From Acidobacteriota bacterium (GTDB lineage: Bacteria; Acidobacteriota; Polarisedimenticolia; Gp22-AA2), in NCBI GenBank assembly GCA_018606725.1, contig JAGYID010000012.1, positions 1 through 41,396 of the forward strand: a stretch of DNA of 41,396 nt, given 5' to 3'. Both the position numbers and the translations under genes were made by a program. Shown here piece by piece: positions 1 to 41,396 of the stretch (positions are counted from its first letter, which is position 1; each line of letters begins with the position of its first letter). Below the pieces are notes generated by a model that searched no databases, was not told the origin of the DNA, and worked only from the letters and a program-made list of their open reading frames with translations.

Positions 1-246
1 CCCGCCGCTTCGGCCTGGGTCGTGCAGGCGATGGCGACCACCGAGGTCGCGGCGGCGCGCCGCCTGCGCGATCGGCTCGGGCGGGCCGGTCTGCCGGCCA
101 CCATCGTCGAGGAGCGGCAGGCGAATCGCGTCGCCTACCGGGTGCGCGTCGGCCGTTACCGGGAGCGGCCGGTTGCCGAGGTGATGGCCAAGCGGCTGCG
201 CGAGGAGTTCGGCCTCAACCCCTGGATCCTGCCGGACGGCGACTGA
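1..246 (+). CDS. SPOR-domain protein, C-terminal part (gene begins before the window)
   Basis: The frame is open from base 1 and ends at TGA 244-246, so only about the last 81 residues are present. They read as one SPOR (sporulation-related repeat) domain: the opening strand WVVQAMA, a helix rich in Arg/Ala, the central YRVRVGRY strand, and a final helix before NPWIL. SPOR domains bind denuded peptidoglycan glycans, often at the division septum, and usually sit at the C-terminus of a membrane-anchored or secreted protein. The N-terminal part that would show the anchor is outside the window. The stop lies one base before the GTG of the next gene, so the two are probably cotranscribed. The domain call is good; the full protein cannot be named. 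Confidence 0.75.
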   Translation, partial: PAASAWVVQAMATTEVAAARRLRDRLGRAGLPATIVEERQANRVAYRVRVGRYRERPVAEVMAKRLREEFGLNPWILPDGD

Positions 247-247
247 C

Positions 248-1954
248 GTGCCGGAAACGACTGCACCGCGCGATCGCCGCCTCCTTGGCGAGTTGCTGCT
301 CGAAGCGGGCCTGGTATCGCGGCAGGGCTTGAAGGCAGGACTGGCGGAGCAGCGACAGCGTGGCGGTCGGCTCGGATTCAATCTGATGCGGCTCGGCTCG
401 GTCACGCCGGCCGAATTTCACCTCTATCTTCAAGAGAGTCTCGAGGCGCTGGGGCCCGGGCTCGAGGCCCCGTTGCGGGGGTCGCCGCCCGTCGACTTGA
501 TCCCGGCACGCGTGGCGCATCATTACGGCATCCTGCCGCTGGAAGCGGGTGACGGCGTCCTGACCCTGGCGCTGGCGTCCGCCGACGCGCCGCGCCTGCT
601 CCCCGCCGTGGAGGAATTGACGGGATTGCGCGTCGATCCGGTCATCTGGCCGCCCGCCGCGATCGCGGCGGCGCTGGCGCGCTTCTACCCCCCCGAGGTC
701 GAGCCCGGTGTGATCCATCGGCCGGCGGGGGACAACCTGCTCGTCCTCTCGGACCGGCGTCGCGGCATCCGGCCGATGCTGCCCGAGATGCTTCGCCGGG
801 ACGCACCGGCGGTCGACTGGCTGCGATCGATCCTGTCGGAGGCGGTGCGCCGATCGGCGCGCCGCGTCGCCCTGGAGCGCCGGCCGGGCGGGCCGCGCGT
901 CACGCTACGGCGCGATCGCGAACCGGGGCAGGACCTCGTGGTGCCTGCGGGCGCCGTCCCGGGCGTCGCCGCGCTGATCGAAACCCTGGCCCGTCTTGGA
1001 AACCGCGGTCGGGTCGTGCCGCGCGAGGGTCGCTTCGCCGCCGACATCGAAACCCGGCGGGTCCGCGTCACAGCTTCCGCGCTGCCGGCCCTGGCGGGGG
1101 AGTCGTACGAGCTGCACCTGTGCGACCAGCGCGTCGTTCAGCCGGAACGTGGTGAGGTGGCGGCCGACGTCCCGGCGCTCGCGGCCCGGATCGATCAGCT
1201 CGCGGAGGAGCGCCGCGGTCTGCTGGTGGTCGCCGGAGCGGACCGGAGCGACATCGACGCCGGCCTGGAGGCGGTGGCGGCGCTCCTCGCCGGGCGGCTG
1301 CGCGGCGTCGTCCTGGGCGCTCCGACGGCCCCGGTCGGCTGGGATCTCCCGAGGGTCGCGGAGCAGGAGGAGATCCCCCTCGCGGCGCGGCTCGAGCGCG
1401 CCCTCGGAACGCTGCCCGAGCTGCTCGTCCTGCACGATCTACTGTCGGCCGAGGCCGCGCAGATGGCGCGCGCCCAGGCCACCGAGCGGGTGGTCCTCGC
1501 CCCGGTCGCGGCGGCCGACGCGTTCGCCGCCGCCGAGGCCCTGGCACGCGGCGGGCGGTTGGCGGACCAGGACGCAGCGGCGCTGGCCGAGGGGATCCTC
1601 GGGGTCCGGCTGATGGAACCGCTCTGCCCGTCATGCCGGAGGCCCTGCGACGTTGCCGATCTGCTGGCGCGCGCGCCGTGGAGGCCGCACCCTCACGACG
1701 GTGAGTACGCCGTGTCCTCGGGCTGCCGCGGCTGTCGCGGCACGACGGCACCGGCGCTGTTGCCGGTGTACGAGTTCCTGGCCGCGGAGCCGGGCGAGCG
1801 GCTGTTCCGGCCGGGCACCTCGGCCGCGGCGCTGCGCGCCGGCCGGCTCCGGAAGGGGATGAAGACGCTGTTCGTCGCCGGCCTGGAGAAGGCGGCGGCC
1901 GGACTCATCGACGTCCGCGAGCCGCTGCGCCTGCTCCTGCACGAGCAGTGCTGA
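248..1954 (+). CDS. PilB/GspE-like protein with MshEN domain and dead ATPase domain
   Basis: 568 residues, GTG start. Residues about 10-150 look like an MshEN (GspE N-terminal) domain with two RLGxxL-type motifs (LLGELL near residue 12 and RLGFNL near residue 34); MshEN domains of this type bind cyclic di-GMP in MshE and PilB. The rest follows the GspE/PilB ATPase fold to its end, including the zinc-binding cysteines C460, C463, C493 and C496. The nucleotide site is gone: the Walker A position reads GADRSDID (residues 330-337) with Ile where the Lys should be, and the Asp box, Walker B and His box are not recognisable. It should therefore not hydrolyse ATP. The frame is intact and GC-typical, so it looks like a conserved pseudo-ATPase rather than a decaying gene. 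It overlaps lnt by 7 bases. A regulatory or structural role in pilus or secretion machinery is inference. Confidence 0.75.
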   Translation: MPETTAPRDRRLLGELLLEAGLVSRQGLKAGLAEQRQRGGRLGFNLMRLGSVTPAEFHLYLQESLEALGPGLEAPLRGSPPVDLIPARVAHHYGILPLEAGDGVLTLALASADAPRLLPAVEELTGLRVDPVIWPPAAIAAALARFYPPEVEPGVIHRPAGDNLLVLSDRRRGIRPMLPEMLRRDAPAVDWLRSILSEAVRRSARRVALERRPGGPRVTLRRDREPGQDLVVPAGAVPGVAALIETLARLGNRGRVVPREGRFAADIETRRVRVTASALPALAGESYELHLCDQRVVQPERGEVAADVPALAARIDQLAEERRGLLVVAGADRSDIDAGLEAVAALLAGRLRGVVLGAPTAPVGWDLPRVAEQEEIPLAARLERALGTLPELLVLHDLLSAEAAQMARAQATERVVLAPVAAADAFAAAEALARGGRLADQDAAALAEGILGVRLMEPLCPSCRRPCDVADLLARAPWRPHPHDGEYAVSSGCRGCRGTTAPALLPVYEFLAAEPGERLFRPGTSAAALRAGRLRKGMKTLFVAGLEKAAAGLIDVREPLRLLLHEQC

Positions 1955-3570
1955 GCGTCCTCGTTCGAGTGGCCGGACGACGCGCCGGTCCGCTGACCGC
2001 GCGCCGGGCGATCCTGTGTTCGGCCGGCTCCGGCCTCCTCCTCGCCCTGGCGTACCCGCGCTCCGACCTGTTCCTGCTGGCCTTCGTGGCGTTGGTGCCC
2101 CTCCTGATGTCGCTGGAGGGCGCCAGCCGCGGCCGCGCTCTCGCCTGCGGCTATGCCTGCGGTGCGGTGTTCTTCGGTGCGCTCCTCTACTGGGTCGCGC
2201 CGGTGATGAGCCGGTACGGCGGGCTGTCGCGCCCGCTGGCGTTGTTGTTCCTGGCGCTCCTGGTCTTCTACCTGGCGTCGTACGTGGCGGTATTCGCCGC
2301 CTTCCTCGCCTGGTCCTGGCGGCGCGTCGGCCCGCTGAGCCTGCTGGTGTGCCCGGTGGCATGGGTGGCGCTGGAGATCCTGCGCGGCCGGATGCTGACC
2401 GGTTTCCCGTGGGGCCTCCTCGGCTACTCGCAGGTTCCCAATCTGCCGCTGCTGCAGGCGGCGGCCTTCGGCGGCATCTATGCCGTGTCGCTCCTGGTCA
2501 TGGCGGCCAACGCCGGCCTCGCCCTCCTCGCAATCCGCCCCGCGCCGCGTCTCGGACGGCCGCTCGGCATCGGCCTGCTCCTCCTGGTCGCCGCGGTCGA
2601 GATCGCCGGTGCGCTGGTCCTGCAGGGCGCCCCCGCCGTGCCCCGGGAGAGCGTGCGCGTGGCGGCGCTGCAGCCGAACGTGGCGCAGGATCGGAAATGG
2701 CGGCCGAACGAGACCGGCCGGATCCTCGCCGACCTCGTCCGGATGACGCGCGCGGCGGCGGCGGCCGGCGCCAAGGTGGTCGTCTGGCCGGAATCCTCGA
2801 GTCCGCTGTCGATCCGCCGGCCGGACCTGGGCGTCGGCGCCGGCTCACGGCCGGCCGTCCAGCCCGACGACGCGTACGTCGCGCTCCTCTCGGGCCTGGC
2901 GCGCGAGCTCGACATCTCTCTCATCGTCGGCAGCGTCGACTACCGCTCCGCGGCGGGGGGGCTGCGGGCGTACAACAGCGCCGTGCCCGTGCTGCCGGAC
3001 GGGACGTTGGGCGCGCCATACGACAAAGTGCATCTGGTGCCGTTCGGTGAATACGTGCCGCTGGCGCACCTGTTGTTCTTCGTCAACCGGATGGTCGGCG
3101 GGGCGATCGCCGAGTTCGCCCCCGGCACGAGCTTCGCGCCCCTGCCGACCGGAGCAGGGGAGGCGGCCACCTTCGTCTGCTACGAGGCGATCTTCCCTGA
3201 GCTGGTGCGCCGGCTGGCGGGGCAGGGCGGCGTCTTCATGGTGAATCTGACCAATGATGCCTGGTTCGGCCGGTCCCCGGCGGCCGCCCAGCACTTCGCC
3301 ATGGCGGTGGCCCGGACGGCGGAGAACCGGCGCAGCCTGGTGCGCGCCGCCAACACCGGAATCTCCGCCCTTGTCGATCCTTACGGCCGCGTCCTGTCGC
3401 AGAGCGGCCTCCTGACCCAGGCGACCGTCGTCGGGACGCTGCCGGTGCGGCGCGATGCGACCCCCTACGCCCGCGCCGGCGATTGGCTGGCGTGGGGCTG
3501 TGTTATACTCGCGGCGTTTTACGCCGCCGCGCTCCGCGCGGCGTTCGCGCGTCCGGGAAGCGGATCCTGA
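1948..3570 (+). CDS. lnt: Apolipoprotein N-acyltransferase
   Basis: 540 residues, GTG start overlapping the previous stop. Lnt adds the third, amide-linked acyl chain to the N-terminal Cys of lipoproteins in the inner membrane, a step typical of diderm bacteria. The N-terminal 230 residues contain multiple hydrophobic segments, followed by a nitrilase-type (CN-hydrolase) domain from about residue 236. The catalytic Glu-Lys-Cys triad is visible: E282 in VVWPES, K360 in YDKVHLVPFGEY and C411 in FVCYEA; the family motif NLTNDAWFG follows. A last hydrophobic segment near the C-terminus matches the final membrane helix of the family. Length is close to the usual 500-540. prfB follows directly, and a possible prfB promoter lies inside the lnt 3' end. 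Confidence 0.95.
   Translation: MLSVLVRVAGRRAGPLTARRAILCSAGSGLLLALAYPRSDLFLLAFVALVPLLMSLEGASRGRALACGYACGAVFFGALLYWVAPVMSRYGGLSRPLALLFLALLVFYLASYVAVFAAFLAWSWRRVGPLSLLVCPVAWVALEILRGRMLTGFPWGLLGYSQVPNLPLLQAAAFGGIYAVSLLVMAANAGLALLAIRPAPRLGRPLGIGLLLLVAAVEIAGALVLQGAPAVPRESVRVAALQPNVAQDRKWRPNETGRILADLVRMTRAAAAAGAKVVVWPESSSPLSIRRPDLGVGAGSRPAVQPDDAYVALLSGLARELDISLIVGSVDYRSAAGGLRAYNSAVPVLPDGTLGAPYDKVHLVPFGEYVPLAHLLFFVNRMVGGAIAEFAPGTSFAPLPTGAGEAATFVCYEAIFPELVRRLAGQGGVFMVNLTNDAWFGRSPAAAQHFAMAVARTAENRRSLVRAANTGISALVDPYGRVLSQSGLLTQATVVGTLPVRRDATPYARAGDWLAWGCVILAAFYAAALRAAFARPGSGS
3504..3527 (+). promoter_or_regulatory. Possible prfB promoter -10 and adjacent hairpin
   Basis: Inside the 3' end of lnt there is a TATACT hexamer (3504-3509), about 80 bases before the prfB ATG. 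A -35 partner is weak (TTGGCT at 3483, 15-base spacer). Directly after it is a perfect 6-bp inverted repeat, GCGGCG (3511-3516) and CGCCGC (3522-3527), with a TTTTA loop. If transcription starts near 3516 the repeat would lie at the very 5' end of the mRNA. Both signals sit in coding sequence, so chance is a real possibility. Confidence 0.35.
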
Positions 3571-3590
3571 CGCGCCGGAGCGCGCTCCCC

Positions 3591-4734
3591 ATGGACAACA
3601 AGCCCGTAAGCCTGGACGTTGCCGATCTGGTGCGCCGCGTCGGTATCTTGAAGACGCGCTACGCGGCGCTTCGAGGTCATCTTTGATCCGGATGGCCTGC
3701 AGCGCCGCCTGAAGGACGTCGAAGCGAAGGCGGCCGACCCCAACCTCTGGACCGATCCCGAAAAGGCGCAAGCGCTTCTGAAAGCACGGACCCGCCTCAA
3801 CGAGGAGCTCGAGGCGGTGCGCGCGCTCGACCACCGGCTCGAGGAGGCGCAGGTGTGCGTCGAGCTGGCGTCGGAGGGGGAGGACGTCGGAACCGACTTG
3901 AAGGCGGCCGTCGAAGCGCTCGCCGCCGCGGTCGACGCGCAGGAGCTCGAGATGATGCTCACCGGCGAGCACGACGCGGGCAATGCCATCCTGACCATCC
4001 ATCCCGGCGCCGGCGGCACCGAGTCACAGGACTGGGCCGAGATGCTGTACCGGATGTACTTGCGCTGGGCCGAGGCCCGCGGCTACCGCATCGAGACACT
4101 CGACTATCAGACCGGTGAGGAGGCCGGCATCAAGAGCGCCACGCTGATGGTGCGCGGGCGCGACGCCTTCGGTTTCCTGCGGGCCGAGAGCGGCGTCCAC
4201 CGCCTGGTGCGGATCTCTCCGTACGATTCCTCCGGCCGGCGTCATACCTCGTTCGCCTCGGTGTACGCCTATCCGGAGCTGGACGATGCCATCGAAGTGA
4301 AGATCGAGGAGAAGGATCTGCGCGTCGACACCTATCGGAGCAGCGGCGCCGGCGGCCAGCACGTCAATGTCACCGACTCGGCCGTGCGGGTCACCCATCT
4401 GCCGAGCGGCATCGTGGTCTCCTGCCAGAACGAGCGCTCGCAGCACCGCAATCGCGACATGGCGATGAAAGTCCTGAGGTCGCGCCTGTACGAGGTGGAG
4501 CGCCGCAAGCGGGACGAGAAGCGACAGGTGGAGGAGGGCGCCAAGAAGGACATCGATTTCGGCAGCCAGATTCGCTCGTACGTCCTGCAGCCCTACCGCC
4601 TGGTCAAGGACCACCGGACCGGCGTGGAGCGGGGCGATGTCGACCGGGTCCTGGACGGCGACCTCGATTCGTTCATCAAGGCCTACCTGATGGGTCGCCG
4701 CGGTGCCTCGACCGATTCGGCCTCGAAGCCCTGA
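3591..4734 (+). CDS. prfB: Peptide chain release factor 2 (programmed +1 frameshift)
   Basis: RF2 releases finished proteins at UGA and UAA. The coding sequence is join(3591..3683,3685..4734): 31 codons from ATG 3591 end at CTT followed by in-frame TGA (3684-3686); skipping one base continues as Asp-Pro-Asp-Gly into the 349-residue remainder, giving 380 residues. The peptidyl-hydrolysis motif GGQ is at residues 254-256 within SGAGGQHVN. The stop-codon recognition tripeptide reads Ser-Pro-Tyr (209-211) where most RF2 proteins have Ser-Pro-Phe; the flanking DSSGRRHTSF is standard. The N-terminal coiled-coil domain and the downstream NERSQHRNRD motif are also typical. The gene lies between lnt and the heat-shock operon. 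Confidence 0.95.
3673..3687 (+). promoter_or_regulatory. prfB +1 frameshift site
   Basis: The slippery CTT (3681-3683) is followed by TGA (3684-3686). An internal Shine-Dalgarno-like GAGGT (3673-3677) is separated from CTT by the single codon CAT, the same spacing as the AGGGGG-UAU-CUU-UGA site of E. coli. The base after the stop is T rather than C. When RF2 is scarce the ribosome pauses at UGA, the peptidyl-tRNA slips from CUU to UUU and reads GAU, completing RF2; this is the known autoregulation of prfB. Confidence 0.93.
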
Positions 4735-4754
4735 AGCTCCACGCCCCGAACCGA

Positions 4755-4783
4755 TTGACCTGGACGACCGCTGCCGGTATATT
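4755..4783 (+). promoter_or_regulatory. Sigma-70-type promoter of hrcA
   Basis: TTGACC (4755-4760) and TATATT (4778-4783) are separated by exactly 17 bases, near consensus. Transcription should start about 4790, inside the CIRCE operator. The promoter starts about 20 bases after the prfB stop, so the heat-shock operon has its own start point. Confidence 0.8.
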
Positions 4784-4808
4784 GGCACTCGGACATGTCG
4801 AGTGCCAA
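4782..4808 (+). promoter_or_regulatory. CIRCE operator (HrcA binding site)
   Basis: A perfect inverted repeat: TTGGCACTC (4782-4790), nine-base spacer (4791-4799), GAGTGCCAA (4800-4808). It differs from the CIRCE consensus TTAGCACTC-N9-GAGTGCTAA only by one symmetrical substitution in each arm, which preserves the dyad. It overlaps the -10 hexamer and the first possible hrcA start codon, so bound HrcA would block the promoter. HrcA repression of its own operon is well established in other bacteria. Confidence 0.95.
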
Positions 4809-5862
4809 GACGATGACCTCACCGACCCAGCTGGATCCCAGAACGCGGGAAGTACTCCGCCAGATCGTCGCCATCCATATCCTGACGGGTGAGCCGGTCG
4901 GGTCGAGAACTGTCGCCAAGGCCGGGGCCGGGGGGCTGAGCCCGGCGAGCATACGAAATGTCATGGCCGACCTGGAGGAGATGGGGCTCCTGAGCCATCC
5001 CCATACTTCTGCCGGCCGGGTGCCGACCGATCGCGGCTATCGTATTTATGTCGACGCCCTGCTGCCATCCAGTCGGCTGCCGGCGGCCGACAAGGCGCTC
5101 ATCGACAACAGCCTGGCGGGGATCGGTGGCGAGCTCGGGGAGGCGATGGAAGTCATCCCGAAGCTGCTGTCGCGGCTCACCCGCCACGTCGGCTGTTTCG
5201 TATCGGCGCCGATCGGCGACGCCGTCCTGAAGCACATCGAGTTTGTGAAGCTGCACGAACGGCGGATTCTCACCGTATTCGTCGACCGCACCGGCGTCGT
5301 CAGTCACCGCATTCTGGAGGCCGGGCAGGACTACAGCCAGGAGGATCTCGACCGCGCCGGCCGCTACCTGACCTCCGAGTTCGAGGGCCAGACCCTGCGC
5401 CAGATCCGCGCCCGTCTGGTGAGTCTGATGGCCGAGGAAAAGGCCACCTTCGACCGCCTGCTCAAGAACGCCATCACACTCGGCAGCAGCTACCTGGACG
5501 CCGAATCCGACCAGCGCAAGGTGATCGTCGACGGAACGGCCAACATCCTCAAAGTCCCCGAGCTGGCCGAGGCCGGGACGATGCACCGCCTGTTCGCGAC
5601 TTTCGAAGAGAAGCACCGCCTCGTGACCCTCATCGACCGCTGCATCGACCAGCCCGGTGTCCGGGTGGTCATTGGCCAGGAAGCCGCCGATCCGGCGCTG
5701 GACAGCCTGTCCTTCGTGGTCTCCCAGTACCGTCTCGGGGAGCAGGTCAGCGGCTCCATCGGCGTGGTCGGGCCGACCAGGATGGAGTACGAGCGGGCGA
5801 TGGCCCTGGTCGGATATATCTCCCGCCTGCTGTCCAGTTTGTTGACGCGTCAACAGAGCTGA
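4795..5862 (+). CDS. hrcA: Heat-inducible transcription repressor HrcA
   Basis: HrcA binds CIRCE and represses chaperone operons; its activity depends on GroEL. The N-terminal winged helix-turn-helix is clear (GEPVGSRTVAK, then SPASIRNVMADLEEMGLL, then HTSAGRVPTDRGYR), followed by the GAF-like and dimerisation regions. The longest form is 355 residues from ATG 4795. That start lies in the CIRCE spacer, only a few bases after the predicted transcription start, and has no Shine-Dalgarno sequence. A second in-frame ATG at 4813 gives a 349-residue protein with a leader of about 20 bases and is as likely; it also lacks a good ribosome-binding site. The gene is first in hrcA-grpE-dnaK-dnaJ-prmA. 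Confidence 0.95.
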   Translation: MSSAKTMTSPTQLDPRTREVLRQIVAIHILTGEPVGSRTVAKAGAGGLSPASIRNVMADLEEMGLLSHPHTSAGRVPTDRGYRIYVDALLPSSRLPAADKALIDNSLAGIGGELGEAMEVIPKLLSRLTRHVGCFVSAPIGDAVLKHIEFVKLHERRILTVFVDRTGVVSHRILEAGQDYSQEDLDRAGRYLTSEFEGQTLRQIRARLVSLMAEEKATFDRLLKNAITLGSSYLDAESDQRKVIVDGTANILKVPELAEAGTMHRLFATFEEKHRLVTLIDRCIDQPGVRVVIGQEAADPALDSLSFVVSQYRLGEQVSGSIGVVGPTRMEYERAMALVGYISRLLSSLLTRQQS

Positions 5863-5870
5863 CCTATATT
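5840..5870 (+). promoter_or_regulatory. Internal grpE promoter with 16-bp palindromic operator candidate
   Basis: TTGACG (5842-5847) and TATATT (5865-5870) have a 17-base spacer, giving a good sigma-70-like promoter spanning the hrcA stop and ending 17 bases before the grpE ATG. The -35 is embedded in a perfect 16-bp palindrome, TGTTGACGCGTCAACA (5840-5855). This is not a CIRCE and not the HspR HAIR sequence. The promoter would allow grpE-dnaK-dnaJ transcription apart from hrcA; whether the palindrome binds a regulator is inference. Confidence 0.6.
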
Positions 5871-5887
5871 CCGGCCGCGGGGGAGCC

Positions 5888-6649
5888 ATGTCCTCACGCG
5901 CCGGCAAGAACGCGAACGCCAGGGATCGCAAGCCGGAAGATCACCACGAGCCCGCCACCCCTGCCGAGCGGCAGGAGGGTGACGAGGGGATCGAGATCAT
6001 CGAGGTCGTCGGGGTCGACGAGACCACCGGCTCCGAAACCGATCCCGTGCCTCCGGCCCCGGCCGGGGGAGACCCGGTTCCGGGCGGTGACGGCGACGCC
6101 CACCACGCCGCGCCGCACCCCGCCCATCGGCTCGACCCGCACCAGGTCCGCTCCGATGTCGATGATCGCCTCCAGGACGCGCTGCGCGAGAAGGAGAAGT
6201 ACTACGACCTCCTGCTCCGCAAGCAGGCGGAGTTCGAGAACTACCGCAAGCGCAGTGACCGGGAGAAGGACGAGTCCCGCATGCTGGCGATCGCCGAAAT
6301 CGTCAAGCGACTGCTGCCGGTGCTCGACAACCTCGACCGCGCCCTGCGCACCAGCGAGGGCGACCTGAGCGCACTGCGGCAGGGCGTCCTGCTCATCCAG
6401 CAGCAGATCCTCGATGTGCTGAAGAAACTCGGGGTGCAACCGATGGACACCATCGGGGGCGCCTTCGACCCGCGCCTGCATGAGGCGGTCGAGGCGCTCG
6501 ATGTGGCCGGGTTCGAGCAGGGCGTCATCCTCGAGGAGACGCAGAAGGGGTACACCCTGAACGATCGGATGCTGCGGCCGGCGATGGTGAAGGTCGCCTC
6601 GGGCCGGGCGCCGCGCGCAACGAGTTCAGAATCGGGCCCGAAGGCCTGA
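5888..6649 (+). CDS. grpE: Nucleotide exchange factor GrpE
   Basis: GrpE releases ADP from DnaK. The protein has 253 residues. The first 90 or so form a low-complexity tail rich in Glu, Pro, Gly and His that is longer than in E. coli GrpE (197 residues). The long dimerising helix follows (LRKQAEFENYRKRSDREKD), then the four-helix and beta-wing domain with LLPVLDNLDRAL, FDPRLHEAV and the closing LRPAMVKV motif. The ATG has a GGGGGAG ribosome-binding site. It is 25 bases from hrcA and 22 bases from dnaK, as expected for the operon. Confidence 0.96.
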   Translation: MSSRAGKNANARDRKPEDHHEPATPAERQEGDEGIEIIEVVGVDETTGSETDPVPPAPAGGDPVPGGDGDAHHAAPHPAHRLDPHQVRSDVDDRLQDALREKEKYYDLLLRKQAEFENYRKRSDREKDESRMLAIAEIVKRLLPVLDNLDRALRTSEGDLSALRQGVLLIQQQILDVLKKLGVQPMDTIGGAFDPRLHEAVEALDVAGFEQGVILEETQKGYTLNDRMLRPAMVKVASGRAPRATSSESGPKA

Positions 6650-6671
6650 GCGGAAAGGACGGAGGGCGACG

Positions 6672-8528
6672 ATGGCGAGGGTAATGGGCATCGACCTTGG
6701 GACCACGAACTGCTGCGTCGCGGTGATGGATGGCGGCACGCCGATGGTGATCCCGAACAAGGAGGGGGCGCGCACGACCCCGTCCATCGTCGCGTTCACC
6801 GAGAAAGGGCAGAAACTGGTGGGGCAGATCGCCAAGCGGCAGGCGGTCACCAACCCGCACAACACCGTCTACTCCGTCAAGCGGCTGATCGGGCGCAAGT
6901 TCAACTCGCCTGAGGTGCAGCAGGCGCGCAAGTTCGTGCCCTACCAGATCGTCGAGGCCAAGAACGGCGACGTGCGCCTGCGGGTGCGCGACCACGATTA
7001 CAGCGCGCCGGAGATCTCCGCCATGATCCTGGCGCGGCTGAAGGAGATGACCGAGGAATACCTGCAGGCCGAGGTGCACGAGGCGATCATCACCGTCCCG
7101 GCCTATTTCGACGACAGCCAGCGACAGGCGACCAAGGACGCCGGGCGGATCGCCGGTCTCAAAGTTCTGCGGATCATCAACGAGCCGACGGCGGCATCGC
7201 TGGCCTACCGGCTGAACGAAGACTCCGAGAAGAAGATCGTGGTCTACGATCTGGGGGGCGGCACCTTCGACGTCTCGATCCTGCAGCTCGGCCAGGGGGT
7301 CTTCGAGGTCAAGTCGACGTCGGGCGACACCTTTCTGGGCGGTGAGGATTTCGACCAGCGCATCCTGGAATGGCTGCTGGTGGAATTCGAGCAGAAGGAG
7401 TCGATCTCGCTGCGCGAGGATCGGCTGGCGCTGCAGCGGCTCAAGGAGGCGGCCGAGAAGGCCAAGTGCGAGCTGTCGGCCGAGCAACGCGCGGAGATCA
7501 ACCTGCCGTTCATCTCGGCGGACGCCAAGGGACCGAAGCACCTCAACGTCGTCCTGACGCGGGACAAGTTCAACGAGCTCACGACCGATCTCGTCGAGCG
7601 CACCCGCAAGCCGTGTCTCGAGGCGCTCACGCTCGCCGGGCTCAAGCCGGCGGAGATCGACGAGGTCCTGTTGGTGGGCGGCATGACCCGCGTGCCCAGG
7701 GTCATCGAGACGGTGCGGGAGATCTTCGGCAAGGAGCCCTGCCGCGACAAGAACCCCGAGGAAGTCGTCGGCGTCGGCGCCGCCATCCAGGCCGGCATCC
7801 TGCAGGGCGACGTCAAGGACATGGTGCTCCTGGACGTCACCCCGCTGTCGCTCGGCCTCGAGACGCGTGGTGGGATGTTCACCAAGTTGATCGAGCGGAA
7901 TACCACCATCCCGACCCGCAAGAACAAGGTCTTCACCACGGTCGTCGACAACCAGGGCAAGGTCGAGGTCAACGTCCTGCAGGGCGAGCGCGAGGTGGCT
8001 GCCTTCAACAAGTCCCTCGGCCGCTTCGAGCTGGTCGGCATCCCGCCGGCCCCGAAGGGGGTGCCGCAGATCGAGGTCACCTTCGACATCGACAGCAACG
8101 GCATCGTGCACGTGTCAGCGCGCGACATGGCGACGAACAAGGAGCAGACCATCGTCGTCACTCCGTCCGGCGGCCTGTCGGAGAAGGAGATCACCGAGAT
8201 CATCGAGGATGCGCAGCGGAACTCCGAGACCGACAAGAAGAAGGCGGAGCTGTACCGGATCCAGGCGCGCCTCGAGGGGCTTCTCGAGTCGAACATGAAG
8301 TCATTCGCCGAGTTCGGCAGCCTGCTCGATGAGGACAAGCGCTCCACCGTCAAGAAGATCCTCGAGGGTGCCCGCAAGGCCCTCGCCTCGGCCAGCATCT
8401 CCGAGTGCACCGCCTCGCTGGAGAAACTCGGCGAGGCATCGCAGATCCTGACCGAGGTGATCCTGTATCATCCCTCCCCGAGCGCCCCGAAGGGCCCCGA
8501 GGGTTCGGGCGACGTCAAGTCGTCCTGA
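6672..8528 (+). CDS. dnaK: Molecular chaperone DnaK (Hsp70)
   Basis: DnaK is the ATP-driven Hsp70 that binds exposed hydrophobic peptides with DnaJ and GrpE. It has 618 residues. The actin-like ATPase domain shows the phosphate-1 motif GIDLGTTN at residue 6, the phosphate-2 motif DLGGGTFD and the adenosine motif LVGGMTRVP. The DVTPLSLG linker and interdomain region lead into the substrate-binding domain. The C-terminal lid is complete but ends in a short Ser/Pro/Gly tail. The start ATG is preceded by GGAGGG. A 105-base spacer separates it from dnaJ. Confidence 0.98.
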   Translation: MARVMGIDLGTTNCCVAVMDGGTPMVIPNKEGARTTPSIVAFTEKGQKLVGQIAKRQAVTNPHNTVYSVKRLIGRKFNSPEVQQARKFVPYQIVEAKNGDVRLRVRDHDYSAPEISAMILARLKEMTEEYLQAEVHEAIITVPAYFDDSQRQATKDAGRIAGLKVLRIINEPTAASLAYRLNEDSEKKIVVYDLGGGTFDVSILQLGQGVFEVKSTSGDTFLGGEDFDQRILEWLLVEFEQKESISLREDRLALQRLKEAAEKAKCELSAEQRAEINLPFISADAKGPKHLNVVLTRDKFNELTTDLVERTRKPCLEALTLAGLKPAEIDEVLLVGGMTRVPRVIETVREIFGKEPCRDKNPEEVVGVGAAIQAGILQGDVKDMVLLDVTPLSLGLETRGGMFTKLIERNTTIPTRKNKVFTTVVDNQGKVEVNVLQGEREVAAFNKSLGRFELVGIPPAPKGVPQIEVTFDIDSNGIVHVSARDMATNKEQTIVVTPSGGLSEKEITEIIEDAQRNSETDKKKAELYRIQARLEGLLESNMKSFAEFGSLLDEDKRSTVKKILEGARKALASASISECTASLEKLGEASQILTEVILYHPSPSAPKGPEGSGDVKSS

Positions 8529-8633
8529 GACCAGCGGCCCCGCGGGCCGAGGTTCCCCGCGGCCGGCCGTCGGGGGCGACAGGCCACTCACGGCCCGACG
8601 CCCCTGCCGGCCCCCCGCGGTCGAGGTGTGTCC
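8529..8633 (+). other. dnaK-dnaJ spacer with three CCCCGCGG copies
   Basis: This spacer is the longest inside the chaperone operon. It holds the octamer CCCCGCGG three times (8538-8545, 8555-8562, 8613-8620); its core CCGCGG is self-complementary, and GGGGCG near 8571 can pair with CGCCCC near 8599. It can therefore fold strongly as RNA. There is no T-tract, so it does not look like an intrinsic terminator. It may be a processing or attenuation structure, or just GC-rich sequence. Confidence 0.3.
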
Positions 8634-9767
8634 GTGAAGAAGCGGGACTTCTACGACATCCTGGGGGTGGCGCGCGAGGCCGACGAGGCCGAGATCAAGA
8701 AGGCCTATCGCCGGCTGGCGATGAAGTTCCACCCCGACCGCAACCCCGGTAGCAACGAAGCCGAGGAAAAATTCAAGGAGGCCGCCGAGGCGTACGCTGT
8801 CCTGTCGGATCAGGAAAGGCGCGCCCGCTACGACCGCTTCGGCCACGCCGGGGTCGGCGGCGCCGGCGGCTTCACCGGCTTCGACCCTCAGACCTTCTCC
8901 GGCTTCGAGGACATCCTCGGCAGTTTCTTCGGCTTCTCGATCTCCGACCTGTTCGGGGGCGGGCCGCGGGCCGGCCGGGGCGGGCGCCGGCGCGGCGCCG
9001 ACCTGCGCTACGACCTCGACATCGAATTCATGGACGCGGCGCGCGGCATCGAGAAGGAGATCACCGTGCCGCGCCTGGAAGCCTGCGACGACTGCCGCGG
9101 CAGCGGGTCGCGCGGGGGCGCGCGCGTGACCTGCCCGAACTGCCACGGACACGGCGAGGTGGCGCACCGGCAGGGGTTCTTCACCTTCAGCCAGGCATGT
9201 CCCCACTGTCATGGTCAGGGCAGCATCGTGCGCGACCCCTGTCCGGCGTGCCGGGGCGAAGGCCGCAAGCGGTCCGTCCGCCATCTGAAGATCGCCATCC
9301 CGGCGGGGGTCGATACCGGCACGCGGCTGCGCGTCGGCGGCGAGGGGGAGGCCGGCGCGCAGGGCGGGCGGCAGGGCGATCTCTACGTGGTCCTCCGGGT
9401 CAAGGATCACCCGCTGTTCAGGCGTGACGGACCGCACCTGTTTTTCGAGCTGCCGATCACCATCGCGCAGGCGGCCCTCGGCGCCGAAGTCACCGTGCCG
9501 ACGCTGGAGGGCTCCGCCAAAATCACCGTCCCGGCCGGCACGCAGAGCGGCACCACCTTCTGCCTGCGCGGCAGGGGGGTCGAGCAGCCCGGTGGCGGGC
9601 CGCGCGGCGATCTCCACGCCACCGTCGCGGTGACCGTCCCGTCGCGGCTCAGCCGCAAGCAGCGGGAGCTGTTCGAGCAGCTCCGGGCGATCGAAGATCC
9701 GGCGCCCGCGGCCGAAGCCGGCAAGGACAAGGACCTGTTCGGACGCGTCAAGGACATCTTCTCCTGA
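8634..9767 (+). CDS. dnaJ: Chaperone protein DnaJ (Hsp40, type I)
   Basis: DnaJ delivers substrates to DnaK and stimulates its ATPase. From GTG 8634 it has 377 residues. The J domain carries the HPD motif in KFHPDRNPG, followed by a Gly/Phe-rich stretch and the zinc domain with all four CxxCxGxG repeats ([32 protein letters not shown]), then the two C-terminal substrate-binding domains. An upstream in-frame GTG at 8628 is possible, but GAGGT at 8623-8627 has the right spacing only for 8634. The stop overlaps the proposed CTG start of prmA. Confidence 0.97.
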
Positions 9768-10714
9768 AACCGAATCCGCGCTCCGCGATCGGCGCCGCTT
9801 CGGCGCGCGCGGCCGTCGCCACGCATTACCGCCTCCGCCTGGACGTCCCCGCGCGGCTGGAGGAGCCCGCGGTCGCGGCCTTCTGGGACGCCGGTTGTCT
9901 CGGCGTCGAGGTGCTGTCCGCCGCGAGCCGGGCGCGGCGCGACGCGCTCCGTCTCGAGGCGTACTTCCCGGCGACTGCCGACCGCCGCGCCGTGACGGCG
10001 CAGCTGCGCGACGCTCTCGCCGCCGCCGGCGTCGACGACCCGGCGCCGGAGCTGCGGGCGGTGCGCGACCGGGCGTGGGTCAAGATCTGGCAGCGGACGC
10101 TCCGGCCGATGCGGATCGGCCGGCGATTCCTGGTTGTCCCGGAGGGGCGCTCGTTCGCCCCGGTCCGCGGGCGGATGCCGATCATCGTGCGCTTCGGTCA
10201 GGCGTTCGGCACCGGCGAGCACGCCTCCACCCGGATGAGCCTGCGGCTGCTGGAACGGGTCGTGAAGCCGGACGAGGCGGTCGTCGATCTCGGCACCGGG
10301 ACCGGCATCCTGGCGATTGCGGCGGCGCGCCTGGGGGCGGGGGAGGTGGTCGGCGTCGACAACGACGCGGCGGCGCTGCGCGTGGCGCGCGCCAACCTGC
10401 ACGCCAACCGTCTGTCCGGCCGGGTCGACTTGATCGAGGGCGACGCCGGGGTCGCGCTCGGCGAAGCCGAGCGGTTCGATCTGGCGCTGGTCAACATCGG
10501 CGCGACCGTCATCGCCCGCGTGCTCCCGGACATCGCCCGCGCCCTGCGACCGGGAGGGCGTGCGGTCCTGTCCGGCATCCTGATCGAGGACGAGCGCCCC
10601 CTCCTGGCTCTGGCGCGCCGCTGCGGCCTGAGGCCGGCGGGTCGCTGCCGCGATCGTCCCTGGTCGGCGCTGTTGCTGCGCCGCCGGTCGGTCGGCGCCG
10701 GCCGCCGCGCTTGA
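9764..10714 (+). CDS. prmA: Ribosomal protein L11 methyltransferase, probable CTG start
   Basis: PrmA uses S-adenosylmethionine to methylate ribosomal protein L11. The C-terminal methyltransferase domain is clear: [10 protein letters not shown], then motif [28 protein letters not shown], and the VNIGATV active-site region. The first ATG/GTG/TTG in frame is GTG 9911, which would remove a well-formed L11-binding N-terminus ([20 protein letters not shown], continuing GCLGVEV). The open frame runs back to CTG 9764, whose TG is shared with the dnaJ stop (CTGA), with AAGGA at 9750-9754 nine bases upstream. I therefore place the start at 9764 (316 residues; family about 290-310). A rarer ATC at 9788 is the alternative. 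Linkage of prmA to dnaJ occurs in several phyla. Confidence 0.85.
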
Positions 10715-10740
10715 TATCGGCGCGAGCGGTCCACTATACT
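10711..10740 (+). promoter_or_regulatory. Promoter of ilvE
   Basis: TTGATA (10711-10716) and TATACT (10735-10740) are separated by 18 bases, 36 bases before the ilvE ATG. The -35 contains the prmA stop codon, so the promoter begins exactly where the heat-shock operon ends. Confidence 0.7.
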
Positions 10741-10775
10741 TTCCGGCCTGCGCCCCCTGGCGCGGCGGAGATCGC

Positions 10776-11696
10776 ATGGCGCTGACCAAGACCGAGTCGA
10801 TCTGGATGAATGGCAAGCTGGTGCCGTGGGACGACGCCAGGATTCACGTCCTGTCGCACGTCGTCCACTATGGCTCCTGCCTGTTCGAGGGCATCCGCTG
10901 CTACAAGACGGCGCGCGGCTCGGCGGTGTTCCGTCTCCGCGAGCACATCGAGCGGCTGTTCGACGGCTGCAAGATCTACCGCATGGAGATGCCGTACAGC
11001 CGCGACCAGGTGGAGCAGGCGATCGTCGCGACCATCCGCGCCAACCGCCTGGAGGCCTGCTATGTACGCCCGCTCGCCTACCGTGGCTACAACACGCTGG
11101 GCGTGGACCCGTTCCCATGCCCGGTCGATCTCGCCATCGCCGTCTGGCCCTGGGGCGCCTATCTGGGGAAGGATGCCGCCGAGAAGGGGGTCGATGTGAT
11201 GATCTCGAGCTGGCGCCGGCAGGCGCCCGACACCTTTCCGGCGATGGCCAAGGCGAGCGCCAACTACATGAACTCGCAGCTGATCAAGATGGAGGCGATC
11301 GTCAACGGCTATGCCGAGGGGATCGCCCTCGATGTGCACGGCTTCGTCAGCGAGGGGAGCGGCGAGAACCTCTTCCTGGTGCGCAAAGGGACGCTCTACA
11401 CGCCGCCGCTCACCGCCGCCGTCCTGCCAGGCATTACGCGCCAGACGATCTTTCAGCTGGCGGACGATCTCAAGATCCCGGTCGTCCAGGAGAACATCCC
11501 GCGCGAAGCGCTGTATGTCGCCGACGAGGTGTTCCTGGTCGGCACCGCCGCCGAGGTCACGCCGGTGCGCAGCGTCGACAAGACGGTCGTCGGCCGCGGA
11601 GCGCGCGGCGAGATCACCGCCCGGCTGCAGGCCGAGTTCACCGCCCTCGTCACCGGCCAGAAGGACGATCGCCATCGCTGGCTGACCGCCGTCTGA
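10776..11696 (+). CDS. ilvE: Branched-chain amino acid aminotransferase
   Basis: This fold-type IV pyridoxal-phosphate enzyme catalyses the last step of leucine, isoleucine and valine synthesis and the first step of their breakdown. It has 306 residues, nearly the length of E. coli IlvE (309). The Schiff-base lysine is K159 in MAKASANYMNSQL, the same number as in E. coli. Other family motifs are FEGIRCY, EGIALDVHG, EGSGENLF, LPGITR and GTAAEVTPV. The ATG has GGAG four to nine bases upstream. It has its own promoter and is followed by a separately promoted pilT, so it appears monocistronic. A D-amino-acid or aminodeoxychorismate specificity is unlikely given the close match to IlvE. Confidence 0.93.
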   Translation: MALTKTESIWMNGKLVPWDDARIHVLSHVVHYGSCLFEGIRCYKTARGSAVFRLREHIERLFDGCKIYRMEMPYSRDQVEQAIVATIRANRLEACYVRPLAYRGYNTLGVDPFPCPVDLAIAVWPWGAYLGKDAAEKGVDVMISSWRRQAPDTFPAMAKASANYMNSQLIKMEAIVNGYAEGIALDVHGFVSEGSGENLFLVRKGTLYTPPLTAAVLPGITRQTIFQLADDLKIPVVQENIPREALYVADEVFLVGTAAEVTPVRSVDKTVVGRGARGEITARLQAEFTALVTGQKDDRHRWLTAV

Positions 11697-11738
11697 ACGG
11701 TGGACCCCCGCTAACACCCGGCAAACAAAGCCCCTTCC

Positions 11739-11767
11739 TTGACATCCCCGGGGTCGGAACCTAGATT
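11739..11767 (+). promoter_or_regulatory. Strong sigma-70-type promoter of pilT
   Basis: TTGACA (11739-11744), a 17-base spacer and TAGATT (11762-11767). The -35 is perfect. It lies 42 bases before the pilT start and is one of the best promoters in the window. Confidence 0.8.
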
Positions 11768-11808
11768 CATGAGGTGTACTTCCGGCCTGAGGCGCGGGGA
11801 GGAACCCT

Positions 11809-13023
11809 TTGCACGTCAATGACTTGCTGAAGATCGCCACCGAGAGGAAGGCGTCCGACCTGCACTTGAAGGTCGGATCGCACCCGGTTCTCCGCGTCAA
11901 CGGGCGGTTGACCCCTCTGAGCGAGCTGAACCGGATGTCGCAGGAAGACACCATCGCCATGGCGTTCAGCATCATGAGCGGGCGACAGAAGCAGAAATTC
12001 AAGGATCACTTCGAGATCGACCTGGCCTATTCGGTCCCCGGCCTCGGCCGCTTCCGCGTCAACGTGTTCCAGCAGCGCGGCACCGTAGGCCTGGTGCTGC
12101 GCGTCATCCCGGCGAAGATCCTCACCATCGAGGAGCTGCTGCTGCCGCCGGTCATGAAGACCATCGCCGACGAGCGCCGCGGGCTGATCCTGGTGACCGG
12201 GACGACCGGATCCGGAAAATCGACCTGTCTCGCCGCCATGGTCGACTACATCAACCAGCAGCGGACCGAGCACGTCATGACCATCGAGGACCCGATCGAG
12301 TTCCTGCACCGGGACAAGAAGAGCCTGGTGAACCAGCGCGAGGTGGAGGTCGACACCAAGTCGTTCGCCACCGCCCTGCGCTCGGCCCTGCGCCAGGATC
12401 CGGACGTCATCCTGGTCGGCGAGATGCGCGACTACGAGACCATCGAGACGGCTCTGACCGCCGCCGAGACCGGTCACCTGGTGTTCTCGACCCTGCACAC
12501 CCTCGACGCCACCGAGACCATCAACCGCGTCATCTCGGTGTTCCCACCGCACCAGCAGAAGCAGATCCGCCTGCAGCTGGCCAGCGTCCTCAAGGCGGTC
12601 ATCTCGATGCGCCTGCTGCCGCGCGCCGACGGCAACGGCCGCGTGCCGGCGGTGGAAGTGCTGCGCACGACCAACTTCATCCGCGACTGCATCGAGAACA
12701 AGGACAAGACCAAGATGATCCACGAGGCGATCGCGCAAGGGACGTCGCAGTACGGCATGCAGACCTTCGACCAGTCGATCTACCAGCTCTTCCGCAAGGA
12801 GCTGATCACCATGGAAGAGGCGCTGCGCCGCGCCAGCAACCCGGACGAGTTCAAGCTCAAGCTGCAGGGGATCGAATCGACCGCGGACGTCGCCCAGAGG
12901 GAGATGGAGAGCACACTCAAGGGCGGCTTCGAGAACGCCTCCGGCAATCAGGCGGCCGGCGGCGGCAGTTCGGTCTTCGATCTCTCGCGCGCCCACGGCG
13001 CCGGCGGCGTGCGGAAGAAATAG
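11809..13023 (+). CDS. pilT: Type IV pilus retraction ATPase, PilT/PilU family
   Basis: PilT-family hexamers power pilus retraction at the inner membrane. The protein has 404 residues from a TTG start with a strong GGGGAGGA site. It has an N-terminal PAS-like domain with the ASDLHLKVG signature, Walker A GTTGSGKS (residues 131-138), the Asp box TIEDPIEF, Walker B with RQDPDVILVGEMRD, and the His box TGHLVFSTLHT. PilT proteins usually have 340-380 residues; the extra length is a Gly/Ser-rich tail. The C-terminal region reads YGMQTFDQ, closer to PilU than to classic PilT, so it could be the accessory retraction ATPase. No other pilus structural gene is adjacent. Confidence 0.9.
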   Translation: MHVNDLLKIATERKASDLHLKVGSHPVLRVNGRLTPLSELNRMSQEDTIAMAFSIMSGRQKQKFKDHFEIDLAYSVPGLGRFRVNVFQQRGTVGLVLRVIPAKILTIEELLLPPVMKTIADERRGLILVTGTTGSGKSTCLAAMVDYINQQRTEHVMTIEDPIEFLHRDKKSLVNQREVEVDTKSFATALRSALRQDPDVILVGEMRDYETIETALTAAETGHLVFSTLHTLDATETINRVISVFPPHQQKQIRLQLASVLKAVISMRLLPRADGNGRVPAVEVLRTTNFIRDCIENKDKTKMIHEAIAQGTSQYGMQTFDQSIYQLFRKELITMEEALRRASNPDEFKLKLQGIESTADVAQREMESTLKGGFENASGNQAAGGGSSVFDLSRAHGAGGVRKK

Positions 13024-13115
13024 CCTCCGGCCGTGTGGCCCACCCGCCACAGCCCCCCGACATCGCTCCCCTTCGCAGTTCCCTGTCCTCCCCCGCGGAG
13101 ACGGCCGGGGCGGAT

Positions 13116-13124
13116 TGGTATAAT
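13116..13124 (+). promoter_or_regulatory. Extended -10 promoter of alaS
   Basis: TGG followed by a perfect TATAAT (13119-13124) forms an extended -10 element. No good -35 lies 17 bases upstream, as is common for extended -10 promoters. It is 22 bases before the alaS ATG at 13147. The remaining spacer (13024-13115) shows nothing else that I recognise. Confidence 0.65.
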
Positions 13125-13146
13125 GTCCGCCCTTTCGAGGACGGAG

Positions 13147-15828
<2,682 letters not shown>

Positions 15829-15859
15829 AGACGCGGCGGGCCGTCGTCGGGGCGGCGCG

Positions 15860-16630
15860 ATGAGCGGCGCGCGGCTGGCACGGACGGTGGGGTGGGCGGC
15901 CTGCCTGGCGGCGATCGTCGCCTTCGAGGCGGCGGCGGAGGAAATCTACTACCGGCGTGACAGCAGCGGCGCCCTGGTCCTGACCAACGTGCCGGACCAT
16001 CAGGATCTGCGCAGGGTGCGCGCCGACCGCGGGATGCCCGGGCTGCATTCGGGGGAAGCCTACCGCGAGCTGATCTGGAGCACCGCCCTGAAGCAGGGCG
16101 TGGCCCCCGATCTGGTCTACGCCGTGGCGGCCGTCGAGTCGAACTTCAACGCCCGCGCCGTGTCCGCCAAGGGGGCCCAGGGGCTCATGCAGCTGATGCC
16201 GGACACGGCGGCCCGCTTCGGCGTCATCGACCCGTTCGACCCGGCCGAGAATGTGCTCGGCGGCGCGCGCTATCTGCGGTACCTGATCGACCTGTTCAAG
16301 GGCGATCTACGCCTGGCGCTGGCCGCCTACAACGCCGGAGAGAACATCGTGATGGCACTGAAGTCGGTCCCGCCGTACCCGGAGACCGTCGGCTACGTGC
16401 GCAAGGTCATGAAACTGTTCGGCGGCAAGCCGCCGCTCGTCCGGAAGCAGGAAGGACAGGCGGTGCTCGGAGGCCGCGCGACCCAGACGGCGATCTACGG
16501 TTACACCGACGGGCAGGGCGTCGTTCACATCACCGACCAGCCGCCGACCCGTGTTCCGGGTCCGGGCGGAGCTCCGAAGCCGGCCGCGACTCCGGCTCCG
16601 GACGATCCCGGAGCCGCCGGATCGAACTGA
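15860..16630 (+). CDS. Secreted lytic transglycosylase with DUF4124-like ends
   Basis: Soluble lytic transglycosylases cleave peptidoglycan glycan strands to 1,6-anhydromuropeptides. The protein has 256 residues. An N-terminal signal peptide (residues about 1-27, ending EAAAEE) directs export. Residues about 65-185 form the SLT domain: catalytic Glu in AAVESNFNARA, then KGAQGLMQLMP and the AYNAGE motif. Short DUF4124-like strands flank it: IYYRRDSSGALVLTN at the front and IYGYTDGQGVVHITD at the back. It ends in a Pro/Ala-rich tail. It lies 31 bases after alaS. No membrane anchor other than the signal peptide is visible. The family call is firm; the exact subfamily is not. Confidence 0.88.
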   Translation: MSGARLARTVGWAACLAAIVAFEAAAEEIYYRRDSSGALVLTNVPDHQDLRRVRADRGMPGLHSGEAYRELIWSTALKQGVAPDLVYAVAAVESNFNARAVSAKGAQGLMQLMPDTAARFGVIDPFDPAENVLGGARYLRYLIDLFKGDLRLALAAYNAGENIVMALKSVPPYPETVGYVRKVMKLFGGKPPLVRKQEGQAVLGGRATQTAIYGYTDGQGVVHITDQPPTRVPGPGGAPKPAATPAPDDPGAAGSN

Positions 16631-16697
16631 GCCGCCCGCCGGCGACCGCGAGCCGGTCCGAGCGTGGAGCCACCCGTCCGCTGGAGGGGAGTCAACC

Positions 16698-17741
16698 GTG
16701 GCCTCGCAGGACGAACGACGCGAGCGGTTCCGCGCCGTCCCCAAGGCGGAGATCCACCTGCATCTCGAGGGGTCGATCGCGATCGACACCCTGCTGCGGA
16801 TCGTGCAGCGCCGGGGTCCCCTGGCCGGGGGCGCCGAGGCGGCGCGCCAGCGCCTGGCCGGCCTCTACCGCCATCGCGATTTCCCCGACTTCCTGAGCAA
16901 CTTCCGAGAGCTGTGCTCGCTCTTGAGATCGCCGGAGGATTTCGCGCTGGCGACGACGGCGCTGTGCGATCAACTGGCCGCCGACGGCGTCCGCTACGCC
17001 GAGGTGCTCTGCTCGCCGCAGATCTTCGCCCGGCTGAGCGGCCTGCCGCCGGCGGAGGTACTCGCGGCGATCAGCGCCGAAGCGCGGTCGCGGGCGGCGG
17101 CCGGCGGACCACGCCTGCGATTCCTCCTGGATGGTGTGCGGCAGTTCGGCGTCGGCGGGCTCGAGGAGCTGGTCGATATCGCCACCGAAGCCCGCCGCTT
17201 CGACGTGATCGGCATCGGCGTGGGCGGTGACGAGAGCGCCATGCCGACCGCGGCGTTCGCGCCGGTATACCGGGAGGCGCGGCGACGCGGTCTGCGCGCC
17301 ACCGTGCACGCCGGCGAGTTCGTCGGACCGCGCTCGGTCTGGGAGGCTCTGGAGATCCTTGAAGCCGAGCGGATCGGCCACGGCGTGCGGGCGCACGAGG
17401 ATGCCGTGCTGGTGCGCGCCCTGGCGCGCGCCCGGGTCCCGCTGGAGTGCTGCCCGACGAGCAACATCCGCACCGGCGTGGTCAGCGACTGGCGGTCCCA
17501 TCCGCTGCGCGCCCTGCATGACGCCGGCGTGGAGGTGACCGTCAACAGCGACGATCCGGCGATGTTCGGGTCGACGGTGGCCGAGGAGTGGGAGGTGCTC
17601 GTCGAGCGACTGGGGTTCAGCGAGCGCGAGGCGCTGGAAATCGGCGTCCGCACGGTCCGTGCGTCGTTCATGCCCGACCAGGACAAGCTCGCGCTGGTCG
17701 GCGAGATGCGCCTCGCCGCGACGCGGGCCGGGATCGCATGA
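16698..17741 (+). CDS. add: Adenosine deaminase family hydrolase
   Basis: Zinc-dependent amidohydrolase of 347 residues. GTG 16698 has GGAGGGGA at good spacing; longer upstream starts run through unrelated sequence. Metal and catalytic motifs are complete: H20 and H22 in KAEIHLHLEGS, VHAGE, ERIGHG, CPTSNI and NSDDPAMFG. The last motif reads SDDP, as in several bacterial adenosine deaminases, adenine deaminases and aminodeoxyfutalosine deaminases, rather than the TDDP of E. coli Add. The substrate is therefore adenosine most probably, with aminodeoxyfutalosine (menaquinone futalosine route) a serious alternative; no mqn gene is nearby to decide. Its stop overlaps the start of the glycosyltransferase (ATGA). 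Confidence 0.8.
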   Translation: MASQDERRERFRAVPKAEIHLHLEGSIAIDTLLRIVQRRGPLAGGAEAARQRLAGLYRHRDFPDFLSNFRELCSLLRSPEDFALATTALCDQLAADGVRYAEVLCSPQIFARLSGLPPAEVLAAISAEARSRAAAGGPRLRFLLDGVRQFGVGGLEELVDIATEARRFDVIGIGVGGDESAMPTAAFAPVYREARRRGLRATVHAGEFVGPRSVWEALEILEAERIGHGVRAHEDAVLVRALARARVPLECCPTSNIRTGVVSDWRSHPLRALHDAGVEVTVNSDDPAMFGSTVAEEWEVLVERLGFSEREALEIGVRTVRASFMPDQDKLALVGEMRLAATRAGIA

Positions 17742-19783
17742 GCGGCCGGCGCGCGGCGCTCCTGTGCGTGACGGTCCTCGCCGCCGCCGCGCTCATGCTC
17801 GGCTTCCTGTTTCGGCCGGCGGGCGGCCTGCGTGGGCGCTACGCCATCCTCGCCGCCAACGGCAGCGAGGTGATGGTCCACGAACGAATCGACCCGCGCA
17901 TCGATTTCCCGGTGCCGCAGCGGCTGGACGCCGCCTACATCTTTCATTGGGACCTGGCGCGGCAGGGCTTTCCGGCCGGCATGCCGGCCTATGTCATCCG
18001 CTGGACGGGTTTCCTCGATGTGCCGCGCGACGGCACCTACGGATTCGCCGTCGTGGCGGAGGGGGAGTGCCTCCTCCAGCTCGACGGCACGCCGTTGGCG
18101 ATCGATCCGGTCGCCCTGGCCGAGCGGCCGCTGCGCGCGGGATTGCACCCGATCGCGATCGAGTACCGTCTGCCGCAGGGAGAAGCGAAGCTCGTGCTGA
18201 AGTGGCGGCCGCCGGATGGCGCGATCAGCGTCATCCCGGGCAGCCAGCTGCTCCCGGATCCGGCAGTGGCGGCTCGCGGTCGCGCTCGCCGGGCGATCGG
18301 CTGGGGATTGCTGGCAGGGATGGCGGGGCTCGCCTTCGCGGCCCCGTGGTCGGCACGGCGCCGGCCGGATGGGCGGGCGGGACGACTGGTGCGGACCATC
18401 GCCGCCGAACGCCGGCGCATCGCGCTCGGGGCGATCCTCCTGCTGGCGGCGTTCCTGCGCTTCCACGACTACGCCCTCGTGCCGTTCCACCACGAGACCG
18501 CCGACGAGTACCAGCATGCCTGGGAGGGGTGGACGCTCCTGCATTGGGGGACTCCGGCCGCCTGGAGCACCTTCCCGAGCCGCTATCCGCCGGAGCAGGC
18601 GCGCGATTTCCAGTGGTTCGGCGATCGGTACGTGCTTGTGTGGCCGTACTTCGACCACCCGCCGCTGTTCTCGCTGCCGGTCGGGCTGCTGACCTCGTTG
18701 AAGACCTGGATCACCCAGGAGACGGCGCCGCCAATCGGCGGCGTCCGGTTCGATTTCCTGCTGAGCGCCTTGCCGGTCATGCGGATGACCCCGATCCTGT
18801 GCAGCCTCATCGGCGTGCTGCTGCTGGTCCGCGTCGCGAAGACATACGGCGCCTCCGAGGAGGCGGCGCTGCTCGCCGCGCTGGTCTACGCCACCCTGCC
18901 GATCATCGTGCTGTCGCACCGGCTGGTGAAGGGGGAGAGCCTGCTGGCGCTGCTGTTCATGGGGGCGATCCTGCTGGCGCAGCGCTGCGCCGAAACCGAC
19001 CGCCGGCGGGACGCACTGCTCCTCGGACTGTTGTGCGGCCTGTCGCTGTGGACCAAGGCGACCGGCGTGGCGGTGCCGGCGGTGGCGACGCTGATGCTGG
19101 TCTCACGGCGGCGCTGGCGCGCCGCCGGCGTGACGCTGGCGGTCACCGCCGGCTTCCTCCTCCTGTACCTGGCGTACGCCGCCGCCTTCGACTTCCGGAT
19201 CTTCCTCGGCGTTCTGCGATCCCAGGCGACCAGCAAGCTGGTCAGCCTCGAGGGTCTGTACGATCTCCTTGGCGGCAAGGTGGTCGCCAAGCTGTTCGGC
19301 CGCGGCTCCTACCTGTGGCTGCTGCTGTGCGCGGCCCTGGCGGGCCTTCGCCGCGAACGGGGCCTGCTCCTGCCGATGGCGGTGTACGCCCTCATCATCG
19401 CGGCGACCGCCGACAGCCGGGTGGTCTACGGCTGGTACAGGATCCCGCTCTACCCGTTTCTGTGCGTCGCCGCGGGCATCGCGCTGGAAGAGATGATCAG
19501 CGCCGCCGACCTGTACCGCACCTTGCCGTTTGCCATCACCGCGCTCGCCACCGGCCTGCTGTACGCGCTGCCGGAACCGATCGTCGACACCAAGCGGGCG
19601 GTCTACCTGTTCGGCCTGGTCGCCGTCGGCCCATTTCTGCTACGCCTGGCGCACGAGCGGCGCTGGACGCAGCGGCTGGCGCTGGGGACCACCCTGGCCC
19701 TGGTGGCGATCTGGCTGCTGACCAGCCTGGCGACGAACCTCAACCTGCTGGAAATCTACGCCGCCTCCCGCGGCACGCGCTGA
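17738..19783 (+). CDS. PA14-domain / GT-C membrane glycosyltransferase
   Basis: 681 residues, ATG overlapping the add stop. It starts with a membrane segment (about 8-25). Residues about 30-175 resemble a PA14-type beta-sandwich (YIFHWDLARQGF, FLDVPRDGTYGF, QLDGTPL, GLHPIAIEY, LVLKWRPPDG), a carbohydrate-binding or sensing fold normally exposed outside the cytoplasm. A second membrane helix follows, then a polytopic GT-C domain of the ArnT/PMT (GT39/GT83-like) type with the expected acidic pair D256-E257 in the first extracytoplasmic loop (HHETADEYQHAW) and about ten hydrophobic segments. Such enzymes transfer sugars from polyprenyl-phosphate donors to protein or lipid. The acceptor is unknown. 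The PA14 to GT-C fusion is unusual. Confidence 0.78.
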   Translation: MSGRRAALLCVTVLAAAALMLGFLFRPAGGLRGRYAILAANGSEVMVHERIDPRIDFPVPQRLDAAYIFHWDLARQGFPAGMPAYVIRWTGFLDVPRDGTYGFAVVAEGECLLQLDGTPLAIDPVALAERPLRAGLHPIAIEYRLPQGEAKLVLKWRPPDGAISVIPGSQLLPDPAVAARGRARRAIGWGLLAGMAGLAFAAPWSARRRPDGRAGRLVRTIAAERRRIALGAILLLAAFLRFHDYALVPFHHETADEYQHAWEGWTLLHWGTPAAWSTFPSRYPPEQARDFQWFGDRYVLVWPYFDHPPLFSLPVGLLTSLKTWITQETAPPIGGVRFDFLLSALPVMRMTPILCSLIGVLLLVRVAKTYGASEEAALLAALVYATLPIIVLSHRLVKGESLLALLFMGAILLAQRCAETDRRRDALLLGLLCGLSLWTKATGVAVPAVATLMLVSRRRWRAAGVTLAVTAGFLLLYLAYAAAFDFRIFLGVLRSQATSKLVSLEGLYDLLGGKVVAKLFGRGSYLWLLLCAALAGLRRERGLLLPMAVYALIIAATADSRVVYGWYRIPLYPFLCVAAGIALEEMISAADLYRTLPFAITALATGLLYALPEPIVDTKRAVYLFGLVAVGPFLLRLAHERRWTQRLALGTTLALVAIWLLTSLATNLNLLEIYAASRGTR

Positions 19784-19835
19784 TCGCCGGAGCGGACACG
19801 GTCGTGGGTGGCGTGCGATTGCGGCCGGGGATCAG
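19780..19835. repeat. Inverted repeat between convergent genes
   Basis: CTGATCGCCGG (19780-19790) and CCGGGGATCAG (19825-19835) pair at ten of eleven positions. Each arm includes the stop codon of one of the convergent genes (glycosyltransferase on +, phosphohexomutase on -). The 34-base loop and lack of a T-run argue against a normal intrinsic terminator, but a bidirectional stop or mRNA-end-protecting structure is possible. Confidence 0.35.
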
Positions 19836-21295
19836 CGGCCGGTGCGCTGGGGGTGCCACGCGCTCTCCGGGACGGGCCGCGCCCTGACGGAACGCGGCGC
19901 GGGCGCTGCCCCGGCCTGCCGGACGCGCTCCAGGCCGCCGCGGATCAGCCGGTCCAGAAGAGCGGGGGAGCCCGCCTCGCAATAAATCCGCAGCAGCGGC
20001 TCGGTACCGGAGGCGCGGAACAGGATCCAGCCGTCGTCGCCGAGCAGAAGCTTGGTGCCGTCGAGCGTAGCAACGCCGCGCACCGTCGCCCCGCCGAGCC
20101 GCGCCGGCGGATCGTCCTTGATGCGCGCCGCGGTGGCGCGCGCCCGCTCCATCGGCATCGACAGGTCGACGCGCCGGTAGACGTAGGCCCCGTACTCCTT
20201 CTCCATCGCCGCGATGTGCCGGCTCAGCCGTCCTCCGCCCGCCGCCAGCCTTTCCATGAGCAGGAGGCCGATCAGAATGCCGTCGCGCTCCGGCAGGAAC
20301 CGCTTGACGCCGATTCCGCCGCTCTCCTCGCCGCCGATCAGGATGTCCTGATCGAGCATCAGTCGGGCGATGTGCTTGAAACCGATCGGCAGGTCGAAGA
20401 ATGGCAGTCCGTGACGCCTGGCGATCCGCTCGGCCACCAGGGTGTTGGCGAACGTCCGGGCGATGCCGCCGCGCCAGCGGCGGTTGTCGATCAGATGCAG
20501 CGCCGTCAGGCCGAACACCTGGAACGGCGACAGGACGCGCCCTGTCTCGTCGCAGATCCCGACCCGGTCGGCGTCGCCATCGGTGGCGATGCCGATGTGG
20601 GCCCGGTGCTTCAGGACCGCGTCGCGCAATGGGCCGAGGAGTTCGGGGCGCGGCTCCGGCGCGGAGCCGCCGAACAGCACGTCCGGCTCGCTGCGAATCG
20701 TCGTCACCCGGCAGCGGCCCCGCCGGAGCAGCCCTTCCAGGATCCGGCCGCCCGTTCCGTGCATGCTGTCGACGACGACGCGCAGCGGGGCCCGGCGCAA
20801 GGCGTCGAGGTTCACCACCGACTGCAGACGGGGCACGTAGGCCGGCAGGAACGGATGACGCCGCTCGGGTGGCGGGCCGGGGCGCGGCGCGCGGCGGCCG
20901 ATGAGGGCTTCGAGCCTGGCGGTCATCTCCGGCGGCGCCGAGCCGCCGAAGGCCGCCTTGACCTTGAGGCCGTTCCACTGCGGCGGGTTGTGGCTGGCGG
21001 TGACGGCGATACCGAGCGGCGCACCCGACGCCACGACCTGGCACGACACCATCGGCGTGGTGGTGGGGGTCTCCGGCAGCAGAGTCTGGACGCCGTTCCC
21101 CTCCAGGACCCCGGCGACGGCGGCGGCGAAACGGCCGCTGAGAAAGCGCACGTCGTGGCCGATCGGCACCGGGGCGGGGGAGCCGCCCTCCTCGCGGATC
21201 AGGTCGGCGATCGCCTGGGCGACGACGCGGACGTTGTCGAAGGTGAAATCATCGGCGATGACCCCCCGCCAGCCGTCGGTTCCGAAGCGGATCAC
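19832..21295 (-). CDS. Phosphoglucomutase/phosphomannomutase family protein
   Basis: Alpha-D-phosphohexomutase of 487 residues that interconverts hexose 1- and 6-phosphates for envelope sugar synthesis. The four signature loops are present: phosphoserine loop TASHNPPQWNG, metal loop DGDADR, sugar-specificity loop GGEESGG and phosphate-binding loop FRASGTEP. GEESGG is compatible with phosphoglucomutase or dual PGM/PMM activity, so I give no symbol. Start GTG (complement of 21293-21295) gives MIRFGTDGWRG, the family N-terminus; upstream codons continue in frame but are unrelated. The ribosome-binding site is weak. It is the only - strand gene, divergent from pgsA by 127 bases. Confidence 0.9.
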   Translation of the reverse strand: MIRFGTDGWRGVIADDFTFDNVRVVAQAIADLIREEGGSPAPVPIGHDVRFLSGRFAAAVAGVLEGNGVQTLLPETPTTTPMVSCQVVASGAPLGIAVTASHNPPQWNGLKVKAAFGGSAPPEMTARLEALIGRRAPRPGPPPERRHPFLPAYVPRLQSVVNLDALRRAPLRVVVDSMHGTGGRILEGLLRRGRCRVTTIRSEPDVLFGGSAPEPRPELLGPLRDAVLKHRAHIGIATDGDADRVGICDETGRVLSPFQVFGLTALHLIDNRRWRGGIARTFANTLVAERIARRHGLPFFDLPIGFKHIARLMLDQDILIGGEESGGIGVKRFLPERDGILIGLLLMERLAAGGGRLSRHIAAMEKEYGAYVYRRVDLSMPMERARATAARIKDDPPARLGGATVRGVATLDGTKLLLGDDGWILFRASGTEPLLRIYCEAGSPALLDRLIRGGLERVRQAGAAPAPRSVRARPVPESAWHPQRTGR

Positions 21296-21307
21296 TGTCA
21301 GTCTCGG

Positions 21308-21336
21308 TTGACCGTCCTGCGCCCTTGTGTTAACTT
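21308..21336 (+). promoter_or_regulatory. Promoter of the pgsA phospholipid cluster
   Basis: TTGACC (21308-21313), a 17-base spacer and TAACTT (21331-21336), 86 bases before the pgsA ATG and beginning 12 bases from the start of the divergent mutase. The rest of the leader (21337-21422) shows no clear structure. Confidence 0.6.
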
Positions 21337-21422
21337 GCGACCGCCTCGCGCGACGCGCGGGCGCTGCGCGTGCGGAGGCGGCCTCGCGGCATTCTACACT
21401 CAGACCCTCAGCAGCCGACGGG

Positions 21423-22019
21423 ATGATCAACCTCCCGACGTGGATCACCATCATCCGGATCTTCCTGACGCCGGTGCTCGTTGCCGTCCTGCTCACGAAG
21501 ACCACCGGGCTCGAGCACCTGAATCTGTCCTGGCAGACCGTCGGGGTGATCATCTTCCTGGTCGCGGCGCTCACCGACTGGCTGGACGGCTGGCTGGCGC
21601 GCCGCCGCGACCAGGTCACCACGCTCGGCATCCTGCTCGACCCGATCGCCGACAAGCTCCTGACTTCGGCGGCGTTCATCTCCCTGGTGGAGATCGGTGC
21701 GGCCCGAGCCTGGATGGTGTGGGTGATCGTCGGCCGCGAGTTCGCCATCGACGGCCTGCGGATGATCGCCAGCAGCCAGGGGGTCACCATCGCGGCGAGC
21801 GCCTGGGGCAAGTACAAGACGATCACGCAGATCGTCGCCATCGTGTTGCTGATCCTGGGGAACCGGTACCTGGGCAAGTGGGATCTGGCCGGCGATCTGG
21901 CCCTGTGGGCGGTCGTGGTGCTGGCGATCTTCTCGGCCGCCGACTACTTCCTGAAATTCTCCCGCCGGCTCGGGGTGACCGGCGGCCCGGAGCCGGGGGC
22001 CGGGGCGGCGCGTGGCTAA
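21423..22019 (+). CDS. pgsA: CDP-diacylglycerol-glycerol-3-phosphate 3-phosphatidyltransferase
   Basis: PgsA makes phosphatidylglycerol phosphate, the committed step to phosphatidylglycerol and cardiolipin, in the inner membrane. It has 198 residues from ATG 21423; longer in-frame starts cross the promoter. The CDP-alcohol phosphotransferase signature DGx2ARx8Gx3Dx3D is fully present (DGWLAR, then G, then LLDPIAD). About five hydrophobic segments are seen. The start context is weak (GACGGG). Its stop lies inside the start of the next gene, which begins at GTG 22012. First gene of the phospholipid cluster. Confidence 0.93.
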   Translation: MINLPTWITIIRIFLTPVLVAVLLTKTTGLEHLNLSWQTVGVIIFLVAALTDWLDGWLARRRDQVTTLGILLDPIADKLLTSAAFISLVEIGAARAWMVWVIVGREFAIDGLRMIASSQGVTIAASAWGKYKTITQIVAIVLLILGNRYLGKWDLAGDLALWAVVVLAIFSAADYFLKFSRRLGVTGGPEPGAGAARG

Positions 22020-22683
22020 GCGGCGGCGGACGGACCGCACCTGGATCGGCCGGCTGCGACAGCGCTTCCTGACCGGGCTGGTGATCGTCCTGCCCATGGT
22101 GATCACGGTCTGGCTGCTCGGCATCCTGTTCCGGCTCGTTCACGGCATCTCCACGCCGACCATCCTCAAGATTCTGACGGCGTTCCGCGTACCGCTGGTC
22201 GACGACCCGGCGTTCGCCAACTACATGGCCCCCCTGATCGGCCTGCTGACGACGCTGGGGTTCATCCTGCTCATCGGCATCCTGGCGACCAATTTCCTCG
22301 GCCGGCAGTTCGTCGACGGCTTCGACCGGCTCATGCTGCGCATACCCCTGATCAAGGGGATTTACGGCGGCACTCGCCAGCTCCTGAACGCCTTCTCCAA
22401 GCCGACCAGCGAGTTCCAGCGGGTCGTCGCCATCGAATATCCCCGTCCGGGGGTCTACACCATCGGTTTCGTGACCAGGGAGAGCATCACCATGCGCGCG
22501 GCCGCGGATAAAGAGACGCCCGGTCTCACCCTGGTGTTCCTGCCGACGACCCCCAACCCGACCTCGGGCTGGCTGGCGGCGCTCCCGGAGGAGGACGTCA
22601 TCCCGCTCGACCTGACGATCGAAGACGGCGTCAAGCTGATCGTCAGCGGCGGCCTCGTCACCCCGGCCAACTGGGGGCGATGA
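22012..22683 (+). CDS. DUF502 family membrane protein
   Basis: 223 residues, GTG start overlapping pgsA by 8 bases. It contains two long hydrophobic segments (about 20-45 and 70-92) and then a conserved soluble part with IPLIKGIYGGTRQLLNAF, VVAIEYPRPGVYTIGFVT and VFLPTTPNPTSGW, which are the hallmarks of DUF502. The molecular role of the family is not known; plant members (COV, CONTINUOUS VASCULAR RING) affect vascular patterning and bacterial members often sit among envelope genes. Here it is translationally coupled with pgsA and followed by plsC, which suggests a membrane-related job. Confidence 0.88.
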   Translation: MAKRRRTDRTWIGRLRQRFLTGLVIVLPMVITVWLLGILFRLVHGISTPTILKILTAFRVPLVDDPAFANYMAPLIGLLTTLGFILLIGILATNFLGRQFVDGFDRLMLRIPLIKGIYGGTRQLLNAFSKPTSEFQRVVAIEYPRPGVYTIGFVTRESITMRAAADKETPGLTLVFLPTTPNPTSGWLAALPEEDVIPLDLTIEDGVKLIVSGGLVTPANWGR

Positions 22684-22686
22684 ACG

Positions 22687-23295
22687 ATGTTCTACTGGTT
22701 CGTGAAGGGGGTGTTCTTCCCCTTTGTGAAGCTCTATCTCAATCTGACGCGCGACGGTCTCGAGCATGTGCCGCGCCGGGGGCCGGCGATCGTCGTGTCG
22801 AACCACATCTCCTACCTGGACGCCATCATCCTGGGTTCGGCGTCGCCGCGGCCGCTGCACTTCATGGTCCTTCGCTGGATGTACGATTTGTTCCTGCTGC
22901 GCTGGTTCTACTGGGGGATGGGAACGGTCCCGGTGAAAACCGAAGGGCATGATCGGAAGGGGATCAAGCAGGCGCTGCGCGTCCTGGGAGCCGGCCGGGT
23001 TCTCGGCATCTTCCCGGAGGGCAGCCGCAGCGCCGACGGCAGCGTCGGCGAGCCGCGCCTGGGGGCGGCGATGATCGCCGCCCTGTCGGGCGCCATCGTG
23101 GTGCCCGCCTTCATCGACGGGGCGCGCGACAGCCTGCCGGTCGGGAGCGGGTTCCCGGCGCCGGCGCGGGTGCATGTCCGGTTCGGCCCCCCGCTGCGCT
23201 TCTCACGCGCCGGCCAGCAGCCGGATCGCGACGCGCTGCGGGAATTCGCGCAGGCGATGGCCGACGCCATCCGGCGTCTCGAGCCGGCGGCATGA
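22687..23295 (+). CDS. plsC: 1-acyl-sn-glycerol-3-phosphate acyltransferase
   Basis: PlsC converts lysophosphatidic acid to phosphatidic acid at the membrane. It has 202 residues. The catalytic NHx4D box is NHISYLD, and the glycerol-phosphate-binding motif is FPEGSRS. An N-terminal hydrophobic stretch (MFYWFVKGVFFPFVKLY) associates it with the membrane. It starts 3 bases after the DUF502 stop and its own stop overlaps the cinA ATG. Together with plsY and gpsA downstream it covers phosphatidic acid synthesis. Confidence 0.92.
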   Translation: MFYWFVKGVFFPFVKLYLNLTRDGLEHVPRRGPAIVVSNHISYLDAIILGSASPRPLHFMVLRWMYDLFLLRWFYWGMGTVPVKTEGHDRKGIKQALRVLGAGRVLGIFPEGSRSADGSVGEPRLGAAMIAALSGAIVVPAFIDGARDSLPVGSGFPAPARVHVRFGPPLRFSRAGQQPDRDALREFAQAMADAIRRLEPAA

Positions 23296-24536
23296 CGCCG
23301 CGCCGCGCCGAGATCATCGCCATCGGCTCCGAGCTCCTGGAACCGTGGCGCCTGGAGACCAATGGCTCGCACCTCTCGCGGCGGCTCGGGGAGATCGGCG
23401 TCCCGATCCGCTTCCGCACCATCGTCGGGGACGATCCCGCCGACATCATGAATGCTTTCCGGGTGGCGCTCGGGCGCTCCGAACTGGTGGTGGCGACCGG
23501 CGGTCTCGGCCCGACGGTCGACGACCTGACCCGCGAGGCGGTGGCGGAACTGCTCGGCCTGCCGCTGCTCGACGATCCGGAGGTCGCCGCGGGCATCGAG
23601 GAGCGATTCCGGCGCCGGGGCTACGCCATGCCGCCATCGAACCGGCGCCAGGCTCAGGTGCCGCGGGGAGCAACGGTCCTGAAGAACGCGCTCGGCACGG
23701 CCCCCGGGCTGTTCCTGCGGGTGGGGGAGCAGGCGATCGTCCTGCTGCCCGGCGTGCCTTCGGAGATGCGCCGGATGTTCGACGAGGAAGCGCTGCCGCT
23801 GCTCGGGCGCGCCGACGAGCGGTACATCTACCGAATCCTCAAGATCGCCGGACTGACGGAATCGGAGGTCGACCATCGCCTGACCGAGGTGGCGCGCCAG
23901 GCGGGCGAGGTCGTCTGGACCATCCTCGCCGCCCCCGGCCAGGTGGAGATTCATCTCAAGGAGAGAGTCACCGGCGGCGGTGCGCCGGTCGGGATCGCCA
24001 GGCTGGACGCGGCCGCGGCCGCGGTGCTCGGTCCGGATCTGTTCGGACGCGACGACGACGCCATGGAGACGGTCGTCGGCCGGCTGCTGGTCGAGCGGCG
24101 CGAGAGCCTGGCGATCGGCGAGTCGCTCACCGGTGGTCTGATCGCGTCCCGCATCACCGGACCACCCGGCGCGTCGCGCTACGTCGCCGGCGGAGTGGTG
24201 TCGTACACCGACGCCGCCAAGACGCGGGTCCTGGGCGTGCGGGCGGAGACGCTGCAGACGCACGGCGCGGTCAGCGCCGAGACCGCGCTGGAGATGGCCA
24301 CCGGCGCGCGGCGCCTGCTCGGGACGAACTGGGGGGTATCGGCGACCGGTTACGCCGGTCCGGAAGCCGGCGACCCGCAGGCGCCGGCCGGCACCGTCCA
24401 TCTCGGCATCGCCGGTCCGAACCTCGCCACGACGCGTCGCCTGAATGTGCCGGGCGATCGCGATGTCGTGCGCAGCCGCGCTGCGCAATCGGCGCTCGAC
24501 CTGCTGCGGCGGGCGCTGCTGGGAGCCATGTCGTGA
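23292..24536 (+). CDS. cinA: CinA family protein (NMN deamidase / ADP-ribose pyrophosphatase)
   Basis: 414 residues with the two-domain CinA layout. The N-terminal MoCF-like (COG1058) domain carries EIIAIGSELL, ATGGLGPTVDDLTREAVA and LPGVPSEM; the C-terminal domain (COG1546), known to deamidate nicotinamide mononucleotide, carries GESLTGGLIASRI, GGVVSYTDAAK and ATGYAGPEAG. The usual ESCTGG is ESLTGG here, a Cys-to-Leu change next to the motif. CinA recycles pyridine nucleotides. ATGA overlap with plsC and GTGA overlap with thpR indicate translational coupling in the phospholipid cluster, with no evident metabolic link. Confidence 0.92.
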   Translation: MTPRRAEIIAIGSELLEPWRLETNGSHLSRRLGEIGVPIRFRTIVGDDPADIMNAFRVALGRSELVVATGGLGPTVDDLTREAVAELLGLPLLDDPEVAAGIEERFRRRGYAMPPSNRRQAQVPRGATVLKNALGTAPGLFLRVGEQAIVLLPGVPSEMRRMFDEEALPLLGRADERYIYRILKIAGLTESEVDHRLTEVARQAGEVVWTILAAPGQVEIHLKERVTGGGAPVGIARLDAAAAAVLGPDLFGRDDDAMETVVGRLLVERRESLAIGESLTGGLIASRITGPPGASRYVAGGVVSYTDAAKTRVLGVRAETLQTHGAVSAETALEMATGARRLLGTNWGVSATGYAGPEAGDPQAPAGTVHLGIAGPNLATTRRLNVPGDRDVVRSRAAQSALDLLRRALLGAMS

Positions 24537-25105
24537 GGCTGTTCGTGGCAGTGGATCTACCGCCGGACGTCCGGCACCGGCTGGCGGAGATTCAGGCGGA
24601 GCTGCGCAGCCGGGCGCGGCAAGTCCGCTGGGTGCGGCCCGAGGCCATCCATCTGACGCTCAAGTTCCTCGGCGAGGTCGAGGACTCCAGGCGGGCGGCG
24701 ATCGAGGCGGAGCTGCGCGCCGCCATCGCGCCGCACGCACCGTTCGCCCTGCAGGCCGCAGGCATCGGAGTCTTTCCGGAGCGCGGCGCGCCGCGCATCG
24801 TCTGGGTGGGTCTCACCGGCGATCTCGCCGCGGCGATCGGCCTCTGGGAGGCGATCGAGGCGGCGATGGAGCGCTGCGGCTTCGCCCGCGAGGGTCGCCT
24901 GTTCGCGCCGCACCTGACGATCGGCCGGATCCGCGACGAGATGCGCCCGGGCGATCGGGCAGCGGTGATGGCCGGCTCGGCGGCGCCCGCCGCCGGCGGC
25001 CTCACCGTCACCGAGTGCGTCCTGTTCCGCAGCCACCTCGATCCGGGCGGCGCGCGTTACCAGCCGCTCGCCCGTTTTCCGTTGTGCGGCGGGGCGGCGG
25101 CGTGA
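24533..25105 (+). CDS. thpR: RNA 2',3'-cyclic phosphodiesterase
   Basis: 190 residues, GTG start overlapping the cinA stop (GTGA). This 2H-phosphoesterase (LigT family) hydrolyses 2',3'-cyclic phosphate ends of RNA. Both HxT catalytic motifs are present: HLTLKFLG at about residue 41 and HLTIGRIR at about residue 127. The N-terminal RLFVAVDLPP is standard. cinA-thpR neighbours (often with recA) recur in other bacteria. The stop again overlaps the plsY GTG. Confidence 0.92.
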   Translation: MRLFVAVDLPPDVRHRLAEIQAELRSRARQVRWVRPEAIHLTLKFLGEVEDSRRAAIEAELRAAIAPHAPFALQAAGIGVFPERGAPRIVWVGLTGDLAAAIGLWEAIEAAMERCGFAREGRLFAPHLTIGRIRDEMRPGDRAAVMAGSAAPAAGGLTVTECVLFRSHLDPGGARYQPLARFPLCGGAAA

Positions 25106-25704
25106 CGTCCGCCACGGCGGCGATTCTCGCGGGAGCATTCGCCCTCGGGGCGATCCCGTTCTCCTATCTCCTGGGCCGGCTGCGCGGCATCGACCTGCGG
25201 CAGCGCGGCAGCGGGAATATCGGCGCCACCAATCTGGCGCGTTCCGCCGGCTGGGTCATCGGGGGGGCCGGCCTGCTGCTGGACGCGGGCAAGGGAGCGC
25301 TCGCCGTGCTGCTCAGCCGGCAGCTCGTCGGCGGGGCCGACGGAGTCCCGGTCCAGGCGGCGGCGGGTCTGCTGGCGATCCTGGGGCACAATTTCACCCC
25401 GCTCCTGCGCGGTCGCGGCGGCAAGGGGGTGGCGACCGGCGCCGGCGCGTTCCTGGCGCTGGCGCCGGCGGCGTTCGGGGCGGCGCTGGCGGTCTTCGTG
25501 TTGGCGGTGCTGCTGTGGAGGATGGTGTCGCTCGGCTCGATCCTGGCGTCGTTGACGCTGCCGCTGGCGGCGTGGCTCTCTGGCGCCGACCGCAGCGTCG
25601 TGGTGGCGGCGCTGCTGAGCGGCGCCCTGATCATCGTTCGTCACCGCGCCAATATCGGGCGGCTTGTGCACGGCACCGAGAGCCGGATCGGCAGGCGGGC
25701 GTGA
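25102..25704 (+). CDS. plsY: Glycerol-3-phosphate acyltransferase PlsY
   Basis: PlsY transfers an acyl group from acyl-phosphate (made by PlsX, not in this window) to glycerol-3-phosphate. It has 200 residues with about five membrane segments. The three conserved loops are visible: GSGNIGATNLAR, then GHNFTPLLRGRGGKGVATG, and the RHRANIGRLVHGTE region at the C-terminus. The GTG start overlaps the thpR stop (GTGA). gpsA, which makes the substrate glycerol-3-phosphate, follows 19 bases later. Confidence 0.95.
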   Translation: MTSATAAILAGAFALGAIPFSYLLGRLRGIDLRQRGSGNIGATNLARSAGWVIGGAGLLLDAGKGALAVLLSRQLVGGADGVPVQAAAGLLAILGHNFTPLLRGRGGKGVATGAGAFLALAPAAFGAALAVFVLAVLLWRMVSLGSILASLTLPLAAWLSGADRSVVVAALLSGALIIVRHRANIGRLVHGTESRIGRRA

Positions 25705-25723
25705 GCGGCGGAAGGGAGGGCGC

Positions 25724-26722
25724 ATGAGGAGGACCGCGGTCATCGGGGCGGGGAGCTGGGGGACGGCTCTGGCGATCCACCTGGCGCGCGCCGGCCGCCC
25801 GGTGGCGCTGTGGGCCCGGAGCGCCCCCATGGCCGAAGCGCTGCACGAGCGGCGCGAGAACGTCGCGTACCTCCCGGGGCACCGCCTGCCCGACGGCGTG
25901 GCGGTGACCGGCGATCTGGGCAGGGCGCTCGCCGGCGCCGATCTGGTCGTCTTCGTCGTGCCCGCGCAGGCGAGCCGCCCGGTGTTCGAGGCGGCGGCCG
26001 GCCGGCTGGAGGAGGCGGACGTGGTGATCGGCTCCAAGGGGATCGAGGAGACGACGCTGCTGCGTCTGTCGCAGGTGTTCGGCGCGGCCTGCGGCGCGCC
26101 GGCGGAGCGCGGCGTCACCGCCCTGTCGGGGCCCAGCTTCGCGGCGGAGGTGGTGCGCGGCGACCCCACCGCCGTGGTCGTCGCGGGGCGCGATGCCGAC
26201 GCCTGCGAGCGGGTGCAGCGGGCGGTGTCGCACGGCGGGCTGCGGGCCTACCGCAACGCCGACCTGGCCGGTGTCGAGCTGGCCGGGGCGCTGAAAAACG
26301 TCGTTGCCATCGCCACCGGGATCGCCGAGGGGATCGGCTTCGGCCACAACACGCGCGCCGCCCTGATCACCCGCGGCATGGCGGAGATCACCCGTCTCGG
26401 GACGGCGCTCGGGGGCACCCCGGCAACGTTCGCGGGGCTGGCCGGCGCCGGCGACCTGATCCTGACCTGCACCGGCAGCCTCAGCCGCAACCGCTCGGTC
26501 GGCCTGGCGATCGGCGGCGGTCGGCGCCTCGACGAGGTGCTGGCCGGGATGCGGATGGTCGCCGAAGGGGTGGCCACGACGAGGGCGGCGGTGGCGCTGG
26601 CGGCGAAGCACGGCATCGACATGCCGATCGCCGCCAAGGTGCACGAGGTGCTGTTCGAGGGCCGATCGCCGCGCGAGGCGGTGGACGACCTGCTGGCCCG
26701 CCCCCTGCGAAAGGAAGTGTGA
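25724..26722 (+). CDS. gpsA: Glycerol-3-phosphate dehydrogenase [NAD(P)+]
   Basis: GpsA reduces dihydroxyacetone phosphate to glycerol-3-phosphate for phospholipids. It has 332 residues from ATG 25724, with GGAGGG upstream; the longer in-frame start is inside plsY. The Rossmann motif GAGSWGTALA starts at residue 8. Other signatures are SKGIE, LSGPSFAAEV, the catalytic Lys in ELAGALKNVVAIA, the glycerol-binding GFGHNTRAALITRG, and GAGDLILTC. The stop lies in a triple 11-bp repeat that also forms the start of the next gene. Confidence 0.96.
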   Translation: MRRTAVIGAGSWGTALAIHLARAGRPVALWARSAPMAEALHERRENVAYLPGHRLPDGVAVTGDLGRALAGADLVVFVVPAQASRPVFEAAAGRLEEADVVIGSKGIEETTLLRLSQVFGAACGAPAERGVTALSGPSFAAEVVRGDPTAVVVAGRDADACERVQRAVSHGGLRAYRNADLAGVELAGALKNVVAIATGIAEGIGFGHNTRAALITRGMAEITRLGTALGGTPATFAGLAGAGDLILTCTGSLSRNRSVGLAIGGGRRLDEVLAGMRMVAEGVATTRAAVALAAKHGIDMPIAAKVHEVLFEGRSPREAVDDLLARPLRKEV

Positions 26723-26743
26723 AGGAAGCGTGAAGGACGCGTG
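26711..26743 (+). repeat. Three tandem 11-bp repeats across the gpsA stop and cpsB start
   Basis: AAGGAAGTGTG (26711-26721), AAGGAAGCGTG (26722-26732) and AAGGACGCGTG (26733-26743) follow one another without gaps. Each copy contains an AAGGA Shine-Dalgarno-like core and a GTG. Copy one overlaps the gpsA TGA, copy two would open a four-codon reading frame, and copy three supplies the GTG start of the phosphatase gene. Confidence 0.8.
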
Positions 26744-27541
26744 ATCGACCTGCACAACCACCTGCTGCCGGGGATCGACGACGGCGCCCGCAAGCTCGAG
26801 GAGACGCTGCAATTTCTGCGGATCGCCAGGCAGGACGGGGTGGGCACGGTGGTCGCCACGCCGCACATGAAACCGGGCGTCTACGACAATACCCGCCAGG
26901 CGATCCTCGAACGCGTGGCGATGGTGCGCGAGGCGCAACGGGGCGACGACGCCGAAGGGGTGATCCTGCTCCCGGGGGCCGAGGTGTATTTCACCGCCGA
27001 TCTGACGGCCCGGGCGCGGGCCGGAGAATTGATGACGGTCGGCGACCGCGGGCGCTACCTCCTGCTCGAGCTGCCGTACCAGCAGGTGCCGATGCACGTC
27101 GATGACACCATCTTCCAGCTCAAGCTCCTCGGGATCACGGCGATCATGGCGCACCCGGAGCGCGTCGCCTACTACCTGGAGGACATCCGCCGCGTCGAGG
27201 CCTCGGTCCGCCTGGGGGCGCTCACCCAGGTCACCGGGGCGTCGATCACCGGGCGGTTCGGGCAAAAGGCGCGCGACTTCGCCCGCGACATGCTGGCCCG
27301 CAACCTGGTGCACGTCATCGCCTCCGACAGCCACGACGTCCGTCACCGTCCGCCCGTCCTGGCGGAGGCGATGCGCGCCGCCGCCGCCGCGGTGGGGGAG
27401 ACGGCGGCGCGCCGGATGGTCGAGGACATCCCCCGGTCGATCCTGGACGGCCGGGAGGTCGAGCTGCCGGAGCCGGCCGTCCGGCGGCGCCCGCGGCGCG
27501 GCCTGGTGGAGCGCTTGCGCTCCCTGTTCAGCCGCTCCTGA
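26741..27541 (+). CDS. CpsB/YwqE-type manganese-dependent protein-tyrosine phosphatase
   Basis: 266 residues, GTG start. It is a PHP-family metallophosphatase with every metal-binding motif of CpsB/CapC/YwqE: HNHLLPGIDDGA at residue 5, ATPHMKPG, PGAEVYF, MAHPERV and IASDSHD. These enzymes dephosphorylate bacterial tyrosine kinases that control capsule or exopolysaccharide export. No such kinase, Wzx/Wzy or polysaccharide export gene is in this window; the gene instead follows the phospholipid cluster. The Arg-rich C-terminal tail (PAVRRRPRRG) is extra. Activity on phosphotyrosine is inferred from the family. Confidence 0.88.
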   Translation: MIDLHNHLLPGIDDGARKLEETLQFLRIARQDGVGTVVATPHMKPGVYDNTRQAILERVAMVREAQRGDDAEGVILLPGAEVYFTADLTARARAGELMTVGDRGRYLLLELPYQQVPMHVDDTIFQLKLLGITAIMAHPERVAYYLEDIRRVEASVRLGALTQVTGASITGRFGQKARDFARDMLARNLVHVIASDSHDVRHRPPVLAEAMRAAAAAVGETAARRMVEDIPRSILDGREVELPEPAVRRRPRRGLVERLRSLFSRS

Positions 27542-27588
27542 GGGGCGCCCGCGAGCCCCGCTCCCGGTCGGCCTCACGCCCGGTCGCG

Positions 27589-27617
27589 TTTACAAAAGTC
27601 GTTCCATTTGATAGGAT
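27589..27617 (+). promoter_or_regulatory. Promoter of the TPR-ftsY-rib-ffh region
   Basis: TTTACA (27589-27594), a 17-base spacer and TAGGAT (27612-27617), followed by a leader of about 60 bases. It lies in the 142-base gap after the phosphatase gene, the only sizeable gap in this part of the window, and probably starts a long transcript. Confidence 0.55.
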
Positions 27618-27683
27618 TACCGGCTCCTGAGCGGCTCTGAAACCCGCCCGGGTCGGGGCGTTCATGGACATGGGGAGAGCGTC

Positions 27684-28370
27684 ATGATGGGCGGCCGCGC
27701 CATCCGCGTCGCGTCGATGGTGTTGCTGTGTGCGTTGGCGGCCGCGCCGGTACGCGCGCGGGCGTCGGAGCGCTCGGAGACCGACAACGAGGCGAAGCGT
27801 TACTTCCGGCTGGGGACGCTGCAGTTCGAGCAGGGGAAGACCAAGGAGGCGATCGAGGCGATCGACAAGGCGCTGAAATTGAATCCGCGCTACGACGAGG
27901 CTTACTACTATCTCGGCTTCATCTACATGCAGCAGAGTCAACCGGCGCAGGCGATCAAGGCGCTGAAGCGGGCCGTCAAGCTCAATCCTTACTACACAGA
28001 AGCGCACAACCAGCTCGGGCTCGCCTACCGCGATCAGGGAAAATACAAGAAAGCGATGACGCAGTTCGAGGCGGCGCTGGACGACAAGGCGTACCGCGCC
28101 CCGGAGAAGATTCATCTGAACATCGGCTACCTGCATCTGAAGGAGGGAAAGCCGGCGGAGGCGATCCCGTCGTTCCAGCGGGCCGTGGCGCTCAACCCGA
28201 ACTACCTGCGCGGCATCCTCGGCCTGGCGGCGGCCTACAGGGCGTCCGGGCAGCCGGACCTGGCGGCGAAGGAATATCGCCGGGTCGTCGAGCTCGGGCC
28301 CGACACCCCCGAGGCGGCCGAGGCGCGCCAGCAGCTCGGCGCGCGCGACGGCAAGCGGGACGCATCGTGA
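27684..28370 (+). CDS. PilF/Tgl-like TPR protein, secreted
   Basis: 228 residues with a signal peptide (hydrophobic residues about 8-22, possible cleavage after RARA). About five or six TPR units follow, for example TKEAIEAIDKALKLNPRYDEAYYYLG and its neighbours. The unit carrying DDKAYRAPEKIHLNIG resembles the third repeat of PilF/PilW and Myxococcus Tgl, outer-membrane pilotins that assemble the PilQ secretin. Those are lipoproteins; here the only early Cys (VLLC) is a poor lipobox, so lipidation is doubtful. Its stop overlaps the GTG of ftsY. The pilotin role is inference; a general periplasmic TPR protein is the alternative. Confidence 0.7.
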   Translation: MMGGRAIRVASMVLLCALAAAPVRARASERSETDNEAKRYFRLGTLQFEQGKTKEAIEAIDKALKLNPRYDEAYYYLGFIYMQQSQPAQAIKALKRAVKLNPYYTEAHNQLGLAYRDQGKYKKAMTQFEAALDDKAYRAPEKIHLNIGYLHLKEGKPAEAIPSFQRAVALNPNYLRGILGLAAAYRASGQPDLAAKEYRRVVELGPDTPEAAEARQQLGARDGKRDAS

Positions 28371-29308
28371 GCGCCGGGCAGGACGACAAGACGCCGAGTC
28401 GCCTCGAGCGGCTCCGGCAGGGGCTGCGGCGCTCCCGGGAAGGACTGCTGGGGCGGATCAGCGGGCTGTTCGGTGGCGCGACGCAGTCGGTGGACTGGGG
28501 CGAGGACCTCGAAGCCGCATTGATTCAGGCCGATCTCGGGCCGGGCGCTGCGGCGCGGGTGGTCGAAGCCGTACGCGGTTCCGCCGGGGCGACGGCGCCT
28601 TCATGGGAAGGCGTGCGCGAGACGGCGCGGCGCATCCTGCGCGACATTCTGGCCTCGCCGCCCGGAGCAGCCGGGCCGGGTGTCGCGCGACCGCGGGTCA
28701 TCCTCTGCGTCGGCGTCAACGGCGGCGGCAAGACGACGACGGTGGCCAAGCTGGCGCGCCGTCTGGCGCGGGACGGGCAACGGGTCGTGTTGTGCGCCGC
28801 CGACACGTTTCGTGCGGCGGCCGACGAGCAATTGCGAGTCTGGTCGGAACGGGTCGGCGCCGAGTTCATCGCGCACCGCCCCGGAGCCGATCCGTCGGCG
28901 GTGGTGTTCGACGCCGCCGCGGCGGCCCTGGCGCGCGGTGTGGATGCGCTGATCATCGATACGGCGGGGCGCCTGCACACGCAGGATCCGCTGATGCGCG
29001 AGCTGGAGAAGATCGTCCGGGTCGTCGGACGGCAGATCGCCGGCGCCCCGCACGAGGTGCTGCTGATCCTCGACGCCACGACCGGGCAGAACGGGGTGAA
29101 TCAGGCGCGGCAGTTTCTCGCGGCCGCCCGCGTGAACGGGCTGGTCCTCACCAAAGTGGACGGGACGGCGCGCGGCGGCGTGGCGGTCAGGATCGTCCAG
29201 GAACTCGGGATCCCGCTGCGCTACCTCGGAACCGGGGAAGGACCGGACGATCTGGTCGATTTCGATCCGGACGATTTCCTGGAAGGTCTGCTGCCGTCGG
29301 CCGCTTAG
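28367..29308 (+). CDS. ftsY: Signal recognition particle receptor FtsY
   Basis: FtsY is the membrane-associated GTPase that receives ribosome-SRP complexes. It has 313 residues from GTG 28367, which overlaps the preceding stop (GTGA). It has the N domain, then the SRP GTPase domain: G1 GVNGGGKTTT (from residue 116), the insertion-box AADTFRAAA, DTAGR, TKVDGTARGG and the closing GTGEGPDDL. The long acidic A domain of E. coli FtsY is absent, as in many other bacteria. ribD follows 10 bases later. Confidence 0.96.
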   Translation: MSAGQDDKTPSRLERLRQGLRRSREGLLGRISGLFGGATQSVDWGEDLEAALIQADLGPGAAARVVEAVRGSAGATAPSWEGVRETARRILRDILASPPGAAGPGVARPRVILCVGVNGGGKTTTVAKLARRLARDGQRVVLCAADTFRAAADEQLRVWSERVGAEFIAHRPGADPSAVVFDAAAAALARGVDALIIDTAGRLHTQDPLMRELEKIVRVVGRQIAGAPHEVLLILDATTGQNGVNQARQFLAAARVNGLVLTKVDGTARGGVAVRIVQELGIPLRYLGTGEGPDDLVDFDPDDFLEGLLPSAA

Positions 29309-29318
29309 AGGATGCCTG

Positions 29319-30497
29319 ATGACCAGGAGCGCCGACGACACGAAATTTCTCCGCCTGGCGCTCGAGCTGGCGGCGCGTGGCGCGGGTCAGACCGCCCCGA
29401 ACCCGATGGTGGGTGCCGTGCTGGTGCGCGCCGGACGGGTCGTCGGCAGCGGTTGGCACACGCGCGCCGGCTCGCCGCACGCGGAGGTGCTGGCGCTGGA
29501 CGAAGCAGGCCGTCTGGCGCGCGGAGCAACGATGTACGTCAATCTGGAGCCGTGCTGCCACTTCGGGCGAACCCCGCCGTGCGTCGATGCGATCATCGGC
29601 GCCGGGGTGGCCGAGGTCGTCGCCTGCATGACCGATCCGGATCGCCGGGTCGACGGCAGGGGTTTCCGCGCCCTGCGCGGCGCCGGAGTCCGGGTGCGCG
29701 TGGGGGCATTGCGCCAGGAGGCGCGCCGTCTGAACGAGAGATTTCTGCGCTGGGCAGGGAGCGGTATGCCGTTCGTCACGCTGAAGGCAGGGATGAGCCT
29801 GGATGGACGGATCGCCACGCGCGCCGGCGAGTCGAAATGGATCACCTCGGCACGGGCGCGTGCCGAAGCGCGCCGGCTGCGAGGCCGTCATGACGCAGTC
29901 ATGGTCGGGGTCGGCACGGTGCTGGCGGACGATCCCCGGCTCACGGCGCCGCCGGCGCGCGGCGCCCGGGAGCCGATCCGGGTGGTGGTCGACGGCCGGC
30001 TGCGGACTCCGCCGGCGGCCCGGTTGCTGCGCAGCGGCGCGACGGGTCGCGAAACATTCATCCTGACGTTGCCGGGGGCCCCGCGGCGGCGGCGGGCGCG
30101 ACTCGAGGCGGCGGGCGCGCTGGTCGTGGAGGTCCCCGGGCGCGACGGGCGGATCGAGCTGCGCGCCGCCCTGCGGGAGCTCGGGCGGCGGGGCGTCAGC
30201 AGCGTGCTGCTCGAGGGCGGCTCGGAGCTGCTCGGCTCGGCGCTCGACGCCGGCGTCGGGGACGCGCTGGCGTTGTTCGTGGCCGGGCGACTGGTCGGCG
30301 GACGCGACGCGCTGTCGGCGTTCGGCGGCAGCGGCGCCGCCCGGCTGCGGGAAGCCGCCGGGGTCCGAGAGCTGAGGCTGCGCCGACTGGGTTCGGACCT
30401 CCTGGTGGAAGGACGGCTGGAGTTTCCGGGTCGGCGGTCGCTCCGGCGGCGGCCGGGACGGGCGGCGGTTCGTCCGGCACGCAGCGGTGCGGCGTAA
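29319..30497 (+). CDS. ribD: Riboflavin biosynthesis bifunctional deaminase/reductase RibD
   Basis: RibD carries out the second and third steps of the riboflavin pathway. It has 392 residues. The N-terminal deaminase has the zinc motifs [11 protein letters not shown] and [11 protein letters not shown] and the substrate motif APNPMVGAV. The reductase domain follows from about residue 148 with [14 protein letters not shown], and [14 protein letters not shown] near the end. A low-complexity Arg-rich tail of about 25 residues extends the C-terminus. There is no room for an FMN riboswitch upstream, since ftsY ends 10 bases away. Confidence 0.95.
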
Positions 30498-30517
30498 GGC
30501 GACAGGCGGGCGGCGGA

Positions 30518-31189
30518 ATGTTCACCGGGATCGTCGAGGGGACCGGCCGGCTGGTCCGGCTGCAGCGCCGGCAGGACGAGGCCCGCCTGCGGATCGGGAC
30601 GCGTTTCGCCGCCGGCCTCCGGCGCGGCGACAGCGTGGCGGTCGACGGCGTCTGCCTGACGGTGACGGCGCGCGGCCGCGGCTGGTTCGAGGCGGTCGTC
30701 TCTCCGGAGACGTTGTCGCGCACCACCATCGGCCTGCGCGCCGCCGGCGATCGGGTCAATCTGGAGCGGCCGGTCCGTCTCGGCGACCGGCTCGGCGGGC
30801 ATCTGGTGCAGGGGCATGTGGATGGCGTCGGGATCGTCGAGCAGGTGGGGCGGGAGGGGAGCGGCACCCGGGTGCGGATCGCCTTTCCACCCGACCTCGG
30901 AGCGTTCATCGTCATGAAGGGCTCGATCGCGATCGACGGGGTCAGCCTGACGGTGGCGGCGCGCCACGCCGCCGCTATCGACGTGGCGCTGATCCCCGAG
31001 ACGCTGAAGGTGACGCGCCTGGGCGACTACGCCCCCGGAACGACGGTGAATCTCGAGGTGGACATGCTCGGGCGTTATGTGATCGAGTACCTCAGGCAGC
31101 TGCAGGCGGGCGGGCCGACCGCGGCTGCCGCCGTGACCCGGGAGCACCTCGCCCGGCACGGCTTCGCAGGAAGGAGCAGTGCATCGTGA
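30518..31189 (+). CDS. ribE: Riboflavin synthase alpha chain
   Basis: Riboflavin synthase dismutates two 6,7-dimethyl-8-ribityllumazine molecules to riboflavin. It has 223 residues with two lumazine-binding repeats: the N-terminal [10 protein letters not shown] with [13 protein letters not shown], and the second [13 protein letters not shown] with [12 protein letters not shown]. The C-terminal helix (GRYVIEYL) for trimer formation is present. It lies 20 bases after ribD; its stop overlaps the ribBA GTG. The symbol ribE follows Gram-negative usage (ribC in E. coli terms). Confidence 0.95.
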
Positions 31190-32427
31190 GCAGGGCATTC
31201 AACAATCCGGAGGATGGAAGTCGTTCCCCGTTCAGCACCGTGCCACAGGCGATCCGCGACGTCCGCGCCGGACGCTTCGTGATCGTCGTCGACGACGAGG
31301 ACCGGGAGAACGAAGGTGACCTGACGATCGCGGCGGAGAAGGTGACCCCCGAGGCGATCAACTTCATGGCCCGCCACGGCCGCGGGCTGATCTGCCTGCC
31401 GATGACCGAGGAGCGCTTGAGGGAGCTCGACATCCCGCTCATGGTGCAGAGGAACACCTCGCCCTACGGTACGGCGTTCTGCGTCTCGATCGAGGCGCGC
31501 AACAACGTCTCGACCGGCATCTCGGCGGCCGATCGGGCCCACACGGTGAAGGTGGCAATTGATCCAAAGACCCGGCCGTCCGACCTGACCCGCCCGGGCC
31601 ACATGTTTCCGTTGCGGGCGGTGACGGGGGGCGTCCTCAAGCGCGCCGGGCAGACCGAGGCGGCGGTCGACCTGGCCCGCCTGGCGGGGCTGTATCCCGC
31701 CGGGGTCATCTGCGAAATCATGAACGAGGACGGCACCATGGCGCGGCTCGCCGATCTCAGCGAGTTCTCGCGCCGCCACCGCATCCGCATGCTCCGGGTG
31801 GCCGACCTGATCGCCCATCGCATGCGGCACGAGCGCCTGATCCGCCGGGTGGCCGCGCCGAAGTTGCCGACCCTCAACGGCGACTTCCGCATCGTCGCCT
31901 TCCGCAGCTCGATGGAGAAGAAAACCCATCTGGCGCTGGTGCTCGGCGACATCAAACCCGCCGACGACGTGCTGGTGCGGGTGCACTCCGAGTGCATCAC
32001 CGGCGACGTGTTCGGCTCCCTGCGATGCGATTGCGGCACGCAGCTGCGGCGCGCCATGGAGATCATCTCGCGCGCCGGACAGGGCGTGCTCGTCTATCTG
32101 CGGCAGGAGGGGCGCGGCATCGGCCTGCTCAACAAGCTGCGCGCCTACGAGCTTCAAGACAGGGGCAAGGACACGGTGGAGGCGAATCACAAGCTCGGCT
32201 TCAAGGCCGATCACCGGGACTACGGCATCGGCGCGCAGATCCTCCGCGAGCTCGGCTGCCAGCGCATCCGGGTGCTGACCAACAACCCGGGAAAATTCGC
32301 GGCGCTCGGGGGCTACGGCCTGGAGATCGTCGAGCGGGTGCCGCTGGAAGTGGCGCCGACCGAGACGTCGCGCCGGTATCTGAAGACCAAGAAGGAGAAG
32401 ATGGGTCACCTGCTGTCGCTCGTGTGA
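31186..32427 (+). CDS. ribBA: Bifunctional 3,4-DHBP synthase / GTP cyclohydrolase II
   Basis: RibBA supplies both branches of riboflavin synthesis. It has 413 residues from GTG 31186 with a strong AGGAAGGAG site. The RibB domain shows [16 protein letters not shown] and RPGHMFPL; the GTP cyclohydrolase II domain keeps the zinc ligands in [15 protein letters not shown] and the catalytic RQEGRGIGL, so both halves look active. The terminal [10 protein letters not shown] is typical of the fused protein. The expected next gene, ribH (lumazine synthase), is missing; ffh follows after 25 bases. Confidence 0.96.
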
Positions 32428-32452
32428 GCGGCGGCCGGGACCGGAGCGGGCG

Positions 32453-33796
32453 ATGTTCGACGCGTTGAGCGAACGGCTGCAGACGATTTTCCGCACCCTG
32501 CGCGGACACGGTCACCTGACCGAGTCGGAGATCCGCGACGGACTCCGCGAGATCCGCATGGCGCTCCTGGAAGCGGACGTCCATTTGAAGGTGGTGAAGG
32601 ATCTCACCGAGGCGGTGCGCCAGAAGGCGTCGTCGGACGAGATCCTCAAGAGCCTGACGCCGGGCCAGCAGGTCATCAAGCTGGTCCGCGACGAGATGGT
32701 CGCCATCCTGGCGCAGGGCGGGGAGGCGACCCTGCGTTGGGCCGGCCGGCCGCCGAGCGTCATCCTGATGGCCGGACTGCAGGGCTCCGGCAAGACGACG
32801 ACCGGCGCTAAGCTCGCCCGCCTGCTGAAATCGCAGGGGCGCTCGCCGCTGCTCGCGGCGGCGGACGTGCGCCGGCCGGCGGCCATCGATCAGCTCAAGG
32901 TCCTCGGCGCGCAGATCGGTGTGCCGGTGATCAGCGGGGCGCCGGGCTCCGGCGCCCTCGAAGTCGTCGACCGGGCGCTGCGCGAAGCGCGGCAGGTCGG
33001 CCGCGACCCGGTGATCGTCGACACGGCAGGGCGGCTGCACATCGACGAAGAGCTGATGACCGAGCTGGAGCGGCTGAAGGAGGCGCTCGCGCCGGTCGAA
33101 ATCCTCTACGTCGCCGACGCCATGACCGGACAGGACGCGGTGCGCTCGGCGTCGACCTTCCACGCCCGGCTCGGCCTGACCGGGGTCATCCTGTCGAAGG
33201 CGGATGGCGACGCGCGCGGCGGCGCGGCCCTGTCGCTGCGTCATGTGACCGGCGTCCCGATCAAGTTCATCGGCACCGGGGAACACATCGAGAATCTCGA
33301 GGCATTCCACGCCGAACGGATGGTGTCACGCATCCTGGGCATGGGGGACGTGATCGGTCTGATCGAAAAGGCGGAGTCGGTCGCCTCGGTGGAGGAGGCG
33401 GCGCACCTTGCCCGACGGCTGAAGAAGAGCGAATTCACCTTCGAGGACCTCGCCGCACAGCTCGACAAGGTCAGCAAGATGGGGTCCCTGCGGCAGATCC
33501 TCGAAATGTTGCCGGGGGCCGGGGCGCTCAAGGACATGCCGGTGGACGAGACGGAAATCGCCAGGACGCGGGCCATCATCGGCTCGATGACCATCCACGA
33601 ACGACGCAATCCCGAGGTGATCGACGGCGGCCGCCGCTTGCGGATCGCCCGAGGCTCCGGGACCACCGTCAATGACATCAACCGATTGTTGAAGCAGTTC
33701 AAGCAGATGCGCAAGATGATGAAGGCCTTCGGCCGTGGCGGCGGAAACATCCGCCTCCCCGGGCCGCTCGGCGGGGCGAGGTCGTTCCGCCGCTGA
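32453..33796 (+). CDS. ffh: Signal recognition particle protein Ffh
   Basis: Ffh binds 4.5S RNA and signal sequences on nascent chains. It has 447 residues. The N domain is followed by the GTPase domain with GLQGSGKTTTGAKLA, the insertion-box ADVRRPAAI, DTAGR, SKADGDARGG and GTGEHIENLE, and the Met-rich M domain from about residue 300. The RNA-binding helix-turn-helix reads SMTIHERRNPE, then RRLRIARGSGTTVNDINRLL. The end is Gly/Arg-rich. It starts the Ffh-rpsP order common to many bacteria. Confidence 0.97.
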   Translation: MFDALSERLQTIFRTLRGHGHLTESEIRDGLREIRMALLEADVHLKVVKDLTEAVRQKASSDEILKSLTPGQQVIKLVRDEMVAILAQGGEATLRWAGRPPSVILMAGLQGSGKTTTGAKLARLLKSQGRSPLLAAADVRRPAAIDQLKVLGAQIGVPVISGAPGSGALEVVDRALREARQVGRDPVIVDTAGRLHIDEELMTELERLKEALAPVEILYVADAMTGQDAVRSASTFHARLGLTGVILSKADGDARGGAALSLRHVTGVPIKFIGTGEHIENLEAFHAERMVSRILGMGDVIGLIEKAESVASVEEAAHLARRLKKSEFTFEDLAAQLDKVSKMGSLRQILEMLPGAGALKDMPVDETEIARTRAIIGSMTIHERRNPEVIDGGRRLRIARGSGTTVNDINRLLKQFKQMRKMMKAFGRGGGNIRLPGPLGGARSFRR

Positions 33797-33803
33797 ACCC
33801 GTA

Positions 33804-33892
33804 CCCGGTGAGAACCGGGCCGAACGACAGGGCACCCGGCGCCGCCGGGTGCCAGGAACCGCCCGGGACAGCCGGGCCCAGAGTGGAGGTGA
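33804..33892 (+). promoter_or_regulatory. Structured rpsP leader with three hairpins and strong Shine-Dalgarno
   Basis: The 100-base gap between ffh and rpsP holds three consecutive perfect hairpins: CCCGGT/ACCGGG (33804-33809, 33814-33819) with a GAGA (GNRA) tetraloop; GGCACCCGGC/GCCGGGTGCC (33831-33840, 33844-33853) with a 3-base loop; and GCCCGG/CCGGGC (33861-33866, 33872-33877) with a 5-base loop. GGAGGTGA, a full Shine-Dalgarno match, follows at 33885-33892. No T-run follows any hairpin. A processing or ribosomal-protein feedback element is possible. Confidence 0.55.
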
Positions 33893-33896
33893 GATC

Positions 33897-34142
33897 GTGC
33901 TGGTGATACGCCTGAGCAGGGCGGGGAGCAAGAACAAGCCCTTCTATCACGTGATCGTGTCGGAATCGACCCGCAAGCTGAAGACCCGGGTCACCGACCG
34001 GATCGGCTACTACGACCCGAAGCGCAAGCCGGAGAACCTCAAGATTGACGTCGCCAAGGCGGACGCCTGGATCAAGAACGGCGCGCACCCGTCGGAGACG
34101 GTCGCGAAGCTGATCCGCAAGGCCCGCGCCGCGCAGGTCTGA
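33897..34142 (+). CDS. rpsP: 30S ribosomal protein S16
   Basis: S16 is a small-subunit assembly protein. It has 81 residues from GTG 33897, four bases after GGAGGTGA. The N-terminus LVIRLSRAGSKNKPFYHVIV and the internal IGYYDPKRKPE are diagnostic. A second GTG at 33903 would shorten the N-terminal strand. Longer frames upstream run through the leader and are not family-like. Confidence 0.96.
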   Translation: MLVIRLSRAGSKNKPFYHVIVSESTRKLKTRVTDRIGYYDPKRKPENLKIDVAKADAWIKNGAHPSETVAKLIRKARAAQV

Positions 34143-34149
34143 GGACGTC

Positions 34150-34398
34150 ATGGCCGGAGCACCGGACATCACCGAGTGGCTGGCGTCGGTTGCCCGCGAT
34201 CTGGTGGACCGCACCGACCAGGTCTGGGTCGAAGCGATCGAGGAGGACGGCGTCACCGTGCTGGAGCTGACCGTCGACGAGGATGAGCTCGGCCGGGTGA
34301 TCGGTCGTCAGGGGCGCACGGCGCAGGCGCTGCGGACCCTCCTCGACGTGGCGGGGGAGGTGCAGGGTCGGCATTACGAACTTGAAATCCTCGAGTGA
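34150..34398 (+). CDS. khpA: KH-domain RNA-binding protein KhpA
   Basis: 82 residues, a single type II KH domain with the RNA-binding GxxG loop in RVIGRQGRTAQALRTLL. KhpA (YlqC) binds RNA, often with KhpB, and in some bacteria affects cell elongation and translation; its gene lies between rpsP and rimM in many Gram-positive and other genomes, as here. It is 7 bases after rpsP with GAGGACG before the ATG and overlaps rimM by 17 bases. Confidence 0.93.
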   Translation: MAGAPDITEWLASVARDLVDRTDQVWVEAIEEDGVTVLELTVDEDELGRVIGRQGRTAQALRTLLDVAGEVQGRHYELEILE

Positions 34399-34930
34399 GG
34401 AGGAGCCGGTCCCGGTCGCCACGGGACTGCGATTGCGCGGCGCGCACGGGCGGCTGACGGCGCGTCTGGTCGAAGGGGGCGTGGATCAGTTCGCGGGCCG
34501 CCCCGCCGTCGAGATCGGTCGCCGGACAGGCCCCCGGGCGCGCTACGAGCTGGAGGAATACACGATCTACGGTGATCGTGTGGTGGTCAAGCTGCGGGGG
34601 GTGGACGACGCGGCCCAGGCGGCGGCGTTGGTCGGTCTCGATATCCTGCTTCCCTGCAAGGGGTTGGTTGACCTCCCCCAGGGCAGCTACTATATTTTCG
34701 AACTGGTTGGATCGACAGTCGTTACGCGGGAGGGGCGTGAGGTGGGGACGGTCCGCAACGTGGTGCGAACCGGCGGCACACCGCTCCTTCTCGTCGAGCG
34801 TTCCGGGGACGCGGCGCGGGGTGAAGAGCCCCTCCTGCTGCCCGCGGCGCGCTCGATCTGCGTAACCATCGACGTGGCCGCCGGGCGGATCGTGATCGAT
34901 CCGCCCGCCGGTCTCTTGGATCTGGAATGA
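34382..34930 (+). CDS. rimM: Ribosome maturation factor RimM
   Basis: RimM helps 30S head assembly around S19. It has 182 residues from TTG 34382, which overlaps khpA by 17 bases; no better start lies before the conserved VATGLRLRGAHGRLTARLV. The N-terminal beta-barrel is followed by the PRC-barrel (GSYYIFELVGSTVVT, then GREVGTVRNVVRTGG and LLLPAARSICVTIDVAAG). The family N-terminal motif usually reads GxIxxxHGxxGE; here it is GLRLRGAHGRLTA, somewhat divergent. The stop overlaps the trmD ATG (ATGA). Confidence 0.88.
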   Translation: MKSSSEEEPVPVATGLRLRGAHGRLTARLVEGGVDQFAGRPAVEIGRRTGPRARYELEEYTIYGDRVVVKLRGVDDAAQAAALVGLDILLPCKGLVDLPQGSYYIFELVGSTVVTREGREVGTVRNVVRTGGTPLLLVERSGDAARGEEPLLLPAARSICVTIDVAAGRIVIDPPAGLLDLE

Positions 34931-35643
34931 ACTTCGACGTGATCACCGCCTTTCCGGGCATGTTCGACGGGCCGCTGACGGAGAGCATCGTCAAACGGGC
35001 GCGCGAACGCGGGCTCGTGCAGGTGCGTCTGCACGATCTGCGGCACTACTCGACCGACAAGCATCGCCGGGTGGACGACGTGCCGTACGGCGGAGGTGGC
35101 GGCATGGTGCTCAAGCCCGAACCGCTGTTCGCAGCGGTGGACGACGTCCAGATGCGCTACCCATCGGCCGCCTCGCGCACCATCCTCTTGTGCCCGCAGG
35201 GCACGCCGTACAACCAGCAGGAGGCGAAACGTCTGCTGGCCTGCGAGCGGCTCATCCTCATCTGCGGGCACTACGAGGGGGTGGACGAGCGCGTCGGCCA
35301 GCACCTCGTCGACGAGTCGATCTCGATCGGCGACTACGTGCTGACCGGTGGCGAAATCCCGGCGATGGTGCTGATCGACAGCCTGACGCGCCTCGTCCCC
35401 GGCGCCCTCGGGGACGACGAGGCGCCGAGCCGCGATTCTTTCTACACGACCGGGCTCGATCATCCACACTACACGCGTCCGGCGGAGTTTCGAGGTTTGA
35501 AGGTCCCCGACGTCCTGCTGTCGGGGCATCACGAGCAGATCGAAGCCTGGCGGCGGGACCAGGCCGCTTCGGCGACCACCCGCAAGAGACCCGATCTTCT
35601 GAAGCCCCGCGCCCGAGGCAGGGCGGAAGCTGGAGATCACTGA
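34927..35643 (+). CDS. trmD: tRNA (guanine-N1)-methyltransferase TrmD
   Basis: TrmD makes m1G37 in tRNAs, preventing +1 frameshifts. It has 238 residues. The SPOUT trefoil-knot motifs are complete: PYGGGGGMVLKPEP, ICGHYEGVDERV and SIGDYVLTGGE. The flexible linker and C-terminal helical domain follow (SGHHEQIEAWRR). It starts in an ATGA overlap with rimM; rplS follows 24 bases later. Confidence 0.96.
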   Translation: MNFDVITAFPGMFDGPLTESIVKRARERGLVQVRLHDLRHYSTDKHRRVDDVPYGGGGGMVLKPEPLFAAVDDVQMRYPSAASRTILLCPQGTPYNQQEAKRLLACERLILICGHYEGVDERVGQHLVDESISIGDYVLTGGEIPAMVLIDSLTRLVPGALGDDEAPSRDSFYTTGLDHPHYTRPAEFRGLKVPDVLLSGHHEQIEAWRRDQAASATTRKRPDLLKPRARGRAEAGDH

Positions 35644-35667
35644 CCCCCGAACGGGAGCGAGGTCCGC

Positions 35668-36015
35668 ATGGATTACATCAAGCTCATTGAACAGAAGGAA
35701 TTGAAGAGCGAACCGCCCGAGTTCCGCGTCGGCGACTCGGTGAAGGTCCATGTCAAGGTGAGCGAAGGCGACAAGGACCGCATCCAGGTGTTCAGCGGCA
35801 TGGTGATCGCCATGAAGGGCGGCGGCGCCGGCAGCACGTTCACGGTACGCAAGATCTCCGACGGCATCGGCGTGGAGCGGATCTTCCCGCTGCACTCGCC
35901 CGTCGTCGGCAAGGTCGAGGTGGTGCGCCGGGGGCGCGTGCGCCGCGCCAAGCTGTATTACCTGCGCGCCCGCAAGGGCAAGGCGGCGCGCGTCGAGGAG
36001 AAGACGCAGAGCTGA
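35668..36015 (+). CDS. rplS: 50S ribosomal protein L19
   Basis: L19 sits at the subunit interface. It has 115 residues. Diagnostic stretches are [41 protein letters not shown] and [18 protein letters not shown], ending in [17 protein letters not shown]. The ATG has GCGAGG upstream. No L19-type leader fits in the 24-base gap. Confidence 0.97.
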
Positions 36016-36018
36016 ACG

Positions 36019-36672
36019 ATGACGAGCCGCGCCGCCGGCTGGATGGAGGAGCGCCGCCTCCGCGGCGAGGGCCATCGTGCCGTCGCCGGGGTCGACGAAG
36101 TGGGGCGGGGCTGTCTGGCCGGTCCGGTGGTGGCCGGGGCGGTGATCCTCGACCCGGCCCGGCCGGTCCGCGGGCTGCGCGATTCGAAACTTCTGGGGCG
36201 GGCGGAGCGGGCGCGCCTGGCGCGCCTGCTGGCGCGGCGGTCGGTGGCGTTCGCGGTCGGTGTGGTCGACGCGGATGCGATCGATCGAACCGACATCCTG
36301 CGGGCGACGCTTCTGGCGATGAGGCGGGCGGTGGAGTCTCTGACCGTGCGTCCTGATTATGTGCTGGTGGATGCGCTGCGCATCCCGGGGCTGGACATCC
36401 CGCAACGCGGCATCGTGCACGGCGATCGCCTGGTCGCCTCGATCGCCGCCGCCTCCATCGTGGCCAAGTTCTATCGCGACGAGATGATGCGGGCGTTCGC
36501 GGCCCTGTACCCGCCCTACGGCTTCGAGGCGCACGTCGGTTATGGGACGCGCGCCCATCTCGATGCCCTGCGGCGCTTCGGCACCACGCCGCTGCACCGC
36601 CTCACTTTCCACGGCGTCCAGGACGATCCCGCCGCGCCGCTGTTCGCGGCGTCCGCGGAGGCGTCCCGCTGA
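36019..36672 (+). CDS. rnhB: Ribonuclease HII
   Basis: RNase HII removes single ribonucleotides and RNA from DNA hybrids. It has 217 residues. The catalytic acidic residues appear in VAGVDEVGRGCLAGPVVAGA (Asp and Glu), YVLVDALRIPG (Asp) and KFYRDEMM (Asp), and the DSKLL motif is present. The C-terminal GYGTRAHLDALRRFG is standard. It is 3 bases after rplS; its TGA shares a base with the next ATG (TGATG). Confidence 0.95.
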   Translation: MTSRAAGWMEERRLRGEGHRAVAGVDEVGRGCLAGPVVAGAVILDPARPVRGLRDSKLLGRAERARLARLLARRSVAFAVGVVDADAIDRTDILRATLLAMRRAVESLTVRPDYVLVDALRIPGLDIPQRGIVHGDRLVASIAAASIVAKFYRDEMMRAFAALYPPYGFEAHVGYGTRAHLDALRRFGTTPLHRLTFHGVQDDPAAPLFAASAEASR

Positions 36673-39600
36673 TGGCCCTCGACCGCGCCAAGACAACGCA
36701 GGCCGCCGAGAAGCACCTCAAGGCCGGCAAGCTGCCAGAGGCGATCGTCGAGTTCAAGAAGCTCGCCGAGGACAACCCGCGCGACATGAACATCGTCAAC
36801 AAGCTGGGCGACCTGTGCGTGCGCGCCGGCAAGAACCAGGACGCCATCCGCTATTTCCTGCGCATCGCCGAGTTCTACGCCGGCGACGGCTTCTTCCTGA
36901 AAGCCATCGCCATGTACAAGAAAGTCAGCAAGCTCGATCCGGCCAACATGGACTGCCTTGAGAAGCTCGCCGGCCTGTACCAGCAGCAGGGATTGACGAT
37001 CGAGGCGAAGACCCAGTTCCTGCAGGTGGCGGAGCACTTCCTCAAGGCCGGCCAGCTCAAGAAGGCGATCGAGATTTATCCAAAAGTGCTGGAGGTCGAG
37101 CCCGACAACCTCAAGGTCCGCCTCACCTTTGCCGAGCTGCTGGTGCGGGCCGGCAGTCCGAAGGACGCGGCGCGCGAGTATCGCGGCGCGGCCCAGGATC
37201 TGGCGCGCAAGGGGATGCTCGACGAGGCCATCAAAGTCGCCCAGAAGGGGACGAAGATCGCCCCCGGCGATGCCGACATGATGAGCCTGATGCTGTCGCT
37301 TTTGAAGGAGGCCGACAAGAGTCCCGGAGAGCTCCTCGCCACGGTCGTGCAGATGGCCAAGGCGAATGGCGACAACCCGCGCTCGCAAGCCCTTCTGGGC
37401 GAGGCCTACCTCGCCGCCGGCAAGGCGGCGGAGGCCGAGAAGGTGTTCGCGCGCCTGCAGGGGATGGAGGATCCCCTGCCGCCGGAGGCGGCGGCGGCGA
37501 TCGCCCGCTTCTACCTGTCGCGCGACGACGCGGACGCCAGTTTCGAGTGGGTGGCCCGCGCCGCCGATGCCTTCGGGGAGGCGCAGCGCGGCCGCGACGC
37601 GCTGGCGCTTGTCGACGAGGTCCTGCGCGCCTTCCCCGAGCACGCGGCCGGGCTCACCAGAAAGGCGGCGCTCGCCGAAGAGGTCGGCGACAAGGCGGCG
37701 CAGGTCGAGGCGCTGCGGCAGCTGGCCCAGGTCATGAAGGGGACCGGCGAGATTGAACCGGCCCGGGAGATCCTCCAGAAGCTGCAGCAGATCGACGCCG
37801 AGAACCCCCGTTACGCCGATCTGCTGCGAGAACTCGACGGGGGCCCCGCGGCGGCGCCGGCGCCGCGGGCGCGCCAGGCGGCGGGCACCGCCAGGGCGCC
37901 GGTCCCCGCTCCGCGGGCGGCGCCGGACATCCAGGAAGGGGCGCTCGAACTCGACGAGGTTCCCGAGATGGTCGAGGAGGTCGAGTCGGCGGCCCCCGTC
38001 CGGGGGACGAGCGATGCGCTCGGCGACCTCGAGGACGAAGAGGACTACGGGCCGAACAGCAAGATCCAGGACCTCCAGGCCGCCCCCGACGAAGAAGAGG
38101 AGGAGGCGGAGGACGACGAGTTCATCAGCGAGCACTTCACGGAAGCGGAGGTGTTCGTCAAGTACGGACTGCTGGAGAAGGCCAAGGAACAGCTCCTCAA
38201 GATCCTCGGGCGCTACCCGAAGCACGTGATGTCGCACACCAAGTTGAAGGAAATTTACTACGACGAGGGAGACAAGGAGAAAGCCGTCGAGGAATGCCTG
38301 ACGCTGGCCGACCTGATGAAGGCGCGCAACCGTGGCGAGGAGGCTCAGGACTTCGTCAACGAGGCGATCCGGATCGATCCGAACAACCCCCGCCTCAAGT
38401 CTCGTGTGGCAGGCGCCGAAGCGGCTGCTCCCGCGAGCCCGCCGAAGGCCGCGGCGGCGGCGCTCAAGAGGGCGGCGACCGCGCCGAAGACGGCGGCACC
38501 GCCCGCCACCGCCGCCCGGACGGCTGCGCCAGCCGCCAAGACCGCGCGTCCGGTCTCAGCTCCGCCGCCCGAGCTGGAGATCATCGAGGAGGACGCAAGC
38601 GCCGAGCCGGTCCTCGAAATCGAGGACGCCGCGCCGGCCGACGCCCTCGAGATCGAGCTGGAGGCCGCCGAGGAGAAGCCACCCCCCGCCAGAGTCGCGC
38701 CTCCGGCGAAGGCATCGCCCGCCGCCGGCAAGTCCGCCAAGCCGGCCGTGAAGGCCGCCCCGGAACCGGAGGACGACGACGCGCTGGTGATCGAGGAGGA
38801 ACCGGAGGAGGTCAAGCCGATCATCAAAGCGGCGGTCGCGAAGGCGCCGGCCGCCACACCAGCCCGGGCGAAGCCGGCGGCCGCGGCCAGACCGGTGCCC
38901 GAGAAAATCGAGGAGGAGACTCCGGAGGACTTCCTGGCTGATGCCGCGCAGGGTGCCGGCGACGAGATCACCATCGATATCGGCGACGATGCGGGAGGAG
39001 AATCCGCGACGCCCCAGGCGGCGGCGTTGGCGGGCGCATCGCGCGATCCCGATCCGGAGAAGCTGGGGGAGGTCGACTTCTACATCGACCAGGGTCTCCT
39101 CGAGGAGGCGCGCGCGGTTTTGTTCCAGCTCCAGAAGCAGCACCCCGGAAGCCAGGAGGTCGCCAAGCGCTTCGAGCGCGCCAACCGGCCGGCGGCCTCC
39201 GAAACGGCGAAGCCGGTCCCGAAGGCCGCCGAACCGGTCGGCCTGGACCTCGATGTCGAGCGGGCGTTCGGCTCGCAAACCGTTTCCATCCCGTCGGCGT
39301 CGTCTGCCAAGGCGGCGCCCCGTGCCGCCAAGGCAAAGCCGGTGTTCCGCGTCGAGACGGCGGAGCCGGAGCCGGCGGGCGATTTCTTCGATCTCGCCAG
39401 CGAGCTGGACAAGAGCCTGGCGGAGGCGCAGGTGGCGGTCGATGCGCACGAGGAGGCGGTCGACGGCTCCCAGCACAGCCTGGATGAGATCTTCAGGGCA
39501 TTCCGCAAGGGGGTCGAGCAGCAGGTCGATGCGCAGGATTACGAGACGCACTACAACCTCGGAATCGCCTACAAGGAGATGGGCCTGATCGACGAGGCGA

Positions 39601-39902
39601 TCGCCGAGTTCCAGTACGCCGCCAAGGATCCAGCCCGCACGGTCGAGTGCTGTGGAATTCTCGGGCTCTGCTTCCGCGAGAAGGGGATGCCGCAACTGGC
39701 CCTGAAGTGGTACCAGAAGGCGATCGAGACACCGGACCTTCCGGATGAACAGGCGCTCGGGCTGCGCTACGACATCGCCGAGGTCTATCGCGAGCAGGGC
39801 GACCAGAAGAAGGCGCTGCAGCTGTACACCGAGGTTTACGGCATCGACTCCTCCTACCGGGATGTGGCGAGCAAGATCAAGGAACTGAAGAAGCGCGCCT
39901 GA
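36672..39902 (+). CDS. Large TPR protein with acidic Ala/Pro linkers
   Basis: 1076 residues, no signal peptide or membrane segment, so probably cytoplasmic. Residues 1-390 are tandem TPR units. Residues about 395-480 are an Ala/Pro/acidic linker. Residues about 480-580 are another TPR block (VFVKYGLLEKAKEQLLKILG). Residues about 580-780 form a long Ala/Pro/Lys linker with repeated acidic-hydrophobic motifs (LEIIEEDA, VLEIEDAA, ALEIELEA, ALVIEEEP, ITIDIGDD). After a short TPR-like segment near 800-835, the C-terminal 170 residues carry LDEIFRAFRKGVEQQV, then YETHYNLGIAYKEMGLIDEA and GLCFREKGMPQLALKWY. I know this C-terminal pattern from uncharacterised proteins of Acidobacteriota and deltaproteobacterial groups. 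The domain layout recalls polar scaffolds such as FimV and Myxococcus SgmX, but that is inference only. It is coupled to rnhB (TGATG). Confidence 0.85.
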   Translation: MALDRAKTTQAAEKHLKAGKLPEAIVEFKKLAEDNPRDMNIVNKLGDLCVRAGKNQDAIRYFLRIAEFYAGDGFFLKAIAMYKKVSKLDPANMDCLEKLAGLYQQQGLTIEAKTQFLQVAEHFLKAGQLKKAIEIYPKVLEVEPDNLKVRLTFAELLVRAGSPKDAAREYRGAAQDLARKGMLDEAIKVAQKGTKIAPGDADMMSLMLSLLKEADKSPGELLATVVQMAKANGDNPRSQALLGEAYLAAGKAAEAEKVFARLQGMEDPLPPEAAAAIARFYLSRDDADASFEWVARAADAFGEAQRGRDALALVDEVLRAFPEHAAGLTRKAALAEEVGDKAAQVEALRQLAQVMKGTGEIEPAREILQKLQQIDAENPRYADLLRELDGGPAAAPAPRARQAAGTARAPVPAPRAAPDIQEGALELDEVPEMVEEVESAAPVRGTSDALGDLEDEEDYGPNSKIQDLQAAPDEEEEEAEDDEFISEHFTEAEVFVKYGLLEKAKEQLLKILGRYPKHVMSHTKLKEIYYDEGDKEKAVEECLTLADLMKARNRGEEAQDFVNEAIRIDPNNPRLKSRVAGAEAAAPASPPKAAAAALKRAATAPKTAAPPATAARTAAPAAKTARPVSAPPPELEIIEEDASAEPVLEIEDAAPADALEIELEAAEEKPPPARVAPPAKASPAAGKSAKPAVKAAPEPEDDDALVIEEEPEEVKPIIKAAVAKAPAATPARAKPAAAARPVPEKIEEETPEDFLADAAQGAGDEITIDIGDDAGGESATPQAAALAGASRDPDPEKLGEVDFYIDQGLLEEARAVLFQLQKQHPGSQEVAKRFERANRPAASETAKPVPKAAEPVGLDLDVERAFGSQTVSIPSASSAKAAPRAAKAKPVFRVETAEPEPAGDFFDLASELDKSLAEAQVAVDAHEEAVDGSQHSLDEIFRAFRKGVEQQVDAQDYETHYNLGIAYKEMGLIDEAIAEFQYAAKDPARTVECCGILGLCFREKGMPQLALKWYQKAIETPDLPDEQALGLRYDIAEVYREQGDQKKALQLYTEVYGIDSSYRDVASKIKELKKRA

Positions 39903-39903
39903 C

Positions 39904-40599
39904 ATGATGCGGCGCCGGCGGCCGGTTGTCGGGATCCAGATCCTGAAGCGCCTGTCACCGGCCGGGCGGGGATTCCTGACCCTGGAACGGTTCGTGGCGC
40001 GCAATCGCTACGTTTCCGGCCCGCCCTCACCAGCGTACCGCTTCGAAGTCGTGCACCGCCGGGGCGTGGATGCCGTGGCGATCATTCCTTTCCACGTCAC
40101 CGGGCGGCCGCGCCGGATCATGGTGGTGCTCAAGGTCGGCTTCCGTCCCGGGCTTTTCCTTCGGGATCGGACGAAGCCGCCGGTGCGGGATCGGCGGCGC
40201 TACCGCTTCATGCGCGAGGCGGTGGCCGGCAGTCTCGAGCCGGGGGACCGGGGCGAGCGCGGCGTCGACCGCCGCGCCCGGTTGGAGCTATACGAGGAAA
40301 CCGGGCTGCGACCGATCGGCTCCGTCATCCGGCTCGGAGCCGGCTTCTTCCCGTCGCATGGCCAATCGACCGAGAAGGTCCATCTGCGGGCCTTCCGGGT
40401 CGACCCGGCGCGGGCCCGGCGGCCACCCGGCGATGGATCGGTCAATGAGGCTGACGCCGGCACCGTCGTCCTGGAGGCCGGGGCCATCCTCCGGATGTGC
40501 CGGCGCGGCGCCATCGAAGATCCGAAGCTGGAAATCGGCGTCACCCGCCTCTGCCACCGGCTGGGAACGTTCCGAACGCCCGGATCGGCTCGCGGCTGA
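39904..40599 (+). CDS. Nudix-like protein with degenerate Nudix box
   Basis: 231 residues, Arg-rich N-terminus. The middle resembles a Nudix hydrolase of the ADP-ribose pyrophosphatase kind: strands VDAVAIIPFHV and RIMVVLKVGFRPG, then EAVAGSLEPGDRGE, then LELYEETGL. In the Nudix box Gx5Ex7REUxEExGU the Arg of RE is Leu, and the spacing from the first Glu is one residue longer. The EExGL part, which binds the metal, is kept, so activity is possible but uncertain. It starts one base after the TPR stop, with an alternative ATG at 39907. Confidence 0.65.
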   Translation: MMRRRRPVVGIQILKRLSPAGRGFLTLERFVARNRYVSGPPSPAYRFEVVHRRGVDAVAIIPFHVTGRPRRIMVVLKVGFRPGLFLRDRTKPPVRDRRRYRFMREAVAGSLEPGDRGERGVDRRARLELYEETGLRPIGSVIRLGAGFFPSHGQSTEKVHLRAFRVDPARARRPPGDGSVNEADAGTVVLEAGAILRMCRRGAIEDPKLEIGVTRLCHRLGTFRTPGSARG

Positions 40600-40929
40600 A
40601 CAGACGCCGATCACCGCCCGTCATCTGAGCGTCGCCGGCGGACGGCATCCTGACGGCCGCTAACCTCATAGATTGCAAGGGGAATGGGTCAATCTGCCGC
40701 ATCGGCGCGTCAAAATGCCGTTCAAGAGCGCCCCGCTTCGGGTAACCGGAAGACTCGTCATCGCACCCGCGTCTCAGAACGCTCGAGCTTTGTTTTCAGT
40801 GTCTTGAGGCTTCTTCGAAGCGGGCCGGGCGGAGCCGACGCTGGAAGGGCACGGGACTTGCTAATCACCAGAGCGTGCTGCAATTCGGGATTCGACAGTC
40901 CGACACCAACTATTGACAGGAGCGTGAAC
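40600..40929. other. Non-coding gap of lower GC content
   Basis: This 330-base stretch looks clearly less GC-rich than its surroundings and contains short A/T runs. An in-frame open frame extends back from the downstream gene to 40684 but its translation is low-complexity and unlike any family I know. Weak inverted repeats occur at 40670-40675/40690-40695 (AGATTG/CAATCT) and 40809-40821 (GCTTC-TTC-GAAGC). A possible weak promoter is TTGCTA (40858-40863) with CAATTC 17 bases later. I see no tRNA or known small RNA. Confidence 0.5.
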
Positions 40930-41229
40930 GTGCTGAGAGGTCTCGCCGGCATGAAACCGGAGCACTCCGATCTGGGTCGCCTCGACTCGAACCTCCCCGT
41001 GGCGCGCCGTGCCATCGTGTGGGCCCGCGAAGGGATGTCCAGCGCCCACAAGGGCGATCTCCTGAGCGCGCTTGGCAGTCTCCAGCAGGCCCTCGACCTC
41101 GATCTCGACTGTTACGAGGCCTGGCTGGGGCTGTGCGAGGTGTTCACCAAGCTGCACGATGGCCGCCGGGCGGCCGCCTGCCTGGACGTGGCGCGCCGCA
41201 TCCGCCGCCGGAACCCCGCCACCGCCTGA
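40930..41229 (+). CDS. Small TPR-like hypothetical protein
   Basis: 99 residues from GTG 40930, chosen because AGGAG at 40918-40922 lies seven bases upstream; GTG 40924 is too close and ATG 40951 has no ribosome-binding site. Residues about 30-90 form two or three helices of TPR character (AHKGDLLSALGSLQQALDLD, then YEAWLGLCEVFTKLHDGRRA). No signal peptide or other motif is seen. It may be a small adaptor or a hypothetical protein; I cannot name a function. It is separated from the upstream operon by the lower-GC gap. Confidence 0.55.
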   Translation: MLRGLAGMKPEHSDLGRLDSNLPVARRAIVWAREGMSSAHKGDLLSALGSLQQALDLDLDCYEAWLGLCEVFTKLHDGRRAAACLDVARRIRRRNPATA

Positions 41230-41278
41230 CGCGGACGCAGGGCGTCGCCGATAACCGCGACTCCCGTTCCGGCGCCGC

Positions 41279-41304
41279 CGGCCGGGATGGGACGGCCGTT
41301 TCTT
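41279..41304 (+). terminator. Weak intrinsic terminator candidate
   Basis: CGGCCG (41279-41284) and CGGCCG (41293-41298) form a 6-bp stem with an 8-base loop, followed by TTTCTT (41299-41304). It sits 50 bases after the small TPR gene and just before a strong promoter, a plausible boundary between transcription units. The stem is short, so confidence is low. Confidence 0.35.
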
Positions 41305-41331
41305 GACAGCACCATGACCCTCTGTTAGCAT
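41303..41331 (+). promoter_or_regulatory. Outward promoter at the window end
   Basis: TTGACA (41303-41308), a 17-base spacer and TAGCAT (41326-41331). The perfect -35 and exact spacing suggest a real sigma-70-type promoter reading out of the window. The last 65 bases contain no recognisable coding start. Confidence 0.6.
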
Positions 41332-41396
41332 CCGCCCCCCAACGGATCGCTCGCCAGCAATCGAGTACCTGCCCGGGACACGATGCAGGGTGTCCT

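Follow-up and report, generated by a model that had tools for sequence, protein, structure and literature searches.

A conserved, catalytically dead member of the PilB/GspE family with an MshEN domain in Acidobacteriota

The window analysed here (the whole stretch of 41,396 nucleotides, contig JAGYID010000012.1 of assembly GCA_018606725.1, from an Acidobacteriota bacterium) carries as its first full gene a PilB/GspE-like pseudo-ATPase gene, designated X. The start codon of X lies 1 nt past the stop codon of a SPOR-domain gene, which in orthologous loci is complete as a SPOR protein. Downstream lies lnt, and the synteny of X and lnt is conserved throughout the bacterial order to which the window belongs. 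The features are collected in Table 1.

Table 1. Gene X, its motifs and the adjoining genes in the window
Feature	Position	Strand	Basis and remarks
SPOR-domain envelope protein, 3' end	1..246	+	Pfam SPOR 8.6e-13; gene cut by contig start
Pseudo-ATPase gene X	248..1954	+	PilB/GspE-like, 568 aa, GTG start, frame intact
MshEN motif I, LLGELLLEAGLVSRQGLKAGLAEQ	281..352	+	10/11 consensus positions (PMC5013675); first Arg -> Leu
MshEN motif II, RLGFNLMRLGSVTPAEFHLYLQES	368..439	+	9/11 consensus positions (PMC5013675); last Gln -> Ser; after 5-residue spacer RQRGG
MshEN_C subdomain, residues 80-151	485..700	+	Pfam MshEN match; contains conserved Asp113
Degenerate Walker A, GADRSDID	1235..1258	+	Alignment to PilBs (PilB: GPTGSGKT)
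Degenerate Walker B, GTLPELLVLHDLLSAEAA	1406..1459	+	Alignment to PilBs; catalytic Glu -> Asp
Zinc-ligand pair C460/C463 (CPSC)	1625..1636	+	Invariant in 23-sequence alignment A2
Zinc-ligand pair C493/C496 (CRGC)	1724..1735	+	Invariant in 23-sequence alignment A2
C-terminal DVREPLRLLLHE	1910..1945	+	Alignment A1; nearly invariant within the order
lnt (apolipoprotein N-acyltransferase)	1948..3570	+	Pfam LNT_N + CN_hydrolase; overlaps or abuts X

Pfam matches to protein X comprised MshEN (9.7e-13; 48.4 bits against a curated cut-off of 23.1; residues 80-151) and T2SSE (PF00437; 2e-17; 63.4 bits against a curated cut-off of 24.9; residues 185-559). The NCBIfam c-di-GMP motif model NF053729 scored 43.6 against a cut-off of 38 and spanned residues 13-63. 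The PilB equivalog TIGR02538, a model of the working pilus motor, gave 71.5 bits, below its cut-off of 675.65. When X was compared with PDB sequences using phmmer, Thermus PilF (5.6e-31), Myxococcus PilB (2.6e-30) and Geobacter PilB (8e-30) were aligned over approximately the whole length. A sequence-only reading of the locus had described an intact frame with the full-length GspE/PilB architecture and four zinc cysteines; the frame was found to be uninterrupted, and the architecture was borne out by the two Pfam domains, by the phmmer alignments over the length of the protein and by the retained CPSC...CRGC cysteines. Structure prediction against GspE/PilB, which that reading had proposed as a check, likewise returned a PilB/GspE fold. 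AlphaFold models were obtained with a mean pLDDT of 76.5 (9 relatives) and 81.9 (23 relatives), and the top Foldseek match was Geobacter PilB (E 1.4e-21), followed by Thermus PilF and Vibrio GspE. TM-scores came to about 0.4 by query and at most 0.65 by target; these modest values probably reflect domain orientation.

The catalytic motifs were read from an alignment of X to PilBs of the phylum and to the PilB of the same genome. The P-loop Lys is Ile in X, the Walker B segment reads LHDLLS where PilB has VGEIRD, the Asp box (PilB TAEDPVEF) is unrecognisable and the His-box His is gone, all as the sequence-only reading had claimed. In an alignment of 24 dead sequences the catalytic Glu was missing from every one, the Asp box was lost and no P-loop (GxxGxGK[TS]) was intact. 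Walker A was unrecognisable throughout the window's order; a Lys was aligned at the P-loop only in two rows, both from family f16, and there lacked the glycines, while a distant member (G064) has GPDGSGRT at Walker A. The His-box His was lost in the window's order and survives only in families f14 and f39. The CxxC...CxxC zinc site (Cys4) was present in 24/24. Positions invariant in PilB were kept in X at 53% in MshEN, 22% in N2D, 28% in the core and 45% in the C-terminus. The evidence supports X as a member of the PilB/GspE superfamily that is catalytically dead.

The MshE consensus consists of two 24-residue motifs separated by a 5-residue spacer (PMC5013675). By number of matching positions the motifs of X are near this consensus, as had been noted from the sequence; across the family, however, two contact residues are absent, motif I having a hydrophobic residue in place of its first Arg and motif II having lost its last Gln. 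Except in f16, Gln35 and the Gly and Leu positions that contact guanine were largely retained, and Asp113 of X aligned with MshE Asp108, the position being inferred by alignment; an Asp is retained there in members from f1, f2, f14 and f39. The f2 members have in addition a Cys at motif II Gly3, and in the two f16 members the MshEN motifs are degraded to 6-7 and 5-6 of 11. Changes at MshE Arg9, Asp12 and Gln32 had at most five-fold effects (PMC5013675), statements that do not extend to Gln61, which is the last Gln of MshE motif II and forms two hydrogen bonds with the ligand. The GSPII-B domain of Thermus PilF, with Lys/Leu where the Arg residues would stand, still binds at 6 nM (PMC11731258), so the lost motif I Arg is not disqualifying for X; the lost motif II Gln leaves doubt as to whether c-di-GMP would be bound. 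The MshE change G40I, at motif II Gly3, abolished thermal stabilisation by the ligand (PMC5013675). Judged by the contacts retained and lost in each family, including the f2 Cys at Gly3, c-di-GMP binding would be plausible in f1, f14 and f39, more doubtful in f2 and unlikely in f16.

Orthologues were sought in 41 genomes of the class, the window's order being represented by its own genome and 11 others. X was found in all 12 genomes of the order, with 39-54% identity to the window copy where full length; matches were partial in G006, where the frame is split, and in G007 and G010, where the contigs end. Among the 41 genomes, those from the class's other families yielded no X, only PilB-type matches at about 25%. 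A scan of genome contigs with the single X sequence gave no match; the alignment query gave 7 loci. A profile of the order's alignment (A1) was then searched over 396 genomes of the phylum. The order's own full-length copies scored 825-903 bits, values that are high by construction, and a second tier at 296-380 bits comprised 15 further genomes (eight of f14, four of f39, two of f16 and one of f31). At or below 233 bits the matches were PilBs wherever the sequence was read, apart from a candidate X of family f46 (G099) that is also dead and scored 207 bits with A1 and 332 with A2. X was thereby located in 28 genomes, that of the window and at least 27 other Acidobacteriota, with five families beyond the order. 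The check by orthologue alignment that had been suggested earlier thus showed that orthologues exist, that all are dead, that the Cys4 site is kept and that MshEN is kept in all but f16.

A maximum-likelihood tree of 45 rows was built from 24 dead sequences, 19 PilBs, one GspE and one other pseudo-ATPase. The 24 dead sequences made up one side of a single branch (SH-aLRT 99.9). Long branches and uneven composition were flagged by the tree tool, so the branching order inside the dead clade is unsure. When estimated by NG86 on close pairs, in several of which synonymous sites are near saturation, dN/dS of X was 0.04-0.38 for the whole gene, 0.03-0.12 for the MshEN four-helix part (MshEN_N) and about 0.07-0.46 for the core; the strongest purifying selection was on MshEN_N. 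Mean pairwise identity among the order's X sequences was 67% in MshEN_N and 35% in the core, as against 65% and 90% for PilB of the class. This inverted constraint is the pattern expected if selection acts on the sensor-like end of X and not on the motor. Simple decay is ruled out by the purifying signal, and the set of orthologues, together with dN/dS well below 1, led us to reject X as a decaying gene. The presence of the same dead version in at least 27 other Acidobacteriota genomes suggests that X is a dedicated regulator and not a gene in decay.

At the loci of the window's order the genes run recN-coaD-aspC-nfeD-SPFH-GGDEF-SPOR-X-lnt-prfB-hrcA-grpE-dnaK-dnaJ, within the reach of each contig; neither nfeD nor SPFH was found in the locus of G003. 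In the order's contiguous loci the second gene upstream of X encodes a diguanylate cyclase (L041 6399-7427 and equivalents), with RxxD and GGDEF intact and a weakly GAF-like N-terminus. The window's genome has its cyclase at C187:15582-16601, near the contig end and after recN, coaD, aspC, nfeD and SPFH, so the window contig probably continues C187. The pairing breaks outside the order. In f3, f6, f7 and f11 of the same class a GGDEF-SPOR-lnt locus without X was found, the SPOR gene being matched only in some, and f4, f5 and f12 have SPOR-lnt with neither cyclase nor X. The f31 locus reads SPOR-X-lnt and the f16 locus nfeD-SPFH-SPOR-X; a cyclase was not seen at either. In f14 and f39 the genes near X include argS and one for an RlmL-type methyltransferase (named by reading and Pfam), with no adjoining cyclase. 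A dedicated cyclase-X pair as a general rule was therefore rejected, as was a gain of X in the window's order alone, since f16 and f31 also hold X after the SPOR gene. The cyclase is probably a source of ligand for X within the window's order and, given where the pairing breaks, not a universal partner. No pilus genes were present beside X in the loci read. In f39 (loci set L154, L157, L158 and L159, with f14) X is followed by genes for an NtrC-type response regulator and an SppA-like peptidase, and a DUF4388 gene lies upstream.

Among known systems, the best structural and sequence match of X is with the PilB/PilF pilus ATPases of Thermus, Geobacter and Myxococcus, with which it shares the order MshEN-N2D-ATPase core-Cys4, the predicted fold and the length. 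Unlike them, X is devoid of P-loop, catalytic Glu and Asp box, its constraint is inverted and it does not lie near pilus genes. The MshEN/GSPII receptors (V. cholerae MshE, Thermus GSPII-B) share with X the two 24-residue motifs, the 5-residue spacer, the Gly/Leu contacts and the Asp at the Asp108 position, whereas X has a hydrophobic residue at the motif I Arg, has lost the terminal Gln of motif II and carries a dead motor behind the domain. The XpsE/GspE type II secretion ATPases belong with X to one superfamily and fold, and XpsE, which powers type II secretion as an active motor, likewise has an altered MshEN. The XpsE sensor lost ligand binding (PMC5013675), and X is the reverse, with the sensor-like part kept and the motor dead. 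The FimX-type degenerate-enzyme c-di-GMP effectors of type IV pili exhibit the shared principle of an enzyme fold turned c-di-GMP sensor (PMC11656802), but their folds are different (GGDEF/EAL) and the likeness is one of analogy only. Other MshEN domains have already been described that are combined with different partners or no longer bind (PMC5013675); no description of a conserved, catalytically dead PilB/GspE branch was found among the open journal papers searched.

On balance X is probably a regulatory scaffold that descends from a PilB-like motor, a pseudo-ATPase responsive to c-di-GMP; the binding of this ligand, the partner and the direction in which X acts are all putative. Most simply, an ancestral PilB/GspE-type ATPase would have become unable to bind and hydrolyse ATP a single time, before the family spread in Acidobacteriota, and would have kept a two-part architecture in which a c-di-GMP-type MshEN sensor stands ahead of a zinc-stabilised dead motor body. 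Binding of c-di-GMP to the MshEN four-helix subdomain would change its packing against the body and so may switch the contacts of X with a partner in the inner membrane, which may be the platform of a pilus or secretion system or else the envelope proteins encoded alongside X. In the window's order the c-di-GMP would probably come from the GAF/GGDEF cyclase two genes upstream. More tentatively, the clade as a whole may be an ancient c-di-GMP-gated pseudo-motor lineage whose engine was lost a single time and which several Acidobacteriota families have maintained as a signal-dependent regulator of PilB/GspE machines or of the envelope.

A reading that overlaps with this one, and that had been raised from the sequence alone, has X joining the working PilB/GspE motor in a mixed hexamer or competing with it as a platform decoy, and so acting as a c-di-GMP-dependent throttle on pilus extension. 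The homology and fold of X agree with such a role, as does the presence of intact PilB, GspE and PilT in the same genome, with PilB also encoded by fellow members of the order. The few PilB-invariant positions kept in N2D (22%) and the core (28%) make it unlikely, however, that the usual hexamer interface is preserved, and together with the distance from pilus genes in the loci read they argue mildly against a normal mixed hexamer. Entry of X into a PilB hexamer is possible but not favoured, and we consider this specific role somewhat unlikely.

Slightly less probable is a constitutive structural or scaffold protein in which MshEN and the dead core are kept solely to contact other proteins, without any sensing of a ligand. 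Such a protein would accommodate the absence of an Arg and a Gln contact throughout the family and the retention of X at the same locus in f16 after the motif was lost, and in XpsE it has the precedent of an MshEN homologue without binding (PMC5013675). It accords poorly with the Gly/Leu contacts and Gln35 largely kept outside f16, with the Asp at the Asp108 position in f1, f2, f14 and f39, and with MshEN_N being among the most constrained parts of X.

Also unlikely, and a little more so, is that X is a c-di-GMP effector unrelated to pili that acts in the envelope or at the division site with the SPOR protein, Lnt and NfeD/SPFH, although this too overlaps with the regulatory pseudo-ATPase preferred here. 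The order SPOR-X-lnt in the window's order and f31, SPOR-X in f16 and the 1-nt gap in the window point to the envelope; the neighbourhood is nevertheless a mixed housekeeping cluster, and in f14 and f39 X is instead found close to argS and the rRNA methyltransferase gene.

Residual binding or slow hydrolysis of nucleotide through a rewired site would find its traces in the GPDGSGRT of G064 and the His-box His of f14 and f39, and is very improbable against a catalytic Glu absent in 24/24, a Walker A unrecognisable across the window's order and a core identity of 35%. A decaying pseudogene or annotation artefact, to which only the copy of G006 split over two reading frames (L044 8001-9585; a frameshift or an assembly error) lends itself, is hardly credible when every other copy of X that its contig spans has an unbroken frame, dN/dS is well below 1 and a single clade extends over several families.

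If X binds c-di-GMP, the sensor would be separated from the motor, and X would illustrate how the second messenger can work through this fold with no ATP hydrolysis. An intact PilB and a dead X in one genome offer a clean comparison for the effect of MshEN on the body behind it. Automatic annotation would probably label X as PilB or GspE, so that motors are overcounted.

A second, separate pseudo-ATPase of 732 aa is encoded in the same genome (L005 436-2634, contig C66), with MshEN and T2SSE, a P-loop reading GPPHNGVD and a Cys-rich N-terminus (CWSC...CPFCFQCF). Relatives at about 60% identity were found in 6/8 genomes of the family, the copy of G006 being in two pieces, and the P-loop was lost in all four relatives with an alignment covering it. 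Membership of this protein in the X clade was rejected: it fell on the PilB side of the 45-row tree, on a long branch whose placement is unsure. Elsewhere in the window, two long overlapping ORFs (742 and 754 aa) with no Pfam match at 1e-6 occupy 17659-22072 on the + strand, and a PilT-like ATPase gene with an intact P-loop (GTTGSGKS) lies at 11809-13023, away from other pilus genes.
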